From positions 124,001 through 188,000 of the forward strand of contig NZ_JPOS01000090.1 in assembly GCF_000759025.1 (NCBI RefSeq): a DNA stretch of 64,000 nt, given 5' to 3'. This stretch comes from Phaeodactylibacter xiamenensis. GTDB taxonomy: Bacteria; Bacteroidota; Bacteroidia; Chitinophagales; Saprospiraceae. Below are positions 1 to 64,000 of this stretch, in pieces; positions within the stretch are counted from its first letter, which is position 1, and each line of letters begins with the position of its first letter. Below the pieces are notes generated by a model that did no database searches, was not told the origin of the DNA, and worked only from the letters and a program-made list of their open reading frames with translations. Position numbers and translations under genes: made by a program.

Positions 1-1
1 C

Positions 2-1375
2 AGCATTTATCAGGATCGCCGAAAGCGATTGCAAGCCTCTGTTCCCGGCGGCCTTATTTTACTCCCCGGCAACAACGAAAGCCCGATGAATTGCGCAGAC
101 AACGTCTATCGCTTCCGGCAGGATAGCAGCTTCCTGTATTACTTTGGGATCAATCAGCCGGGAGTAGCCGGAGTATTAGATGCCGATTCCGGAGAAGCCC
201 TTTTGTTCGCTCCTGAAATGACTGTGGAGCACGTGGTATGGATGGGACCGCAGCCCGGGCTGAGTGATCTCAAAACCCTGTCAGGCACAGAACAGGCACT
301 GCCCGTTGAGCAATTGGAGGAATTGCTGAAAAAAGCCAAGGCAGACGGGCGCACTATTCACTTCCTCCCCCCCTACCGGGCTGACCGCAGCCTGCAATTA
401 AGCCGGTGGCTGAGCACGCCCGTTGAGGCATTGCAACCTTCTGAAGCATTGATCAAAGCCATCGTTGCGCAGCGGTCCGTCAAGTCGGCAGAGGAAATTG
501 CCGAAATCGAATCCGCACTGGCGATCACCCGCCAAATGCACGTTCAGGCGACCAAAACCGCCCAACCTGGTATGAAGGAAGCCCAACTGGCGGGCATGGT
601 GGAAGGCATTGCGCTGGCCACAGAAGGCGCCCTTGCCTACCCCGCTATTCTTACGGTTAATGGCCAGACCCTTCACAACCACTACCACGGGGATATCATG
701 AAAGAAGGCGACCTTGTCCTCTGCGACTTCGGGGCGGCGGCTCCCAGGACCGACTACGCCAGTGACATCACCCGGACCTTCCCGGTGAGCCCCAACTTTA
801 CGGACCGGCAGAAAGCGATTTACCAGATTGTTCTGGATGCGGAGGAACAAGCCATTCAGGCCATCCAACCCGGCGTTCCATATAAAGACATCCACTTGCT
901 GGCGGCGAAGATCATCACTACCGGACTAACCCAACTGGGGCTTATGAAAGGTGATGCCGATGCTGCCGTGGAAGCCGGCGCGCACGCCCTGTTTTTCCCC
1001 CATGGCCTGGGCCACATGATGGGGCTGGATGTGCATGATATGGAAGATTTGGGCGAAGATTATATAGGCTATACCGATGATCTCAAACGCAGTCCACAGT
1101 TCGGTTTAAAATCCCTGCGCCTGGCCCGTGCCCTGCAACCTGGCTTTGTCCTCACAGTAGAGCCTGGCATTTACTTTATTCCGGAGCTCATCGCCCAATG
1201 GAAAGCAGAAGGCAAACACGCTGAATTTATCGACTATGAAAAGGTCGAAACCTACCTTGGCTTTGGCGGCATCCGGATCGAAGACAACGTACTGGTTACC
1301 GAAGAGGGCCACCGGGTGCTGGGCCCGCCCATTCCGAAGACCATCGAGGAAATTGAGGCGCTGCGGAAGGGTTAA
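2..1375 (+). CDS. pepP: Xaa-Pro aminopeptidase (M24B), 5' partial
   Basis: Cytosolic metallopeptidase that removes an N-terminal residue preceding proline. The reading frame is open to the left edge of the window, and the residues before the first TTG (IYQDRRKR) fit the usual aminopeptidase P N-terminus, so the true start lies upstream. The N-terminal creatinase/AMP_N-like domain (LLLPGNNESPMN region) is followed by the pita-bread M24 domain. Metal ligands are visible in CDFGAAAPRTDYASDITRT (two Asp), HGLGHMMGLDVHD (His), VEPGIYF (Glu) and GGIRIEDN (Glu). Its stop overlaps by four bases the stop of the convergent gene at 1372-1776. The family is clear; only the 5' end is missing. Confidence 0.93.
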   Translation, partial: SIYQDRRKRLQASVPGGLILLPGNNESPMNCADNVYRFRQDSSFLYYFGINQPGVAGVLDADSGEALLFAPEMTVEHVVWMGPQPGLSDLKTLSGTEQALPVEQLEELLKKAKADGRTIHFLPPYRADRSLQLSRWLSTPVEALQPSEALIKAIVAQRSVKSAEEIAEIESALAITRQMHVQATKTAQPGMKEAQLAGMVEGIALATEGALAYPAILTVNGQTLHNHYHGDIMKEGDLVLCDFGAAAPRTDYASDITRTFPVSPNFTDRQKAIYQIVLDAEEQAIQAIQPGVPYKDIHLLAAKIITTGLTQLGLMKGDADAAVEAGAHALFFPHGLGHMMGLDVHDMEDLGEDYIGYTDDLKRSPQFGLKSLRLARALQPGFVLTVEPGIYFIPELIAQWKAEGKHAEFIDYEKVETYLGFGGIRIEDNVLVTEEGHRVLGPPIPKTIEEIEALRKG

Positions 1376-1776
1376 TCATTTTTGAATATCCGCTCAAAAA
1401 AGGACTCGTGCTCCCCGGCTACCTGTTGCTGTGCATTTTCCGCTTTATCGGTCTTTTTCATGGCGCGTTTTTCGGCACGGGTGGCACGGCGTTCAGCTTT
1501 AATGGCTTCCTTGCGCAATCTTGCTGCCCGTTCTCTGGCTTCGGCAGCCTTTCGGTCTTTTCTGGCGGCGCGGTGGTCATCTTTTGCTTCCCGGTGATCC
1601 GACTTGAGGTCCTGTTGCCTGGCTTTATTGCCGAAGAGTCGCTCTTTCAGGCTTACCGGTTCAGCTTCCGCTGCTTGTTCCGTGGTGTCCTTTTTACCTT
1701 TAAACAGCTGGGCATGAGCGGCTGGCATAGACAGCAAAAAGGCGAAAACGGTAAGTAAGAGGATGGGATAGCGCAT
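1372..1776 (-). CDS. Small secreted charged coiled-coil protein, unknown function
   Basis: A 134-residue protein with a classic signal peptide (MRYPILLLTVFAFLLSMPAAHAQ, cleavage after AHA) followed by an extremely Lys/Arg/Glu/Ala-rich stretch (residues about 50-115, many RAARKDRKAAEARERAARL-type blocks) that should form a long alpha-helix or coiled coil. The C-terminus ends with FFERIFKND, resembling the internal SLKERLFGNK, a possible repeated short helix. I recognise no family. It is probably exported to the periplasm. The ORF on the opposite strand through the same DNA has no domain content and is treated as a shadow. Confidence 0.7.
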   Translation of the reverse strand: MRYPILLLTVFAFLLSMPAAHAQLFKGKKDTTEQAAEAEPVSLKERLFGNKARQQDLKSDHREAKDDHRAARKDRKAAEARERAARLRKEAIKAERRATRAEKRAMKKTDKAENAQQQVAGEHESFFERIFKND

Positions 1777-1931
1777 GTACTCGTTTTTTGATTTCCTTCA
1801 TAACGAGCCTTGTAGGCGGAATCTTATCCTGGATGGGCTTAATTTTTTTATGGATGGTTATTGGTCTGGTGGTGGCAGGCTTTAATGGAAGTCATGGGTA
1901 GGGTGATGATCTTGCGCGATATTTGGTACAT

Positions 1932-2530
1932 TGATGACGCTGATCTGACTGACCTGCCCAACGAGACCCGCCCCGCTGGAGGACCTCCCGGAAATCAGTG
2001 CAAATCTGCGCAAATCAGTCCAATCTGTGTTCCAACTCTCCACGCACGGCAATTGTACGCTGATGACGCTGATCTGACTGATGACACTGATCTGCTCACC
2101 GAGACCCGCCCCGCAGGCAGGACCTCCCGGAAATCAGTGCAAATCTGCGCAAATCAGTCCAATCTGTGTTCCAACTCTCCACGCACGGCAAAAGTACACT
2201 GATGACGCTGATCTGACTGATGACACTGATCTGCTCACCGAGACCCGCCCCGCAGGCAGGACCTCCCGGAAATCAGTGCAAATCTGCGCAAATCAGTCCA
2301 ATCTGTGTTCCAACTCTCCACGCACGGCAAAAGTACGCTGATGACGCTGATCTGACTGATGACACTGATCTGCTCACCGAGACCCGCCCCGCAGGCAGGA
2401 CCTCCCGGAAATCAGTGCAAATCTGCGCAAATCAGTCCAATCTGTGTTCCAACTCTCCACGCACGACAATAGTACGCTGATGACGCTGATCTGACTGATG
2501 ACACTGATCTGCCCAACGAGACCCGCCCCC
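1932..2530. repeat. 139-bp tandem repeat array (4 units plus partial)
   Basis: Units begin at TGATGACGCTGATCTGACTG at 1932, 2061, 2200, 2339 and 2478. The three spacings between 2061 and 2478 are exactly 139 bp; the first unit is 129 bp and the last is cut at about 2530. Units 2-4 are almost identical. Each unit contains shorter internal echoes (CTGATCTG, AATCAGTGCAAATCTGCGCAAATCAG). Because 139 is not a multiple of three the frame shifts each unit, so the open frames crossing the array are not a conserved protein. The stretch 1777-2611 contains no other gene. Confidence 0.92.
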
Positions 2531-2547
2531 AAATACAAAACATACCC

Positions 2548-2555
2548 TATATTTG
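2548..2555 (+). promoter_or_regulatory. Putative Bacteroidota -7 promoter box before GH31 gene
   Basis: TATATTTG matches the TAnnTTTG -7 element of Bacteroidota primary sigma-factor promoters and lies 57 bp upstream of the GH31 start, just after the tandem repeat array. I see no good TTTG -33 box at the right spacing, so this is tentative. Confidence 0.4.
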
Positions 2556-2611
2556 CCAATCACAGCCACTACCCTTGCGCTGTGCTTTTTTAACCGGCAA
2601 CCACTAACAAA

Positions 2612-5113
2612 ATGGCCAAGCAGCAGCCTCCAAAGGCAACACACCCTGTACACGTTTCCAAAACCACCACCGGAGAGCGTTACCCTGATGTTTATGATAT
2701 CCTGTCACCAGATACTTTTGACCAAATGCATCAGAAGGGCAATACCTTGCTCATTACTGCAAAAAATGGAGTGGGCCTGCGCGTTCAGGCCCTGTCAGAG
2801 GATATCCTGCGGTTCCGTTATGCCCCGGAAGGACAATTTGAAGCAGACTTTTCCTACGCTCTTGACCCTCATGCTGCTTACGAGTCTCCGGAACTTACAG
2901 TAAGTGAAGACGAAGCGCATCTTACACTCCGGACCAGCAGCCTGATTTGCCAGATCGCTAAGGATGGGCTAAAGGTAGCCATGTATGATAACCCCGGTAA
3001 CACCCTGCTATGCGAAGACGCTGCCCCCTATGCCTGCCGGAAAAGCATCCTTAACGGCATAGAACAGGTGAGCATTACCCAAAAAGCACCCGCTGAAACC
3101 GCCTACTATGGGCTGGGCGACAAGAGCGGCGCCCTAAATCTGCGTGGGCAACGGCTGCAGCATTGGAACACCGACTCCTTTGGTTACGGAAAAAACACCG
3201 ACCCACTTTACCGGACCATCCCATTTTTCTTTGGGCTTCAGCAAGGAAAAGGCTATGGTATTTTCCTGCATAATTCTTACCGCACGCATTTTGACTTTGC
3301 CAAGACCACCCAAGACCAGGTTACCTTTCAGGCAGATGGCGGGGAGATGGACTACTTTTTTATCGCCGGCCCCGGTCTCACGGAGGTCGCCCAGCGTTAT
3401 GCCTGGCTGACCGGCCGCCCGGAGATGCCCCCCATGTGGGCACTGGGTTTTCACCAATGCCGCTGGAGCTATTACCCGGAAGAACGGGTCTATGAAATCG
3501 CAAAGGAATTCCGGGACCGGCAAATCCCCTGCGACGCCATCTATCTGGATATCGACTATATGGACGGCTACCGCTGCTTCACCTGGGATGAGGAGCATTT
3601 CCCCAAACCGGCAAAAATGATCAAAGACCTGCGTAATCAGGGCTTTCACACCATCGTCATGATTGACCCGGGTATTCGGGTCGACCCGGAATACCATGTG
3701 TACAAAGAGGGTATAGAAAAAGACATGTTCTGCTACCGCACCTCCGGTGAGCTTATGCGTGGCCCGGTATGGCCGCAGGATTGTGTCTTCCCGGACTTTA
3801 CCCGCCCGGAAGTGCGCGAGTGGTGGGGCCCGCTCTACGAGCAATTGTACAACGAACAGGGGGTCAGTGGCTTTTGGAATGATATGAATGAACCGGCTGT
3901 CTTCAAGGTCAACATCGCTACCTTCCCGGATAATGTGCACCACGATTACGACGGGCACCCCTGCGACCACCGCAAGGCGCATAATGTGTATGGGCAGCAA
4001 ATGTCCCGTGCTACCTTCGAGGGCCTAAAAAACCTACAGCCCCAAAAGCGCCCCTTTATCCTCACCCGGGCCACCTACAGCGGCGGACAGCGCTACGCCA
4101 GTGTCTGGACAGGTGACAACATAGCCAGCTGGGAACACCTACGACTGGCCAACATTCAATGCCAGCGGCTGAGCATATCCGGTTTTTCTTTCGTGGGCAC
4201 AGATGTAGGAGGCTTCAGCCAGCAACCGGATGGAGAACTGTTTGCACGGTGGATGCAGCTGGCTGCTTTTCACCCGCTCTACAGGGTGCACTCCATGGGC
4301 AACAATGTGGATGGAGCTGCCGAAGCCGATGCGGATGCCATTCACGAAGCAGAGCGTGCCAACCGTATGGACCAGGAGCCATGGTCATTCGGAGAGCCTT
4401 ACACAAGCATCTCCAAAACTGCTGTAGAACTCCGCTACCAATTGCTACCTTATCTGTATACCGCTTTCCGGCAATACACACAGGATGGCCGCCCGGTGCT
4501 GCGCAGCCTGGCCTTTGCCGATCAGGCGAATCCGGAGGTCAAAGACCGGGAGGCAGAATTCCTCTTTGGGGAACATTTGTTGGTGGTGCCGGTACTGGAA
4601 GCAGGTGTTACGCAGGCCGAGGGCTATCTCCCGGCTGGCGAGTGGTACAATTACTACAGCGGAGTACGCTATCAGGGGCGGCAATTGGCAAAGAATGCCT
4701 GCGGATTGGAGCGCATCCCGCTTTATGTGAAGGCGGGGGCAGTCATCCCCCACTATCCTGTACAGCAATATACCGGTGAGAAAAACTTCGATCAAATTAC
4801 TTTAAAGGCTTTTGCCGGCAACGGCCAAAGCGAGCTTTACGAAGATGCCGGCGATGGTTATGCCTATCAGGAAGAAGCTTACCGGCTTAGCAGTTTCAAT
4901 ATGCAGCAGGACAAAGGGCAACTTACCCTGCGACAGGTACAGACAGGGACTTACGAACCCGGCTACCTCACTTACCGGGTGGAACTCTTTGGCCTGACAG
5001 GCAAGCCCGCCAAAGCGACCTGTGACGGGGAAGACCTAAAAACAGAAGCGCTGGAGCAGGGCGGATTTGCCTGTACCCTCCCCGCTGGTTTTCATGAACT
5101 TGTGGTGCGATAG
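2612..5113 (+). CDS. Glycoside hydrolase family 31 alpha-glucosidase
   Basis: An 833-residue retaining alpha-glycosidase, the normal length for GH31. Order: N-terminal galactose-mutarotase-like beta domain (about 20-240), (beta/alpha)8 catalytic domain (about 250-600) and C-terminal beta domains with a DUF5110-type end. The nucleophile Asp is D424 in GFWNDMNEP and the acid/base is D502 in WTGDN. The family signature DIDYMDGYRCFTWD is also present. There is no signal peptide, so the enzyme is probably cytoplasmic and acts on imported alpha-glucosides; alpha-xylosidase activity cannot be excluded. The ATG at 2612 lies 57 bp after a -7-like box. The next gene starts 21 bp downstream and may be co-transcribed. 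Confidence 0.93.
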   Translation: MAKQQPPKATHPVHVSKTTTGERYPDVYDILSPDTFDQMHQKGNTLLITAKNGVGLRVQALSEDILRFRYAPEGQFEADFSYALDPHAAYESPELTVSEDEAHLTLRTSSLICQIAKDGLKVAMYDNPGNTLLCEDAAPYACRKSILNGIEQVSITQKAPAETAYYGLGDKSGALNLRGQRLQHWNTDSFGYGKNTDPLYRTIPFFFGLQQGKGYGIFLHNSYRTHFDFAKTTQDQVTFQADGGEMDYFFIAGPGLTEVAQRYAWLTGRPEMPPMWALGFHQCRWSYYPEERVYEIAKEFRDRQIPCDAIYLDIDYMDGYRCFTWDEEHFPKPAKMIKDLRNQGFHTIVMIDPGIRVDPEYHVYKEGIEKDMFCYRTSGELMRGPVWPQDCVFPDFTRPEVREWWGPLYEQLYNEQGVSGFWNDMNEPAVFKVNIATFPDNVHHDYDGHPCDHRKAHNVYGQQMSRATFEGLKNLQPQKRPFILTRATYSGGQRYASVWTGDNIASWEHLRLANIQCQRLSISGFSFVGTDVGGFSQQPDGELFARWMQLAAFHPLYRVHSMGNNVDGAAEADADAIHEAERANRMDQEPWSFGEPYTSISKTAVELRYQLLPYLYTAFRQYTQDGRPVLRSLAFADQANPEVKDREAEFLFGEHLLVVPVLEAGVTQAEGYLPAGEWYNYYSGVRYQGRQLAKNACGLERIPLYVKAGAVIPHYPVQQYTGEKNFDQITLKAFAGNGQSELYEDAGDGYAYQEEAYRLSSFNMQQDKGQLTLRQVQTGTYEPGYLTYRVELFGLTGKPAKATCDGEDLKTEALEQGGFACTLPAGFHELVVR

Positions 5114-5134
5114 ACTGTTGGAGGCAGAAAAAAG

Positions 5135-5680
5135 ATGAGACCACTTTTTTGGCTTTTCCTAATCACAAGTACTATGCTGACCGGACAAACTACCATTGAA
5201 ACCTTCCATCCCACCCAACTCGATTGGCAAATCGTTAATGATGGTGTCATGGGGGGCATTTCCAAAAGCCAGATGACCGTAAATGCTGAGAGTTACGGGC
5301 AGTTCTCCGGTACAGTTTCACTGGAAAATAACGGTGGCTTTGCTTCCTGCCGGGCAACTGTTGAAAAGATTGACATGAGTGGGACCCGGGGCGTACGCCT
5401 TAGGGTACGGGGTGACGGGCAGCGCTATGATTTCAGGGTACGGCTGAGTGGCCCTTACAGCCGGGTCTCTTACCGGGCGTGCTTTACAGCTAATGACGGC
5501 GACTGGCATACAGTAGAATTGCCCTGGAGTGCCTTCGAGCCCACCTTTAGAGGACGAACGTTAAATGATGTGCCTCCGATTACACCTGATGACATTAGGG
5601 AGGTAGGTTTTCTAATCGCCGATAAGCAAGCCGGCCCATTTCAGTTGGAAATTGACAAAATTTCGGCCTATTTGGATTGA
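5135..5680 (+). CDS. Secreted CIA30-domain protein
   Basis: A 181-residue protein with a signal peptide (cleavage about MLTGQ) followed by a single CIA30/NDUFAF1-like beta-sandwich domain. Typical segments are WQIVNDGVMGGIS, GGFASCR, GVRLRVRGDGQRYDFRVR and the C-terminal IREVGFLIADKQAGPFQLEIDKI. In mitochondria the domain belongs to a complex I assembly factor. Bacterial exported versions have no assigned activity and the fold resembles carbohydrate-binding modules, so a complex I role should not be inferred. It follows the GH31 gene by 21 bp, which hints at co-expression. Its 3' end overlaps the convergent phosphatase gene by 13 bp. Confidence 0.8.
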   Translation: MRPLFWLFLITSTMLTGQTTIETFHPTQLDWQIVNDGVMGGISKSQMTVNAESYGQFSGTVSLENNGGFASCRATVEKIDMSGTRGVRLRVRGDGQRYDFRVRLSGPYSRVSYRACFTANDGDWHTVELPWSAFEPTFRGRTLNDVPPITPDDIREVGFLIADKQAGPFQLEIDKISAYLD

Positions 5681-6756
5681 TGCCCCTCAACCTGCTGCGC
5701 GACAGTTTGGAGGCCTGCTTCTGAAATCCAGCCATGTTCAAAGGCATGCCGGGCCACCCTAAGCGTATCGTCTGATAAGCATACCTTGCCTTCCAGATGA
5801 GGGTGGTCAGCGTACAGCGCATGTATGGTCTCGCTGTTTTTGCGGTTGGTTACATCCCGGATGTAGACAGCCAGCACCCGGCCGGGGTGAGACGCTGATA
5901 GCTGAGCATACAGTTGTGCATCATGCTGCCCGCTATCCCCTATCAGAATGAACTTTAAATCGGGAAAGACTTCCATAAGATGCCGCGCTTTGTCCAGTTT
6001 ATGCGAATGCGTGCCGCCACCTGTCCTGAAAAAGTCTTTTAACCCCGACTTGAGGGCCTGCAACAGGAAAATGCCTTTGGGGATGTTCCTGGCCTGACAA
6101 AAGTCGACCAGAAAATCATACAAATTCCACTCGCTGCTGCTGATAAAAAAAATCGGGTTGTTGCAGTCCCCTTCTTTACCTGCACAAAGGGACTGATAAA
6201 ACGCAGGGACGCCCGGAAAAGGCAACCGGGTAGCCGCATTTTTGGTGAGGATCAATCTCAGCTTCCGAAAAGTCTCCGTAGCGTGGGAAACCAGAATCGT
6301 ATCGTCTACATCAGAGATCACCCCAAACTCATGGGTACCATGACTGATGTAGACCTCTTCCTGGTGCTCAAGAAAAGATGGGCCCTCATCAAGCGGGTTG
6401 TGGACCCTAAATGCCACCGGGTGCCAGCCTTCCGGAAGCTTGTGCGGCCCTTCTGCCAGCAGCTCAAACTGCCCCCGCTCATCAGTCCGCACCTGATAGC
6501 TCTGCCCGTTAAACTGAATATCTACCTTTGTATCAGGGATAGTTGTACTGAGATAGCGGCTCAGCATGGCCCGCAGATTACGCCAAAGGCTATCGCCTGG
6601 CTCTGGCTCATAAAGCAGGCGGTCATCGAGCACATGCCCTCTCACGAATACTTGATCCGGTGTACCATACCCCCGATAGGCAAGCACCACCGGCGGGGTT
6701 TCCATGCCTATCCACTTCTTGATATTCAGGCTTATATGTCGGCTCAGTAAACTCAT
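5668..6756 (-). CDS. App1-type phosphatidate phosphatase (DUF2183)
   Basis: Member of the family named after yeast App1, a HAD-like phosphatidate phosphatase that converts phosphatidate to diacylglycerol. The N-terminal beta domain (GYGTPDQVFVRGHVL) precedes the catalytic domain with the motif ISDVDDTILVS (DxDxT), then FFISSSEWNLYDFL and the metal-site GDSGQHD near the end. The open frame continues to 6897, but that would run into the divergent diacylglycerol kinase gene. The ATG at 6756 (MSLLSRH) gives about 362 residues; ATG at 6786 (MACTC) is the alternative. No signal peptide is obvious. The 3' end overlaps the CIA30 gene. Function is by family; activity on phosphatidate is inferred. Confidence 0.82.
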   Translation of the reverse strand: MSLLSRHISLNIKKWIGMETPPVVLAYRGYGTPDQVFVRGHVLDDRLLYEPEPGDSLWRNLRAMLSRYLSTTIPDTKVDIQFNGQSYQVRTDERGQFELLAEGPHKLPEGWHPVAFRVHNPLDEGPSFLEHQEEVYISHGTHEFGVISDVDDTILVSHATETFRKLRLILTKNAATRLPFPGVPAFYQSLCAGKEGDCNNPIFFISSSEWNLYDFLVDFCQARNIPKGIFLLQALKSGLKDFFRTGGGTHSHKLDKARHLMEVFPDLKFILIGDSGQHDAQLYAQLSASHPGRVLAVYIRDVTNRKNSETIHALYADHPHLEGKVCLSDDTLRVARHAFEHGWISEAGLQTVAQQVEGHQSK

Positions 6757-6801
6757 ATTAGCGGCCAGCGCACAAGTGCAGGCCATACCGGTTTTATCTT
6801 T

Positions 6802-7686
6802 ATGGAGAAAATACTTTTCGTAATCAACCCCATCAGCGGGGGCAATGAAAAAGAGGACTGTAAAGCAACCGTAGAAAAGTGGTGGCAACAACATCAACTC
6901 AACGGACAGTGGATGGAAACCACCGGAGAGGGTGACCTTGAACGGATCAACACCTTAATACAGGAAGAAAAACCTGAAACAGTAGTCGCCTGTGGAGGTG
7001 ATGGCACCGTCAATCTCGTAGCCCGTGCCCTGCTTGGGACGCCCATAAATATGGGAATTTTACCACTGGGCTCTGCCAATGGCCTTGCTACAGAACTCCG
7101 TATTCCCGAAAACGTAGATGAGGCGCTCGATGTTCTACTGCACGGTCAGCCTTTACCGCTAGACGGGCTGCTCATTAATGGAGACCATCATGCGTTCCAC
7201 CTCGCGGATGTGGGGTATAATGCCCGCCTGGTCCAGGAGTTCGAATCCGGCGATCAACGCGGTCAACTGGGGTATGCCCGTAGCTTTCTCCGGGTCGCCC
7301 GCAACCGCCCCCTGGCCAAATTCAAAATTAAGACCGGCGAGCAAGCCTTCAGTCGCCGGGGTGTGATGGCCACCTTTGCTAATGCCCGTCGCTATGGCAC
7401 TGGCGCTATCGTCAACCCGGATGGCCGGACCGATGACGGTCAGTTCGAGCTATGCCTCTTCCTGCCCTGGCCACGTTGGTACCTGGTATGGATGAGCGTG
7501 CTTTTTTTTATTGGGCAAATCGATAAATCGCGCTACGTGAAGATTATCCCATGCCGCACCCTGCAGCTTGAGGCAGACCGCCCAATGCCATTACAGGTGG
7601 ACGGAGAATTGGTGGGGGAAGCCCGTTCGATTTCGGTTGAGGTCTTGAAAGATAAGGTGCAGGTGCTTCGGCCAGCAGGGGATTGA
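6802..7686 (+). CDS. Diacylglycerol kinase family lipid kinase
   Basis: A 294-residue DagK/YegS/BmrU-type kinase. The nucleotide-binding signature GGDGTVN is at residues 65-71, followed by GILPLGSANGLA and the C-terminal beta domain with MPLQVDGELVGE. It would phosphorylate diacylglycerol or a related lipid at the membrane face. It is divergently transcribed from an App1-type phosphatidate phosphatase with only 15-45 bp between starts, so enzymes for opposite reactions share a control region. A TTTATCTTTATGG sequence overlaps the start codon. The exact lipid substrate (diacylglycerol, sphingosine-like or other) cannot be told from sequence. Confidence 0.9.
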   Translation: MEKILFVINPISGGNEKEDCKATVEKWWQQHQLNGQWMETTGEGDLERINTLIQEEKPETVVACGGDGTVNLVARALLGTPINMGILPLGSANGLATELRIPENVDEALDVLLHGQPLPLDGLLINGDHHAFHLADVGYNARLVQEFESGDQRGQLGYARSFLRVARNRPLAKFKIKTGEQAFSRRGVMATFANARRYGTGAIVNPDGRTDDGQFELCLFLPWPRWYLVWMSVLFFIGQIDKSRYVKIIPCRTLQLEADRPMPLQVDGELVGEARSISVEVLKDKVQVLRPAGD

Positions 7687-7745
7687 ACGGATCTGTAACC
7701 CAAGAGTAAGACTCCGGCATTTGACCACTGTGTCAGTTCTGTCCA

Positions 7746-8882
7746 TTACGACAACCGCCCCTTGAAATCCTCATACCCGAAGCGCCTGACCACTTCCAGC
7801 TCGCCATTCTCCTTCCAAATACAAATGTCGGGATGCCTGACACCATTAAATGTGGTAGTCTTCACCATCGTGTAGTGGATCATATCCCAAAACACCAGGC
7901 GGTCGCCAGGCTCAAGGGGGCGGTCGAAGTGATAGGCCTGCTTATAATCGCCGGCCAGGCAGCTCACCCCACCGATGCGGTAGGTATACAGCCCCTCCCC
8001 TTCCGGCTTACTGCCGATAATCTTCGGCAGGTAGGGCATCTCCAGCGTATCCGGCATGTGCGCGGTGAAGGAGGCGTCAATGATGGCGGTGCGTACGCCC
8101 CGGTTTTCCACCACATCCAGCACAGTAGTGACCAGTTCCCCTGTCTCCCAGGCGATGGCGCTGCCCGGCTCCATAATGACTTCCAGCCCGGTGCGCTCGC
8201 GGAATTTTTGCAACAGCTGAATAAGATGGGGGATATCGTAGCCTTGCCGCGTCATCAGGTGGCCACCGCCAAAGTTGACCCATTTGAGCTGTGGGAAGAA
8301 GCGCTCAAAGTGGTGTTCAAAAGCGGCCAGGACTTTCTCCAAATCAAAGGAGCTTGACTCGCAAAGCGTATGGAAGTGCAGCCCCTCCACGCCTTCCGGC
8401 AAACGCTCGCCCAGCCCGTCCGGAGCGATGCCCAGGCGGGAGCCGGGTGCGGCCGGGTTGTAGAGGTCGGTTTCCACCTCGGAATACTCCGGGTTGACAC
8501 GCAGGCCAACGGATACCTTATGCCCGGCTTTCGCCAAATGCCCGGCGTGCCGTTCGTATTCCGCTACCGAATTGAAGGTGAGGTGGCTGCTGTACTTCAG
8601 GATTTCTTCCAGTTCGCCCGGGATGTACGCCGGGGAATAAGTATGCGCCCGCACGCCCATCTCTTCGTAAATCAGCCGGGCTTCATGCAGGGAACTGGCT
8701 GTAGCGCCTTTCAGGTACTGCTTTACCAGCGGGAAGACCCGCCACATGGAAAATCCTTTGAGGGCCAGTATTACCGACACGCCAGCGCGCTCCTGCACGC
8801 TGCTAATGAGCTCAAGGTTGCGGCGCAGGCGGCTTTCGTCGAGCAGGAAGGACGGGGAGGGGGCTTGTGCGTAGTTGATCAT
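7746..8882 (-). CDS. nspC: Carboxynorspermidine/carboxyspermidine decarboxylase
   Basis: A 378-residue fold-III PLP decarboxylase of the alanine racemase/ornithine decarboxylase superfamily. It performs the last step of the alternative spermidine (or norspermidine) route, removing CO2 from carboxy(nor)spermidine. The PLP lysine is K42 in ILALKGFS. Other landmarks are GLHFHTLCESSS, WVNFGGGH and VIMEPGSAI near the middle and the C-terminal FWDMIHYTMVK. It lies 8 bp downstream of the matching synthase gene and is clearly in one operon with it. Which polyamine is made depends on the diamine supplied. Confidence 0.94.
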   Translation of the reverse strand: MINYAQAPSPSFLLDESRLRRNLELISSVQERAGVSVILALKGFSMWRVFPLVKQYLKGATASSLHEARLIYEEMGVRAHTYSPAYIPGELEEILKYSSHLTFNSVAEYERHAGHLAKAGHKVSVGLRVNPEYSEVETDLYNPAAPGSRLGIAPDGLGERLPEGVEGLHFHTLCESSSFDLEKVLAAFEHHFERFFPQLKWVNFGGGHLMTRQGYDIPHLIQLLQKFRERTGLEVIMEPGSAIAWETGELVTTVLDVVENRGVRTAIIDASFTAHMPDTLEMPYLPKIIGSKPEGEGLYTYRIGGVSCLAGDYKQAYHFDRPLEPGDRLVFWDMIHYTMVKTTTFNGVRHPDICIWKENGELEVVRRFGYEDFKGRLS

Positions 8883-8890
8883 GTTATTTT

Positions 8891-10096
8891 TTAAAGTTCC
8901 AAATCAATCCCAACTTCCTCCTGCCAGGGTAGGCCCATCTCTCCCAGCTTGTCCAGGAACGGGTCCGGGTTGAATTCTTCTACGTTGAAAACGCCGGTAC
9001 CGCCCCATTGTCCGGTCAGCACCATCATAGCGCCGAGTGCAGCGGGCACACCGGTGGTGTAGGAAACGCCCTGCGCGCCTGTTTCGTCAAAGGCGGCCTG
9101 ATGGCTGCAGTTGTTCCAGATGTAGTAGGTCTTCTCTTTACCGTCCTTGATGCCTTTGATGCGGCAGCCGATAGAGGTCTGCCCCGTATAGTTCTCGCCC
9201 AGCCCACCGGGGTCAGGCAATACAGCTTTGAGGAATTCGAGCGGGATCACGTCCATACCATTGTACTTCACAGGCTCAATGCCTGCCATGCCGATATTCT
9301 GAATCACGCGCAAGTGGGTCAGGTATTCCTGCCCAAAGGTCATCCAGAAGCGGGCGCGCTTGAGGGTTGGGAAGTTCTTGACCAGCGACTCCAGTTCCTC
9401 ATGGTAAATAAGGTAGGAATCTTTGGGACCAATGTCCGGATAATTCAGCACCTTCATGATTTCATGAGGCTCGGTTTCCACCCACTGTCCATTTTCCCAG
9501 TAGCGGCCTTTTTGTGTGACTTCCCGGATGTTGATCTCGGGGTTGAAGTTGGTGGCAAAGGCTTTGCCATGGTCGCCTGCATTGCAGTCCACAATATCGA
9601 GGTAGTGCATCTCATCAAAGTGGTGTTTAGCGGCCCGGGCGGTGAAGATGCTCGTCACGCCGGGGTCAAAACCACAGCCCAATACTGCAGTCAGACCGGC
9701 TTCCTTAAAGCGGTCCTGATAAGCCCACTGCCAGCTGTATTCAAACTTCGCCTCATCTTTGGGCTCGTAGTTGGCGGTGTCGAGGTAGTGAACCCCGGTT
9801 TGCAGGCAGGCTTCCATAATGGTCAGGTCCTGATAGGGCAGCGCAACGTGCAGCACCAATGCCGGTTTGAAGGAGTTGATCAGCGCGACAAGTTCCGGTA
9901 CATTATCCGCATCCACCTGTGCGGTCTGCATTTTGGTGTGCCCGGTGGCTTTCTGTGCATCCGCTACAATAGCATCGCACTTGGATTTGGTACGGCTGGC
10001 GAGCATGATCTCGGAAAATACCTCCGGATGCTGCGCGCATTTGTAAGTAACGACCCGGCCTACTCCGCCGGCCCCGATGATGAGTACTTTTGACAT
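8891..10096 (-). CDS. Carboxynorspermidine/carboxyspermidine synthase (saccharopine dehydrogenase family)
   Basis: A 401-residue NAD(P)H-dependent enzyme. The N-terminal Rossmann motif is VLIIGAGGVGRVV (residues 4-16), followed by LASRTKSKC and GCGFDPGVTSIF, as in Lys1-like carboxynorspermidine dehydrogenases. It condenses a diamine (putrescine or diaminopropane) with aspartate semialdehyde and reduces the Schiff base to carboxyspermidine or carboxynorspermidine. Upstream of and co-directional with the decarboxylase gene (8-bp gap). A decayed DUF433 gene lies immediately upstream. Annotation as plain saccharopine dehydrogenase would be misleading in this context. Confidence 0.92.
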   Translation of the reverse strand: MSKVLIIGAGGVGRVVTYKCAQHPEVFSEIMLASRTKSKCDAIVADAQKATGHTKMQTAQVDADNVPELVALINSFKPALVLHVALPYQDLTIMEACLQTGVHYLDTANYEPKDEAKFEYSWQWAYQDRFKEAGLTAVLGCGFDPGVTSIFTARAAKHHFDEMHYLDIVDCNAGDHGKAFATNFNPEINIREVTQKGRYWENGQWVETEPHEIMKVLNYPDIGPKDSYLIYHEELESLVKNFPTLKRARFWMTFGQEYLTHLRVIQNIGMAGIEPVKYNGMDVIPLEFLKAVLPDPGGLGENYTGQTSIGCRIKGIKDGKEKTYYIWNNCSHQAAFDETGAQGVSYTTGVPAALGAMMVLTGQWGGTGVFNVEEFNPDPFLDKLGEMGLPWQEEVGIDLEL

Positions 10097-10105
10097 TATC
10101 TATTT

Positions 10106-10342
10106 TTAGTTTTTATCAAATGTATGGATTGCTTCATTTTTGAAGCTTGCAAAGCTATGGCAAGCTTGAATATCTGCCTCTTCTAAATCCGGAAACGCTT
10201 CCTAAATATCTGCAATACGATCTCCGCCCGCCAGGTATTCCAAAATAGCCCCAACCGGATACCTCATGCCGCGGATACATGGCTTACCATGACAAATATT
10301 AGGATCAATTACGATACGTTCCAGAATAGTCTCTTTTTCCAT
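10106..10342 (-). pseudogene. DUF433 (VapB45-type antitoxin) gene broken by an amber codon
   Basis: Reading from the ATG at 10342 gives 46 residues (MEKETILERIVIDPNIC, then HGKPCIRGMRYPVGAILEYL) and then TAG at 10202-10204. The same frame continues with EAFPDLEEADIQACHSFASF to a TAA at 10106. The two halves together match a complete DUF433 protein: IDPNICHGKPCIRG and DI-stop-EAFPDL align with INPNIRFGKPCIKG and DILNDFPSL of the intact paralogue at 19417-19644, the stop replacing the Leu. No DUF5615 partner is present beside it. Probably a dead remnant of a toxin-antitoxin pair. Confidence 0.85.
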
Positions 10343-10406
10343 AATCCGGTATTTTACAGATATTGCACCTTCATTGCTGAAGCAGTCACACTATTAACAA
10401 AGATAA

Positions 10407-11462
10407 ATGGGAAATAGCAACTCCAAAGCAGAAAAAATCAAAAACTTCGACCCCAACGGTGTCGGGCTGAAAAACGGCCATTTTATCGGGCTGCCTTTCG
10501 AGGAGCAGGACGCGCAGATCGTGCTGCTACCGGTGCCCTGGGATGTGACGGTTTCCTACGGGGCAGGAACGGCTACCGGGCCAGCCAATATCCTCGAGGC
10601 ATCTCCGCAGCTCGATCTTTACGACCCGGATGTACCGGAGGCATGGAAGATGGGCTTGTTTATGCGGCAGCCCGACGAATCCTGGCTCCATCGTTCTCAG
10701 GAACTCCGGCCAGGTGCCGCCCGCTACATCGAGCAGCTGGAAGAAGGGCTACCTGTGGATGAGGCTACGCTCACGCACATCAACAAAGCCTGCACCGAAC
10801 TCAAAGCCTGGGTGAAAGCAGAAACCACTGCCCTGCTCGAACAGGGCAAAGCCGTTGGCATAGTGGGGGGAGAGCATAGCGTGCCCCTTGGCTTTCTGGA
10901 AGCCCTTTCCGAGCGCCATCCGGGCTTTGGTGTACTGCAAATTGATGCGCACATGGACCTCAGGGCCGCCTACGAGGGCTTCACCTACTCCCATGCCTCT
11001 ATTTTCTATAATGCCCTCCGGTTGGAAGGACTGGCACAACTCACACAGGTGGGCATACGCGACTACTGTGAGGCGGAAGCACAACTGGCCAGGCAGGACA
11101 GCCGCTGCGCCGTCTTTTTCAACCACGACCTGAACAGACGAGCCTTTGAAGGCGCTACCTGGGCCGACCTGTGCAGGGAAATGGTGGACACCCTGCCCGA
11201 AAAAGTATATATCAGTTTCGATATCGACGGGCTATTGCCGGAACTCTGCCCGCATACCGGCACCCCTGTTCCCGGTGGGCTTACGTTTGATCAGGCGATT
11301 TATCTGCTACAAACAGTGGTGGAGAGCGGGCACACCATTATCGGCTTCGACCTTTGCGAAACCGCCGGCCATCCTCACGAATGGGACGCCAATGTCGGGG
11401 CACGCGTACTGTATAAACTCGCTAACCTCATGGGCAAAAGCCAGGGGCTGCAAACCGGTTAA
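10407..11462 (+). CDS. Agmatinase family ureohydrolase
   Basis: A 351-residue arginase-fold enzyme with the binuclear Mn site motifs GGEHS (about 155), DAHMD (about 178) and SFDIDGL (about 272), plus GTPVPGGLTF before the C-terminus. Agmatinase makes putrescine and urea from agmatine. The enzyme is divergent from, and 65 bp away from, the decayed DUF433 gene and the polyamine operon, so putrescine supply for carboxyspermidine synthesis is the likely role. Formiminoglutamase or a guanidine-type ureohydrolase is possible, since these subfamilies are hard to separate by motif. Confidence 0.88.
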   Translation: MGNSNSKAEKIKNFDPNGVGLKNGHFIGLPFEEQDAQIVLLPVPWDVTVSYGAGTATGPANILEASPQLDLYDPDVPEAWKMGLFMRQPDESWLHRSQELRPGAARYIEQLEEGLPVDEATLTHINKACTELKAWVKAETTALLEQGKAVGIVGGEHSVPLGFLEALSERHPGFGVLQIDAHMDLRAAYEGFTYSHASIFYNALRLEGLAQLTQVGIRDYCEAEAQLARQDSRCAVFFNHDLNRRAFEGATWADLCREMVDTLPEKVYISFDIDGLLPELCPHTGTPVPGGLTFDQAIYLLQTVVESGHTIIGFDLCETAGHPHEWDANVGARVLYKLANLMGKSQGLQTG

Positions 11463-11621
11463 GGAACACCGGGAACTTTATGCTTTGATTTTCTGTTAGT
11501 TATGGTGTAAGGGGCAATTGCGCTGTCACTGCAAACTTCTGACAAGTGTGCTTATTCTTACCCGGAGCCTGGCTCCGACGGACAGCGTTGCCCAATTTTT
11601 TTTGAATAGAAAATCGAATCT

Positions 11622-11813
11622 ATGCTTATTATTGATGTAAAAAGCGGAGAAAATATTGACCGCGCCCTGAAACGCTATAAGCGGAAGCACCGTAAAGTAG
11701 GCGTCCTTCAGGAAGTCCGTAGGCGCAAACATTTTACCAAACCCTCTGTGGAACGCCGCAAAGAAGTGCTCAAAGCAGCGTATATCTTAAAGAAACAAGA
11801 GGATGAAAACTAG
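11622..11813 (+). CDS. rpsU: 30S ribosomal protein S21
   Basis: A 63-residue basic protein with the S21 pattern: N-terminal VKSGENIDRALKRYKRK, then EVRRRKHFTKPSVERR and an Arg/Lys-rich helix. Binds the 30S subunit near the anti-Shine-Dalgarno region. Length is typical for Bacteroidota. It stands alone and is followed 17 bp later by a strong intrinsic terminator, so it is probably its own transcription unit. Upstream 160 bp show no obvious consensus promoter. Confidence 0.96.
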   Translation: MLIIDVKSGENIDRALKRYKRKHRKVGVLQEVRRRKHFTKPSVERRKEVLKAAYILKKQEDEN

Positions 11814-11830
11814 TAGTTCATCCCTGAAGA

Positions 11831-11853
11831 CCGCCCACTGAGGCGGTTTTTTT
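11831..11853 (+). terminator. Intrinsic terminator of rpsU
   Basis: Stem CCGCC (11831-11835), six-base loop, GGCGG (11842-11846), followed by seven T. It lies 17 bp past the rpsU stop and its T tract reaches the stop codon of the convergent HxlR gene. Confidence 0.85.
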
Positions 11854-12202
11854 ATGCCCCACGGTTAGCCAGGCCCCACTTTAGAATGCCTTCCAAAACC
11901 GGTTCCAGAGACTGTCCTTTCTCCGTCAGCCGGTATTCTACGCGCGGCGGCACTTCCGGGTAAGCGTCCCTGCATACCAGTCCATCCTCCTGCAACTCTT
12001 TAAGTTGCTTGGACAATATCCGGTCTGAAACCTTCCCTACCCGGTCGCGCAGGGTGCCAAACCGTACCGGCCCTTCCGATAGCTGCCAGATGATGGCTGC
12101 CTTCCACCGCCCTCCTATTATAGATAAGGTATAGGTAACCGGGCATTGCAGCAGCTCCTGCTCGTTCTCATAGTTCGTGGAGGTTACTTTTCTTTCTTCC
12201 AT
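11852..12202 (-). CDS. HxlR-family winged-helix transcriptional regulator
   Basis: A 116-residue MarR/HxlR-type repressor: CPVTYTLSIIGGRWKAAIIW is the family N-terminal signature (single Cys, then helix 2), followed by FGTLRDRVGKVSDRILSKQL (recognition helix region) and the wing VPPRVEYRLTEKGQ. The ATG at 12202 is preferred to the in-frame GTG at 12205. Divergent from an NAD(P)-binding oxidoreductase with palindromes between them, the usual arrangement for a redox- or electrophile-responsive HxlR controlling its neighbour. The conserved early Cys could be the sensing residue (inferred). Confidence 0.92.
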   Translation of the reverse strand: MEERKVTSTNYENEQELLQCPVTYTLSIIGGRWKAAIIWQLSEGPVRFGTLRDRVGKVSDRILSKQLKELQEDGLVCRDAYPEVPPRVEYRLTEKGQSLEPVLEGILKWGLANRGA

Positions 12203-12204
12203 CA

Positions 12205-12265
12205 CTTACAAATTTGTTAGCGAGCCAAAACTTACAAAAGGTAAGTAAAGCTATTACTTTTGTAG
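12205..12265. promoter_or_regulatory. Clustered HxlR operators and promoter
   Basis: Three related palindromes: CTTACAAATTTGTTAG at 12205-12220 (one mismatched pair), a perfect ACTTAC-5-GTAAGT at 12230-12246, and TTACTTTTGTAG at 12254-12265, which is the half-site in opposite orientation. TACTTTTG at 12255-12262 matches the TAnnTTTG -7 box for the rightward gene, so bound repressor would block that promoter. The site is deduced from symmetry and position only. Confidence 0.65.
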
Positions 12266-12284
12266 CGAACAACAAAAAAGAACT

Positions 12285-12914
12285 ATGAAAATCGCATTAT
12301 TTGGAGGAACCGGAGGCACAGGGAAGGAATTTCTGAAAAAGGCTTTGGAGGAAGGCTATCAGGTTAAGATGCTGGCCCGCACCCCCTCAAAAGTAAGTAC
12401 AAATTCGCCTCAGCTGGAAATTGTAAAGGGCGATGTGCTCAACGCAGGAGACGTAAGCCGGACGGTGGAAGGTACGGACGTTGTGGTTAGTCTTTTCGGA
12501 CATGTTAAAGGGTCACCCAAATGGCTGCAAAGCGACGGCACTTTTAATATTTTAAGTGCAATGAAGACTTATGGCGTAAAAAAAATCATCAGCTTGTCGG
12601 GGGGCGGACTGCCTTTTGAGAAAGACCAGCCAAAGTTTCCGGACAAGCTCATCCGGTTTATCATGAAAGTAGCGGTACCCAAGGTATTGAATGACGCTGT
12701 ACGCCATGCCGAAGTTTTGAAGGAAAGCGGTCAGAAATGGGTGATTGTCCGCGGACCACGCCTGACGGACGAGCCCGAGAAGGGATCCTACCGCGTAGGG
12801 TGGGTAGGCGTCAATGCCAGTACCAGTATCGGGCGGGCTGATTTAGCAGATTTTATACTTACACAAGTGGGAAGTGATGAGTACATTCACCAAATGCCTT
12901 TTATAAGCTACTAG
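12285..12914 (+). CDS. NAD(P)H-binding atypical SDR oxidoreductase
   Basis: A 209-residue protein of the NAD(P)H-binding/BVR-B-like group: Rossmann motif ALFGGTGGTGKEFL (residues 4-17), VKGDVLNAGDV, and VIVRGPRLTD near the C-terminus. These small proteins reduce or bind quinone- or flavin-like compounds; substrate unknown. Transcribed away from the HxlR repressor whose operators overlap its promoter. A second NAD(P)-binding gene follows after 35 bp. Confidence 0.85.
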   Translation: MKIALFGGTGGTGKEFLKKALEEGYQVKMLARTPSKVSTNSPQLEIVKGDVLNAGDVSRTVEGTDVVVSLFGHVKGSPKWLQSDGTFNILSAMKTYGVKKIISLSGGGLPFEKDQPKFPDKLIRFIMKVAVPKVLNDAVRHAEVLKESGQKWVIVRGPRLTDEPEKGSYRVGWVGVNASTSIGRADLADFILTQVGSDEYIHQMPFISY

Positions 12915-12949
12915 AAATTTGGTACCTTAAAATACCGAAAATATTAAAC

Positions 12950-13813
12950 ATGAATATCCTCATTACCGGCGCTACAGGGACCGTAGGAAAGTCCGTTGTC
13001 CGTTATCTTCAGCAGGCTTCATCAGAGCATCGTCTGTTTTTTGCGGTGAGGCGTCCTGCGATTGCACGCCATGAGATTGCTGCCAAGACCTGGCAATTAA
13101 GACAATTCGATTTTGAGGATATTTACAGTTATCAGCCCGCGCTGAAGGATATCGACCGGCTTTTTTTACTCCGTCCCCCCAATCTGACTGACATTAAAGG
13201 GTATATTTTGCCCTTGCTGAAAGCTGCTGTTAAAGCGGAAGTAAAGCTGATCGTCTTTTTGTCCATTCAGAGTGCAGATAAAAACAAGTGGACGCCTCAC
13301 TATAAAATTGAACAAGCCATTGAGCAGAGCGGGCTGAATTACATTTTTCTGCGCCCTGGTTTTTTTATGCAAAATTTCCTTCAGGAAATCAAAGAAGATA
13401 TTGTGCAGCGCAATGAGATTTTCGTGCCGGCAGGGAGCAATCGCTTTTCTTTTATTGATACGGAAGAATTAGCCGAAGTGGCTGCAAGAGTATTGCTTGA
13501 AGGGACTGATGCGCCTCAAAAGTATACGCTTACGGGCACGTCTCCTATGGATTACTACCGGGTAGCCACTATAGCATCAGAATCACTGGACCGCCGAATA
13601 CGCTACAGCAACCCTAATCCGCTGTGGTTTATCATTAAGAAACTAATCCGGGGGCGCAAGCTGATGTTTGCCTTTGTGCAGGTAGTGCTCTACCGGTTCA
13701 ACCGGGTCCCTCCTTCGGATCAGTACCGGCATACGTTGCAACGCCTGCTTCACCGTCCTCCCAAATCGCTCAACACCTTTTTCCTGGAGCATAAAGATGA
13801 ACTAACGCCTTAG
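12950..13813 (+). CDS. NmrA-like NAD(P)-binding protein
   Basis: A 287-residue atypical SDR: MNILITGATGTVGKSVVRYL is the N-terminal nucleotide-binding loop, LIVFLSIQSADKNKW and YIFLRPGFFMQNFL are typical NmrA/QorB-like segments. The substrate is unknown; family members bind NAD(P) and act as quinone reductases or redox sensors. It follows another NAD(P)-binding gene in the same direction and is probably in the HxlR-controlled unit. The next gene is convergent and only 5 bp away. Confidence 0.83.
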   Translation: MNILITGATGTVGKSVVRYLQQASSEHRLFFAVRRPAIARHEIAAKTWQLRQFDFEDIYSYQPALKDIDRLFLLRPPNLTDIKGYILPLLKAAVKAEVKLIVFLSIQSADKNKWTPHYKIEQAIEQSGLNYIFLRPGFFMQNFLQEIKEDIVQRNEIFVPAGSNRFSFIDTEELAEVAARVLLEGTDAPQKYTLTGTSPMDYYRVATIASESLDRRIRYSNPNPLWFIIKKLIRGRKLMFAFVQVVLYRFNRVPPSDQYRHTLQRLLHRPPKSLNTFFLEHKDELTP

Positions 13814-13818
13814 CTCAT

Positions 13819-15228
13819 TTACTGTTCCAGCAGCAAGTAAGACCAGGGATTGAGGTTCATGCTCATTTCCGGGGTAAGCTTAACGGTGCTGTTTGCAAAG
13901 ACATTGGTGTATTCCCCGGCCAGGCCTTTCTGGCTCAGAGTGAAGGTTTGAGGCTCCTCGCTCAGGTTGAGCAAGACCACTACCTGATGCGCCCCTTTTA
14001 CGCGCCGGTAGGCGTAGATTTCTTCCGTTGCATTTTCAACGGTAATGCGCTCCAGGACACCGCCGGCAAGCCCGTTGCCCAATGCCGGGTTGCTGTGCTT
14101 CAGATCGAGCAGTGTTTTATAAAACCTTGTCTTTTTGAACCCATTCCAGGGGATGGTATCTTTTTCAAAAAACTTCAGGCGGTGATTGAGCCCGGCTTCC
14201 TGCCCGCTGTACATCAAAGGCATGCCATCAATGGTGAAGGCCAGAACAGCCATAGCATCTGCTGCGGGCCCCATGCGCTCCTCTATAGTGCCTTGCCATG
14301 AGTTCTCATCATGGTTCGTTAGAAAGTTCATAAAGTAGCCCCGGTTGTATACTTCTGCTTTTTTAGCCAGGACCGTATCAATAGCTAGTGGAGACCGCTC
14401 GCCTTTGGCAATGGCGTTCATCAGATGGTGAAATTCCCAGCCATAATTCATAGCGAACCATTCCTCATTCCGGTGAGGCGGATGGTCAGACTCTGCCAGC
14501 ATGAATAGCTCAGGGTTGGCCGCTCTCAACCGTGGAACTGCCTGTGCCCAGAAATCATCGGGCACTTCTCCCGCCACATCGCAACGAAATCCATCTACAC
14601 CTACCTCTTCCAGCCAGAATAACATCTCACCGATCATAGCTTCTCGAAGCGCTGCATTATCATAATTCAAATCGGCTACATCAGTCCAGCCCCAGGATTC
14701 TCCGGTTTTCGGATCAACAGGGTCTATCACATTGCCCATACTGTCCTGAGTATAGTACTCGGGATGCTCGGTAATCCAGGGATGATCCCAACCGGTATGA
14801 TTGGGTACCCAATCCAGAACCACCCGCATGTCCATGTCGTGAATGGTTTTCACCAATGCCTTAAATTCTTCCATTGTACCAAAAGCAGGGTTCACTGCCG
14901 TATAATCCGCAACGGCATAATAACTGCCCAGGCTGCCTTTGCGCCGGGCCTCAGAAATGGGGTACACAGGCATAAACCAAAGAATATCCACCCCCATTTC
15001 CTTCAGGCGGGGCAGGTGTTTGGCAAAAGCCTCCAGCGTACCCGAAGGCGTATATTGCCGTACATTGACTTCGTAGATGTTTGCCCGTGCCGCCCACTCA
15101 GGTGTGGCAGCAGAAGGCAGCAGATCCGGCTGTTCCATAGGCTCAGATGAATTGTCAGCTTCAGCCTCTCCCCCGCTACCGCAGGCAGACAGAGAAAGTA
15201 CAGTCAGAAGAAAGAACAGGCTTCTCAT
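13819..15228 (-). CDS. Alpha-amylase family (GH13) lipoprotein
   Basis: A 469-residue GH13 enzyme with a lipoprotein signal peptide (LSLSACGS, Cys16), so it is lipid-anchored in the periplasm or outer membrane. Catalytic residues: nucleophile D217 in GFRCDVAGE, acid/base E246 in LAESDHP and D307 in FLTNHDENSW. The region DWVPNHTG is the first conserved GH13 motif. A C-terminal beta domain follows. It would cut alpha-glucans to maltose or maltodextrins. Downstream end of a minus-strand cluster with GH65 phosphorylase and beta-phosphoglucomutase, which completes a maltose pathway. Confidence 0.93.
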   Translation of the reverse strand: MRSLFFLLTVLSLSACGSGGEAEADNSSEPMEQPDLLPSAATPEWAARANIYEVNVRQYTPSGTLEAFAKHLPRLKEMGVDILWFMPVYPISEARRKGSLGSYYAVADYTAVNPAFGTMEEFKALVKTIHDMDMRVVLDWVPNHTGWDHPWITEHPEYYTQDSMGNVIDPVDPKTGESWGWTDVADLNYDNAALREAMIGEMLFWLEEVGVDGFRCDVAGEVPDDFWAQAVPRLRAANPELFMLAESDHPPHRNEEWFAMNYGWEFHHLMNAIAKGERSPLAIDTVLAKKAEVYNRGYFMNFLTNHDENSWQGTIEERMGPAADAMAVLAFTIDGMPLMYSGQEAGLNHRLKFFEKDTIPWNGFKKTRFYKTLLDLKHSNPALGNGLAGGVLERITVENATEEIYAYRRVKGAHQVVVLLNLSEEPQTFTLSQKGLAGEYTNVFANSTVKLTPEMSMNLNPWSYLLLEQ

Positions 15229-15249
15229 GGTAATAGAATTTAAGACCAG

Positions 15250-15804
15250 TTATTCAGCAACACCAAACTGCTGTCGGGTGGGTCGGGTCAGCAAGCTGAT
15301 TGCTTTAAGAATAGCCCCTTCCGTTTTTGAATCTTTGATGCCTGCCCAGGTCATCGTATCATTTTCCTGATTAATGCCCTGTATCTCCCATTGTTCATCC
15401 TGACGGTCGTCAATATTATCAAACTGCAATATCTTCTTACCATCCTGATTCAGCAGGCGCCAGGAGCCATGGCCTGTTTTATCTTCCCAGCGGCCCGTTT
15501 CGTAGGTGCCATCTGCAGACAACTTAAACCAGCGCCCCTTATTGGCCAGGCGAGTCGCTTTATCATCTACAACATAGTATTCCCACACCCAGAAATCGGT
15601 GGTCAGGGTATTAACCAGTGCAGAGGGCTCCGCTGCTACCGGAGGCTGAAAGGAACCTTTCATAGCTATTCCTTCGCCGGATGTATTCGTTTCAGCTGCC
15701 GTTGGCGCTGAGGTGGTTTCCGTACCGGCCTCACCTGCAGGTTTATCGTCTGTACAGGCCAGTAATCCAAAAATCAAAAGCAAAGACCAGCTTAATCGTC
15801 TCAT
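15250..15804 (-). CDS. Small lipoprotein, unknown function
   Basis: A 184-residue lipoprotein from the ATG at 15804 (MRRLSWSLLLIFGLLACT, lipobox LLAC); a longer open frame to 15855 would put the signal peptide inside the protein and is rejected. After a low-complexity Thr/Glu linker the domain (DFWVWEYYVVDDKATR, GRWFKLSADGTYETGRWED, GSWRLLNQDGKKIL) reads as a lipocalin-like beta barrel of the kind that follows dose or state of a wall component. No family name assigned. It is 21 bp upstream of the GH13 gene and on the same strand. Confidence 0.7.
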   Translation of the reverse strand: MRRLSWSLLLIFGLLACTDDKPAGEAGTETTSAPTAAETNTSGEGIAMKGSFQPPVAAEPSALVNTLTTDFWVWEYYVVDDKATRLANKGRWFKLSADGTYETGRWEDKTGHGSWRLLNQDGKKILQFDNIDDRQDEQWEIQGINQENDTMTWAGIKDSKTEGAILKAISLLTRPTRQQFGVAE

Positions 15805-15845
15805 ATCGCGAAGATGGTTTAAATTTTGGTCGGGAAGATAAAATG

Positions 15846-15873
15846 AAGCCCCCACTTTACAAAGTAGGGGCTT
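15846..15873 (-). terminator. Hairpin after GH65 gene
   Basis: AAGCCCC and GGGGCTT arms with an inner ACTTT/AAAGT stem and one C/A mismatch; read on the minus strand it lies 34 bp after the GH65 stop and is followed by CATTTTATCTTC. The T tract is weak, so it may only attenuate between the GH65 gene and the lipoprotein gene. Confidence 0.45.
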
Positions 15874-15906
15874 AAGGTTTGTTTTAACAGAACAGGTGAA
15901 TTAACA

Positions 15907-18231
15907 CTACCCCTGCCGGTGTACCACTGCGGCTTCAACCGTACCGTTGGCAGGCAGCTCCCGGCGCTCGCCATAGAGCATAATTTCCAATGGCTTATTG
16001 GTATGATTGATGATTTGCGTTTGCTCTCCGGCTACTTTTACCTCCAGATAGTACCCCCGGAAGCGCACCTTAAAGGCGTAAGATTGCCAGTTTTTGGTAA
16101 TGAACGGGCTGAACTGTACCGTATCATTAAAGACCCGCATACCACCGAAGCCTTTGACGAAGGCCATCCATGTACCTGCCATACTTGTAATGTGGCAGCC
16201 GTCTTCGGTATCGTTGTTGTAATCATCAAGGTCAAGGCGGGCGGTGCGCAGGTACATCTCGTAGGCTTTCTCCTCCCGGCCCAGCAGTGCGCCAAGGATC
16301 ACATGCACGCAGGGGGACAGTGATGACTCATGCACCGTGCGTGGCTCGTAGAAGTCGAAGTTACGGCGGATGGTATCCGTATCGAAGTGGTCTTCGAAGA
16401 AATAAAGCCCCTGCAACACATCGGCCTGCTTAATAAAGACCGAGCGCAGGATACGGTCCCACGACCAGTTTTGGTTAATGGGGCGGTCTTCCGGTTTCAG
16501 GTCATCCACCGTGAGCAGTTCCTTGTCGAGGAAGCCATCATGCTGCACTAAAATGCCCAGTTCATCGTCCTTCGGCAGGTAGATATTACCGGCAATGTCT
16601 TTCCATTTTCCGGTCTCGGTGTTCCGGTAGAATTTGATCTTTTCTTCAATCTCCTGGTAGCGCTCCGGGTGGTTTTGCGCTACGTATTCAATAGCCTCCA
16701 TGGCATACTCCAAACACCACTTGGCGATGTAGTTGGTGTACCAGTTGTTGTTGACGTTGTTCTCATACTCGTTCGGGCCGGTAACGCCGTGCATCATGTA
16801 CTGTCCGTTGCGCTTGGAGAAATGCACCCGCTGTGCCCAAAAGCGTGCAATGCCGATGAGGACTTCCAGCCCATACTCGCTGAGGTACTCCTGCTCGCCG
16901 GTGTAGCGGATGTAGTCGTAAATGGCGTAGGCAATGGCGCCATTCCGGTGAATTTCCTCAAAGGTAATCTCCCATTCGTTGTGGGATTCCTCGCCGTTCA
17001 TCGTCACCATGGGGTAAAGCGCAGCACCGTCGGTGAAGCCGAGTTTTTCGGCGTTTTCGATGGCTTTTTGCAAATGCTTGTACCGGTAGACCAGCAGGTT
17101 GCGAGCCACGGACTGATCAGCGGTAGCCAGGTAGAAGGGGAAGCAGTAGGCTTCGGTATCCCAATACGTGCTGCCCCCGTACTTCTCGCCAGTGAAGCCT
17201 TTCGGGCCGATGTTCAGGCGCTCATCCTCGCCGGTGTAAGTTTGGTACAGCTGGAAAATATTGAACCTGATGCCCTGCTGAGCGGCTACATCGCCTTCGA
17301 TGCGTATATCCGCTTCTTCCCATTTATTGCCCCAGGCAATAGCCTGCTCGCGTAGCAGGGACTGGAAGCCTTCTTTATAAGCTTCCTTCACCGCCGCCTT
17401 GCAGCGGTCCATCAGTTCTTTTTTCTTATAATTGAGAGAGGTGACGTTGGCGGCATACTTGTAAATGACCGTGGTCTCCCCCTCTTTGCAGGCCAGGTCT
17501 ACCGAACAGGCCACATATTTCTCCTTTTCGATGCGGTAGGCGTCGAAGTCCACTTCCTTTCCGCCCTGCTCGATGCTAAACTTCATGCCCGTGCAAGCCT
17601 GAAAAGCGGTTTTCTTCGTTTCAGCCGTCACATAGCCCTGCCGGCGCTTGACTTTCTTGTCGACCTCCACCCAGAATTTCTCATCGTAGTTGGAATCTTC
17701 GTTTTCGACATCAAAATCCACGTAAGGCGTAATGTTGATGGGGCTGGAAAAGTCCAGAGGCGTGATGCGATACTCCAGGGCGGCAATCTCATCGCGAACG
17801 ATACTGCAGAAACGTTTAGCTTCCACCTTCACTCGCCGGCCGCTCTTCATTTTTGCCGTAAAGGTACGCAGCAGAAAGCCCTCCTTCATATTCAGCTCCC
17901 GGCGGAAGTCTTCCACTTTGCATTCTGCGAGGTCAAGGGCTTCCCCGTCAAAGTCGATATTGATGCCCGCCCAGCTGGAAGCGTTGAGTACTTTGGCAAA
18001 GTATTCCGGATAGCCGATCTTCCACCAGCCTACCTTGGTTTTGTCGGGATAGTAAATGCCCGCCAGGTAGTTGCCCGGCAGCGTATCGCCGGAGTACTGC
18101 TCCTCGAAGTTGGCGCGTTGCCCGAAGCGGCCGTTACCGATGCTGAAAATACTTTCGGAAATACGGTTGTATTCCGGGATGAAGCCTTCTTCGATAATGC
18201 TCCACTCGTCGTGTTTCAAATATTCCTTCAT
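15907..18231 (-). CDS. GH65 maltose/kojibiose-type phosphorylase
   Basis: A 774-residue inverting glycoside phosphorylase of normal GH65 length: N-terminal beta-sandwich (about 1-270), (alpha/alpha)6 barrel (about 300-690) and C-terminal beta domain. The general acid is E488 in TGPNEYENN, the position matching the known maltose phosphorylase Glu. The segment GEKYGGSTYWDTEAYCFPF is the typical substrate/phosphate region. It would split maltose with phosphate to glucose and beta-glucose 1-phosphate in the cytoplasm. The beta-phosphoglucomutase that uses this product starts 21 bp upstream on the same strand, which favours maltose or another alpha-diglucoside as substrate. Confidence 0.94.
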   Translation of the reverse strand: MKEYLKHDEWSIIEEGFIPEYNRISESIFSIGNGRFGQRANFEEQYSGDTLPGNYLAGIYYPDKTKVGWWKIGYPEYFAKVLNASSWAGINIDFDGEALDLAECKVEDFRRELNMKEGFLLRTFTAKMKSGRRVKVEAKRFCSIVRDEIAALEYRITPLDFSSPINITPYVDFDVENEDSNYDEKFWVEVDKKVKRRQGYVTAETKKTAFQACTGMKFSIEQGGKEVDFDAYRIEKEKYVACSVDLACKEGETTVIYKYAANVTSLNYKKKELMDRCKAAVKEAYKEGFQSLLREQAIAWGNKWEEADIRIEGDVAAQQGIRFNIFQLYQTYTGEDERLNIGPKGFTGEKYGGSTYWDTEAYCFPFYLATADQSVARNLLVYRYKHLQKAIENAEKLGFTDGAALYPMVTMNGEESHNEWEITFEEIHRNGAIAYAIYDYIRYTGEQEYLSEYGLEVLIGIARFWAQRVHFSKRNGQYMMHGVTGPNEYENNVNNNWYTNYIAKWCLEYAMEAIEYVAQNHPERYQEIEEKIKFYRNTETGKWKDIAGNIYLPKDDELGILVQHDGFLDKELLTVDDLKPEDRPINQNWSWDRILRSVFIKQADVLQGLYFFEDHFDTDTIRRNFDFYEPRTVHESSLSPCVHVILGALLGREEKAYEMYLRTARLDLDDYNNDTEDGCHITSMAGTWMAFVKGFGGMRVFNDTVQFSPFITKNWQSYAFKVRFRGYYLEVKVAGEQTQIINHTNKPLEIMLYGERRELPANGTVEAAVVHRQG

Positions 18232-18251
18232 ATTGGTTTAGGCTTTTCGTG

Positions 18252-18914
18252 TTATTGAATGGCTGCTGCGGGCAGGGCCTGCAGGATATCGTTAGGGGTG
18301 AGGTTTGTAAAATCAGGTACCACATGATGGGCGTGCTTCAGGTTGTCGCCACCTACGCCGACGGCATAGAAACCGCCGGAAAGCGCAGCGTCCACGCCTT
18401 TTTCGGCATCTTCAAAAACCACGCATTCGTTGGGTTTCAGCCCCATGGCCTCCGCGCCCATCTCAAAAACCTGTGGGTCAGGTTTGCTGCGGGTGAGTTT
18501 GTTGCCATCGATGATGACTTCGAAGCGGTCTTTCAATCCGATTTGCTCAAGGATAGTAGTGGCGTTCTTGCTGCTTGAGCCTACCGCCAGTTTCAGCCCT
18601 TGTGCCTCAGCAGCGTCCAGGAAGGGCAGGATGCCTTCCAGTATTTCGGAATCGTCCATCTTCAGAATGTACTCCCGGTACCACTCGTTCTTTTGGGTAG
18701 CCAGCTCCTGCTTTTCGGCCACTGTTTTTTCCACGCCGCCCCATTCCAGGATAAGATCGAGAGATTCCATACGACTGACCCCTTTGAGCTTCTCGTTTTC
18801 TTCTTCGGTGAAATCCGATCCCACCGCATTTGCCATTCGCCTCCAGGCGATAAAGTGATATTTGGCGGTGTCTACAATCACACCGTCCAAATCAAAAATA
18901 AAAGCTTTGATCAT
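18252..18914 (-). CDS. pgmB: Beta-phosphoglucomutase
   Basis: A 220-residue HAD-superfamily enzyme converting beta-glucose 1-phosphate to glucose 6-phosphate. Nucleophile D8 and acid/base D10 in FIFDLDGVIVDT; VGSSSKN holds the motif II Ser; SKPDPQVF the motif III Lys; VVFEDAEKGVDAA the Mg site. First gene of the leftward maltose unit (pgmB, GH65, lipoprotein, GH13). 165 bp of non-coding DNA precede it. Confidence 0.94.
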   Translation of the reverse strand: MIKAFIFDLDGVIVDTAKYHFIAWRRMANAVGSDFTEEENEKLKGVSRMESLDLILEWGGVEKTVAEKQELATQKNEWYREYILKMDDSEILEGILPFLDAAEAQGLKLAVGSSSKNATTILEQIGLKDRFEVIIDGNKLTRSKPDPQVFEMGAEAMGLKPNECVVFEDAEKGVDAALSGGFYAVGVGGDNLKHAHHVVPDFTNLTPNDILQALPAAAIQ

Positions 18915-19079
18915 GCTTAACTATTCGTATTTGCGCCCTAAGATAAGGGATTTTTTGAGGGCGGGAAAGGATAGTGTTTTAATTACACTTAGAAAACAAA
19001 TAATGTAAAACTAGCAGAATTTCCCGAACGACTTAATTGTGACGCGTTACTCATTTCGGTATCATCTTAAGTGTACCTG

Positions 19080-19415
19080 TCAAACAATTTCAAGAATACC
19101 GTGCTGCTCACTCTCGCTTAATGCCAATATTTGCTGTCGATTACGAATAATCAATTCCTGAATATGACTAGTAGATTGGTTACCAATCCTAAGTAAAACG
19201 ATTTTCGGCGGAAATCCTTTTTGGGCTAAAAAGTGATAAAAATCGTCGTCATTTGTCACAATAATAGCATCATTAGCTTTCGCCCAATTCCATATTTCGA
19301 TATCACTAGCTGGTATAGGAAGCCCGCACTTTTCTACATGATGGATTTGTTCGAAGTGAGGCGTAAGCAACCTTATTAGTCGCCAGGAAATATTGGCATC
19401 TAACAATAAATTCAT
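19080..19415 (-). CDS. DUF5615 PIN-like toxin (VapC45-type)
   Basis: A 111-residue PIN-fold protein: MNLLLDANISWRLI carries the first acidic residue, DAIIVTNDDDFYHFL the later Asp cluster, and PPKIVLLRIGNQS is the characteristic DUF5615/Mut7-C-like strand. It is probably a ribonuclease toxin. It starts one base after the stop of the DUF433 gene (TGA, A, ATG), the normal arrangement for this toxin-antitoxin pair. Confidence 0.88.
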   Translation of the reverse strand: MNLLLDANISWRLIRLLTPHFEQIHHVEKCGLPIPASDIEIWNWAKANDAIIVTNDDDFYHFLAQKGFPPKIVLLRIGNQSTSHIQELIIRNRQQILALSESEQHGILEIV

Positions 19416-19416
19416 T

Positions 19417-19644
19417 TCAGGCAGCTATGATCTGAGAAACCTGCTCTCTATAAGCTGCAAAGGATAATGCAGCCAAAATATGCTCCTGACGGAGAGAAGG
19501 AAAGTCATTCAAAATATCCTCATAACTCATACCTGATGCCAGCCATTGCAAAATATCTCCAACAGCAATTCTAGTCCCTTTAATGCAAGGCTTGCCAAAG
19601 CGGATATTAGGATTGATACTTATGTATTGTTGAAGGTTTTCCAT
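19417..19644 (-). CDS. DUF433 antitoxin (VapB45-type)
   Basis: A 75-residue DUF433 protein: ISINPNIRFGKPCIKGTRIA and VGDILQWLASGMSYEDILND form the winged/helix-turn-helix DNA-binding part, and LAALSFAAYREQ the C-terminal helix. Expected to bind and neutralise the DUF5615 protein encoded immediately downstream and to repress the pair. A broken copy of the same family is at 10106-10342. The 256 bp between this gene and kbl are AT-rich and hold no recognisable feature. Confidence 0.9.
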   Translation of the reverse strand: MENLQQYISINPNIRFGKPCIKGTRIAVGDILQWLASGMSYEDILNDFPSLRQEHILAALSFAAYREQVSQIIAA

Positions 19645-19900
19645 TTTTATATTTACTATTCACTTGATTGAAACTATAATAGAGTCAAGATAATTCATTC
19701 CAGACTAAAAACAAAGTCTCAACAGTTGCCTGTTTTTGGATTATACTGACTTCAGGATGTTTTCAACTTAAAGACATCTTTGAAAAAGAAACAGCCAAGG
19801 CTGAGGTTGAGCTTTAAGCATGGAAGCGCAAATGTAAAAGCTTCGAAAAACCTACTAAAAGCCCAACATCAACCCTGACATGTCTGATAGACTTGAGTGC

Positions 19901-21088
19901 TTAAATCACCCCCAGCTCCTTCCCCACCTTCGTGAACGCAGCAATCGCCTTGTCCAGGTGCACCCGGTCATGAGCAGCCGACAGTTGCGTCCGGATACGG
20001 GCTTTGCCTTTAGGTACTACCGGATAGAAGAAGCCGATCACGTAGATACCTTCATCGAGCAGGCGGTTGGCGAAGTCCTGCGACAGCTTGGCATCGTACA
20101 GCATAATGGGCACGATAGGCGCCTCCCCGGGCAGAATATCGAAACCGGCGGCAGTCATTTCTTTACGGAAGTAGGTGGTATTGTCCTCCAGCTTGTCGCG
20201 CAGCTCGGTAGACTTGCTCAGGATGTCAAACACCTCAATGGAAGCGCCTACAATTGCCGGTGCCAGGGTATTGGAAAACAGGTACGGGCGGGAACGCTGC
20301 CGCAGCATGTCCACAATTTCTTTCTTTGCGGCTGTGAAGCCACCGGAAGCACCACCCAGCGCCTTACCAAGCGTACCGGTGATGATGTCCACCCGGCCCA
20401 TAACATTATGGAATTCATGAGTACCCCGGCCAGTCTTGCCGATAAAGCCGGTGGCGTGGCAGTCATCGACCATTACCATGGCGTCATACTTGTCTGCCAG
20501 GTCGCAAATTTCATTCAGTTTAGCAATATCCCCATCCATAGAAAACACCCCATCTGTAGCGATCAGGCGGCGGCGGGATGACTGGGCCTCCTTGAGTTTT
20601 TCCTCCAGGTCAGCCATATCGCTGTGCTTGTAGCGGTAACGGGATGCTTTGCACAGGCGGATCCCATCAATAATGGAAGCATGGTTGAGCTCATCCGAGA
20701 TGATGGCGTCCTCTTTAGTGAGCAGGGGCTCAAATAACCCGCCATTAGCATCAAAAGCCGCTGCGTAGAGGATGGTGTCTTCCATGCCCAGGAAGTCGGC
20801 GATTTTATGCTCCAGTTCTTTATGAATGTCCTGCGTACCACAAATAAACCGCACGCTCGACATCCCGAAACCATGGGTATCGATAGCATCCTTGGCGGCT
20901 TTGAGGATATCCGGATGGGACGATAGCCCGAGGTAGTTATTGGCACAGAAGTTCAGGACTTCGCCGGTGCTCTGTGTCTTGATAGCCGCCGATTGCGGAG
21001 TCGTGATGATCCGCTCTTCCTTGTACAGGCCGGCTTCTTTGATTTCACTAAGTTCCTGCTCCAGGGCAGGCTCTACATTCTTATACAT
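19901..21088 (-). CDS. kbl: Glycine C-acetyltransferase (2-amino-3-ketobutyrate CoA ligase)
   Basis: A 395-residue PLP enzyme of the alpha-oxoamine synthase family. The PLP lysine is K242 in [35 protein letters not shown] and VDDCHATGF are typical. It cleaves 2-amino-3-ketobutyrate with CoA to glycine and acetyl-CoA, the second step of threonine degradation. The SDR-type threonine dehydrogenase for the first step lies 33 bp upstream on the same strand. Confidence 0.95.
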
Positions 21089-21121
21089 AAGTTGAAGTTG
21101 AGTGCTTTAGAAATTGAATAT

Positions 21122-22072
21122 TTATAATGCCGCGGACGCCATTTCCCGCAAATTAGCGAGCATATCCCTGGTCATATCCGGGAGGTTATAGGCAGGCTTC
21201 CAGCCCCAATCAGCCCGGGCCTCTGCGTCATCAATATTTTCCGGCCAGCTTTCAGCAATCTTTTGCCGGAAATCGGGCTCGTAGGCGACTTCAAAACCGG
21301 GTACTTCTGCCTGTATGGCAGCAGTAATTTCAGCGGGTGTGAAGTTCATGCCAGAGATGTTGTAGGAGGTCCTGATTTTAATCTGTTCTGCTGGCGCATC
21401 CATGATTTCAATGGTCGCCCGCACCGCATCGTCCATGTACATCATGGGCAGGCGGGCGTGATCAGCCAGGAAACAGGTATAGCGCTCCCCGCGTACCGCA
21501 TGGTGGAAGATATCCACTGCATAGTCCGTCGTGCCGCCCCCCGGCATCGACTGATAGCCTACGATGCCCGGATAACGCACCGATCGCACGTCGACGCCAA
21601 ACTTTTGGTAAAAATAATTGCTCCAGTGCTCGCCGGCTACCTTACTGATACCATAGACGGTCTGGGGCTGCAGTACCGCATGTTGGGGGGTGTCAATTTT
21701 GGGCGTTTCCCCACCGTACACTGCAATAGAGCTGGGGTTGAAGACTTTACAGCCAAATTTTTTAGCCGCTTCCAGGACATTGAACAGGCCCGACATATTG
21801 ACCTCCCAGGCCCACTGTGGATTCAGCTCGCCTTTGGCCGATAGAATAGCAGCGAGATGATAAATCTGGGTGACGCCCCTGCTCCCGACAAGCTCGAACA
21901 TCGCATTGCGGTCGAGCACATCAAGGGTTTCAAAAGGGAAATCGTAAGCAGCCGGCTCGCGGATGTCTGTAGACAGGACATTAGCGGTGCCAAACCGTTC
22001 ACGAAGGGCTTGCCCGAGCACGGTACCGATCTGGCCGTTCGCGCCCGTAATGAGGATGGTTTCGGTTTTCAT
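21122..22072 (-). CDS. SDR-type L-threonine 3-dehydrogenase (NAD-dependent epimerase family)
   Basis: A 316-residue extended SDR: glycine motif ILITGANGQIGTVLG at the start, catalytic Ser/Tyr/Lys in PSSIAVYGG and TVYGISKVAGEHW, and RSVRYPGIVGYQSMPGGGTTDYA typical of bacterial SDR threonine dehydrogenases rather than sugar epimerases. It oxidises threonine to 2-amino-3-ketobutyrate. Directly upstream of kbl, which supports the assignment. Confidence 0.92.
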   Translation of the reverse strand: MKTETILITGANGQIGTVLGQALRERFGTANVLSTDIREPAAYDFPFETLDVLDRNAMFELVGSRGVTQIYHLAAILSAKGELNPQWAWEVNMSGLFNVLEAAKKFGCKVFNPSSIAVYGGETPKIDTPQHAVLQPQTVYGISKVAGEHWSNYFYQKFGVDVRSVRYPGIVGYQSMPGGGTTDYAVDIFHHAVRGERYTCFLADHARLPMMYMDDAVRATIEIMDAPAEQIKIRTSYNISGMNFTPAEITAAIQAEVPGFEVAYEPDFRQKIAESWPENIDDAEARADWGWKPAYNLPDMTRDMLANLREMASAAL

Positions 22073-22170
22073 ATAATTTGGTCAGTGCTATAAAATACTT
22101 CGGCTTTTCATGGTTAGATGAACCGCCTACAGCTTAATAACGCAGTAAAACAGCTGCGGTTTTGGTTATC

Positions 22171-22623
22171 TTAGCCCGGGTCCGGAACAGCGTCCAGAAA
22201 CCGGTAGCTCTTCGCTTCGTAGTCCATCCAGCAGCAGTAGTTTTCCCGACCGTTAGTGACCATAAGGTAGGGCACCTGCAGGCTGGAATTGTACCAGGAG
22301 ACCTGCTCAAATACCGCCTGACTAATCTTTACCTGCGGTGCCTTGCACTCAATAAGCAGGTAGGGCTTTACCTCTTTATCATAAACCAGCAGATCGAACC
22401 GCCGGTCCAGGGTATTGACCTTCAGCCCCCGCTCCATGGAAATGCGGTTGCTGTTGTATCCCCGCTCTTGCAAAAGGTACTCCAGTATCAGCTGCCGTAC
22501 CATCTCCTCAGGCTGCAGTACCAGCCACTTTTTTCGTATGCGGTCAAAGATAAGCCGTTTATCGGCCTGGCGCTTCACCCGAAGCTGATCTTTGTAACGG
22601 AGCAAGTCAATATTTATCTCCAT
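22171..22623 (-). CDS. Orphan HsdR N-terminal-like nuclease domain protein
   Basis: A 150-residue protein consisting only of the type I restriction HsdR N-terminal-like domain (HSDR_N_2-type). The PD-(D/E)XK pattern is RFDLLVYDKEVKPYLLIECKAP (Asp, then Glu-x-Lys). No helicase domain, no partner hsdM/hsdS nearby. Such stand-alone proteins are common in Bacteroidota with unknown role. It starts 9 bp after the DUF1028 gene and is likely co-transcribed with it. Unrelated in position to the full hsd locus at 49-55 kb. Confidence 0.85.
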   Translation of the reverse strand: MEINIDLLRYKDQLRVKRQADKRLIFDRIRKKWLVLQPEEMVRQLILEYLLQERGYNSNRISMERGLKVNTLDRRFDLLVYDKEVKPYLLIECKAPQVKISQAVFEQVSWYNSSLQVPYLMVTNGRENYCCWMDYEAKSYRFLDAVPDPG

Positions 22624-22632
22624 GCAGCCCGG

Positions 22633-23652
22633 TTATCGTACGATTACTTTTTCCTGTCGCAGCACCTGTCCCTGTGGGCCCTGAAGACAAATCCAGTATA
22701 TACCGGCTTGTTTAGGCAAGGTTACCATACTGCGGCCGGCTCGTAACAGTTGCTGCCCCAACTGCTGCCCGCTGGCATTGTACCAGCTGACAGAGAGTTC
22801 CTCCTGTTGCTCAAGGCCTGCAACAGAGACCTCTACGGCCGATTGAGTTGGATTGGGGAAAACGCTGAAGCCGTAGATACCTTCCGCTTCCTCATAAGAG
22901 GTCAGCAGCCAGGCATCAAACAACGCCTGCAGGGAATCGATGGGCTCCACGCCAGCGGGCGCTTCAGCTACATTGAGCTCCAGCCAGGGATTATCCAGGT
23001 CATCATCGGGCTTAAACACCCGCAAAAAGGCAGAAGTCGAAGACGTCCCGGCATCCAGGCAACGGGCATCTGCTCCGGGGATATTGGCGCCCTGCATGGC
23101 AGCCATAAGGCGTTCCGCAAGGGTGCCTTCTGTATTTAGGAAACCTGCTTCCATGCCCTCCAGTACTTCCGGGCCTAGCAGGATATTGCCCTGTATCGCA
23201 TAGTTGGCTCCGAGGAGGTGCCCCTTCCAGTCATCAGCATTCTGACCGGTGAAAGCTGCTACTTCCGGTTCACCAAGAGCATTCAGGGCTGCTACCCCGT
23301 ACTGCCGGTACTCCGGGTTGAAATTCTGCGAAAAGCAGGCATCATTTGCGACCAGCCAGTCGATGACTTCCTGCGGCGTATTGCCTTCGGACAAGCGAGC
23401 CACTCCGTTATCCAAATTGATGTGGGGATTAACACAAATATAAGCCTGTGCATTAATCCCGCCCCGCCCCGGAATAATCCCGCTCAGCAAAATCACCCCG
23501 CCCAGGCTGCCAATGCCTTCCACGCAAGTGGCACCGGCACTGCCTACCTCACCCGTAGCCGGATCAACGGCCACAATCGAGAAAGTATCCTGTGACCAGG
23601 TGCTTTGCGCGGCCAACAAAAACAGCAACCCTGTCCAAATTACAGATTTCAT
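22633..23652 (-). CDS. DUF1028 protein with T9SS sorting domain
   Basis: A 339-residue exported protein: signal peptide (cleavage about STWSQ), DUF1028 Ntn-hydrolase-like domain (FSIVAVDPATGEVGSAGAT, VILLSGIIPGRGGINAQAY) to about residue 230, then a C-terminal T9SS type A sorting domain (YGFSVFPNPTQSAVEVSVAG to the end, LLRAGRSMVTL). It should be carried across the outer membrane and anchored or released. Catalytic role of DUF1028 is unproven. One base separates it from the upstream Omp28-like gene. Confidence 0.88.
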   Translation of the reverse strand: MKSVIWTGLLFLLAAQSTWSQDTFSIVAVDPATGEVGSAGATCVEGIGSLGGVILLSGIIPGRGGINAQAYICVNPHINLDNGVARLSEGNTPQEVIDWLVANDACFSQNFNPEYRQYGVAALNALGEPEVAAFTGQNADDWKGHLLGANYAIQGNILLGPEVLEGMEAGFLNTEGTLAERLMAAMQGANIPGADARCLDAGTSSTSAFLRVFKPDDDLDNPWLELNVAEAPAGVEPIDSLQALFDAWLLTSYEEAEGIYGFSVFPNPTQSAVEVSVAGLEQQEELSVSWYNASGQQLGQQLLRAGRSMVTLPKQAGIYWICLQGPQGQVLRQEKVIVR

Positions 23653-23653
23653 A

Positions 23654-24727
23654 CTATTGGATGATCAGTTTACGGCTTATGGTTTCCAATCCATCGGTTA
23701 GCTGAAGCCAGTAAGCACCAGCAGCTAACTGCAAACGGGGCAGCGCGAAGGTATGTTCCCCAGCTGACAGTGCCCCGCTGAATATATTGCGCACTCGCTG
23801 CCCATTGCTGTTCATGAGCACCACCTGAGCACCAGGGAGCGGCTGTTGGAGCTCAAGGGATACCGTCATATCCGATACAGCCGGCGTAGGGAATACCTCA
23901 AGGCTGGCCCGGGATTCAAAATCAGGGGCCGCCGTCAGCATAGACTCCCGCACCTGATTGGTATTGAGCACCTCAAATCCTCCGGCATTGCCACGCCAAA
24001 GTACAGCGGCCACGATAAGGCTGTTGTTGCCCAGGTTATCCGTATTGATCTCCTGTGCCTGCAGGTCAGAGATGGCTATGCTGTAGCGCCTGTCAACCTC
24101 ATCGCCGGCATTGGCGCCACCATCAGCAATGGTTTCCCCAAAGGCCGTGCCCGTCATGGAATGGCGTAGGATGTTCTTGTGCTCTGCCATAGCGCCCTGA
24201 CCGGATTGCATTGCGATGACCGTAGGCTCAATGAGATATACAGCCAGGTTAACCGACTCCCCGTCAATGCCTTCGAAGAAATGCGTTTTGGTCCGTACGA
24301 TAAGGCTGTCCTCCGTGGCTTGCGCCAACAAACCGGTTTGGGCTACAGGCGGCATTTCATTGAAATCGTCGACTGCAGCGGCGGCGTCCTGACGGACCGT
24401 CGCAATATTGGTACTCGTAACGCCGAGGTTTTCGGTATTCAGGAAGAAAACCGGCTGCCCGAAGCCACCGAGTGCGGTGGTGAGTTCATTGGAGACACTG
24501 TTGGTCAGGATGCTGCTGCCAAAGTGGGCGGCAACCACCAGCGCCTCTGACTGATTGTCCGCCAGCAGGTCACGGAACAGTTCCCAGCCGTAGCCACCGC
24601 ATTTGGGGCACCAGGTGGCCGTACGCTTGGTGATGAGCGGGTGATGGGTCTGAGGGACTTCAATCTCCTGTGCCAGCAGCGGCAGGGTCAAAACAAACAG
24701 GCAAAAAAGTAAAAAGGCTCGTTTCAT
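23654..24727 (-). CDS. Omp28-related secreted protein with T9SS sorting domain
   Basis: About 357 residues from the ATG at 24727 (MKRAFLLFCLFVLTLPLLAQ, signal peptide); the open frame to 24835 is rejected because it buries the signal peptide and runs into the MATE gene. TATWCPKCGGYGWE is a thioredoxin-like CxxC motif typical of Omp28-related outer-membrane proteins, followed by the beta-sandwich. The C-terminal region LEVFPTPAVSDMTVSLELQ is a T9SS sorting domain. Co-transcribed with the DUF1028 gene. Confidence 0.85.
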   Translation of the reverse strand: MKRAFLLFCLFVLTLPLLAQEIEVPQTHHPLITKRTATWCPKCGGYGWELFRDLLADNQSEALVVAAHFGSSILTNSVSNELTTALGGFGQPVFFLNTENLGVTSTNIATVRQDAAAAVDDFNEMPPVAQTGLLAQATEDSLIVRTKTHFFEGIDGESVNLAVYLIEPTVIAMQSGQGAMAEHKNILRHSMTGTAFGETIADGGANAGDEVDRRYSIAISDLQAQEINTDNLGNNSLIVAAVLWRGNAGGFEVLNTNQVRESMLTAAPDFESRASLEVFPTPAVSDMTVSLELQQPLPGAQVVLMNSNGQRVRNIFSGALSAGEHTFALPRLQLAAGAYWLQLTDGLETISRKLIIQ

Positions 24728-24785
24728 AGCAGTCTGTATTTTGAGGTAAAAGTACGGGGAATTCCGGCAATAAAAAACCATGGGG

Positions 24786-26123
24786 CTACACTTCCAGCCC
24801 GTGCCAGCGCTGAGAGCGCATATACCAGAGGACAATGCCCATCATCACAATCCAGTACAGGATTTCAGAAGCCCACGCCCAGGGCAGTCCCAAGTTGGTA
24901 TGGTTGACAACGATGTAGATGTATGCGAGGTAGACAACGGCGCAGATGGTTTGAATGATCAGCCCGAAGAAAGTCGCACCTGTCCCTGCCATCCCATTGA
25001 AGTACACACTACCGATACTGAAGGCTGTAAGAATGCCTGCTAATACATAAAAAACCGGTTGTGCTTCGGTGATCAGCGACATATCAGCCCCGCCCAGAAG
25101 CGGGTACAGCAATTCGTGCGGAAAAAGGACCACCGGCAGGGTGATGATCATGGTAGTCAGCCAGCAGATTTTAGCTGTTTTCCAGATAATGGGAACGACC
25201 GCCTGCCGCTTGCGCTGCCCAATGAAATTACTGACCAGCGTATTCACCCCGCTGGCAAAGCCCCAGGTGGGAATGGACAAAATGAGGTAAACCATGCGCA
25301 CCAGGTTGGTAATGGCTAGTTCGCGTTCGCCCAGGTTCTCTACAATACCAAAGAAGACGAACCAGCTGCCCAGCCCGACAAAAGACTGCGCCACAATAGG
25401 CAGGGCCAGCTTGTACTGCTGCCTGATAAGCTCCAGGTCCACATTGGGCAGCTTGAACAGCCGGTAGCGGTGCGCTTCCCGGTCAAAGAAAATGTATACC
25501 ATAAATACAGCAAAGGCAACAATCTCCGCGATTGTGCTCGCCAGCCCGGCCCCCGCAATGCCCATGGCCGGCAGGCCCCAGTGACCGAAGATCAGCCCGT
25601 AGTTGAGCGCAATATTCACAATGCCCAGAATGACCGTATCCACGATAATGAAGGTGGTCCGCGCCACCCCGGTATATAGTGCAATCACCGCCACCCCGGT
25701 ATAACTGAAAAAGACGCCCCAGGAGCGGGTATCCAGGTATTCCAGGCTTTTCGTGAAAACGACTTCCGAATTGACAAACAGCCCGAAAAAGTAGTAGCAG
25801 CCGTACTGCATGATAAAAAACATGACCACTGCGAGCGCCAGTTCGAAGTAAACCATAGAGTAGAACGTCCGCCCCACTTCCTCCAGGGCCTCCTCCCCTG
25901 CCCTACGCGCGATCATAATCTGACCGCCCCGGGAAAACCCGTAGCCAATGGCGGCGATGACCAGGTAGAAGACACCCACGAAGCCAATTGAAGCAAAGTC
26001 CTCCTCGCTCAGGTGGTACAAAAACACGCTATCGCTGAGCGCCACCACGTTCTGTGCGGCGCTGCCCAACATGATAGGAGCCGAAATGGAGAGGATCTGC
26101 CGATATGACGTGCGTAGGCGCAT
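24786..26123 (-). CDS. MATE family efflux transporter
   Basis: About 445 residues, twelve predicted membrane helices, an inner-membrane multidrug/toxin extrusion pump of the NorM/DinF group. Typical segments: ISAPIMLGSAAQNVVALSD in helix 1 and the GLPAMGIAGAGLASTIAEIV repeat. The ATG at 26123 is preferred to the TTG at 26132. First gene of the leftward run that continues through the two T9SS cargo genes. Substrate unknown. Confidence 0.9.
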   Translation of the reverse strand: MRLRTSYRQILSISAPIMLGSAAQNVVALSDSVFLYHLSEEDFASIGFVGVFYLVIAAIGYGFSRGGQIMIARRAGEEALEEVGRTFYSMVYFELALAVVMFFIMQYGCYYFFGLFVNSEVVFTKSLEYLDTRSWGVFFSYTGVAVIALYTGVARTTFIIVDTVILGIVNIALNYGLIFGHWGLPAMGIAGAGLASTIAEIVAFAVFMVYIFFDREAHRYRLFKLPNVDLELIRQQYKLALPIVAQSFVGLGSWFVFFGIVENLGERELAITNLVRMVYLILSIPTWGFASGVNTLVSNFIGQRKRQAVVPIIWKTAKICWLTTMIITLPVVLFPHELLYPLLGGADMSLITEAQPVFYVLAGILTAFSIGSVYFNGMAGTGATFFGLIIQTICAVVYLAYIYIVVNHTNLGLPWAWASEILYWIVMMGIVLWYMRSQRWHGLEV

Positions 26124-26260
26124 GGGTGGCAAAAGTAGGCAGGCAGAAAATGATTAGCACTAATTTACCCTCAATTTTCAAAATTTTCCTGCAATCTTTG
26201 ACCTTTGTATCCATTTATCGTGTCTCTTACTAAACTTTCACCTGACCTTAATTTTTAACC

Positions 26261-28438
26261 ATGAGATTATATACTTTCCTGATGGCGCTGATCATAACTG
26301 TGGCGCTGCTGTCCTGCGGGAGCGACCCCGCTGGCCAAACCGAAAAAACAACCAGCAAGATGTACGAAAAAACCGGGCTTGAACAGCCCCAGGCTGCCAA
26401 AAAACCTAAAGAACTTACCATCCACGGTGATACCCGCGTAGACGACTACTACTGGCTCAACCAAAGAGAGGACGAGGAAGTCCTCGCCTATCTGAATGCC
26501 GAAAATACTTACACCAAAAGCATGATGAGCCACCTGGATACTTTCCAGGAAAAGCTATACCAGGAAATCATTGCCCGGATTAAACCGGATGACACATCCG
26601 TACCCTACAAGGATAACGGCTATTTTTATATTACCCGGTTCGAAAAAGAAAAGGAATACCCGATTTACAGCCGTAAAAAAGGCAGCCTTGATGCCCCGGA
26701 GGAGATTATGCTCAATGCCAACGAACTGGCGGAGGGCTTCGATTACTACAATATTGGTGGACGGGCTGTCAGCCCCGACAACCGGCTGCTGGCTTACGGG
26801 CAGGATACACTGAGCCGCCGCATTTACACCCTGCGCTTCAAAAACCTGGAGACGGGCGAGATGCTGCCCGATCAAATCCCCGGCACTACCGGAAGTGCGG
26901 TGTGGGCCAATGATAACGAAACGGTATTCTACACCCTCAAAGACGAGACTACACTGCGCAGCTATAAGGTCATGCGCCACCGCCTTGGCACACCAGTTGA
27001 GGAAGATGTGGAAGTCTACAGTGAAGACGATGCCACCTTCCTGGCATTTGCCTACAAAACCAAATCGGATAAATATATCGTAGTGGGCTCCTATGCTACC
27101 CTTAGCCAGGAATACCGGGTTCTGGACGCCAATAAGCCTGAAGGGGAATTCCGCATTATTCAGCCCCGGGAACGCGGCCTGGAATACAGCATCGCCCACT
27201 TTGGCGACCATTTTTACATCCGCACCAATCTGGATGCCCAAAACTTCCGGCTCATGAAAACACCGGAAGAAAAGACTACAAAGGACAACTGGGAAGAAGT
27301 CATCCCCCACCGCAAAGATGTGCTGCTGGAAGACATGGAAATCTTCAAGGACTACCTCGTGCTCTCTGAGCGCAAGGCTGGCATCACTCAGCTAAGGGTG
27401 CGCCCATGGGAAGGTGAAGAACACTACATCGACTTCGGTGAGGATGCCTATCTGGCATACACATCTGTCAATCCGGAGTTCGATACCAAAATTTTGCGCA
27501 TTGGCTACACGTCCATGACTACCCCCAATACCACTTACGACTACGACATGGAAGGGCGGACTTTCGAACTGCTCAAGCAGCAGGAAGTGGTCGGTGGCTT
27601 CAACCCGGAGGAGTACCAATCAGAGCGGCTGATGGTCAAAGCCCGGGACGGCGTAGAAGTGCCCGTCTCCATGGTGTACCGCAAAGGCTTCAAAAAGGAC
27701 GGCACTCAGCCGCTGCTCCTGTACGGCTACGGTTCCTACGGCAACAGCATGGAGCCCTACTTCAGCTCGGTGCGCCTTAGCCTGCTCGACCGGGGCTTCG
27801 CCTATGCTATTGCCCACATTCGGGGCGGGGAGGAAATGGGCCGCCACTGGTACGAAGATGGCAAGTTGCTTAACAAGAAAAACACCTTCACTGATTTCAT
27901 TGACGTTGCAGACCACCTCGTTGCCGAAAACTACACAAGCAAGGAGCAGTTGTTTGCCATGGGCGGCAGCGCCGGCGGCTTGCTGATGGGCGCGGTAATC
28001 AATATGCGCCCCGACCTTTGGAAAGGCGTAATCGCGGCGGTCCCCTTTGTGGATGTGGTCACAACGATGCTCGACGAGTCTATCCCGCTAACCACCGGTG
28101 AGTTTGACGAATGGGGCAATCCAAAAGACAAAACCTACTACGACTACATCAAGTCCTACTCGCCCTACGATAATGTGGAGGCCAAGGAATACCCGGCTAT
28201 GATGGTCACGACCGGGCTGCATGACTCTCAGGTGCAATACTGGGAGCCCGCCAAGTGGGTTGCCAAGCTTCGTGAAGTCAAAACCGACCAGAACCCATTG
28301 CTGCTGCATACCAATATGGAGGCAGGCCACGGGGGCGCTTCGGGCCGCTACCAACGTTATAAGGAAACCGCTATGGAGTATGCCTTCCTGCTTGATTTGG
28401 CTGGCCGGGCGGAAGTGACAGAGCCCGTTAAGGATTAA
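26261..28438 (+). CDS. Prolyl oligopeptidase family (S9A) lipoprotein, oligopeptidase B-like
   Basis: A 725-residue serine peptidase with a lipoprotein signal (VALLSCGS). N-terminal beta-propeller (about 85-440) guards the C-terminal alpha/beta-hydrolase. Catalytic triad: S570 in MGGSAGGLL, D655 in TGLHDSQV and H690 in EAGHGGASGR. The HIRGGEEMGRHWYEDG segment marks oligopeptidase B (cleavage after basic residues) rather than prolyl oligopeptidase. Anchoring to a membrane is typical of Bacteroidota forms. Followed by a strong hairpin. The gene name ptrB is not assigned because specificity is not shown. Confidence 0.92.
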   Translation: MRLYTFLMALIITVALLSCGSDPAGQTEKTTSKMYEKTGLEQPQAAKKPKELTIHGDTRVDDYYWLNQREDEEVLAYLNAENTYTKSMMSHLDTFQEKLYQEIIARIKPDDTSVPYKDNGYFYITRFEKEKEYPIYSRKKGSLDAPEEIMLNANELAEGFDYYNIGGRAVSPDNRLLAYGQDTLSRRIYTLRFKNLETGEMLPDQIPGTTGSAVWANDNETVFYTLKDETTLRSYKVMRHRLGTPVEEDVEVYSEDDATFLAFAYKTKSDKYIVVGSYATLSQEYRVLDANKPEGEFRIIQPRERGLEYSIAHFGDHFYIRTNLDAQNFRLMKTPEEKTTKDNWEEVIPHRKDVLLEDMEIFKDYLVLSERKAGITQLRVRPWEGEEHYIDFGEDAYLAYTSVNPEFDTKILRIGYTSMTTPNTTYDYDMEGRTFELLKQQEVVGGFNPEEYQSERLMVKARDGVEVPVSMVYRKGFKKDGTQPLLLYGYGSYGNSMEPYFSSVRLSLLDRGFAYAIAHIRGGEEMGRHWYEDGKLLNKKNTFTDFIDVADHLVAENYTSKEQLFAMGGSAGGLLMGAVINMRPDLWKGVIAAVPFVDVVTTMLDESIPLTTGEFDEWGNPKDKTYYDYIKSYSPYDNVEAKEYPAMMVTTGLHDSQVQYWEPAKWVAKLREVKTDQNPLLLHTNMEAGHGGASGRYQRYKETAMEYAFLLDLAGRAEVTEPVKD

Positions 28439-28460
28439 GACGTAGTAAAACTGTTTTTGC

Positions 28461-28506
28461 AAGCGGGAGCGCTCTAACCTTCGAAGAAGGTGAAGCGCTC
28501 CCGCTT
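28461..28506 (+). terminator. Strong hairpin after S9 peptidase gene
   Basis: Thirteen-base perfect arms (AAGCGGGAGCGCT at 28461-28473; complement at 28494-28506) with an inner AACCTTC/GAAGGT stem. No clear T tract follows, and the dispersed repeat copy A begins four bases later. Probably acts in transcript ending or 3' protection. Confidence 0.55.
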
Positions 28507-28510
28507 ACGT

Positions 28511-28729
28511 TATACTGACGATTAAGTGGTTTGCCACAGCAAACCTACTCAATATCAGCATTTACGCTGAGAAGTGGCTTGCGCTTGCCCTGACAAGCTA
28601 TGCTTCGTCAGTGGCCGATGTCGCAAATCCAAGATTCCAGACGATGAATGTCTGGATCAAAGACCCGACATTTATCGTTCCCCGTGCTCGCCGTTAGCGT
28701 CAGTAGGCGACCACTTCGTATTGCGTATA
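28511..28729. repeat. Dispersed structured repeat, copy A
   Basis: One of four copies in this window (others at 29041, 58583, 61255). Begins TATACTGACGATTAAGTGGT and ends CCACTTCGTATTGCGTATA; the ends are imperfect inverted repeats sharing TATAC and AAGTGGT. Internal hairpins: GGTTTGC-CACA-GCAAACC near the left end and CCAGAC-gatgaat-GTCTGG in the middle. Open frames inside are not proteins. Together with copy B and the intervening DNA it fills 28439-29213, where no gene is seen. Confidence 0.85.
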
Positions 28730-28841
28730 CCACGCTCTACGCTTCAAAATTGCCTGTTTCTGACACCCCTGCCTGAACCAAGTCAGGGTTTCTGCCATTT
28801 ATTACATTGGGTTGGTGCAATACTTCCCGGACTAAGTCTGC

Positions 28842-28982
28842 ATAACAAATTGCACTTTTTGAATAGCCTGGCAGCATTTGCTGTTTGCCTTGGATAAGCT
28901 GGAGCAGAGCGGGAAGCTCTACCCCAGCAGCCCTAGCGCTTAAGTGCAGAGGTTTGCCTTTCTGTTTTGTGCAATTTGTTAT
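28842..28982. repeat. 141-bp element bounded by 14-bp inverted repeats
   Basis: ATAACAAATTGCAC at 28842-28855 is the exact complement of GTGCAATTTGTTAT at 28969-28982. Inside is a second perfect hairpin AGAGC-GGGAA-GCTCT within a GCTGG...CCAGC stem. It sits between repeat copies A and B. It may be a miniature mobile element or a structured site; no coding capacity. Confidence 0.6.
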
Positions 28983-29040
28983 ACACGCCCGGACGCAAAG
29001 CCCGTTTCAGGAAACCTTATTTTTCCGTATATTGCCCAAT

Positions 29041-29174
29041 TATGCTGATATTGAGTGGTCTGCCACAGCAAACCACTCAATATCGGCATTTACGCTGGAA
29101 AGTGGCTTGCGCTTGCCCTGACAAACTATGCTTCGTCAGTGGCCGATATCACAAACCACTTCGTATTGCGTATA
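29041..29174. repeat. Dispersed structured repeat, copy B (short)
   Basis: Shortened, more diverged copy of the repeat at 28511: starts TATGCTGATATTGAGTGGTC, keeps the CAGCAAACCACTCAATATC and GTGGCTTGCGCTTGCCCTGA blocks, lacks the middle CCAGAC hairpin, and ends AACCACTTCGTATTGCGTATA 40 bp before the acyl-CoA dehydrogenase start. Confidence 0.8.
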
Positions 29175-29213
29175 CCCTAACCAATTCTCAAATTATCTCA
29201 AATCGTTATTTGT

Positions 29214-30359
29214 ATGAGTGTTGAAACCATTAATAATCTTCAGCTCATTAAAGAAAGTGCGCGCGACTTCGCTGAAAACTACATCCGTCCTCACGTTATG
29301 GAGTGGGACGAGTCTCAGGAATTCCCGGTCGAAGTGTTCCAGCAAATGGGACAGTATGGCTTCCTCGGCGTATTGGTGCCGGAAAAATACAACGGTTCCG
29401 GACTGGGCTATCAGGAATACATCACCGTGATCGAAGAGATCGGTAAGGTATGCGGATCGATTGGGCTTTCAGTGGCTGCCCACAACTCTCTGTGCACCAA
29501 TCATATCCTGATGTTTGGTAATGAAGAGCAAAAGCTAAAGTACCTGCCCAAGCTGGCTACCGGCGAATTTATCGGTGCCTGGGGCCTTACAGAGCCCAAT
29601 ACCGGAAGTGATGCCGGGCGCATGAAGACTGTCGCAGAACAAGATGGCGACTACTACGTGCTTAACGGCGCCAAGAACTTCATCACCCACGGCAAATCGG
29701 GCCACGTAGCCGTTGTGATTGCCCGTACCGGCGAGCCACTGGACAGCCACGGTATGACCGCCTTCATCATTGAACGGGGCACACCGGGCTTCGAAGCCGG
29801 CAAAAAGGAAAACAAGCTGGGCATGCGCGCCAGCGAAACGGCAGAACTGATCTTCAACGACTGCCGGGTACACAAAAGCCAAATCCTCGGTGAGGTAGGC
29901 GATGGCTTCATTCAGTCCATGAAAATCCTGGATGGCGGCCGGATCTCCATTGCTGCTCTCGCACTTGGCATCGCCAAAGGCGCCTACGAGGCATCCGTAC
30001 AGTATTCCAAGGAGCGGCAGCAGTTTGGCAAGCCGATTTCCTCCTTCCAGGCCATCGGCTTCAAGTTGGCTGATATGGCGACTAAAATCCAGGCTGCTGA
30101 GCTGCTCACCCGCAAAGCCGGGCGCATGAAAGACAATGGCGAGCGGGTAACCAAAGTATCCGCCATGGCCAAGTACTACGCTTCTGAAGCTTCCGTGGCG
30201 ATTGCCAATGAGGCTGTTCAGATTTTCGGCGGCTATGGCTATATCAAAGATTTCCCTGTGGAGAAATACTACCGGGATGCCAAGCTTTGCACCATTGGAG
30301 AAGGCACTTCTGAGATTCAGAAACTGGTCATCTCCCGCGAGGTGTTGAAGGAAGGATAA
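29214..30359 (+). CDS. Acyl-CoA dehydrogenase
   Basis: A 381-residue FAD flavoenzyme introducing the alpha,beta double bond in acyl-CoA beta-oxidation. Full domain set: N-terminal helices, middle beta domain (AWGLTEPNTGSDAGRMKT) and C-terminal helices with ERQQFGKPISSFQAIGFKLA. The catalytic base is E363 in CTIGEGTSEIQ, the position used by short/medium-chain and glutaryl-type enzymes. Tetrameric cytosolic enzyme; electrons pass to ETF. No ETF or thiolase gene is adjacent. Chain-length preference cannot be set from sequence alone. Confidence 0.95.
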   Translation: MSVETINNLQLIKESARDFAENYIRPHVMEWDESQEFPVEVFQQMGQYGFLGVLVPEKYNGSGLGYQEYITVIEEIGKVCGSIGLSVAAHNSLCTNHILMFGNEEQKLKYLPKLATGEFIGAWGLTEPNTGSDAGRMKTVAEQDGDYYVLNGAKNFITHGKSGHVAVVIARTGEPLDSHGMTAFIIERGTPGFEAGKKENKLGMRASETAELIFNDCRVHKSQILGEVGDGFIQSMKILDGGRISIAALALGIAKGAYEASVQYSKERQQFGKPISSFQAIGFKLADMATKIQAAELLTRKAGRMKDNGERVTKVSAMAKYYASEASVAIANEAVQIFGGYGYIKDFPVEKYYRDAKLCTIGEGTSEIQKLVISREVLKEG

Positions 30360-30398
30360 AAACAAAATGGGGGAATCAGCATTATAACTGGTTTCCCC
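30355..30398 (-). terminator. Hairpin with T-rich tail between convergent genes
   Basis: Arms GGGGGAATCAG (30369-30379) and CTGGTTTCCCC (30388-30398), two mismatches. On the minus strand it is followed by ATTTTGTTTTTATC, a plausible terminator of the leftward LytT operon; it may also serve the rightward dehydrogenase gene. Confidence 0.5.
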
Positions 30399-30433
30399 AT
30401 TCTAATTTCAACTGTAGAGCAGCACGCACCGCT

Positions 30434-31189
30434 TTACCCGCCCAGCCAAGTCCGAAAATCACTTACCCGGTCCCGGCTTACTGTCGTCTCTTCCCCATCC
30501 TGCAGCTTAATTTTCAGACGGGCATTGGAGTAAACCGTCGTTTGGTCAATCGCCTCAATGTGGACGATGTACTGCCGGTTGGTCCGGAAGAAGTACTTTG
30601 GATCAAGCAGCGCTTCGAGTTCCTCCAGGGTGTACTCCAGCGCATGCTTTTTGCCATCTGCATGGCGGATCCAGGTCGTTTTATGCTCCGTGAATAGATA
30701 TCTGATGTCTTCTGCCCGAATGCTCAGGAACTGATGCCCTGTTTTCACCACAAAGCGTTCTTTGTATCGCCTTTGCATGGATTGCAGCAACTGCTCCACC
30801 TGCTGTAGCTGAACCGTAGGCTGCCCAAATTTCTCCTTCAAATCTTCATACTGTGCCAGCGCCTGCTCCAGGTCGGTCTTTCCAATGGGTTTGAGCAAAT
30901 AGTCAATGCTGTTGACTTTGAAGGCTTTCAGCGTGTACTGATCGTAAGCCGTCGTGAAAATGACCGGACAGGGCACCTTTACCGATTCAAATACCTGAAA
31001 ACTCGCCCCATCTGCCAGCTGAATATCAAAGAAAGCCAGATCAGGCCGGACACCGGTACTAAAATAGCTGACTGCATCCTCTACAGTGTCTAAAATGGCC
31101 AGGATTTCAATATCAGGCCGCAATTTTTCCAGCATTAGCTGCAGGCGCTCTGCTGCGAGTGCTTCGTCTTCCAGGATGAGTGCACGCAT
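30434..31189 (-). CDS. LytTR-family response regulator
   Basis: About 251 residues from the ATG at 31189 (MRALILEDEALAAERL). Receiver domain with phospho-acceptor D55 (LAFFDIQLADG) and Lys in LLKPIGK, followed by a LytTR DNA-binding domain (SIRAEDIRYLFTEHKTTWI, FFRTNRQYIVHIEAI). The ATG overlaps the original stop of the histidine kinase gene (TAATG), showing the two genes were translationally coupled. The longer frame to 31270 is part of the kinase remnant in another frame. Its partner kinase now carries a premature stop. Confidence 0.93.
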   Translation of the reverse strand: MRALILEDEALAAERLQLMLEKLRPDIEILAILDTVEDAVSYFSTGVRPDLAFFDIQLADGASFQVFESVKVPCPVIFTTAYDQYTLKAFKVNSIDYLLKPIGKTDLEQALAQYEDLKEKFGQPTVQLQQVEQLLQSMQRRYKERFVVKTGHQFLSIRAEDIRYLFTEHKTTWIRHADGKKHALEYTLEELEALLDPKYFFRTNRQYIVHIEAIDQTTVYSNARLKIKLQDGEETTVSRDRVSDFRTWLGG

Positions 31190-31320
31190 TATTGTTCGTT
31201 GAGTTGAAGGATAGGTACTTTGACAGAGAAAGTGTTGTTCTCTGTCTTCACTTCCAGGGACTGCCCGCACAGATAGCGGTAGCGTTCCTGAATATTAGGC
31301 AGCCCTACGCCCAGGGAGGT
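31189..31320 (-). pseudogene. Severed C-terminus of the LytS-type kinase
   Basis: Directly after the TAG at 31321-31323 the same frame continues for 43 codons to TAA at 31189-31191: TSLGVGLPNIQERYRYL, then CGQSLEVKTENNTFSVKVPI and so on. GVGLPNIQERY is the G2 box and following helix that every LytS-type kinase has at its C-terminus, so this is the missing end of the upstream gene, not random DNA. It has no start of its own. Confidence 0.85.
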
Positions 31321-32244
31321 CTACTGATTTCCCTTTAGCTGTAGGGAGTTGCTGATCGTCAGCGTGCCATTTTGCCGGGTGATCGACAGGTGCAGGGGCT
31401 GCTTTTTGGAAGCGATGTTGTGCTTTACCGCATTCTCGGCCAGCATTTGAAGGGTCAGGGGCACGACGGCATCGGTTGGCTCTACGTCCACTGCGGTCTC
31501 CACTTTCAGTGACTCACCAAAGCGGATTTCCAGCAAAAAGAGGTAGGCTTTGAGCATTTCCATCTCCTGCTCCAGTGAAATCAGCTCCTGTTGCTGCGTT
31601 TCCAGAACATAGCGGTACACTTTTGACAATTGTTGGATGAACTCCGCAGCCAGGTCAGCGTCTTTGTAGACCAGGTTAGACAACACATTGAAGCTATTGA
31701 ACAGAAAATGTGGATTCACCTGGTTTTTGAGGGCTTCATACTTGGCTGCCAGGGCGGCCCGTTTATGCTCCTCGGCTTCCTTGAATGAGGCTTTCCAGGC
31801 GAGGAAAAAGCCGCGGCCATGCAGGAAAGTCCCCACGAATAAAGTAATCAGCACTACCGTCAGTGGGAAGGTATAGCCCACATTTCTCAGAGCCTGCAAA
31901 GGAGCGATACCGTAAACCAGGCCTGCATAAAGGAAAAGCACCAGCATGGCCACAACGAGCGAATAGAGCACCATCAGTACCAGGCTTACTACTACCCTTT
32001 TTGCGGGGGCTTCCAGCCAGGGTATTTTAGTGTCTAACCACTCTACCAGCATTCCGCTACCTATTCCGATGAGTACCCAAAGAATGCCATTCACCGTGAA
32101 ATTGGACAGAAATTCCACCCACTCCCCTTCGGCAAGCAAATACCAGCCGAAGGTAAGAGTGATTGCCCCCCCGCCCAGCAGGAATTGTTTGAGGAGGCTT
32201 TTCCACCTCAGGTCTCGCGTCCAGCTATGATTTTGTTCTGACAT
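31321..32244 (-). CDS. LytS-type sensor histidine kinase, truncated by an in-frame amber codon
   Basis: 307 residues: four membrane helices (about 20-38, 50-68, 84-112, 122-142), a short coiled coil, then the His_kinase domain with phospho-acceptor H179 in NQVNPHFLFNSFN, and the start of the HATPase domain (N box LAENAVKHNIASKK). The frame stops at TAG right before GVGLPNI, the glycine box that closes the ATP lid; 43 further codons continue in frame to the start of the response regulator gene. Without them ATP binding should fail, unless the amber codon is read through or the base is a sequencing error. The upstream gene overlaps by one base (TAATG), so this is an operon member. Confidence 0.9.
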   Translation of the reverse strand: MSEQNHSWTRDLRWKSLLKQFLLGGGAITLTFGWYLLAEGEWVEFLSNFTVNGILWVLIGIGSGMLVEWLDTKIPWLEAPAKRVVVSLVLMVLYSLVVAMLVLFLYAGLVYGIAPLQALRNVGYTFPLTVVLITLFVGTFLHGRGFFLAWKASFKEAEEHKRAALAAKYEALKNQVNPHFLFNSFNVLSNLVYKDADLAAEFIQQLSKVYRYVLETQQQELISLEQEMEMLKAYLFLLEIRFGESLKVETAVDVEPTDAVVPLTLQMLAENAVKHNIASKKQPLHLSITRQNGTLTISNSLQLKGNQ

Positions 32245-32915
32245 TATTTTTCTTCTTTTTCCAGTTTAGCAGTAGCCTGTTCCAGCAGCTGTTGGTTGAA
32301 GTAGCTGCCCCAGGCAGGGTGCATTGGCGACGCAGGCTCGTAGCTTTCGAACCGTTCCGCTGCTTTTTCCAGATAGGATACCGCACGCTCCGGTCCGCCG
32401 CCATACATAGCAGGCATATAAAACAAGTGCATGCCCATCAGGTGGTAAGCTCTTGGATGATCAGGCCCGGCTTCGATAGCTGTTTGGTAAGCGGCTACGC
32501 TCTGCGGGCTGTACATTGGGCCGTTACCCATAGGGTCCGCCCAGATATGCCCTGTGTAAATATAACCCTGCAGGGCGAGAATTTCCGGATTTTCGGGAGA
32601 GATCTCTTTGGCTTTATCCAATGCGCCCTGCGCTTTTTCCAGGAAAGCGGTGATTTGGTCCGGCTTGCCCTGCTGCATGGCGCCTACCGCTTGCATGATG
32701 TGGCAGTAAGACTGATAGTAGGCCGGCAGCCATTCGCCTTCGGGAGCGGCAGCGGTGATGCGCTCGAAAGTATTGGCCGGAGCGGAAAAGTCGCGGGTTT
32801 GCTCGGCCGCCTGCAGCTCGCCTACTGCTTTTTCCATGGCTGCAGTGTACCGGTCGTTTTGTGCGAAGGTGGAAATGGACAATGCCAGGCTGAAAAGAAT
32901 GATTAAAGCTCTCAT
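32244..32915 (-). CDS. Secreted TPR-like protein
   Basis: A 223-residue exported protein (signal peptide MRALIILFSLALSISTFAQ) with helical repeats of TPR type: FLEKAQGALDKAKEISPENPEILALQGYIY and AYQTAIEAGPDHPRAYHLMGMHL, AVSYLEKAAERFESYEPASP. No catalytic motif. The family is frequent beside TonB receptors and LytS/LytT pairs in Bacteroidota; it probably mediates protein contacts in the periplasm. Between the receptor and kinase genes, overlapping the latter by one base. Confidence 0.82.
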   Translation of the reverse strand: MRALIILFSLALSISTFAQNDRYTAAMEKAVGELQAAEQTRDFSAPANTFERITAAAPEGEWLPAYYQSYCHIMQAVGAMQQGKPDQITAFLEKAQGALDKAKEISPENPEILALQGYIYTGHIWADPMGNGPMYSPQSVAAYQTAIEAGPDHPRAYHLMGMHLFYMPAMYGGGPERAVSYLEKAAERFESYEPASPMHPAWGSYFNQQLLEQATAKLEKEEK

Positions 32916-32943
32916 GATAGTTGGATTTTTATGATATAAAAAA

Positions 32944-35091
32944 TTAGTTACTAAAGGTGCTGCCTTCGCCTATGGAGACAAAGACGCCCACGAAAAAGAA
33001 CCTTGGGGCCGGCGGGCGGATAGCCGTGGAAGTAAACCGCCCGTTGGGGTCCGGCTGATTTCCGAACCGCTCTCCGAAGGACTGCTCAAACCCGAGTACA
33101 TTACTCACTGAGGCGTGCACGATGGTAAAGTGCCCGAACAGCTCGGTCAGGTAACTCAGGTTGAGGCTGAGGTCCTGGAAAGTTGGGGTACGCAAATCGT
33201 TAAACCGAGGGGTATTTGGATCATCATAGGGCCGTGGGCTGCCGAGCGTGTAGGTCAGCCCCACATTAGTCTGCAGCTCCTGAATCCAGTGCTTGTAGAC
33301 CACCGACAGGTTGTGCTTTGCCGCAAAATCAGGCGTGGCAGCCACCGGAAAATCTTCATAGTGGCGCTCCGTATCCAGATAAGAATAGGATACCCAGAAG
33401 TCACCGTTAGGAATGCTCACCCGGTCCCGGTAGAAGAGGTCCAGCCCGCGGGCGTAGCCCTCACCGGAGTTCTCTGCCAGCCAGGGAGTGCCAGCGGGAA
33501 ACTGCACCAGGTTTTGATATTCCTTATGGTAAAGCTCAGCGCGGATCGTACGCCCCCCTTTACGGTACTGATAGTTGACCAGATAATGATCGGCCCGCTC
33601 CGGGCTCAGATTTTGGGTAAACCGCAGCCAGTCTTGCTGTGGCGCCTGGTAAAAATGCCCGTAGGCAAAGGCAAACTGTCCGCCCTGACCAGCTTTATAG
33701 GCCAGGGAAAGGCGCGGGGACAACCGGTTGGCGTCAAGCAGATTGTACCGCTCTGCCCGAAGTCCTGCCCGCAGGGCAATTTTTTCACCCAGGTAGCCTT
33801 CCGTTTCTGCGAAAGCGGAGATATAGTCCTCCTGAAAAGCACTTTGGATGTCCGATTCCGTGTCCTGATAGTGCTCTTCGAAGTCACTATGTATCCACTC
33901 GGTCCCGAGCTTTAGGGCCCAGTCGTTTTCAAAGTAGCGGATGGCAACGGCGCGGCCCTGCATCATGGCGTTTGACCGGTCAACCGAAAAACGCTGATCA
34001 ATGCGCTCGCTATCGTATCCGGCGGCAAGGCCAGCATCCAGCTGCCATTCCTCATCAATCAGCTGATGGTAGGTAGCGCTGCCATAGTAGTTGTCGTTTT
34101 GCAGGCTCAGCAGGGACTGCTCTGTGGGATTTTCCGGCAAGGGGTGCCGCATGGAGAAGCCCGACCACTGTGCATTGGCCTGTGCTTTGAGCAGAGCGCC
34201 ATTGCTCATTTTTTGGCGGAAGCCCACCTGTGCCCCCTGTGCCGTGACCGGGTCTTCCCAGTCGATATTCTGAGGGACGAGCCGGGTGTAGGGACCCGGA
34301 TTGGTATAGTCCACGCCAGCCGAAAGTGCGCTGTTTTCCCAACGCTCGGTATGGCTGACCCCCGCCCCGATGGTCATCATTGACAAGCTTGTGACGGAAG
34401 CTTCCGGCAGGTCTTTGGTCTGCAAAACCAGGGCGGAGGAAAGGGCATCGCCGTATGCGGCAGAGTACCCGCCTGTGCTAAAGGAAGTCCCTTTGAACAG
34501 GAAGGGGGAAAAGCGCCCACGGACCGGCAGATCCGGCACATTGCTCGTGTAAGGATTGGGCACCCGAAGCCCGTCAATAAAGGTTTGTGTCTCATGGGCA
34601 TCACCGCCGCGTACGAATATGCGCCCGTCTTCAGCATTGGACTGCGTGCCCGGCAGGGTATTGAGGGCGGCTACGATATTGCCGTTGGAGCCCGCCGTGG
34701 TGACGATGTCGATGGGCTTCAGCAATACCGCTTTTTTCTCATCGCTCGCCTCAAAAGCCCCTGCAGAGATGACGACCTGCTGCAGTTCGCTGGCCTGTGG
34801 TTTCAGGCGGAATTCCAGCCAAAGGCTGTCCTTACCGATGGGGATCTGCTTTTCAAGCTGCTGAAAACCGATGTAGGACACCACAAGCGTCAGGCTGTCG
34901 CCGGGCAGGTAAGGCAGGTGGAATTGTCCATCCGCATCCGTGGAAGTGCCCTCGAAAGTGCCTTTGATGTACAAGTTCGCTCCTACTGCCGGGTCTGTTT
35001 TGCCAGTCAGTACCCGCCCGGCCAGGATGGACTGCCCGTTCAGGGCGGTAGTCAGGATTAGAAATGCAGCAAGGAAATATGTCGGTTTCAT
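32944..35091 (-). CDS. TonB-dependent outer-membrane receptor
   Basis: About 715 residues from the ATG at 35091 (MKPTYFLAAFLILTTALNGQ signal peptide); the frame to 35160 is rejected. Order: carboxypeptidase-regulatory-like beta domain (ILAGRVLTGKTDPAVGANLY), plug domain (GSNGNIVAALNTLPG, RIFVRGGDAHETQTFIDG) and a beta barrel ending in FFVGVFVSI. No SusD partner is adjacent. First gene of an operon with a TPR-like protein, kinase and regulator, so its expression or a signal it carries may be sensed by that pair. Ligand unknown. Confidence 0.92.
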   Translation of the reverse strand: MKPTYFLAAFLILTTALNGQSILAGRVLTGKTDPAVGANLYIKGTFEGTSTDADGQFHLPYLPGDSLTLVVSYIGFQQLEKQIPIGKDSLWLEFRLKPQASELQQVVISAGAFEASDEKKAVLLKPIDIVTTAGSNGNIVAALNTLPGTQSNAEDGRIFVRGGDAHETQTFIDGLRVPNPYTSNVPDLPVRGRFSPFLFKGTSFSTGGYSAAYGDALSSALVLQTKDLPEASVTSLSMMTIGAGVSHTERWENSALSAGVDYTNPGPYTRLVPQNIDWEDPVTAQGAQVGFRQKMSNGALLKAQANAQWSGFSMRHPLPENPTEQSLLSLQNDNYYGSATYHQLIDEEWQLDAGLAAGYDSERIDQRFSVDRSNAMMQGRAVAIRYFENDWALKLGTEWIHSDFEEHYQDTESDIQSAFQEDYISAFAETEGYLGEKIALRAGLRAERYNLLDANRLSPRLSLAYKAGQGGQFAFAYGHFYQAPQQDWLRFTQNLSPERADHYLVNYQYRKGGRTIRAELYHKEYQNLVQFPAGTPWLAENSGEGYARGLDLFYRDRVSIPNGDFWVSYSYLDTERHYEDFPVAATPDFAAKHNLSVVYKHWIQELQTNVGLTYTLGSPRPYDDPNTPRFNDLRTPTFQDLSLNLSYLTELFGHFTIVHASVSNVLGFEQSFGERFGNQPDPNGRFTSTAIRPPAPRFFFVGVFVSIGEGSTFSN

Positions 35092-35182
35092 CTCAGTTGC
35101 TTTTGATCCAAAACTGCTGGTTATGCAGCGTTTGGGCAAAAACAACTGGCTGAATTGCACTCAGAGGTGGCTGAATTGCAGA

Positions 35183-36583
35183 TTAGGGCAATTGTATTAA
35201 CCTCGTCAAATAAACCGATCGCCCCGCCTGCACCAAAGCCACGTACTGCCCCGGTGGCACTTCAGACAATCGCAGGGTGTTGCTCCCTTGTGCTAGAGCA
35301 TAGCTTGCCACGCCCTTGCCATCAATACTGAACACCTGGCAGGTGAGGCTGTCGGGAAGACCGGGCGGCACTTTTATCGAAAGGGTACGGTTCCCCAGGT
35401 AATTTAGCTGAACAGCGGGCGTTTCCTGTATGGGTTGTGGTTCAACGGATGTCGTTGCTGCCCCAAACCAGTCCATACCGCCATTGTCCAAAACGGCTCC
35501 GCTGAAATCGAAAAAGGTAGCATTCTCCTTGTGCGAGCCCTGCCCCCAGGGGGTATGGCAATCCGTACTCACCCAGGCCGGCTCCCAATAGAAAAGCCCG
35601 GAACCACCATTGCTGCGGACTGCTGCATCCAAGTCCAGCATCCATTGTTTTTGGGCCTGCGGGCTGATCGGGGCGTAGTCCGGGTGGGCGGTGGTAAGAA
35701 TATTGGAAGCCTCATCTGCCCAATCCAACGTCCAGGGATATCCGGTTTCGAAGATCATTACTTCCTTGTCCGGATAGGCTTCCCGAAGGCTGCTGATAAT
35801 GCTGCCCGTTTGTTGAATGGTGGCGGGCATGTGCCACTGCCAGTAATACGAAAGCCCGATGATGTCAAAATCCGTAACGCCATGATCGCTGAAGCCTTCC
35901 ATAAGCCAGTGGGCATTAGTGGGGCCGGCAATGTGCAGGGCAGTGCGGATATTTTGCCCGGTTGCGGCTTCCACATCGGCCACAGCCTGTAGTCCGGTTT
36001 GAAACAGGGGGCCATTGCGGTCCCAGTCGAGCACCCAGCCAGCATCATTCACGGCGATGGGCAATAGAATTCCCCGATTAGTTTCGTTACCCACCTGTAC
36101 CATTTCCGGGAGCAGCCCGCGCCCGTGCATCGCCATGAGGGTGCCGTGGATGTAGTTGTACAAAGAATCCTGCAGTACCGGCAGATCATCAGCCACCGGT
36201 GCCCAGGCGGCGGGTATCCACTGCCGGCCAGGGTCTGCCCAAAAGTCGGACAGGTGAAAGTCCAGCAGGATTTGCATACCCGCTGCCCGCACCCGTTGTG
36301 CAGAACGGCAAACGTCCTCAAAATCGCTGTAGCGCCGCCCGGCGTTGAGGGTGTCATACCAGCTTGGCGTATGCCAGAGACGCAGGCGGACGATATCACA
36401 GCCCGCATTGGCGAACAAAGCGTAGGGGGCTTGAGCCTCCCCGTTCAGACTGAAGACGGCTCCGCAATCTTCCATTTCATTGACATAGGATAAATCCACA
36501 CCCCGGAGGAAATCTTCCTGGGCGCTGCCCCAAAAAGGCAGCAGCAGCGCGATAAAACAAACCCGGTAAAGCATTTTAAACAT
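35183..36583 (-). CDS. GH53 endo-beta-1,4-galactanase with T9SS sorting domain
   Basis: About 466 residues from the ATG at 36583; the TTG at 36592 is less likely. Signal peptide, then the GH53 (beta/alpha)8 barrel: RGVDLSYVNEMEDCG is the family N-terminal signature, acid/base Glu in VQVGNETNRG and nucleophile Glu in VMIFETGYPWTL; GLFYWEPAWV is also conserved. The enzyme cuts galactan side chains of pectin (type I arabinogalactan). The C-terminus (VQLNYLGNRTLSIKVP, PPGQYVALVQAG) is a T9SS sorting domain, so it acts outside the cell. It stands just upstream of, but is separate from, the TonB receptor operon. Confidence 0.92.
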   Translation of the reverse strand: MFKMLYRVCFIALLLPFWGSAQEDFLRGVDLSYVNEMEDCGAVFSLNGEAQAPYALFANAGCDIVRLRLWHTPSWYDTLNAGRRYSDFEDVCRSAQRVRAAGMQILLDFHLSDFWADPGRQWIPAAWAPVADDLPVLQDSLYNYIHGTLMAMHGRGLLPEMVQVGNETNRGILLPIAVNDAGWVLDWDRNGPLFQTGLQAVADVEAATGQNIRTALHIAGPTNAHWLMEGFSDHGVTDFDIIGLSYYWQWHMPATIQQTGSIISSLREAYPDKEVMIFETGYPWTLDWADEASNILTTAHPDYAPISPQAQKQWMLDLDAAVRSNGGSGLFYWEPAWVSTDCHTPWGQGSHKENATFFDFSGAVLDNGGMDWFGAATTSVEPQPIQETPAVQLNYLGNRTLSIKVPPGLPDSLTCQVFSIDGKGVASYALAQGSNTLRLSEVPPGQYVALVQAGRSVYLTRLIQLP

Positions 36584-36746
36584 GTTGATCAATTAAAATC
36601 TGATTCCTGTCCGTCTCTGCCAATGCAACACTCGCCGGAGCTTTGACTGCTTCTTTTGCTTCCTGAGCCAGTTTCAGTCTCCTGGCTTTTAGGGCTTCTG
36701 TATCAGATGTACGTCGTCAGCGTCACCCAGGGATTATGCGCATTGG

Positions 36747-37937
36747 CTACTTTGGATTCCCCTCACTATCGGTCTCAAGAATAAACAAATTAGTCTCTGA
36801 CAGAGCAGTAATCTCTCTATTGACATTGCCAAGCACTAACAAATCGCCATTGGCCTTTTCTACTACTTTGAAAGCTGCATCGGATTCAGTGCCACCATAA
36901 ACCTTATCCCAAATAATCTCACCTTGGCAATCAACTTTTGTAAGCATCACATCAAATTCTCCATTCCCATAGCTAGAGGTATTCGCTAGTAAAAGATAAT
37001 GACCATCAAGTGTTTGAATCCCGCCTACAGAGATATCCAAACGCTCTCCTTCAAATTTTCGCTCCCAAATTATATTTCCAGCGGTATCCATTCTTATCAA
37101 CACCACATCGTTTCCTGAGGAAAAGCTAACCATGATTTCATCATCCTGCATGCTTACAATACGGGCGGAATTGGGGTAAACCGGTCCTGATTCTACAATC
37201 GTTTCCTGCCAGATTAAATTACCTTCCAAATCAAACTTATACAACTGAACCTCAACGTCAGGAAAGCCTAATGATTTTTCTGATATCCCCATAAGGAATT
37301 CCTGCCCGGGAAAATAAAGCAGTGGCCCTGCTATACTGACCGTGGTATTTTCAAGAAGCTTCGACCAAATCAAATCTCCCTCCGCGGAAACTCTGCTCAA
37401 GTGCAAGTTGTTTTCTATACTAAGACCCTCTGCGTTCTCACTGAGTACCATATAATCACCATCAGTCAGTTGCACCATCGATGAACTTTGGAGCTCCCTA
37501 TCGTCCTCATATAAAGTATGGCTCCAAGTGATAGTCCCTATCTCGTTAATTGTTGAAAACTTAAGCCCTCTTTCTGTTTCATTATCCGGATTTTCGGCAT
37601 TATTGAAAAGCAAGTAATCACCCTCCGGAGTGCTGCTTAGCTTCATTGAACTAAAGCGGTTTTGCCTTCCCCCCGGCAAGAGGGTCATCCAGGAAATTTC
37701 TTTTCCCTGGTTTAAGCTCAGCACCATAGGCCTTGCATTGACAAGCCCGTACGGCGCTTCCGCTCCGGCAACAATTATAGATTCTTCATCGGTAAGTAGA
37801 AAGTCAACCCCATAAAGAGGAGCATCGAACCGGGTAAAATAGGTACTCTCGTAAGACTCGACTCCCTTGCGGAATTCCGGTTTTGAACAAGCTACGAGAA
37901 AGCATAGGAAAGATAAATAGCAAATGGGGTTTTTCAT
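36747..37937 (-). CDS. Lipoprotein with beta-propeller-like repeats
   Basis: A 396-residue lipoprotein (lipobox FLVAC) with at least five repeats of the form G(N/D/E)(L/I)IWxxxxE: GDLIWSKLLEN, GNLIWQETIVE, GNIIWERKFEG, GEIIWDKVYGG, with DGDYMVLSEN/DGHYLLLANT/NGDLLVLGNV strands between. This is a bacterial beta-propeller, resembling proteins that log messages or bind ligands. No enzyme motif. AT-richer than neighbours and with no operon partner; the 154 bp after its stop hold nothing recognised. Confidence 0.78.
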   Translation of the reverse strand: MKNPICYLSFLCFLVACSKPEFRKGVESYESTYFTRFDAPLYGVDFLLTDEESIIVAGAEAPYGLVNARPMVLSLNQGKEISWMTLLPGGRQNRFSSMKLSSTPEGDYLLFNNAENPDNETERGLKFSTINEIGTITWSHTLYEDDRELQSSSMVQLTDGDYMVLSENAEGLSIENNLHLSRVSAEGDLIWSKLLENTTVSIAGPLLYFPGQEFLMGISEKSLGFPDVEVQLYKFDLEGNLIWQETIVESGPVYPNSARIVSMQDDEIMVSFSSGNDVVLIRMDTAGNIIWERKFEGERLDISVGGIQTLDGHYLLLANTSSYGNGEFDVMLTKVDCQGEIIWDKVYGGTESDAAFKVVEKANGDLLVLGNVNREITALSETNLFILETDSEGNPK

Positions 37938-38071
37938 TAGCCTTAAGGGTTAAATTGAACGGCCTGACAGCACTTTAAATGAGCGCTTTCAAATAGAATG
38001 CACCAATAGCACAAAATACAACTTTTGGAATATTTTTCGGGATTCATCCTTAAAGATTTGAAGGGTTGGAT

Positions 38072-39088
38072 TCATTCGGCGGAGGTGATGACCACATTGC
38101 CTTTTTTACGTCCGGCGGCAATATAGGTGTGGGCTTCCGCAACTTTTTCGAGTGGATATTGCCGGTCGATGACCATTTTAAGCTTACCGGCTTCGTAGAT
38201 TTCGATGAGCTCCTTGAGCATGCCGCGCAGTTCTTCGTCCGACCGCAGGCCGGTGGCTGCAAAAACCGCCTTCCTGCCGCCCGTGATATTGGTGGCCAAC
38301 ATTTGCAGCAGCAGTGGCAGCCCCAACACCGGGCAGAGGTATTGCCCGTTGCCCTTCAGCACAGGCTTACAGGCGTTGAAAGAACTTTTGCCCACGGTAT
38401 CATAGATGAAATCATAGGTTTCTGTGCCTTTCGTGAAATCCTTGCGGGTGTAGTCAATCACCTCATCAGCTCCCAGAGCGCGCACCAGGCCAAGATTGCG
38501 GGTACTGCAAACAGCGGTCACTTTGGCACCCAGAAATTTAGCCAGTTGAACGGCTGCAGTGCCCAGGCTGCCCGAAGCACCGTTGACCAGCACATGTTGC
38601 CCCGGCTGTAATTTAGCCAGGTGGCGAAGGTAATTCCAGGAGGTGATGGCCCCGTCGCAAAATGGGGCAGCCTCAGCGTAGCTGAGCTGATCGGGCATCA
38701 AACTGATGACCCCGGATTCCGGAACGGCAACGTATTCTGCGTTGGTGCTAAAGCCCAGAGTGGTTTCGCCAAACACGCGGTCGCCCGGCTGAAACTTTGT
38801 CACCTCCGCCCCTACTGCATCCACCTGACCGGCAAAGCCTGTGCCCGGAATCGGATGCTTTGGTTTGGTAAGCCCCAGCATCAACCGCCCAAAGTAGGGC
38901 GTGCCAGTCCGCATCATGCCGTCGGCAGTGGTAGCCGAGGAGGCGTGTACCCGGATGAGGACTTCGTGGGGTTGGGGAGCAGGCTTGTCCACCTCCTGGA
39001 AAGTCAAAACGTCGGGGGAACCGTAGCCCGTCATGACGACGGCTTTCATTTTCAATGCAGTCATGATAGTGGTGTTTTTCTGATTCAT
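38072..39088 (-). CDS. MDR-family NAD(P)-dependent oxidoreductase (quinone reductase-like)
   Basis: About 325-338 residues, depending on which of three Met (39088, 39064, 39049) is the start; homologues usually begin at MKAVVMTGYGSPDVL, that is 39049. GroES-like domain followed by a Rossmann domain with VLVNGASGSLGTAAVQLAK. No structural-zinc Cys cluster, so it is a zinc-free quinone oxidoreductase rather than an alcohol dehydrogenase. It sits 62 bp downstream of an AraC-type hybrid regulator on the same strand and may be its target. Confidence 0.87.
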   Translation of the reverse strand: MNQKNTTIMTALKMKAVVMTGYGSPDVLTFQEVDKPAPQPHEVLIRVHASSATTADGMMRTGTPYFGRLMLGLTKPKHPIPGTGFAGQVDAVGAEVTKFQPGDRVFGETTLGFSTNAEYVAVPESGVISLMPDQLSYAEAAPFCDGAITSWNYLRHLAKLQPGQHVLVNGASGSLGTAAVQLAKFLGAKVTAVCSTRNLGLVRALGADEVIDYTRKDFTKGTETYDFIYDTVGKSSFNACKPVLKGNGQYLCPVLGLPLLLQMLATNITGGRKAVFAATGLRSDEELRGMLKELIEIYEAGKLKMVIDRQYPLEKVAEAHTYIAAGRKKGNVVITSAE

Positions 39089-39150
39089 GATGCAAAGAAA
39101 GCCCCTTTAGCAGGGCGCTGCGTTCTGAAAAAGCCCGCAGAAGTTCGGAT

Positions 39151-40947
39151 TTATATTCCCGAACCGGAATCCGCACTTTTCAGGAAAGCCCGGGGCGTCA
39201 TACCGGTTTCCTTCTTGAAATAGGTGTTGAAGACCGTCTTGGAGTTGAATCCACTCTCATAAGCCAGCCCGAGCAGAGAGATGTGGGCATTGGCAGGATC
39301 GAGGGCGAGCTTTTTGAAGTGCGCCACGCGATATTCGTTGATGAAGGTGTTGTAGTTTTTGCCCAGGCTCTCGTTGAGCAGCCAGGACAATTTATTGGGG
39401 TGGACTTCGATCTGCTCGGCCAGGCTGCGCAGGGACAAGCCCGGATTTAAGTACGGTTCCTCAGCTTCCATGAATTGCAGGAGCCGCTGACGGTATTCTT
39501 CCGAGGTAGCGTCATCCAGCAAAGCTGATTTTTGTTCGGCATCTTCTTCCCTGCCCCCTCTGCCGTATAGGCGTTCATGGAAAATCTGATAGCGGGGGTC
39601 ACGGCTCAGCCTTTTGGACAATGGTCCGCTGTAGCTCAACAGCAACACGGAGGAATTGAGCTTGAGGGCCTCTTCCAGCCATTCGAAGGCAGCATCCGCC
39701 TCCCCAAGGCAGGCGTAAGCCATAAACAGATAGGAATGCGCCTGAAAAGCAGCTGGTTTTGCCGCTTCAGCCCGGAGTAATTCCAGGGTGGCGGCCGCTT
39801 CCTTTTGGTGCCCGGCCAGGATATGCGCTATGCAAATGATGCCCAGCTTATCACCCTCTACCGTAATATCCTTTGGAATTTGATGGATAAAATCGAGAGT
39901 TTCCTGATAACGCCCCTCCATGAGCAGGCAGTAGGAACGCTGTACATAAGCCGGGATATTATTGGGGTTGGCTTGCAGGCAGGCATCAAGCTGCCGGAGT
40001 GCACTTTTGTAATCGCCGTTGCGGTAATCGAAGAAAGCTTTGAAAAACAGGGTTTCCTGGGAGAGCGGGTCGATGAGGAGTGCCAGCCCCAGGTGTTCTT
40101 CTGCTTCCTTCATGCTGCCCTCCAGGGTGTAGAGAAAAGCAACGAACTGCTGCGCTTCCGGATAATTGGGCTTCAACCGGATGGATTCCAGGGCGTGCTC
40201 AAAAGCTTTCGCAAAATCGCACTCGGTGAAAAAAGCCAGGTTGGCCAGCTGATAATGTACCCCGGCGTTTTTAGGGTTGAGCTCGAAGGCTTGTTGCGTG
40301 TAGGCCGCAGCTTTCTGCCAGCCCTCTGCCGGGTCTATGAACTGCGTGGTCGCCAGAAAGCCATAAGCATCCGCCAGGCCAACGTAGGATTCGGTGTGCC
40401 GGGGGTCCAAAACAATGGCTTTCTCAAAGAGCTCGATGGCTTTTTTGACATCGGAGGGGTTCCATTGATTGTGGTAGTACCGGGCTTTCAGGGCGTAGGC
40501 ATAGGCATCAAGGCTGTCGGTTTGAGGCTCCACCAGGTGGTCTTCAATTTCGAAGTGCCCGAACTGCTCGCGTAGTTTGTCAGCAATCAACAGGCTGATC
40601 TCATCCTGTATGGCGAAAATATCATCCAGCTGCCGGTCCCAGGTCTCCGACCAAAAATGGAAATCCTCCTCGGCCTGCACCAGTTGCGCCATGATGCGGA
40701 CTTTCCGCCCGGAGAGCCGGATGCTGCCTTCCAGAATGACCTCTACACCAAGCTGTTGGGCAATGTCCTTCACCGCCATGGCCTGTCCTTTAAACTGAAA
40801 GGAAGAGGTACGGGAGGTTACTTTCAGCTGTTCAATACGGGCCAGCGCATTGATAATTTCTTCTGTGATGCCGTCACAGAAATATTCATTATCAGGGTCC
40901 GGGCTGCGGTTGACGAAAGGGAGGACAGCGATGGTGTTGGAAGTCAT
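39151..40947 (-). CDS. AraC-type regulator fused to TolB/CadC-like and TPR domains
   Basis: About 598 residues from the ATG at 40947 (a TTG at 40971 is the only longer start). N-terminal domain IAVLPFVNRSPDPDNEYFCDGITEEIINAL is the FlgO/TolB-like fold usually found after adenylate cyclase or CadC domains; then about eight TPR motifs (residues 150-450); then an AraC helix-turn-helix (LRSLAEQIEVHPNKLSWLLN, ISLLGLAYESGFNSKTVFNTYFK). No membrane segment. A cytoplasmic one-component regulator of unknown signal. The divergent rRNA methyltransferase starts 65 bp away. Confidence 0.88.
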   Translation of the reverse strand: MTSNTIAVLPFVNRSPDPDNEYFCDGITEEIINALARIEQLKVTSRTSSFQFKGQAMAVKDIAQQLGVEVILEGSIRLSGRKVRIMAQLVQAEEDFHFWSETWDRQLDDIFAIQDEISLLIADKLREQFGHFEIEDHLVEPQTDSLDAYAYALKARYYHNQWNPSDVKKAIELFEKAIVLDPRHTESYVGLADAYGFLATTQFIDPAEGWQKAAAYTQQAFELNPKNAGVHYQLANLAFFTECDFAKAFEHALESIRLKPNYPEAQQFVAFLYTLEGSMKEAEEHLGLALLIDPLSQETLFFKAFFDYRNGDYKSALRQLDACLQANPNNIPAYVQRSYCLLMEGRYQETLDFIHQIPKDITVEGDKLGIICIAHILAGHQKEAAATLELLRAEAAKPAAFQAHSYLFMAYACLGEADAAFEWLEEALKLNSSVLLLSYSGPLSKRLSRDPRYQIFHERLYGRGGREEDAEQKSALLDDATSEEYRQRLLQFMEAEEPYLNPGLSLRSLAEQIEVHPNKLSWLLNESLGKNYNTFINEYRVAHFKKLALDPANAHISLLGLAYESGFNSKTVFNTYFKKETGMTPRAFLKSADSGSGI

Positions 40948-41012
40948 GCCTTGTGAAGTATGAGTAGGCAATAAAGATAGTACTTTATATCTTTACCGCT
41001 CAATCATAAACT

Positions 41013-42362
41013 ATGCCGGCATTACCCGCTGCTTTTGAAGCACGCATGCAAGACCAACTGGGGCCTGACTGGGCTGCCTTTGCGGAAGCACTCAACAGCC
41101 CGGCTCCGGTGAGCATCAATTACAACCGGGCCAAAACGGAAGCGCCCATTTATGAAGGCTCCCCTGTGCTTTGGAACCGCACTGCGCAGTATCTGCCGGA
41201 ACGCCCCTCCTTCACATTAGACCCACACTTTCACGCCGGCCGCTACTACGTGCAGGAAGCCGGTTCTATGTTCCTGGCCTATGTGGTGGAGCAGCTTCGG
41301 CAGGAGCAGGATTTCAGCACCGCGCTGGACCTCTGTGGGGCACCGGGCGGGAAAACCACTGTGCTCCTCAATGCCCTCCCTGATGAGTGTATCGTGGTAG
41401 CCAATGAGGTGATTAAAAGCCGCTACGCCATTCTTAGAGAGAACCTGGCCAAATGGGGGCGGGCCAATGTGATTGCAACGCATGCGGACAGTGAGCGCTT
41501 TTCGCCCCTTGCGCGCTGGTTCGACCTGGTGGTGGTGGACGCCCCCTGCTCCGGTGAGGGATTGTTCCGCAAAACGCCAGGTGCCACAAAAGAATGGAAT
41601 CCTGAAAATGTGGCCCTTTGTGAAAGCCGGCAACAGAATATCCTTGATCATACGCTGCCCCTCATCGCGCCGGGTGGCATCCTCATCTACAGCACCTGTA
41701 CCTACAACGAGGGGGAAAACGACGATCAGGTGGCCCGAATTCTTGAAAAAGGAGGCTTTGAGACCGTCTCTTTTGATTTGCCGGAAGACTGGGGGATCAT
41801 GCCTACTGGCCTGGGGTACCAGTTTTACCCGCACCGCACCCGCAGCGAAGGGTTCTACCTGGCGGTGCTACGCAAAGAGGGAAAAGCAACCAACTGGTCA
41901 ACAAAGACCCCACTGCGCTATTTCACGAAAGTGCCTAAGGCTACTGAACAGGCGGCCCTATCCTGGCTCGACCCTGAAGCCCAACTCAATATCCTTACCA
42001 CCCCAAAGGGGCAACTGTATGCCGTGCCGGAAGGCGCACTTCCACTACTCAGCATCTTATCGCAAAGCCTGCCCAGACTAGACCCTGGCACGCCGGTGGG
42101 GCTAATGAAAGGCAAGCACCTGATACCGGACCACGCCCTGAGCCTATCCCTGCACCTGCACCCGGATACGCCCGTAGCGGACCTCGACAAAGACACCGCA
42201 CTGGACTATTTGCGCAAAGCGGCCCTCCCTGCCCGCCCCGGGCAAAAAGGCTGGCACCTGATGCGTTACGATGGCTGGGGCATTGGCTGGGGCAAGATGC
42301 TGCCCAACCGGGTCAATAATTACTTTCCCAATCATTTACAAGTCCGGATGTCCCTGCCTTAA
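41013..42362 (+). CDS. rRNA (cytosine-C5) methyltransferase, RsmF/NOP2 family
   Basis: A 449-residue SAM-dependent RNA methyltransferase. SAM loop LDLCGAPGGKTTVLL, motif IV DAPCSGEG with C179, motif VI STCTYNEGEND with the nucleophile C229. The C-terminal third (residues about 300-449, LSILSQSLPRL, WHLMRYDGWGIGWGKML) matches the RsmF-type RNA-binding end. Modifies 16S rRNA cytosine; whether RsmF or RsmB specificity is not certain, but the C-terminal domain favours RsmF-like. Confidence 0.9.
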   Translation: MPALPAAFEARMQDQLGPDWAAFAEALNSPAPVSINYNRAKTEAPIYEGSPVLWNRTAQYLPERPSFTLDPHFHAGRYYVQEAGSMFLAYVVEQLRQEQDFSTALDLCGAPGGKTTVLLNALPDECIVVANEVIKSRYAILRENLAKWGRANVIATHADSERFSPLARWFDLVVVDAPCSGEGLFRKTPGATKEWNPENVALCESRQQNILDHTLPLIAPGGILIYSTCTYNEGENDDQVARILEKGGFETVSFDLPEDWGIMPTGLGYQFYPHRTRSEGFYLAVLRKEGKATNWSTKTPLRYFTKVPKATEQAALSWLDPEAQLNILTTPKGQLYAVPEGALPLLSILSQSLPRLDPGTPVGLMKGKHLIPDHALSLSLHLHPDTPVADLDKDTALDYLRKAALPARPGQKGWHLMRYDGWGIGWGKMLPNRVNNYFPNHLQVRMSLP

Positions 42363-42407
42363 CACAACGCTAACTGTGTGGAATGCATCTTTTCTTTTGT
42401 AATATTG

Positions 42408-42415
42408 TAATTTTG
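42408..42415 (+). promoter_or_regulatory. Putative -7 box before thioredoxin-like gene
   Basis: TAATTTTG matches TAnnTTTG, 43 bp upstream of the ATG at 42458. A TTTG at 42396-42399 is too close to serve as a -33 box. Confidence 0.4.
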
Positions 42416-42457
42416 TATAGTAAACCGCACAGGAAGTTCAAAACCGAAAATACATTT

Positions 42458-42943
42458 ATGAGACAATTCAGCATTCTTTTTGCATTCCTGCTCATGGGCA
42501 CTTTCGCATGCGCACAGGATGATTACAAAGCAACCAAAGCCGGATGGCTGGTGGATATTGATGAAGCCTACAAGATTTCACAAGAGACGGGCAAGCCCAT
42601 CCTGGCCAATTTTACCGGCAGTGACTGGTGCGGTTGGTGCAAACGCCTGGATGCCGCTGTATTCCAAAAGCCGGATTTCAAAAAGTGGGCCAATGAAAAT
42701 GTGGTACTACTGGAGCTGGACTTCCCACGCCGCAAGCAAATCCCGGAAGAAATCCGTCAGCAGAATTATTCTTTACAGCAGAGCTTTGGCGTGCGCGGCT
42801 ACCCTACTATCTGGGTATTCAATCTGAACCGCAACAAAGAGTCGGGCAATTACGAAATAGAAGCACTTGGCAAAACCGGCTATACCCCAACCGTAGAGCA
42901 GTTTACCGGTGGTGTGGAACAGATGATTGCCAAAGGCAAATAA
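42458..42943 (+). CDS. Periplasmic thioredoxin-like protein
   Basis: 161 residues from the ATG at 42458 (MRQFSILFAFLLMGTFACAQ signal peptide); the frame from 42383 is too long at the N-terminus. Thioredoxin fold with redox motif WCGWCK (in GSDWCGWCKRLD) and cis-Pro region GVRGYPTIWVF, of the DUF255/thioredoxin_7 group. Likely a periplasmic disulphide reductase or isomerase. An IS element has inserted exactly at its TAA stop; the stop survives in the 7-bp target duplication, so the protein is intact but its terminator (44308-44346) is now beyond the element. Confidence 0.88.
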   Translation: MRQFSILFAFLLMGTFACAQDDYKATKAGWLVDIDEAYKISQETGKPILANFTGSDWCGWCKRLDAAVFQKPDFKKWANENVVLLELDFPRRKQIPEEIRQQNYSLQQSFGVRGYPTIWVFNLNRNKESGNYEIEALGKTGYTPTVEQFTGGVEQMIAKGK

Positions 42944-42947
42944 GTAA
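42941..42947. repeat. Target-site duplication, left copy (TAAGTAA)
   Basis: TAAGTAA here and again at 44280-44286 flank the insertion element. The first three bases are the stop codon of the thioredoxin-like gene. Confidence 0.85.
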
Positions 42948-44279
42948 CTGACCTTTCGCACGCGAAATATTTGGAAAATTGATTAATAATGTCAGGGCAG
43001 TTATCTTGCAGCTCAAAGGAGCGAAAGATGAAAGACCCAAAGTTACTAGACTTGTATTCGGACTACCTGCTGGCATCGTTTCGCATGGCGACAGCCACCG
43101 GCTTGTCCGAGCTGACCGATCAGGCACTGAGCCATGACAAGATCAGCCGTTTTTTAGGGCAGGAAGCCTTCACGGCAAAGGACTATTGGCGTTGCATAAA
43201 GCCTTTGGTACGTAAAGTGGAGCACCCGGACGCGGTCATCAAGATAGATGACACGATCGAGGAGAAGCCGCACTCTACGGAGAATGAAGTGGTCACTTGG
43301 CACTGGGACCACTCCAAGAAGCCGAAAGCGGGGCACACCAAAGGGATCAACATCCTGAATTTCCTTTACCAGAGCCCACAGGGCATAGAGCTGCCTGTTG
43401 CTTTTGAGATCGTGCGCAAGTCGCAAGAATACGTGGATACCAAAAGCGGGCAGGTAAAGAAGCGCAGCCCCCGCAGCAAGAACGAGATGCTGCGCGACCA
43501 GCTTTTTGCACTTGTCAAATACAACCGCGTGCCCTTCCGCTATGTGGTCTGGGACACTTGGTTTGCTGCCAAGGAGAACTTTGAGTTCGTGCACTATGAG
43601 CTGGGCAAGCATTTTATCAGTGCCTTAAAGAGCAACCGCAAGGCTGCCCTTACCATGGAAGACAAACTGGAAGGCAAGTTCCACCGAGTCGACGGGCTAG
43701 AACTGCAAGCAGGCCAGGCCATTACTGTTTACCTTAAAGGGCTGGACTTCCAAGTCCAGCTGGTCAAACAGGTCTTTATAAACCAAGACGGCTCAACTGG
43801 AGACTTGTACCTGGTCACCAACGATCTGGAGCTAAGCGGCCCAGCTATCTGCACAACCTACGGGACACGCTGGGGAGTGGAGGTATTCCACAAATCGCTC
43901 AAACAAAACGTGGGGCTGGAAAAGTCCCCCACCAAGCACGAGACATCCCAGTGCAACCATGTTTTTGCTGCCATGATTGCCTGGACTAAACTCGAACTGC
44001 TGTCTGCAAAAGAGCAGACCAACCACTTTGCCCTAAAAACCAAAATTTATGTCAATGCCCTCAGGGCGGCTTTTCAAGAGGTGCAAAGGCTCAAAGCCTA
44101 TGTCCCTGCAATTGGGCCGCCAAACGGGCTAGCCACCCCTCTTTTGGGGTAAGGCTTTGATTAACTTGTTCATGCGAGTGCTTTTTCAGTGCCATGCACT
44201 GAGTGGGATTGCTGTGCCAAGCACCCTGAATACTGCTAATTTTTTCAATTATCATAACCTTTCGCGTGCGAAAGGTCAG
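42948..44279. mobile_element. IS4-superfamily insertion sequence, complete, 1332 bp
   Basis: Bounded by a 20-bp perfect terminal inverted repeat (CTGACCTTTCGCACGCGAAA on the left, its complement ending at 44279) and flanked by the duplication TAAGTAA. One intact transposase gene inside. Identical ends and an intact duplication suggest a recent insertion. It separates the thioredoxin-like gene from its terminator. Confidence 0.93.
43028..44152 (+). CDS. IS4-type DDE transposase
   Basis: About 374 residues from the ATG at 43028, which has a good AAGGAG ribosome site 7-12 bases upstream; the longer frame from 42989 starts inside the terminal repeat region. RNase H-like DDE fold: first Asp in IKIDDTIEEKP, second Asp in YVVWDTWFAA, and the IS4 YREK signature Y(2)R(3)E(6)K in YGTRWGVEVFHKSLK. 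Intact, so the element may be active. Confidence 0.92.
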   Translation: MKDPKLLDLYSDYLLASFRMATATGLSELTDQALSHDKISRFLGQEAFTAKDYWRCIKPLVRKVEHPDAVIKIDDTIEEKPHSTENEVVTWHWDHSKKPKAGHTKGINILNFLYQSPQGIELPVAFEIVRKSQEYVDTKSGQVKKRSPRSKNEMLRDQLFALVKYNRVPFRYVVWDTWFAAKENFEFVHYELGKHFISALKSNRKAALTMEDKLEGKFHRVDGLELQAGQAITVYLKGLDFQVQLVKQVFINQDGSTGDLYLVTNDLELSGPAICTTYGTRWGVEVFHKSLKQNVGLEKSPTKHETSQCNHVFAAMIAWTKLELLSAKEQTNHFALKTKIYVNALRAAFQEVQRLKAYVPAIGPPNGLATPLLG

Positions 44280-44307
44280 TAAGTAAATAGAAAGATTATT
44301 CTGAAAG

Positions 44308-44346
44308 AGGATTGGGAAGCCCAATTGCCGTTTTCCAATCCTTTTT
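44308..44346 (+). terminator. Intrinsic terminator displaced from the thioredoxin-like gene
   Basis: AGGATTGG (44308-44315) pairs with CCAATCCT (44335-44342) with AA/TT extensions, followed by a run of T. Before the IS insertion it would have lain about 25 bp after the thioredoxin stop. Confidence 0.7.
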
Positions 44347-44390
44347 CATTATTGCTCCAACCAGTTCTACTGTCCCTTACCCCTTCCGGT

Positions 44391-44855
44391 TTATTTTTCC
44401 GGCTCCGTTACCCTGTTCCAGATATCCACGTAGATTTTCCAGTTTCCCTCCACCTTTTTCCAAATGATGACGTATTTCCCCTGCCAGCTTGATTCCTCTC
44501 CGTTGGCGCGGCGGGTACGCCCCTCATAGTAGCCGATATCGTAAGCGGTGTCACCTAAAATATTAATTTCTTCCGGCTTGATTTTGTGGTAAGGGACCGT
44601 AACGCCCTCCGGCAGAACCCAGCGTTCCCTGATGGCAGTCCGACCTTCAATAATTTTAGTGCCGGCGGGCATTATTTTCCCATCCCTGGTGTATGCATTG
44701 GCGATAGCGTCATAATCGCCGTTCATGTAGGCCTGGGAAAAAGCATCAATATGCTTCAGGATGCTTTGGATTTCGGTAGAGTCCCCCGTATAGACCTGAG
44801 CATGCAGCGAACAGGTGAAACAGGCAACAAGAACAGAAAGCATTACAAATTTCAT
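44391..44855 (-). CDS. Secreted SnoaL/DUF4440 (NTF2-like) protein
   Basis: A 154-residue exported protein (signal peptide ending SLHAQ) with a single NTF2-like cone: SILKHIDAFSQAYMNGDYDAIANAYTRDGKIMPAG is the DUF4440 N-terminal half, and GKYVIIWKKVEGNWKIYVDIWN the C-terminal strands. Function unknown; these folds bind small molecules. It follows the EAD11-like gene by 36 bp on the same strand. Confidence 0.85.
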   Translation of the reverse strand: MKFVMLSVLVACFTCSLHAQVYTGDSTEIQSILKHIDAFSQAYMNGDYDAIANAYTRDGKIMPAGTKIIEGRTAIRERWVLPEGVTVPYHKIKPEEINILGDTAYDIGYYEGRTRRANGEESSWQGKYVIIWKKVEGNWKIYVDIWNRVTEPEK

Positions 44856-44891
44856 CGCGGGTGATTTTATTTTGGCGAAAAGACCAGAGGT

Positions 44892-45902
44892 TTACTGAAT
44901 TTTCTTGTAGAGCCCAAAATCCGTCTTTAGGGCCCAGATGCCTTCGCCCCCCTGAATGGCGTAGTCCATCTTCATCCGGAAGGCCCGGAGTTCGCCGGGA
45001 ATAGCCCATGCGAACCTGAAGGTTTCCGTCATTTTATCCCCTGCTTCCAGCATCGTCCCGTTCAGACTTTGGCTTTTGCCCACTGAGCGGTCGCCCGTGT
45101 GCAGCAATTCCATTTCGCCCAGCTTCACCGGTTTGCCTGTCCGGTTGGTCAGGGTCATTTCCATCAGAATCATGTTTTGGGTGTGGCTGAGGGTATGAAT
45201 TTCGAAGGGCAGGTCACGGTTCCCGGAGATTTTGCTGACATCATACTTGGCGATCAACGCGCCCGGCTCCAGGGTTACTACTTTTTTCAGGTCTGTTTTG
45301 GGCATTTCCCTGGTTACATCCGAGAGCACCCGGCTGGCTTCTTCACTGATCTTCTTTTCTGCTACCGAATGGTTGGGTGGCACGATGGCCCTGGTTTCAG
45401 GTGTTACCCGGTTGGGTTTGGTGGCGGGCTTTTTTTCCGGGGTTACGCTTTCAGCTTCCGGCTTTTCTACAGTTTCAGGTATAATCTCCCGCTCGGTCTT
45501 TGCTGCCGCAGGCTCCTGAGCTTCCCCAAACTGCCCTCTGATAAAAATGAGCGCTCCCACGGCGACTACCGCTGCGATCAGCATGGTGACCCATCTGGGA
45601 AGCCCCTGACTGGACGGGGCGGTGGAAGCCGTTGCCTGCTGCCGCACCACCGGCACCTCTTCTTTTTGCTCTGCCTTATCGAGCAGGCGGAGGACCGCAT
45701 CGTTGATCCGGTTGTGCTCCAGTTGGGCCTCAGCAGTCGATAGCAGACCTTTCATTTCCCGCTCGCGCAGGGTCTCGTAGCGGGCGCGGACCATCATCCA
45801 TTCATCGTAGAGCGGCGTCTTTTCCAGAGGCTCCCGGAGCATGTCTATGGCCTCGCGGGTTTTGCCGTTGATGAGGCGTTCCTTGGCTTGTTCGTAGTGC
45901 AT
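44892..45902 (-). CDS. Membrane protein with N-terminal effector-associated domain 11-like region
   Basis: 336 residues. Residues 1-80 (INGKTREAIDMLREPLEK, ETLREREMKGLLSTAEAQLE, HNRINDAVLRLLD) match the pattern of effector-associated domain 11, a helical adaptor domain of bacterial conflict systems. After a linker comes one transmembrane helix (about 105-123, WVTMLIAAVVAVGALIFI), a Glu/Pro/Thr-rich spacer (about 130-190), and a C-terminal immunoglobulin-like beta domain (MILMEMTLTNRTGKPVKLGE). No enzymatic domain. The EAD faces the cytoplasm and the beta domain the periplasm if the helix is a simple anchor. Co-directional with a DUF4440 gene. Role unknown; the EAD call is by eye from the signature. 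Confidence 0.75.
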   Translation of the reverse strand: MHYEQAKERLINGKTREAIDMLREPLEKTPLYDEWMMVRARYETLREREMKGLLSTAEAQLEHNRINDAVLRLLDKAEQKEEVPVVRQQATASTAPSSQGLPRWVTMLIAAVVAVGALIFIRGQFGEAQEPAAAKTEREIIPETVEKPEAESVTPEKKPATKPNRVTPETRAIVPPNHSVAEKKISEEASRVLSDVTREMPKTDLKKVVTLEPGALIAKYDVSKISGNRDLPFEIHTLSHTQNMILMEMTLTNRTGKPVKLGEMELLHTGDRSVGKSQSLNGTMLEAGDKMTETFRFAWAIPGELRAFRMKMDYAIQGGEGIWALKTDFGLYKKIQ

Positions 45903-45962
45903 GCGGTTTTCAGGTGGTTGGTTCGGGGTGAAAAATACGGAATTTTGGGAAGGTTTTTTTGG

Positions 45963-46018
45963 GGTTCACGCAAAGAGCGCGGAGAGGAGGGCGCAAAGCA
46001 CGCAGAGCAGGGGGCAAA
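45963..46018. repeat. Degenerate CGCAAAG-type tandem repeat
   Basis: TTCACGCAAAGAGCGCGGAG and following GGGCGCAAAGCACGCAGAGC form about five imperfect 9-12-base units with core CGCARAG. Similar low-complexity runs occur between genes in many genomes. It precedes the palindromic operator region of the AAA_14 gene. Confidence 0.55.
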
Positions 46019-46035
46019 AGGGTACAGCGTCAAAA

Positions 46036-46067
46036 AACCATCGCAAATCGCGCGATTTGCGATGGTT
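46036..46067. promoter_or_regulatory. 32-bp perfect palindrome, likely operator
   Basis: Both arms, AACCATCGCAAATCGC and its exact complement, meet at 46051/46052 with no spacer. It lies 52 bp upstream of the AAA_14/DUF4143 start. A second, weaker site with the same core, AAATTGCGCGAATT, is at 46077-46090 (core of the palindrome is AAATCGCGCGATTT), so a dimeric regulator may bind both. Confidence 0.65.
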
Positions 46068-46118
46068 GACCGTTGGAAATTGCGCGAATTGTGCTGTTTT
46101 TATATCTTTATAATAAAA

Positions 46119-47255
46119 ATGATAGCGCGAGCCCTTGCACCGACCCTTTTAGAAGAGCTACAGCACTCCAATAAAATAATCATTCTGTACGGCAGCCGTC
46201 AGGTTGGCAAAACAACGCTAATTAATGACCTCATTCAAAAGTTAAACTATAAAACGCTCAAAGTCAATGCCGATAGTGGGGAGGATCTATCCGTATTGTC
46301 CAGCCGGTCTCCTGAAGCGCTTAAACGGTTCATTGGTGAAGCAGATTTGCTCTTTATTGATGAAGCACAACGCATTACCGATATCGGTATCAACCTGAAA
46401 ATCATACATGACACCATGCCCGAAAAGCGTGTCATCGTTACCGGTTCATCTTCCCTGGACCTGGCCAATCGGATCTCAGAACCACTGACCGGGCGTACCT
46501 GGACCTACACGCTATTCCCCATTTCCTTTCGGGAATGGCTGGAGCATAACCAAATTTCTTCCGGGCTCAACATCGCAAAGCTTGAAGGCTTGATGCTTTT
46601 CGGTTCCTACCCTGAAGCCATTACATTGGAAGGAACGCAACGGAAAGTACAATACCTTAACGAGTTAAAACAGGCCTACCTCTACAAAGATGTACTGGCA
46701 CTGGGTAACATTCGCTATCCTGAGAAACTCAATCAGTTAGTTCAATTGCTGGCTTACCAGATGGGACAGTTCGTATCCATTCAGGAACTCGCTAAAAGCC
46801 TGAAAGTCAATCGAGACACGATCAACAACTACATTGACCTTTTAGAAAAGGGGTTTGTCCTTTTCCGGCTCGGGGGCTTCAGCCGAAACCTTCGCAAAGA
46901 AATGACAAAAATGAACAAGATTTATTTTTATGACCTGGGCGTACGCAATGCAGTTATCAATGACTTCAGCCCCATTCACCTGCGGAAGGACAAGGGAAGC
47001 CTTTGGGAAAACTTTCTGATCGCTGAACGCAAAAAGCACCTAAGCTATACCCTTCAATTTGCAAATACTTACTTCTGGAATACCCACACTGGTGCAGAAA
47101 TTGACTACGTGGAGGAAATGGGCGGCTACCTGAACGGCTTCGAGTTCAAGTGGAATCCCAAAAAGTACCGCAACAGCTACGCTCCATGGCAGAATGCCTA
47201 CCCTGAATCCCGTTACCAATGCATCACGCCCGAACAGGTTCTTGACTTTATCTAA
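46119..47255 (+). CDS. AAA_14/DUF4143 ATP-binding protein
   Basis: About 378 residues from the ATG at 46119 (MIARALAPTLLEELQHSN); the frame from 45888 crosses repeats and the palindrome and is rejected. P-loop LYGSRQVGKTTL, Walker B LLFIDEAQRI, sensor VIVTGSSSLDL, then winged-helix (FVSIQELAKSLKVNRDTIN) and the C-terminal DUF4143 nuclease-like domain with GAEIDYVEEMG...FEFKW, a PD-(D/E)XK-like Asp, Glu and Lys. Such genes are abundant, often recently transferred, and of unknown role, possibly toxin or defence related. Upstream palindromes suggest tight control. Confidence 0.9.
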   Translation: MIARALAPTLLEELQHSNKIIILYGSRQVGKTTLINDLIQKLNYKTLKVNADSGEDLSVLSSRSPEALKRFIGEADLLFIDEAQRITDIGINLKIIHDTMPEKRVIVTGSSSLDLANRISEPLTGRTWTYTLFPISFREWLEHNQISSGLNIAKLEGLMLFGSYPEAITLEGTQRKVQYLNELKQAYLYKDVLALGNIRYPEKLNQLVQLLAYQMGQFVSIQELAKSLKVNRDTINNYIDLLEKGFVLFRLGGFSRNLRKEMTKMNKIYFYDLGVRNAVINDFSPIHLRKDKGSLWENFLIAERKKHLSYTLQFANTYFWNTHTGAEIDYVEEMGGYLNGFEFKWNPKKYRNSYAPWQNAYPESRYQCITPEQVLDFI

Positions 47256-47270
47256 AGAACAGCCCCGAGC

Positions 47271-49085
47271 CTACAAAATTCCCCCACCCCGCCAGTCAGG
47301 CATGAACTGATAACGGGGCCATCCATTTTCGGATTTTCCGCCATCACGGTCCTGCACCACCATATTGAATCGGATGGAGCGCCAGTTCTCGCCCTGACGC
47401 TCTGTGAGGTAAGACATGGGGATGGCCGCTTCCAGCACGTACACGCCTTCGGCTTCCACCCGGCAGCGGTATTCGGCACCTTCCGGCAATTTATCCTCAT
47501 AAAAAATCGAAGCCGGCAGTTCCTTCGTTTCCGGTGCCACCGTGAACAGGATAGAATTTTCGTACCACCCCTGCCCCGTCCGGCTGGCACTAACTGCGGC
47601 AGGCTCGGCATTCACCACAAATCCGATGAAGTCCTGCTGCCAGGAGACTTCAGCGGTATCAACCATGATCTGATCGTCCTCCACCCGGGCGGCGATGTAG
47701 AGGTAGTCGTCGTCATAGCCAAGGTTGAAGCGGGCATTCAGGCTTTCGCCGGGCAAGTCCTGCAGGGTATAAGGCAGGTTCGCCCATTCCTTCAGCTTTC
47801 CGTCCACCTTGACACGCTTTGGTGCCTGCTCCAATAGGTACTTCTGTGCCGGGCGGAGATTGAAGGAGAAAGGGATGGACAGGTCCGGGAAGTCTTCGGT
47901 GTCAAAGCTCACCTCTGCTTTCAGGGGCAGGGCTTCCAGGTTGGAGAGTGCGGTTTCGCCTTTGCGTGCTTTTAGGTCTACTAGCAGGGTGTCTACGGAG
48001 TTAGGCGCTACCGTCATTTCAGGCGCACTCAGCACACCGGTCAGCCCCCAGCTGAACTGCTGATCCCACTTCACCTGCATGGGCACGTTTTGATCATTGA
48101 AGATTTTGACCACCATTTGTGCCTCCTCAAAAGCAGCGCCATCCATCAGCAGCGGCTCCACACGGATGGGGCGCTGGGCGGTGATGGTTTTCACAAAATC
48201 GCTGGACTCGGCCGTGACCACATTTTCATCCCAAATCCCATCGAGGAGTAGATTCGCCAGCACCGGCCCTTCCTCCGTCATCGTCACCCACACCACATGG
48301 TCAAACTCACCCAGCTGCGGGCCACGCAGGGCACTCCCGCCTCCGGTGGTGGCCAGCAGGAAATAGCGCCCGTTATTACGCTCATACTTCACATAGTGGT
48401 GGTGGTGCCCTACAAAAACGGTATGCTTGCGGTTGGCCAGCAGCTTCTCCACATCCACCCAGCGCTTGGTGTCTTTGAGTATCCAAAGCGGTTGGTGCAT
48501 GAAGAGGAAGGTCCAGCGCACCTCTTCATTTTCCGCCAGTACCTGCTCAATGTATTCGTATTGTTCGTCCGAGATCGTCCCCCGGTTGGAGCCCCGGTAC
48601 TGGTCTTCGGAGTTGAGGCAGAGGAACAGCACATCCTTGTAAATGAAGTGATAGTACGTCTGCCCGAACCGCTCCAGGTACACCCGCTCCATGACTTCGT
48701 TGGTGATGTCATGATTGCCCGGCACATAGAAAAAGGGCATCTGCAGCTGGGCCGTAAAGCCGGTAAATTCTTCCCACTGCCGCTCCAGTTCCACTGTATC
48801 CTTCGTATACCCCTCGATCAGGTCGCCCACCGACATCACAAACTCCGGTTGCAGCAGATTCAGCTTGCGCACCCCGTCCATGAATACGCCCGGGCGGTGC
48901 CCGCCGGTCCGGTCGGTGACGATGGCAAACTGAAACTGGCAGTCGTCATTATTCAGCTCCAGGCTGGTGAAGGGGTGGGGCCCGGCGGTAGTATCAATGC
49001 GCAGGGTGTCGGAGGTGCAGTTTTGGCTGTAGGCGGATACCGTTATCAGCAAAGCGAAGGTCAGGAGGCAAAATTGGCGGTACAT
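47271..49085 (-). CDS. Secreted metallophosphoesterase with C-terminal CBM9-like domain
   Basis: A 604-residue exported protein (signal peptide ending SAYSQ). Calcineurin-like phosphoesterase domain with motifs VTDRTGG, SVGDLIEG, VPGNHD, FLFMHQPLW and VFVGHHHHYV supplies the binuclear metal ligands. Residues about 320-420 form a linker/beta domain and 425-604 a CBM9-type carbohydrate-binding fold (KVDGKLKEWANLPYTL, DDDYLYIAARVEDDQI), as in proteins acting on cell-surface sugars. No sorting domain. The gene is convergent with the AAA_14 gene and divergent from hsdR. Confidence 0.88.
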   Translation of the reverse strand: MYRQFCLLTFALLITVSAYSQNCTSDTLRIDTTAGPHPFTSLELNNDDCQFQFAIVTDRTGGHRPGVFMDGVRKLNLLQPEFVMSVGDLIEGYTKDTVELERQWEEFTGFTAQLQMPFFYVPGNHDITNEVMERVYLERFGQTYYHFIYKDVLFLCLNSEDQYRGSNRGTISDEQYEYIEQVLAENEEVRWTFLFMHQPLWILKDTKRWVDVEKLLANRKHTVFVGHHHHYVKYERNNGRYFLLATTGGGSALRGPQLGEFDHVVWVTMTEEGPVLANLLLDGIWDENVVTAESSDFVKTITAQRPIRVEPLLMDGAAFEEAQMVVKIFNDQNVPMQVKWDQQFSWGLTGVLSAPEMTVAPNSVDTLLVDLKARKGETALSNLEALPLKAEVSFDTEDFPDLSIPFSFNLRPAQKYLLEQAPKRVKVDGKLKEWANLPYTLQDLPGESLNARFNLGYDDDYLYIAARVEDDQIMVDTAEVSWQQDFIGFVVNAEPAAVSASRTGQGWYENSILFTVAPETKELPASIFYEDKLPEGAEYRCRVEAEGVYVLEAAIPMSYLTERQGENWRSIRFNMVVQDRDGGKSENGWPRYQFMPDWRGGGIL

Positions 49086-49213
49086 GTTGTTTTTGCGGCT
49101 AAAATACGGGGTTTGGGGTTAATTGGGGGTTAAGTTTTGCCGGAGTTCCCTCATATCCCCAAAATTCCGTATCATTACCCCACAATGTTCAGCCCCCACA
49201 CAAGCGACGCCAC

Positions 49214-51574
49214 ATGAACAAAAAACACCTCTCCGAACGCGACATTTGCACCCAGTACATCACCCCCGCCGTGCAGCAGGCCGGGTGGGACTTGCGCCGT
49301 CAGGTACGTGAAGAAGTGACTTTCACCGACGGGCGCATCATCGTGCAGGGGCGCATGCATACACGGGGGCGGCGGAAGCGGGCCGACTACATCCTCTACT
49401 ACAAGCCTAACCTGCCGCTGGCGATTATCGAGGCAAAAGACAATAACAAATCGGTGGGCGCGGGCATGCAGCAGGCGCTGGAGTATGCGGAGATTCTGGA
49501 TATCCCCTTTGTGTTTGCTTCCAACGGAGATGCGTTTGTGTTTCACGATAAGACGGTGACGGATGGGGCACGGGAGCAGGAAATTCCCCTGGAAGCTTTC
49601 CCTTCGCCGCGGCGGCTGTGGAAGAAGTACCTGGCGCATAAGGGGCTGGAGGAGCCCAAAGCGCAGGAGATTGTGGCGCAGGACTATTTTCAGGATGAAA
49701 GTGGCAAAAGCCCGCGCTACTATCAGCAGATTGCCATCAACCGGACGCTGGAGGCAGTGGCGAAGGGGCAGGACCGGATTTTGCTGGTGATGGCTACCGG
49801 GACGGGCAAGACCTACACGGCTTTCAACATCATCTGGCGGCTGTGGAAATCGGGCGTGAAAAAGCGGATCCTCTTTTTGGCGGACCGGAATGCGCTGCTG
49901 ATGCAGACCAAAAACGGGGATTTCGCGCCTTTCGGCAATGACATTATGCACATTATCAAGAACCGGCGCATCGACAAGTCCTATCAGATTTACTTTGCGC
50001 TGTATCAGGGGCTGACGGGCAAGGAGGAATCCATGAATGCGTATAAGGAATTCAGCCGTGATTTCTTCGACCTCGTCATCATCGACGAGTGCCACCGGGG
50101 CAGCGCGGCGGAGGCTTCGGCCTGGCGTCAAGTACTGGACTATTTTGACCAAGCTACGCAGATTGGGCTGACGGCTACGCCCAAGGAGACGCGCGATATT
50201 TCCAATATCTCCTACTTCGGTGAGCCGGTGTACACTTATTCGCTAAAACAGGGCATTGACGATGGCTTCCTAGCCCCCTACAAGGTGGTGCGAGTGTCGA
50301 CCTCCGTGGATGACAGCTGGCGACCGACCAAAGGGCTAACCGACAAGTACGGCTACGAGGTGGAAGACCGCATTTACAACCTAAAGGACTACGACCGCAA
50401 CCTCGTCATCGACGGGCGGACACAGGTGGTGGCCAAGCGCATTTCGGATTACCTCAAACAGGTAGACAGGTATGCAAAAACCATCGTCTTTTGCGTAGAT
50501 ATCTACCATGCCAACCGCATGCGGCAGGCGCTCATCAATGAGAACGCCGACCTCGTGGCCAAGCACCCGAATTACGTGGTAAAAATCACCGGAGACGATG
50601 AAATTGGCAAGCGCGAACTCGACAACTTCATGGATGTGGAGGAGCGTTTCCCGGTCATTGCCACCACTTCCAAGATGCTCACCACCGGCGTGGATACCAA
50701 AATGGTCAAGCTCATCGTGCTGGAAGCCAATATTGGCTCTATGACCGAATTCAAGCAGATTATCGGGCGGGGTACGCGCATACGGGAAGCCGAAGGCAAG
50801 GTTTACTTCACCATTATGGACTTCCGCAAAGCGACCAACCTATTTGCGGACCCTGACTTTGACGGGGAGCCCGTGCAGATCTACGAGCCGGGGCCGGAGG
50901 AGGACGTAGTGCCACCGGATGTGGTAGCGGATGTAGTAGAAGCAGCAACCGAAGCCGCCCGAAAGGCGCAAAGCCGGCCCAACATCAGCATCAAAGACGA
51001 ACCGGAGAAGCGCCGCAAATTCCACATCAACAACGTGGAGGTCACCCTGGCGCACGAGCGGGTGCAGTACTACGGCGCAGACGGCAAGCTCATCACCGAG
51101 TCCCTGCGGGATTATACCAAGAAAAACGTCCGCCGGGAGTTTGCCTCTTTGGACACCTTCGTGCAAAAATGGCACAGCAGCCCCCAAAAGGAAGCCCTGG
51201 TCAAAGAGCTGGCCGAGCAGGGCGTCCTCATCGAAGCCCTGCGGGAAGAAGTCGGGCAGGATTTGGACGAATTCGACCTCATCTGCCACATCGCCTTCGA
51301 TCAGCCGCCGCTTACGCGCAAAGAGCGAGCCAATAGCGTGCGCAAGCGCAACTACTTCGCCAAATACAGCGGGCTGGCCAAAGACGTCCTCAGCAAACTG
51401 TTGGAAAAGTACGAAGCAGAAGGTATCTTCCCGCTCGAAAAACGCGAAGTGTTGCAGGTACAGCCGCTCAATGAAATGGGCTCCCCCATAGAACTCGTCC
51501 GCGCCTTCGGCTCCGCCAAAGCCTTTGACGCCGCCGTACGGGAACTCGAAGCCGAGCTGTACAAAAGCGCATGA
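49214..51574 (+). CDS. hsdR: Type I restriction enzyme, HsdR subunit
   Basis: A 786-residue EcoEI/EcoKI-type restriction subunit. N-terminal PD-(D/E)XK nuclease (RADYILYY, then E73-x-K75 in IIEAKDNN), superfamily 2 helicase with ATGTGKT at 194-200, DECH at 291-294, TATPKE, and GRGTR in motif VI, then the C-terminal EcoEI-R domain. It translocates DNA and cuts at distance when the site is unmethylated. Followed by a 710-bp stretch of phased hairpins and then hsdM, hsdS in the same direction. The other strand carries no gene in this region. Confidence 0.95.
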   Translation: MNKKHLSERDICTQYITPAVQQAGWDLRRQVREEVTFTDGRIIVQGRMHTRGRRKRADYILYYKPNLPLAIIEAKDNNKSVGAGMQQALEYAEILDIPFVFASNGDAFVFHDKTVTDGAREQEIPLEAFPSPRRLWKKYLAHKGLEEPKAQEIVAQDYFQDESGKSPRYYQQIAINRTLEAVAKGQDRILLVMATGTGKTYTAFNIIWRLWKSGVKKRILFLADRNALLMQTKNGDFAPFGNDIMHIIKNRRIDKSYQIYFALYQGLTGKEESMNAYKEFSRDFFDLVIIDECHRGSAAEASAWRQVLDYFDQATQIGLTATPKETRDISNISYFGEPVYTYSLKQGIDDGFLAPYKVVRVSTSVDDSWRPTKGLTDKYGYEVEDRIYNLKDYDRNLVIDGRTQVVAKRISDYLKQVDRYAKTIVFCVDIYHANRMRQALINENADLVAKHPNYVVKITGDDEIGKRELDNFMDVEERFPVIATTSKMLTTGVDTKMVKLIVLEANIGSMTEFKQIIGRGTRIREAEGKVYFTIMDFRKATNLFADPDFDGEPVQIYEPGPEEDVVPPDVVADVVEAATEAARKAQSRPNISIKDEPEKRRKFHINNVEVTLAHERVQYYGADGKLITESLRDYTKKNVRREFASLDTFVQKWHSSPQKEALVKELAEQGVLIEALREEVGQDLDEFDLICHIAFDQPPLTRKERANSVRKRNYFAKYSGLAKDVLSKLLEKYEAEGIFPLEKREVLQVQPLNEMGSPIELVRAFGSAKAFDAAVRELEAELYKSA

Positions 51575-51682
51575 CTTAAGCCTATCCTTTTTGTACAGCC
51601 CAAACCTGGGAATACACAAAAATGAGGCCTTAAACACTTTGCCCACTGATTTCGGTAGTGCTGCCGGTCAGGAATCAATGTG

Positions 51683-52266
51683 CGACTTCGCTGAAGTCGA
51701 CTAAAAACCACAGCTAATAAACAACTGATGTTCGACCTCTATGAGGTCTGATTGATTCTGGATCCGCATTAGTATAGAAGTCACACCCTGCTAAACCCAA
51801 AGACCAAGCAAAACCCGACCTCAACGAGGTCAAACCTTACTAACCCCCAAAACCAAGCAAAACCCGACCTCAGCGAGGTCGCACAATACTAACCCCAAAA
51901 CAAGCAAAACCCAACCTCGTAGAGGTCACACCTTACTAACCCCCAAAACCAAGCTTAAAGTCCGACCTCGTAGAGGTCATACATTAGTTAAAAAAAACAT
52001 CCATTAAAATAACCGACCTCAGCAAGGTCGTACACTTTTAAACCTAAAACCCGACCTCAGCGAGGTCACACATCAGTCAAAAAAAACACCCCTTAAAATA
52101 ACCGACCTCAGCAAGGTCGCACATTACTAACCCCAAAACAAGCAAAACCCGACCTCGTAGAGGTCACACCTTACTAACCCCCAAAACCAAGCTTAAAGTC
52201 CGACCTCGTAGAGGTCATACATTAGTTAAAAAAACATCCATTAAAATAACCGACCTCAGCGAGGTC
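51683..52266. repeat. Phased array of twelve palindromes between hsdR and hsdM
   Basis: Twelve copies of a 15-17-base inverted repeat, mostly CGACCTC-NNN-GAGGTC(G), starting near 51683 (a CGACTTC variant), 51733, 51816, 51865, 51912, 51963, 52014, 52052, 52103, 52150, 52201 and 52251. Nine of the eleven spacings lie between 47 and 51 bp; the others are 83 and 38. Intervening DNA is similar between units (ACTAACCCCCAAAACCAAGC; TTAAAAAAAACATCCATTAA), and a block of three units is duplicated at 238 bp. Because spacers repeat, this is not a CRISPR array. No ORF. The last palindrome ends 18 bp before the hsdM ATG. Confidence 0.9.
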
Positions 52267-52284
52267 GCACACTTTTTAACACCA

Positions 52285-53718
52285 ATGAGCAGTATCACCT
52301 CCATCATCAAAAGCGTGCGCGACATCATGCGCAAAGACACCGGCGTAGACGGCGACGCACAGCGCATCTCCCAAATGGTATGGATGCTCTTCCTCAAAAT
52401 CTTCGCTGACCAGGAAGCCGAGTGGGAACTCCTCAACCCCGACTACCAAAGCCCCGTCCCCGAGCCCCTGCGCTGGCAAAACTGGGCCGAAGACGACGAA
52501 GGCCTCACCGGCGATGAGTTGATGGACTTCATCAACAACGAGCTCTTCCCCACCCTGAAGGAACTCGACCGCAACCTCGGCCCGCAAGCCAAAATCGTAC
52601 GCGCCGTCTTCGAAGACACCTACAACTACATGAAAAACGGCACCCTCTTCCGGCAGGTGATCAACGAAATCGACAAGATCGACTTCAACAGCAGCAAAGA
52701 CCGCCACCTCTTCAACGACCTGTACGAAACCATTCTTAAAGAACTCCAATCGGCCGGCTCCTCCGGGGAATACTACACGCCCCGGGCCGTCACACAATTC
52801 ATGGTCGACATCCTCAACCCCCAACTGGGCGAAACCGTACTCGACCCCGCCTGCGGCACCGGCGGCTTCCTCACCTGCACCATCGATCATCTCGACAAGC
52901 AGATCAACAAGCCCAGCCAGCGCAAAACCCTGCAACAGACCGTACGCGGGGTAGAGAAAAAGCCTCTGCCCCACCTGCTCTGCACCACCAACCTCATGCT
53001 GCACGGCTTTGAAGTGCCCGGCGTCAAGCGCGGCAACTACCTCGCCAGGCCCTACAGCGACTGGGGCGCAAACGACAAAGTGGACCTCATCCTCACTAAT
53101 CCGCCCTTTGGCGGCGTAGAGGAAGACGGCACGGAGACCAACTTCCCGCAGAAATTCCGCACCAAAGAGACCGCCGACCTCTTCCTCGCCCTCATCATCC
53201 GGCTGCTGAAGGATGGCGGGCGGGCCGCCGTGGTATTGCCCGATGGCACCCTCTTTGGGGAAGGCGTCAAGACCCGCCTCAAGGAAGAACTGCTGGCCCG
53301 CTGCAACCTCCACACCATCGTCCGCCTGCCCAATGGCGTCTTCAACCCCTACACGAGCATCAAGACCAACCTGCTCTTCTTTGAGAAAGGCAGCCCAACC
53401 AAGGACATCTGGTACTACGAGCACCCCTACCCGGATGGCGTGAAGAGCTACAACAAAACCCGCCCCATCCATATCAAGGAATTCGATGCGGAGAAAGCCT
53501 GGTGGGGCCAACGGAAGGAAAACAAGCACGCCTGGCGCGTCCCCCTGCAGGATATTATCGACCGTAACTACAACCTCGACATCAAGAACCCGCACGAGGA
53601 AGCCGATGACCTGGGCACGCCCGAAGAACTGCTGGCCGAATACCAGCAAGCTGAACAAGACATCCGCCAATTGCAAGATAAAATCGTAGCCGTACTCCAA
53701 AACGCCCTGCAAGCATGA
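52285..53718 (+). CDS. hsdM: Type I DNA methyltransferase, HsdM subunit
   Basis: A 477-residue N6-adenine methyltransferase: N-terminal helical HsdM_N domain (DAQRISQMVWMLFLKIFAD), SAM motif I DPACGTGGF at D187, catalytic motif IV NPPF at N272. It modifies the site chosen by HsdS and forms the M2S core of the enzyme. It shares ATGA with hsdS (53715-53718), so both subunits are translationally coupled. Slightly short of EcoKI HsdM (529) but normal for this clade. Confidence 0.96.
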   Translation: MSSITSIIKSVRDIMRKDTGVDGDAQRISQMVWMLFLKIFADQEAEWELLNPDYQSPVPEPLRWQNWAEDDEGLTGDELMDFINNELFPTLKELDRNLGPQAKIVRAVFEDTYNYMKNGTLFRQVINEIDKIDFNSSKDRHLFNDLYETILKELQSAGSSGEYYTPRAVTQFMVDILNPQLGETVLDPACGTGGFLTCTIDHLDKQINKPSQRKTLQQTVRGVEKKPLPHLLCTTNLMLHGFEVPGVKRGNYLARPYSDWGANDKVDLILTNPPFGGVEEDGTETNFPQKFRTKETADLFLALIIRLLKDGGRAAVVLPDGTLFGEGVKTRLKEELLARCNLHTIVRLPNGVFNPYTSIKTNLLFFEKGSPTKDIWYYEHPYPDGVKSYNKTRPIHIKEFDAEKAWWGQRKENKHAWRVPLQDIIDRNYNLDIKNPHEEADDLGTPEELLAEYQQAEQDIRQLQDKIVAVLQNALQA

Positions 53719-55457
53719 CCCACCTGCTCCAATACTTCCCGCAGCTCAGCCTGCGCCCCGAGAACCTGCCCGAACTGCGCAGCCTTATCCTGCAACTGGC
53801 CGTAGAGGGCAAGCTGACCGCCGAGTGGCGGAAGGCAAATCCGGATGTGGAACCGGCTGCTGAGCTATTAGCCCGCATTGAGGCGGAAAAGGCGGCGCTG
53901 GTGAAGGCGAAGCAGATCAAAAAGAGTAAACCCCTGCCGCCGGTGCGTGCGGAGGAGGTGCCGTTTGAATTGCCGGAGGGGTGGGCTTGGTGTAGGCTAG
54001 AAAGTCTTTCAACCTATATACAAAGAGGAAAATCTCCCAAGTACGTAGATAATTCTAACATTCCAATTGTATCTCAAAAATGCGTTCAGTGGGATGGGTT
54101 TGACTTGTCTAAAGCACGATTTCTAAATGAGGATGTTTTAGACAAATACCAGCCAGAAAGATTTCTAAAAGAGGGGGACTTACTATGGAATTCTACAGGA
54201 AACGGCACAGTAGGCCGTACTAATTTGTTCCCCAGTGTGACTTATTCTAAAGTCGTTGCTGATTCCCATGTTACGGTCGTAAGAGTCTTTAAAAAAGAAG
54301 TATTGCCAGAATATCTTTGGGTATATACCGCTTCGCCCTACGTACAGCGCCAAATAGAGGACCGTGTTTCAGGGAGCACAAAACAGACGGAATTAAACAC
54401 TTCGACCGTAAAAGAACTTGAATTCCCACTCCCACCCCTACCCGAACAACAAGCCATCGTCCAAACCGTAGACGCCCTGCTGCAAGAGCTCGACCAGCTA
54501 CAGCAGCGCACCGAGACCCGCCTGCACCTCAAGGCCGACTACGCCACCGCCGCCCTGCGCCGCCTCACCACCGCCCCGGCCGTGGGCCCGGCCTGGAAGG
54601 CCCTGGCCCCGTACTTCCACACCTTCTTCGATGAAACGGGCAACGTACAATCCCTGCGCGCCGCCATCCTGCAGCTGGCCGTACAGGGCAAGCTCACCGC
54701 CCACTGGCGCAAGGCGCACCCCGATGTGGAGCCCGCCACCGAGCTGCTGTCCCGCATACAGGCAGAAAAGGCAGCCCTGGTGAAGGCGAAGAAAATCCGG
54801 AAGGAGAAGCCGCTGCCACCGGTGGATATGGATGAGGTGCCGTTTGCGGTGCCGGAGGGGTGGGTTTGGTGCCGGTTGGGGGAGATTTCAACCGGTACGG
54901 AGGCTGGGAAAAGTCCAAGGTGCCTTAACAGAGTAGCAGAAGAGGACGAATGGGGCGTTTTGAAGACCACTGCTATACAAGATCAGCTTTTCATTCCAAG
55001 TGAGCACAAGGCTTTTCCGCAAGGTTTTAAAAACGGTAGTCTATCAGAAGTAGAAGTAGGTGATGTTCTTATTACTAGGGCTGGACCTTATAATCGAGTC
55101 GGTATTGTGGCCTACGTCCAGTCAACGCGTAGAAAACTCTTGCTATCAGATAAAATTGTGCGGATCAATTTTGAGAAATCACTTATCCACCCTCCATTTT
55201 TGAGCCTCGCACTCGGTAATGGCGCCTCAAAGATTTTCCTTGATGAGAAAAAATCAGGGATGGCTAAGAGCCAAGTCAATATTTCGCAGAGCAATATGAA
55301 ATTAACGCCGCTAGCCCTCCCGCCCCTCCCCGAGCAGCACGCCATCGTGCAGGCGGTGGAGGAACTGCTGGGTTTGTGCACGGCATTGGAGGAAGCGGCC
55401 GGGCGGCGGGACGTGGTGTTGGGGGATTGGGTGCGGGCGGTGGTGGCTGGGGTGTAG
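53715..55457 (+). CDS. hsdS: Type I specificity subunit HsdS with two duplicated halves
   Basis: A 580-residue HsdS. Two halves each start with a near-identical segment: LRSLILQLAVEGKLTAEWRK (about residue 17) and LRAAILQLAVQGKLTAHWRK (about 313), each followed by PDVEPA.ELL, a Lys/Glu helix, LPEGWAWCRL/VPEGWVWCRL, then a target recognition domain and a closing PLPPLPEQQAIVQ/ALPPLPEQHAIVQ helix. The recognition domains (about 53990-54415 and 54890-55310) are visibly AT-richer than the GC-rich constant parts, as expected when they are exchanged by recombination. It should recognise a bipartite asymmetric site. Both halves look intact. Confidence 0.95.
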   Translation: MTHLLQYFPQLSLRPENLPELRSLILQLAVEGKLTAEWRKANPDVEPAAELLARIEAEKAALVKAKQIKKSKPLPPVRAEEVPFELPEGWAWCRLESLSTYIQRGKSPKYVDNSNIPIVSQKCVQWDGFDLSKARFLNEDVLDKYQPERFLKEGDLLWNSTGNGTVGRTNLFPSVTYSKVVADSHVTVVRVFKKEVLPEYLWVYTASPYVQRQIEDRVSGSTKQTELNTSTVKELEFPLPPLPEQQAIVQTVDALLQELDQLQQRTETRLHLKADYATAALRRLTTAPAVGPAWKALAPYFHTFFDETGNVQSLRAAILQLAVQGKLTAHWRKAHPDVEPATELLSRIQAEKAALVKAKKIRKEKPLPPVDMDEVPFAVPEGWVWCRLGEISTGTEAGKSPRCLNRVAEEDEWGVLKTTAIQDQLFIPSEHKAFPQGFKNGSLSEVEVGDVLITRAGPYNRVGIVAYVQSTRRKLLLSDKIVRINFEKSLIHPPFLSLALGNGASKIFLDEKKSGMAKSQVNISQSNMKLTPLALPPLPEQHAIVQAVEELLGLCTALEEAAGRRDVVLGDWVRAVVAGV

Positions 55458-55582
55458 GATCATTTATGCTCTTTTACACATCTTTGCAGGGGACCTACAG
55501 CAGAACATTGCCTCACGTGGTCAGCAAAAAACACAAAATGAGTATATTGCATATGGTTTTTCTACATATTCAATAACGGGCT

Positions 55583-56161
55583 ATGCAGTTCTCTAATCCC
55601 TGGTTTATGCTGTCATTCAATATTACGAACTGGATTTTCTACAACCCTTTTGTATTCGTAGGGAGCATTTTCCTATTGTTTGCCGTTCTTTCAAAGATTA
55701 TTTCCAGAAGCTCTTCTGTGTCTGTAGGGAAATATGGCAAGGCAAGAATAAGTAAAAGCAGGGTTGTCAGACGCAGATCGGTAATCAGCACCTACTCATT
55801 ATTCGTACTCGGCATAGCCCTGTTACTTATTGGGTTCCGGGATAAATTTGATTATGGTAAAACATCTGAATCAAGTGGTATTAGCAGAAGTAAGCTGTTA
55901 GAAGTATTTAAGAAATGTACTCGTTTTCGGGAAGGCTACTGCTTGTGTCGTACCTATGACCAACAATCAACCTGGGTACTGGTTAGAAAGTCAGACGGCA
56001 TGCAAAGTGATAAAATCGAATTTCCCGATGCTCTAAAAGTCATTGGTATCGACAACTTCCAAGATGGCAAAGCAGCCGTTATTGGCGTACCGATAGGTCC
56101 TAAGGAGAAGGTAGCAGAGATCGATACACTTGGGCGTGTCTATTTTTTTCGAAGTGGATAG
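55583..56161 (+). CDS. Two-helix membrane protein, unknown
   Basis: 192 residues. Two hydrophobic segments (about 21-39, NPFVFVGSIFLLFAVL; about 70-87, YSLFVLGIALLLIGF) joined by a basic loop, then a 100-residue C-terminal soluble domain with one Cys pair (EGYCLCRTYDQ) and beta strands (GKAAVIGVPIGPKEK). AT-rich compared with hsdM. I know no family. It is 125 bp downstream of hsdS in the same direction and could be a passenger of the restriction locus. Likely a real gene because of its length, start and codon use, but unsupported by homology here. Confidence 0.6.
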   Translation: MQFSNPWFMLSFNITNWIFYNPFVFVGSIFLLFAVLSKIISRSSSVSVGKYGKARISKSRVVRRRSVISTYSLFVLGIALLLIGFRDKFDYGKTSESSGISRSKLLEVFKKCTRFREGYCLCRTYDQQSTWVLVRKSDGMQSDKIEFPDALKVIGIDNFQDGKAAVIGVPIGPKEKVAEIDTLGRVYFFRSG

Positions 56162-56230
56162 CCTTGTAAATGCCACAGAAGTACTGCCTGTTGCGAATAG
56201 ATTAAGAAAACCGTATTTTGCATAATCAAG

Positions 56231-56291
56231 ACCCGCCCCGCCTCTTCCGGTTTCACCGGAATGCGCATGTTTGGCGGGTTTCCTGTTTTTG
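56231..56291 (+). terminator. Nested hairpin after the two-helix gene
   Basis: Outer stem ACCCGCC (56231-56237)/GGCGGGT (56273-56279), inner stem TTCCGG/CCGGAA, followed by TTTCCTGTTTTT. Seventy bases after the stop of the gene at 55583-56161. Confidence 0.5.
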
Positions 56292-56340
56292 TGCTTGTGC
56301 TCTTAAAGAAAAGCATATCAACACACCTAAATCACAGGAA

Positions 56341-56375
56341 TGCCCCGGCTGTCACCAGGAGGTGCTGCCGGGGCA
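56341..56375 (-). terminator. Strong hairpin after the BspA-like gene
   Basis: Nine-base perfect arms TGCCCCGGC/GCCGGGGCA enclosing a CACC/GGTG stem, 24 bp beyond the stop of the leftward BspA-like gene. There is no T tract, so this may be a stabilising 3' structure. Confidence 0.45.
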
Positions 56376-56398
56376 TCATAATTACCACAGGCTGTTCT

Positions 56399-58537
56399 TT
56401 ATTGTTTTACCAAGGGCAGGTTGACGAGCTGACTGCCCGTATTGACATGCACGTAGTACATACCAGCGGGGAGCCCTTCCAGGAGGAGGTCCACCGTGGC
56501 AGCACCATCTGCCACCTGCTTTTCGACAAGGGGCTGCCCGAGCTGATTGACCACACTAACGAGCGCCGGTGCACTGAGGGGCTCCGGCAGTTGCAGCTGC
56601 ACCTGATGGGTGGCGGGGTTAGGCACAAGCTTAGCTTTGATGGCGCTATCCTGCTGAGCAATAGCCAGGGTTGGCGCCGGTCCTTCGCTGAGATAATTAC
56701 CGGGGAGAGAACGGCTAACTTCAATATTACGGAATACGGCTTCAACATTGCTTGTATGCGGAAACTTATAGGCTGCGATGCCGACATTATAGCAAGAGTA
56801 TGGGAAATAGATAGGATTACCAATTCCTTGCCAAATATTCCCGTACCCTCTAGTGTAAGTCCGAAGGTAGTTCCCTTCTTTTATGATACCCACAGAGCCA
56901 ACTATGGTACTGTTGGAAGCAATCTGGTTAGTTACGCTAACAGGGGCACCTTCAGTTCCTCTTACTATTCTTTGATGGACAAGTCCATTACCCTTAAAAA
57001 AACCCACAACCGGGGCGGAAGGGGTATCACCAGCTCTAACGACTACTCCTGCATAGCCACCACTTGCATGTTCAATATTTGTGAATACAAAGCCATTTCC
57101 ACCGTGGCAAACTGAACGGGTTATTGTAGCTAAATTATCAAATGCAGCTCCATTTGTCGTTTGGGCGCCGGTCGTGATCGTATACCATTCTGTTCCGCAG
57201 CCATCAAAACTGTAGGTACTGCCAGAGCCTTGAGAACCAATGTCCTGTGCAGAGTTGGGGAAGGGTATAGAATCAGCCGTGACATTCAAGTTAGCCTGGC
57301 AGGTATCTGACAAACCGTTTTCATCGGCAACAACAAGATTGACTTCATGATTGCCAACATCAAATAAGCTATCTTCTTCCAAAAGAGAAAAAGTAAGACC
57401 GAATATAGTCGGATTGGGGTTGTTATCGAAATCAAAAAATGATAGTGCGAATGGTGGTGGAATTGGTAAGCAAAAGGGGTAGACATCATAAATATCTGCA
57501 TCCAAATCCTTACAAACCGCAACAGGAGGATTGCCACAAAATTTGGAATCCCCACTAATCGTCCAGTTATATTGGTCAATCAGTACCTGCCGGCTGGCTT
57601 CGGAATCACAGTAGGTCAGGTCCGAGGCACCAAGTGAAATACCTTGCGGTGGCGAAGACAGACTCGCCCAACCGGTGAGCGTAGCATCATAATTTTCTGT
57701 ACTCATGCCACTTGAAGAAAGCATATTAAACATACTGGATATATTGGATATATCCCAGCTTCCGAGATTTTGATCGAATGCGGTGGCACCTTGAAACATA
57801 AAGTTAGCAAATTCCACGCTCGATACGTCCCAATTGCCAATATACTGATTAAAGGAGGTGTTATCCTGGAATACCTGATACATTTGAGTTACGTTAGAAA
57901 CATCCCAATCGCCTATGGCTCCGTTAAAAGAAGAATTGGCAAACATGCTGTTCATCTTTGCAACGTTGGACATATCCCAGTGATTTAGCGAGCTCACCTG
58001 CAAGGAGGAACAGCCGTCAAACATATTAGAGCAATCCAGGTTTGGAGTCGAGAATACAGGAGTATGGTATTCATCAACAGACGTTAAGTGATTGGCATAC
58101 AAAAACATCCAGCTACAGTTATTCCATGTTACTTCTCCCCAATCTACGACACTGACAAGCTGTTTCGAGGCATCTTTTATTTGAAATTCTACTTCACCAT
58201 CGCCGTAAAAAGCAACCTCATAAACGCCGGGAGTGCTGTAAACATGTCCCAGGGATAAGCCCCACCCTAGTGGGTGCTCAAATAACGTATCAATTGTGCC
58301 GTCACGCTCCCAGTCGATACCAAGAGTTCCTGTTCCTGACCAGTTAATATTATTTAGTTCCGCCTGACTCGGGTCACCCGTAATGGACTGGTATGTCCCA
58401 CGGGTGTCAATTTTGATGATAAAAGGGAATTTAGTGAAAGTGGTAGATTGAGCGCTGCCTTGCCGGGCCTGAAGGCAAACCATCACACAAGCTGCAATCA
58501 GTGCCCATGAATTAATACTACAAAAGGTCTTTTTCAT
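56399..58537 (-). CDS. BspA-type leucine-rich-repeat surface protein with T9SS sorting domain
   Basis: About 712 residues from the ATG at 58537 (MKKTFCSINSWALIAACVMV signal region); the frame to 58633 comes from a dispersed repeat. DUF285/BspA-like LRR units (NMFDGCSSLQVSSLNHWDMS, NVAKMNSMFANSSFNGAIGD, WDVSNVTQMYQVFQDNTSFN) fill residues about 180-330. After a spacer with HYR-like and laminin-like parts, the C-terminus (AKLVPNPATHQVQLQLPEP to LVNLPLVKQ) is a T9SS sorting domain. A secreted adhesin-like protein. The gene is bracketed by a structured repeat (58583) and hairpins. Confidence 0.87.
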   Translation of the reverse strand: MKKTFCSINSWALIAACVMVCLQARQGSAQSTTFTKFPFIIKIDTRGTYQSITGDPSQAELNNINWSGTGTLGIDWERDGTIDTLFEHPLGWGLSLGHVYSTPGVYEVAFYGDGEVEFQIKDASKQLVSVVDWGEVTWNNCSWMFLYANHLTSVDEYHTPVFSTPNLDCSNMFDGCSSLQVSSLNHWDMSNVAKMNSMFANSSFNGAIGDWDVSNVTQMYQVFQDNTSFNQYIGNWDVSSVEFANFMFQGATAFDQNLGSWDISNISSMFNMLSSSGMSTENYDATLTGWASLSSPPQGISLGASDLTYCDSEASRQVLIDQYNWTISGDSKFCGNPPVAVCKDLDADIYDVYPFCLPIPPPFALSFFDFDNNPNPTIFGLTFSLLEEDSLFDVGNHEVNLVVADENGLSDTCQANLNVTADSIPFPNSAQDIGSQGSGSTYSFDGCGTEWYTITTGAQTTNGAAFDNLATITRSVCHGGNGFVFTNIEHASGGYAGVVVRAGDTPSAPVVGFFKGNGLVHQRIVRGTEGAPVSVTNQIASNSTIVGSVGIIKEGNYLRTYTRGYGNIWQGIGNPIYFPYSCYNVGIAAYKFPHTSNVEAVFRNIEVSRSLPGNYLSEGPAPTLAIAQQDSAIKAKLVPNPATHQVQLQLPEPLSAPALVSVVNQLGQPLVEKQVADGAATVDLLLEGLPAGMYYVHVNTGSQLVNLPLVKQ

Positions 58538-58582
58538 TTTTGCATATTTGTTTGAAATTAAAAATATAACACCTACGGTACA

Positions 58583-58832
58583 TATACTGACGATTAAGTG
58601 GTTTGCCACAGCAAACCTACTCAATGTCAGCATTCACGCTGAGAAGTGGCTTGCGCTTGCCCTGATAAGCTTGACTTCATCAGCGGCCTGTCCTGACAAG
58701 CTACGCTTCGTCACGGGCCGATGTTGCAAATCCAAGATCCCAGACGATGAATGTCTGGATCCAAGACCCGACATTTATCGTTCCCCGTGCTGGCCGTCAG
58801 CGCCAGTAGGTGACCACTTCGTATTGCGTATA
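58583..58832. repeat. Dispersed structured repeat, copy C
   Basis: Same ends as copy A (TATACTGACGATTAAGTGG; GACCACTTCGTATTGCGTATA) and same middle hairpin CCAGAC-gatgaat-GTCTGG, with about 30 extra bases (CTTGACTTCATCAGCGGCCTGT) relative to copy A. It lies just upstream of the BspA-like gene start, read from the opposite direction. The 393 bp between that gene and the fragment at 58931 hold nothing else. Confidence 0.85.
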
Positions 58833-58930
58833 GGTGCAAATAGTAGACCGTAAATCTAGGAGAATATATTAGAATACCCTAAGAAAAGGCGGCTCCACCA
58901 CATTTAACTAAAGAGTTGTTTATCAAACTC

Positions 58931-59200
58931 TTAACCCAAACTGTAGACAAAAAATAGATCTGTTTTCCGGGTACTCGTCGAAAAAATCAGATACCTCGCT
59001 TCCTTTAGCCACTTTAGCATAAAAGCAGCCGCTCCCTGATAATCGGGTTGTAGCATCGTCATTTCCACCCGGACCTGACCACCTGATAAAGCCTTAACTT
59101 CAGTTGGCTTAGCGATAAGCGCTCCTTCTGCAGATTCCAAAGAAAACGTATGCTTTTCGAAAGGCGCAGGAAGCAACAGGACGAGCTGATCCCTTTTAAG
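58931..59200 (-). pseudogene. Possible gene fragment (C-terminal end of an unknown protein)
   Basis: An open frame of about 89 codons without a good start: preceded by an in-frame TGA at 59201-59203, it reads KRDQLVLLLPAPFEKHTFSL, then GGQVRVEMTMLQPDY and RKTDLFFVYSLG to a TAA. Residue composition looks like a protein end rather than random DNA. No family recognised. Listed as a fragment with low confidence. Confidence 0.3.
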
Positions 59201-59271
59201 TCAGATTTCGTGGCATTTGCCGGCCACTTTACATACTGGAAATCAAAGAAGTTTCGGCACGGCGGGCTGTG

Positions 59272-60339
59272 CTAGGCCCCTGCGTACCACCGCTCCCGCA
59301 TCCCCACCAACACCCCATTCACCCGCTCCATATCCACCGCCGGCGGCAGGGTACTTTGGGCGTAAGCATCCTCCAGTTCCGCCATTTTATCTTCGGCCAT
59401 GCCGAGCAGGGTATCGTAATCGTACTTTCCCCGGCGAATGTCCAGCAATTCGGCCCGGTTTGGCCGGCGCACCAGAATGATGCCCTCCCGCAGGATCTCA
59501 ATGCCCATCTCCAGCAGGCGGAAGGTGTGCATCATATTTTTGGAATCGTACTCGGCGCCGTGGGCGAGGTTGGTTTGGTAGCGGGCTTCGTTGCGTTCCT
59601 CCACCCAGTTCCAGTAGGCTTTGTAGTCCTTGCAGTAGGTGGCGTAGCCGTCCTTGTTGAAGTGGAGGTAGCCAAGAATAGCCGCATCCTTGGGAATGCT
59701 GCTGAGCGACAGGTCGTTGGAGGTGGGCTTGCGGAGGATACCCGCGTAACCCAAATCGCCGGTAACATCATAATGAATGGCGTAGACCTCCCGGAAGTGC
59801 GGGATGGCAGAGAGGCCGCAGCGGGACTGCTCCAGCCCATTGTCGTCCAGCCACTGCCGCAGGGGGACGGAGCCGTTGCCCCTGAGCACATAGCAGAAGT
59901 CCAAAGGCGTCTGCCGCTCCCGGGGCATGGGATTGACGATTTTCTTATTCAGCCCACGGGCTTTTTTGATCTGTGCGTAGGCGTAGCCGCCAAAGGTATC
60001 TTTGCACTTTTTGGAAAGGAACAGCTCCGGTGTCAGGTGGTCCATGATGGGGTGACGGTAGCGGATGCAGGCCGGTGGGGTGGCGAGCAGCTCCAGCATA
60101 TTGGGGTTGTTCTTGGCCAGGAGTTCCACGAAACGGCCGAGCTCGTAGTAGATCGTATCATTCGTATCATCCGCTACCTGAGGGGTGTAGCTAAGGCTGT
60201 AAAATTCTGGTTGCGGGAGGATGAAAACACCGCGAATGTCCGTATCCGATGTGGGCAGGTCGGTACCATAGGCGCGGCTGCCGGTGATGCAGTCGTAGAG
60301 TAAAAGATTAGGGTTAGATTGAAGGTCTTTATAGGTCAT
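59272..60339 (-). CDS. RlaP-type nucleotidyltransferase (DNA polymerase beta superfamily)
   Basis: About 355 residues from the ATG at 60339 (MTYKDLQSNPNLLLYDC); the ATG at 60366 is an in-frame alternative. GSRAYGTDLPTSDTDIRGVF has the G-S and paired Asp of a polymerase-beta nucleotidyltransferase, and the middle (YYELGRFVELLAKNNPNMLELL) and C-terminal helices match PF10127, the family found near RNA ligases and suggested to repair RNA. No ligase gene is next to it here. Co-directional with the MntA/HepT pair 150-180 bp upstream. Confidence 0.88.
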   Translation of the reverse strand: MTYKDLQSNPNLLLYDCITGSRAYGTDLPTSDTDIRGVFILPQPEFYSLSYTPQVADDTNDTIYYELGRFVELLAKNNPNMLELLATPPACIRYRHPIMDHLTPELFLSKKCKDTFGGYAYAQIKKARGLNKKIVNPMPRERQTPLDFCYVLRGNGSVPLRQWLDDNGLEQSRCGLSAIPHFREVYAIHYDVTGDLGYAGILRKPTSNDLSLSSIPKDAAILGYLHFNKDGYATYCKDYKAYWNWVEERNEARYQTNLAHGAEYDSKNMMHTFRLLEMGIEILREGIILVRRPNRAELLDIRRGKYDYDTLLGMAEDKMAELEDAYAQSTLPPAVDMERVNGVLVGMRERWYAGA

Positions 60340-60518
60340 TTCTTCTCTTTCTACAGCAAGTAACATGGAACATATGAAACAGAGTTCCCTGTCTGTCTGC
60401 TTAGCTATCTACGACCCGCTAGTGGATTGAGCCGTAGATGCTTGACAGTTTACGCCCAGCACCAGTAAGCGCTCAAGCGTGAAAAGACTGTCAAATATTT
60501 CGGTCTAGTCGCACTAGA

Positions 60519-60872
60519 TTATTCTTCTTCGAGAAGGTCTATCATCTCATTAATTGTGATAAGCAAAGGTGGGAGTTCGTTTCTTATAACATCCCAGACT
60601 ATATTAATATCTACTCCAAAATATTCGTGTATTAGCATATTTCGTAAACCAACTATCTGCCTCCAAGGTATATTGGGATACTGTTTTCTCAATTCTTCGG
60701 AAAGCCGGTTTGATGCTTCTCCAATTACTTCTAGTTGACGGATGGAAGCATTGTATATCATTGAGTTCGCCTCAAATGCTTCGAAATTAACGCCATCTAC
60801 ATATGACAGCACTTCGATAATTGCCTCTTTGATGTGCAAGAGGCGAACTTTGTCCCCCAATCTACTTTTCAT
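60519..60872 (-). CDS. HepT-like ribonuclease toxin (DUF86)
   Basis: A 117-residue all-helical HEPN protein. The RNase motif R-x4-H-x-Y is R77-NMLI-H82-E-Y84. Start overlaps the stop region of the upstream MntA gene by 11 bp. In known pairs MntA adenylylates the Tyr of this motif to switch the toxin off. Confidence 0.93.
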   Translation of the reverse strand: MKSRLGDKVRLLHIKEAIIEVLSYVDGVNFEAFEANSMIYNASIRQLEVIGEASNRLSEELRKQYPNIPWRQIVGLRNMLIHEYFGVDINIVWDVIRNELPPLLITINEMIDLLEEE

Positions 60873-61155
60873 AGATCAAGCGCTTATCTTTTTCAATTAG
60901 CGGAGCAATATGTTTTGATAAAGCCTTGGTAGAAACCAAGTCCACCTTCTTTTTTAACAAATCTTCTAGTGCCAGTTGCATTTCTATGAACAGAAGACCT
61001 ATACCTTCTTTATACTCTAAGTCTACCAATATATCAACATCACTATTAGCGTCAGCTTCTGCCTTGGCATAAGAGCCAAACAAATAGGCTCGCTTGACCG
61101 GTTGTTGGCTGAAGTATCGTTGAATAATATCGATATGTTGTTGTTTAAGCTGCAT
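60862..61155 (-). CDS. MntA-like nucleotidyltransferase antitoxin
   Basis: 97 residues from the ATG at 61155 (MQLKQQHIDIIQRYF); the frame to 61416 runs through repeat copy D and is rejected. Minimal nucleotidyltransferase motif G27-S28 and D39-x-D41 in FGSYAKAEADANSDVDILV. Expected to AMPylate and silence HepT encoded immediately downstream. Confidence 0.92.
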   Translation of the reverse strand: MQLKQQHIDIIQRYFSQQPVKRAYLFGSYAKAEADANSDVDILVDLEYKEGIGLLFIEMQLALEDLLKKKVDLVSTKALSKHIAPLIEKDKRLIYEK

Positions 61156-61254
61156 ACAAAACTTATGAATCAGAAAAGTACAACTAATTCTCACTAATTG
61201 CAAGGGTTTAGCACACCACAAAAAAAAGGCAGCCCGAAGGCCACCTTCCCAAGA

Positions 61255-61448
61255 TATACTGACGATTAAGTGGTTTGCCATAGCAAACCTACTCAATGCC
61301 TGCCTGCGTGTCGGTACTTCGGCAGGCAGGTCAGCATTCACGCTAAGAAGTGGCTTGCCCCGGTGTTGCAAATCCAAGATCCCAGACGATGAATGTCTGG
61401 ACTGTAAGCCCGACATTTATCGTCGGTGACCACTTCGTATTGCGTATA
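61255..61448. repeat. Dispersed structured repeat, copy D
   Basis: Same left (TATACTGACGATTAAGTGG) and right ends as copies A and C; the middle has lost the GCGCTTGCCCTGA segment and gained a hairpin insert CCTGCC...GGCAGG (61297-61330) with a TCGGTACTTC loop. It lies between the toxin-antitoxin pair and the di-haem peroxidase gene; 61156-61489 has no gene. Confidence 0.85.
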
Positions 61449-61489
61449 GTTGCAATTATATCGAGGCTGTAGAAGCCTATTTAAAATTC

Positions 61490-62836
61490 TTAATTACACC
61501 CCAACTGCTCCTGAGACAATGGATCGTTATTCGGGAAGCAATTGCCCGACAGGACAGCTTCCGGCACAAACCGGTCCAGGTTGGGGTCGTAAAGCCCGTG
61601 CTCCAGGAATTCCACAAGATCAGCCATCTCTTGTTCAGTCAGGTTTAGAGGATGGAAGTAAGGGGAGATTTGTGCTTCTGGTACCCGGTCATTTTCGGGT
61701 ACGCCTTCATTGAAGTATTCCACAACAGACCGCAGGGAATGCCGACTGCTGCCGTGGAAATAGAAGGGTGAATTTTTCATATTGTAGAGCTGAGGCACCT
61801 TAAACTTGTAGAAATCCTCCTCAAAACCGGTAAACCCGCCACGCCCGAAATTCCGGATGTCGTTGGGGCCGGTAGCAAAAGCGCCGGATTCCCACAGGTC
61901 GCGCACTCCGAGGGCATGAAACTCGTTACTGCTCAATGCGGCACCTTTGTGGCAGCGGTAACAGCCCGCTTTGGTGAAAAAGACCATGGCGCCTGCCTTT
62001 TCCTGATCGCTCATGGCGTTTTCCTCACCGCGCACCCAGCGCTGAAAGGGCGCCTCTGTAGTGGTCAGCGACCGCAGGTAAGCGGAAAGGGCAAAGCTCG
62101 TGGTGAGCGGAGAATAGCGGTCCCCTTCCGGAAAATCCGCAAAGGCAGCATCGTACATCGGCAGATAGCCCAGGGTGTCGAGCCAGCCGATCGTCACCCG
62201 CATGCGGTGCAGGGCAAGCCCTTCGATAATTTGAGCCTCCAGCCCATCCAGGCCCCGCTCGTTGACTTCGGCGTCGCCCACCCAGGCATGCTCCGTGCCT
62301 CTGTTGACGTGATTAGCGCCAAACTTACCGCTCCAGGTGGAGTTGGTAACAAAAGCGGTGTTGAGCACACTGAGTGGACGAGCGCCTTGCACGTCAAGCT
62401 CTTCTTCGGCGTAGTCAATGAGTTTGCCTCTACTTTCCCCGTTTTGGCCAAACCCTACGCCTCCATCTGCGATGCCTTGCTTTGCACCAGGCATGAACCC
62501 GGCTGACGGTACGTGACAACTACCACAGGAGTAAGTGCCTTTACCGCCTTCATGCATGGCATCGGCTGCCAGGCCGGTCTCAAAAAAGAGCATCCGGCCC
62601 AATTCTATTTTTTCTCTGGTTAATGGATTGCCCACTCCTGCCGGAACGGCACCTAATTCCGTTTCACTATTGGGCAAACGGAAGTAATCCAATGAACCGT
62701 CCGGTGACAGTTCCACCAACCGCCGCTCCAAACGGGTATCCAGTGGATTAGGTAATTGCTCGCTGGTACAGCCGACAAAAAAGGCAAGTACAGCGAACAC
62801 CAATATTGCTAATGTTTGTCTTGATTGTGCTTTCAT
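61490..62836 (-). CDS. Di-haem cytochrome c peroxidase family lipoprotein
   Basis: A 448-residue MauG/CcpA-type protein with a lipoprotein-like signal (VGCTS). Haem c attachment motifs CGSCH (C104-H108) and CYRCH (C292-H296); axial Met or other ligands in the C-terminal half cannot be assigned. Periplasmic; reduces hydrogen peroxide or oxidises a protein partner. Divergent from a haem/VCBS-repeat gene with 186 bp between the starts. Confidence 0.9.
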   Translation of the reverse strand: MKAQSRQTLAILVFAVLAFFVGCTSEQLPNPLDTRLERRLVELSPDGSLDYFRLPNSETELGAVPAGVGNPLTREKIELGRMLFFETGLAADAMHEGGKGTYSCGSCHVPSAGFMPGAKQGIADGGVGFGQNGESRGKLIDYAEEELDVQGARPLSVLNTAFVTNSTWSGKFGANHVNRGTEHAWVGDAEVNERGLDGLEAQIIEGLALHRMRVTIGWLDTLGYLPMYDAAFADFPEGDRYSPLTTSFALSAYLRSLTTTEAPFQRWVRGEENAMSDQEKAGAMVFFTKAGCYRCHKGAALSSNEFHALGVRDLWESGAFATGPNDIRNFGRGGFTGFEEDFYKFKVPQLYNMKNSPFYFHGSSRHSLRSVVEYFNEGVPENDRVPEAQISPYFHPLNLTEQEMADLVEFLEHGLYDPNLDRFVPEAVLSGNCFPNNDPLSQEQLGCN

Positions 62837-63007
62837 GGTGCTGAGTGGGAGGCTGTGTTTCGAGATTCACCGGGGGGAGGGATATGTTTGATACGGGTAG
62901 GCAAGCCCGATGTTTCATCTTTTCATATTTTTTTATCAATAGCTGAGATCGGGAACCTTCACTTCGGCATATTCCAAGAAATAACATACTGTTAACCTCC
63001 AGCCCTG

Positions 63008-63015
63008 TACCTTTG
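63008..63015 (+). promoter_or_regulatory. Putative -7 box before haem/VCBS gene
   Basis: TACCTTTG fits TAnnTTTG, only 7 bases upstream of the ATG at 63023, so the transcript would be nearly leaderless if it is used. No matching TTTG -33 box. Confidence 0.4.
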
Positions 63016-63022
63016 CGGAAAA

Positions 63023-64000
63023 ATGCGCGGCTACCTGCTTTCCTTACTGCTTTCAGTTGGTTCTTTGGCTGTTTTTCACGCCTGCCGGCCCACTGCCGGG
63101 CCATCCCAATCTAATCTCACCGGAGCGGAATGGGCCCGCATCCACTGCGCTGCCTGCCATCAATACCCGGAGCCGGAGCTCCTGCCCAAATCAACCTGGG
63201 AAACCCACGTCCTGCCCCGCATGGGCTACTTTCTGGGGCATTATCCGGATGCCGACACCCGGCAGCAAATGATTGAAAGCGGACCGGGAGGGCAGGCGGT
63301 GAAAGCCCGCCGGGTTTTTCCCGAACAACCGCTCATTGATTCGGCAACCTGGCTGGCTATTCAGGGCTTTTACCTGGAAAATGCACCAGCCGTATGGGAC
63401 CTGCCTGCTCCATTGGCATTGGACACCACCTCACTTTTTCAGGCCCGCTTTCCGGACTATTTCCTCTCTCCTCCATCCACCACCCTAATCGATGCCTTCC
63501 CCGGGGGCCTATACCTGGGTGATGCCAACAAGCAGCGGCTGATGGTCTTCGACCAAAATCTAAATCTCCGGCAACAGGCGAAAGTCCGGGAAGGGGCAGT
63601 CAGCCTGCAGGACAACCCTACCGATCTGCTCCTGACGGTCATGGGCTCCTTCTCCCCTACGGATGCGCCCAAAGGTTTTCTGCTTCAATTGCCAAAAGGC
63701 GGTGGGCAGCCTCCCCAAATCCTCATCGACAGCCTGCAACGGCCCGTGCATAGTGCCTATGCTGATCTGAACGGTGACGGCCGCATGGATGTGGTGATTG
63801 CCGAATTTGCCAAATGGACCGGACGGCTGGCCTGGTGGGAACAACATCCGGATGGCACCTTTACCCCACACACCCTGCGCGCGCAGCCCGGCGCCATCAA
63901 AACCGCCATTCAGGACTTTAACGGGGATGGACAGCCGGATATCCTGGCGCTCTTCGGGCAGGGCGATGAGGGGTTCTGGCTGTATGAAAATCAGGGCAAT
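63023..64000 (+). CDS. Haem-binding VCBS/FG-GAP repeat protein, 3' partial
   Basis: At least 326 residues, open to the window end. Lipoprotein-like signal (LAVFHACRP), a cytochrome c motif CAACH (C42-H46, in RIHCAACHQYPEPE) with a haem-binding helix after it, then beta-propeller VCBS/FG-GAP repeats: YADLNGDGRMDVVIAE and QDFNGDGQPDILALFG carry the Ca-binding D-x-N-x-D-G loops. Proteins of this type are common in Bacteroidota and are annotated as VCBS-repeat proteins. Divergent from the di-haem peroxidase, which may be a functional partner. Confidence 0.85.
   Translation, partial: MRGYLLSLLLSVGSLAVFHACRPTAGPSQSNLTGAEWARIHCAACHQYPEPELLPKSTWETHVLPRMGYFLGHYPDADTRQQMIESGPGGQAVKARRVFPEQPLIDSATWLAIQGFYLENAPAVWDLPAPLALDTTSLFQARFPDYFLSPPSTTLIDAFPGGLYLGDANKQRLMVFDQNLNLRQQAKVREGAVSLQDNPTDLLLTVMGSFSPTDAPKGFLLQLPKGGGQPPQILIDSLQRPVHSAYADLNGDGRMDVVIAEFAKWTGRLAWWEQHPDGTFTPHTLRAQPGAIKTAIQDFNGDGQPDILALFGQGDEGFWLYENQGN

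Follow-up and report, generated by a model that had tools for sequence, protein, structure and literature searches.

Why should a type I restriction locus carry a row of regularly spaced palindromes between its restriction and modification genes? The locus lies in a 64,000-nucleotide stretch of the Phaeodactylibacter xiamenensis genome, referred to here as the window, and a first-pass annotation of that stretch had offered three possible roles for the palindromes: a binding array for a controller protein, a transcript structure setting the ratio of hsdR to hsdM, or a repeat hot spot for rearrangement. The palindromes were followed from the locus to the rest of the genome, to the same junction in relatives and to the transposase genes that such palindromes flank.

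Layout of the restriction locus and its palindrome array

The hsdR, hsdM and hsdS genes are typical of their kind, and their identities were supported by both Pfam and PADLOC. Among eight neighbourhood ORFs searched with Pfam, three had no match (48297–49133, 55583–56161 and 56261–57115), the second of which sits directly beyond hsdS and might conceivably encode a regulator. The gap between hsdR and hsdM holds the array, 12 palindromes of the form GAC[C/T]TC-NNN-GA[G/A]GTC at 51684–52266, located by pattern matching. The features are as follows.

49214..51574, + strand: hsdR, type I restriction subunit, 786 aa (Pfam ResIII, EcoEI_R_C, HSDR_N; PADLOC REase_I)
51684..51698, + strand: palindrome 1, GACTTC-GCT-GAAGTC, the dispersed GACTTC variant
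51734..51748, + strand: palindrome 2, GACCTC-TAT-GAGGTC
51768..51782, + strand: putative decayed unit, read from the sequence, sole remnant the right arm GAAGTC (51777–51782)
51817..51831, + strand: palindrome 3, GACCTC-AAC-GAGGTC
51859..51996, + strand: three-unit block, copy 1 (repeat search, 96% identity to copy 2)
51866..51880, + strand: palindrome 4, GACCTC-AGC-GAGGTC
51913..51927, + strand: palindrome 5, one mismatch
51964..51978, + strand: palindrome 6, GACCTC-GTA-GAGGTC
52015..52029, + strand: palindrome 7, one mismatch
52053..52067, + strand: palindrome 8, shortened unit, start 38 bp from that of palindrome 7
52097..52234, + strand: three-unit block, copy 2, offset 238 (repeat search)
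52104..52118, + strand: palindrome 9, one mismatch
52151..52165, + strand: palindrome 10, GACCTC-GTA-GAGGTC
52202..52216, + strand: palindrome 11, GACCTC-GTA-GAGGTC
52252..52266, + strand: palindrome 12, position kept in the sister species G002 (by comparison with G002)
52285..53718, + strand: hsdM, type I methyltransferase subunit, 477 aa (Pfam N6_Mtase, HsdM_N; PADLOC MTase_I)
53715..55457, + strand: hsdS, type I specificity subunit, 580 aa (Pfam Methylase_S; PADLOC Specificity_I)

In each unit a palindrome of 15 bp, with two 6-bp arms around a 3-nt loop, is joined to a spacer of ~34 bp starting RCAYSTTASTAACC. Successive palindromes start 50, 83, 49, 47, 51, 51, 38, 51, 47, 51 and 50 bp apart, and the last ends 18 nt before the hsdM ATG (52266 versus 52285). 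The first-pass annotation had given the same number, spacings and distance to hsdM, and also the duplication within the array, in which a block of 138 nt (51859–51996) recurs at 52097–52234 with 96% identity and an offset of 238. Its description of every unit as GACCTC-NNN-GAGGTC held except for the first, which is of the GACTTC type, and for three with one mismatch each (51913, 52015 and 52104). On our reading, the 83-bp step would conceal a decayed unit, whose surviving arm lies exactly 49 bp ahead of the corresponding arm of palindrome 3. With up to two mismatches allowed, the window holds 19 matches to the motif, 12 of them the array, versus 1.63 expected and a maximum of 5 in 100 shuffles. 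An Rfam search of the array stretch at a lax threshold returned nothing above the gathering score, and a single chance-level match (E 0.82). Elsewhere in the window, at 1982–2413, GACCTCCCGGAAATC occurs four times with an exact 139-bp period, a tandem repeat without the array palindrome.

The palindromes belong to a dispersed repeat family

Exact GACTTC-NNN-GAAGTC was found 43 times in the 7.87-Mb genome, of which 42 copies lie outside the array (counted from the match list), and with one mismatch it occurred at 90 places per strand versus 51 for the reversed control. The GACCTC-NNN-GAGGTC form had 11 exact copies, eight in the array and three on contig C77; its one-mismatch count of 35 was not higher than the 39 of the reversed control, so that outside its own clusters this variant stands at background. 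The family usually takes the form of a head-to-tail palindrome pair with starts 48–50 bp apart, the spacing found in 21 of 21 doublets outside the array (all having passed a 44–53 bp filter). Pairs at unrelated places have a spacer consensus in common, with RCAYSTTASTAACC following one palindrome and ACC preceding the next, and most array spacers fit it as well. Of the palindrome clusters read, 19/21 were intergenic by a crude ORF call. The array palindromes are not specific to hsd genes. Because doublets elsewhere share the pitch and the spacer consensus, the five helical turns pointed out in the first-pass annotation correspond to the length of one unit of this family.

The regular repeats and spacers of near-constant length might also recall a CRISPR or CRISPR-like memory array. 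That reading is practically out of the question, as the annotation had already concluded: the spacers resemble each other and follow the genome-wide consensus, which by itself refuted it, the same units occur singly and paired elsewhere in the genome, and the 15-bp repeat is shorter than the 24–48 bp given for CRISPR repeats in the accessible part of PMC3733652.

A covariance model of the doublet was built from 28 rows, 20 of them doublets elsewhere in this genome and 8 from the array, the alignment omitting 2 of 30 doublets (window:51682–51757 and L024:3294–3368). It gave 55 matches in this genome, those at the 28 training places being matches by construction, and matches in 10 of 59 genomes overall, relatives being searched with stricter filters. 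Five congeners yielded 28 (G002), 10 (G003), 6 (G001), 5 (G004) and 0 (G005) matches, and five of 53 further relatives yielded 37 (G006), 29 (G023), 7 (G029), 5 (G035) and 3 (G032). The idea that the array might always stand beside hsd genes in other genomes was not borne out, with doublets in 10/59 genomes and, in this genome, largely at dispersed intergenic sites.

Two further repeat arrangements were seen during the survey. On contig C75 of this genome (G000:C75:163238–186636; L239, L240) a second doublet subfamily, whose palindrome CGACCTCGTAGAGCGTCG is bulged and whose pairs again have a ~50-bp architecture, has at least 10 model matches within about 23 kb; Rfam gave no match for L239. 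In G006, many of whose 37 matches lie near contig ends among the matches listed, GACCTC doublets occur within a short element (L153, G006:C49:52865–53039) that has an 18-bp terminal inverted repeat, CATGAGTCATCCCGAATT.

Presence and absence of doublets within the genus

Six doublet sites were searched in congeners with their flanks joined. At five of the six the flanks adjoin without a doublet in G004, and at one of them also in G005, while three of the six tested are filled in the sister species G002, one with two model matches instead of one. The empty sites are also short of about 65–195 bp of flank, so that the inserted unit is not delimited in Phaeodactylibacter.

The hsdR–hsdM junction in relatives

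In the sister species G002, whose HsdM is 95–97% identical, the junction holds 3 palindromes versus 12 here, and the last of them is in register with unit 12, standing 17 nt before hsdM there and 18 nt here. The HsdM match in G002 (G002:C12:73572–75003, L039) falls into two overlapping pieces in separate open frames of 413 and 169 aa, and the gene may therefore be frameshifted in that assembly. At the orthologous junctions L037 and L038 (G011 and G010; HsdM 77–78% identical) no palindromes of this family were found.

A wider survey covered the best 80 of 272 hsdM loci in the named collection, of which 74 have hsdR upstream on the same strand with a gap of 0 to 2147 bp. At least three perfect palindromes of this shape were present in 6/74 gaps, those of the sister species, four Cyclobacteriaceae and one Rufibacter. 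Cyclobacterium sp., Mongoliibacter ruber and Lunatimonas salinarum all have the order hsdR, Y1 transposase gene, palindrome array, hsdM, with palindromes of the GACCTC, GACCCC and GATCCC types, and in Algoriphagus marinus the array is at the junction and the transposase is broken. Three of the four genomes have the exact GACCTC palindrome at this junction only; the fourth, that of Mongoliibacter, has a further array of it, 2 kb long, ~10 kb on and ~6 kb beyond hsdS. In an HsdM tree the four Cyclobacteriaceae fall among close relatives (L075, L083, L084, L085, L095 and L136) at whose loci no such transposase was found, so that its presence at the junction is patchy, and the two Phaeodactylibacter sequences form a separate branch. 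The Rufibacter sp. locus (L103) has, upstream of hsdM, a palindrome cluster with GGAGT-type arms at the junction, and no subclass 1.2 TnpA was found in its 13 kb.

Two ways in which the array might act on the restriction genes can be weighed against these data. In the first, a controller protein bound to helically phased palindromes would set the expression of hsdM against that of hsdR, an idea like RptR. The palindromes do stand directly upstream of hsdM, the position of the last unit before the ATG is kept in two species, four Cyclobacteriaceae and, with a different motif, a Rufibacter also have clusters at the junction, and RptR offers a precedent in the accessible part of its description (PMC12255303). 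A dedicated regulatory array is nevertheless very unlikely. The same units, with the same spacing and spacer consensus, lie at many unrelated intergenic sites, an outcome that the first-pass annotation had itself named as refuting; the ~50-bp pitch belongs to the repeat family; two orthologous junctions have no palindromes; and a promoter scan of 51500–52400, made with a sigma-70 consensus only, which is ill-suited to Bacteroidota, gave no promoter-like site.

In the second, hairpins in the hsdRMS mRNA would stabilise, terminate or process the transcript and so set the ratio of restriction to modification subunits, whatever the origin of the palindromes. RNA folding of the array was far stronger than that of shuffled sequence (z −14.5; 0/20 shuffles equally good), as would be expected of any dense palindrome array. 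Nine terminator-like sites are built on array palindromes, but eight are on the opposite strand; the only one on the coding strand is unit 12 with the T-run immediately ahead of hsdM, and we read these sites as by-products of the palindromes. For REP hairpins, roles in terminating transcription and stabilising mRNA have been hypothesised, as far as the accessible parts of PMC3733652 and PMC8266576 go. The two orthologous junctions lack such hairpins, and the number of units differs between sister species, 12 versus 3. A transcript device is on balance unlikely, and an RNA device specific to hsd genes, as the annotation had pictured it, is not supported in view of the dispersed copies elsewhere and the arrayless junctions at 77–78% HsdM identity.

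A Y1 transposase associated with the palindromes

A candidate agent for the dispersal was met in G002, where a Y1 transposase gene (C24:41621–42085) lies between GACCTC/GACTTC palindromes whose spacers are of the kind seen in this genome. Contig C77 of the present genome is the syntenic place and carries the same repeat cluster at 84–92% identity, but the transposase gene is missing. The two differ by an 814-bp segment in G002 that spans the distance from one direct-repeat doublet to the following one, with a second, smaller difference close by. We tentatively read the C77 difference as loss of the gene in this genome rather than gain in G002. Another such TnpA gene, in G032, has palindromes on its upstream side only.

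The ends of an element could be read in G023, and in G023 only, by aligning its two gene-bearing copies. These elements measure 779 and 780 bp, their flanking sequences are unrelated, and their similarity extends from the first palindrome of one doublet to the last palindrome of an inverted doublet. Other places in the same genome have inverted doublets ~165 bp apart, and the one that was read (L238) has no gene between them; in an alignment of two of these short copies the ends were not visible.

In the present genome no intact cognate TnpA was found. Its three Y1 genes were considered as movers of the array and rejected, each being flanked by other repeats. One locus of this genome (L033, G000:C54) has a subclass 1.2 TnpA gene inside tandem units of ~300 bp, as judged by eye; these units carry CGCACCTACGGCGCGG, a different repeat set from the array.

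Subclass 1.2 of TnpA_Y1 was described by Quentin et al. (2018; PMC6006769), in the accessible part of that paper, as having the signature Y---Q--HH, as occurring mostly in Bacteroidetes and Cyanobacteria, and as generally lacking typical IS200 terminal structures. In our alignment of 10 TnpAs, some of them chosen by this very motif, the Y, Q, H and H are invariant in 10/10, and the signature is present in 77/80 phylum-wide TnpA matches; assignment to the subclass is by signature only. Five of five TnpAs scored 63.7–73.7 bits with the NCBIfam IS200/IS605 transposase model (NF033573), above its 55-bit cut-off, and 25–38.6 bits with the model for REP-associated tyrosine transposases (NF047646), below its 80-bit cut-off. 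PADLOC gave no match for the two TnpAs submitted. The subclass 1.2 profile matches solved hairpin-binding transposases of the IS200/IS605 type, such as ISHp608 TnpA; the solved structure 2xm3 we take to be that of the ISDra2 transposase.

The tie between transposase and palindrome type was followed through a TnpA tree. Three of the GACYTC-flanked TnpAs of the Phaeodactylibacter side, namely L234, L154 and the L236/L237 pair, form one clade together with L227 (support 97/93), and the Cyclobacteriaceae genes are unresolved; when all seven GACYTC-flanked TnpAs were taken, Cyclobacteriaceae included, they did not cluster beyond shuffles (2 changes; 500/500 shuffles as low). The GACYTC motif was found at 0/80 further subclass 1.2 loci. 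Palindromes of this general shape are nonetheless enriched beside such genes, with motifs that vary from gene to gene: 134 were counted beside 38 genes versus 15.3 expected, in a set that includes several near-copies and the hsd loci themselves and that lacks L234 (missed by the motif filter), and 149 beside 80 more versus 37.3 expected. The enrichment is not universal, as 19/38 genes exceed all 50 shuffles in the first set and 22/80 exceed all 30 in the second.

Transposase genes in and beside type I restriction operons

Y1 transposase genes of subclass 1.2 are also found inside or next to type I operons elsewhere. With names assigned by Pfam, the order is hsdR, hsdS, TnpA, hsdM in G046 and GmrSD-like gene, TnpA, hsdM, hsdS, hsdR in G019. 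In a sample of 58 Y1_Tnp matches (down to E 2.5e-18, not all of subclass 1.2, the motif being present in 23 of the 29 loci L205–L233), two lay within 1 kb of an hsdM-like gene versus 0.06 expected, and the expected counts at 2.5 and 5 kb were 0.11 and 0.20. The hsdM-like genes for this comparison were matches to E 1.3e-10 at 68 places; where a gene was split its second piece was dropped, as was any weaker match. Phylum-wide, 4/80 subclass 1.2 profile matches lay within 4 kb of hsdM versus 0.37 expected (P 0.0006), or 3/80 (P 0.0065) when L366 and L374, which look like one locus in two genomes, are counted once. The 80 were the best-scoring of a longer list, the genome's own three genes left out, and 4/10 rows of the profile behind them are hsd-associated, so that the figure may be biased upward. 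Expectation and observation are moreover not strictly alike, the former resting on HsdM_N counts (unlisted genomes taken as 0) and the latter on tblastn to three restriction systems, and a combined P for both samples uses an interpolated 0.17 for the 58-gene sample.

In all six loci the TnpA gene and the hsd genes are co-directional. Pfam supported the gene names of L366 and L331. Other small genes, RhuM, ORF6N and NYN, share these operons, and type I operons may therefore simply collect inserts. In L366 and L374 (G247 and G295) the TnpA gene is preceded by TGCAGCGTAGCTGCA palindromes at 164- and 215-bp steps, and the L366 operon also contains one ORF6N gene and one gene with an NYN domain.

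These counts bear on a further explanation, that subclass 1.2 TnpA elements prefer type I operons and that the array marks the site of a former TnpA insertion, since lost from the junction. It overlaps with the explanation that we prefer, a cluster of dispersed REP-like palindromes, and differs from it in claiming both a preference and a former gene at this place. The hsdR–TnpA–palindromes–hsdM order in three Cyclobacteriaceae and the broken gene in Algoriphagus speak for it, as do the 2/58 and 4/80 counts, the latter with its bias. Against it, searches of the junction of either Phaeodactylibacter (window tblastn; L036, L039 and L109) gave no TnpA similarity, and 42/74 orthologous gaps measure at least 387 bp, so that the junction hosts other inserts and may simply tolerate them. 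We consider a preference together with a former gene here doubtful.

More tentatively, and in our judgement improbable in its entirety, the subclass 1.2 TnpAs of Bacteroidota might be an unrecognised intermediate between REP and IS systems, with palindrome doublets for ends and type I operons among its preferred harbours, in which transposase and array would have settled repeatedly, several times immediately ahead of hsdM; array length could then tune modification versus restriction, and a single-strand nuclease might benefit from a defence locus or join it. Should the excess of TnpA genes at type I operons survive an unbiased survey, it would link single-strand transposition to defence loci.

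Proposed origin of the array

The array is probably an enlarged, partly decayed cluster of dispersed REP-like intergenic palindromes, seeded by mobile pairs and expanded by tandem duplication. The dispersal of the family, its common spacer consensus, the presence and absence of doublets among congeners, the palindrome-bracketed TnpA gene of G002 and the element ends in G023 are observed. In the mechanism that we propose, a cognate HUH/Y1 TnpA (subclass 1.2, IS200/IS605-like) would recognise palindrome pairs as single-stranded hairpins and move them to intergenic sites. One or a few units would have entered the hsdR–hsdM gap in an ancestor of the two Phaeodactylibacter species, and recombination or slippage between units could then have enlarged the array to the 3 units of one species and the 12 of the other. 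The search of this genome gave no cognate transposase gene, so that the palindromes here are probably orphans. Should they affect hsdM at all, as hairpins in read-through RNA, that would by default be taken as a side effect. Of the roles offered at the outset it is the hot spot for rearrangement that stands, given the 12 versus 3 units, the duplication at 238 bp and, elsewhere, the gene-sized difference between two repeats of the family.

A tempting regulatory reading is thereby replaced by a testable one. The sister species with the TnpA gene and the present genome without it at the same place form a natural presence/absence pair, and a transposase subclass described as generally lacking IS200-type ends gains candidate substrates in several species. 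In the literature searched, which consisted of titles and the starts of abstracts, most subscription papers lying outside reach, neither this array nor a link between subclass 1.2 and restriction was found. Within the same limits, REP/IS-like palindromes are here tied to a transposase subclass for which no such partners were found reported.

Comparison with known systems

RptR islands likewise have palindromes near type I restriction genes. The RptR sites differ in being 6-bp TAGCTA motifs in the promoter upstream of rptR, conserved in Gammaproteobacteria according to the accessible part of PMC12255303; the palindromes described here are dispersed through the genome rather than confined to a restriction promoter.

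The likeness to REP/BIME (REPIN) sequences is closer. Those too are short intergenic palindromes with small loops, occurring as singles, pairs and clusters and dispersed through the genome (in the accessible part of PMC8266576, the S. maltophilia REP is a perfect palindrome of 8 bp whose loop is 3 nt long), and the 42 exact GACTTC copies outside the array and the 19/21 intergenic clusters fit this description of a multicopy extragenic palindrome. The family differs in two ways: the GT[AG]G (or CGTC) tag of REPs is missing from the hairpin foot throughout the 28-row alignment, and the pairs of Phaeodactylibacter are head-to-tail, not inverted. The G002 gene flanked by cognate palindromes resembles a REPtron (TnpA_REP/RAYT); such flanking was found on both sides in G002 and upstream in G032, but not in the present genome, and the five associated transposases fall under the NCBIfam cut-off for REP transposases and over that for IS200.

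With IS200/IS605 elements the family shares a single-domain HUH/Y1 transposase and, in G023 only, hairpins at the element ends and copies in unrelated flanks. The G023 ends differ from those of IS200/IS605 in being palindrome doublets in inverted orientation, and the shorter doublet arrangements without a gene resemble the non-autonomous derivatives of such elements.
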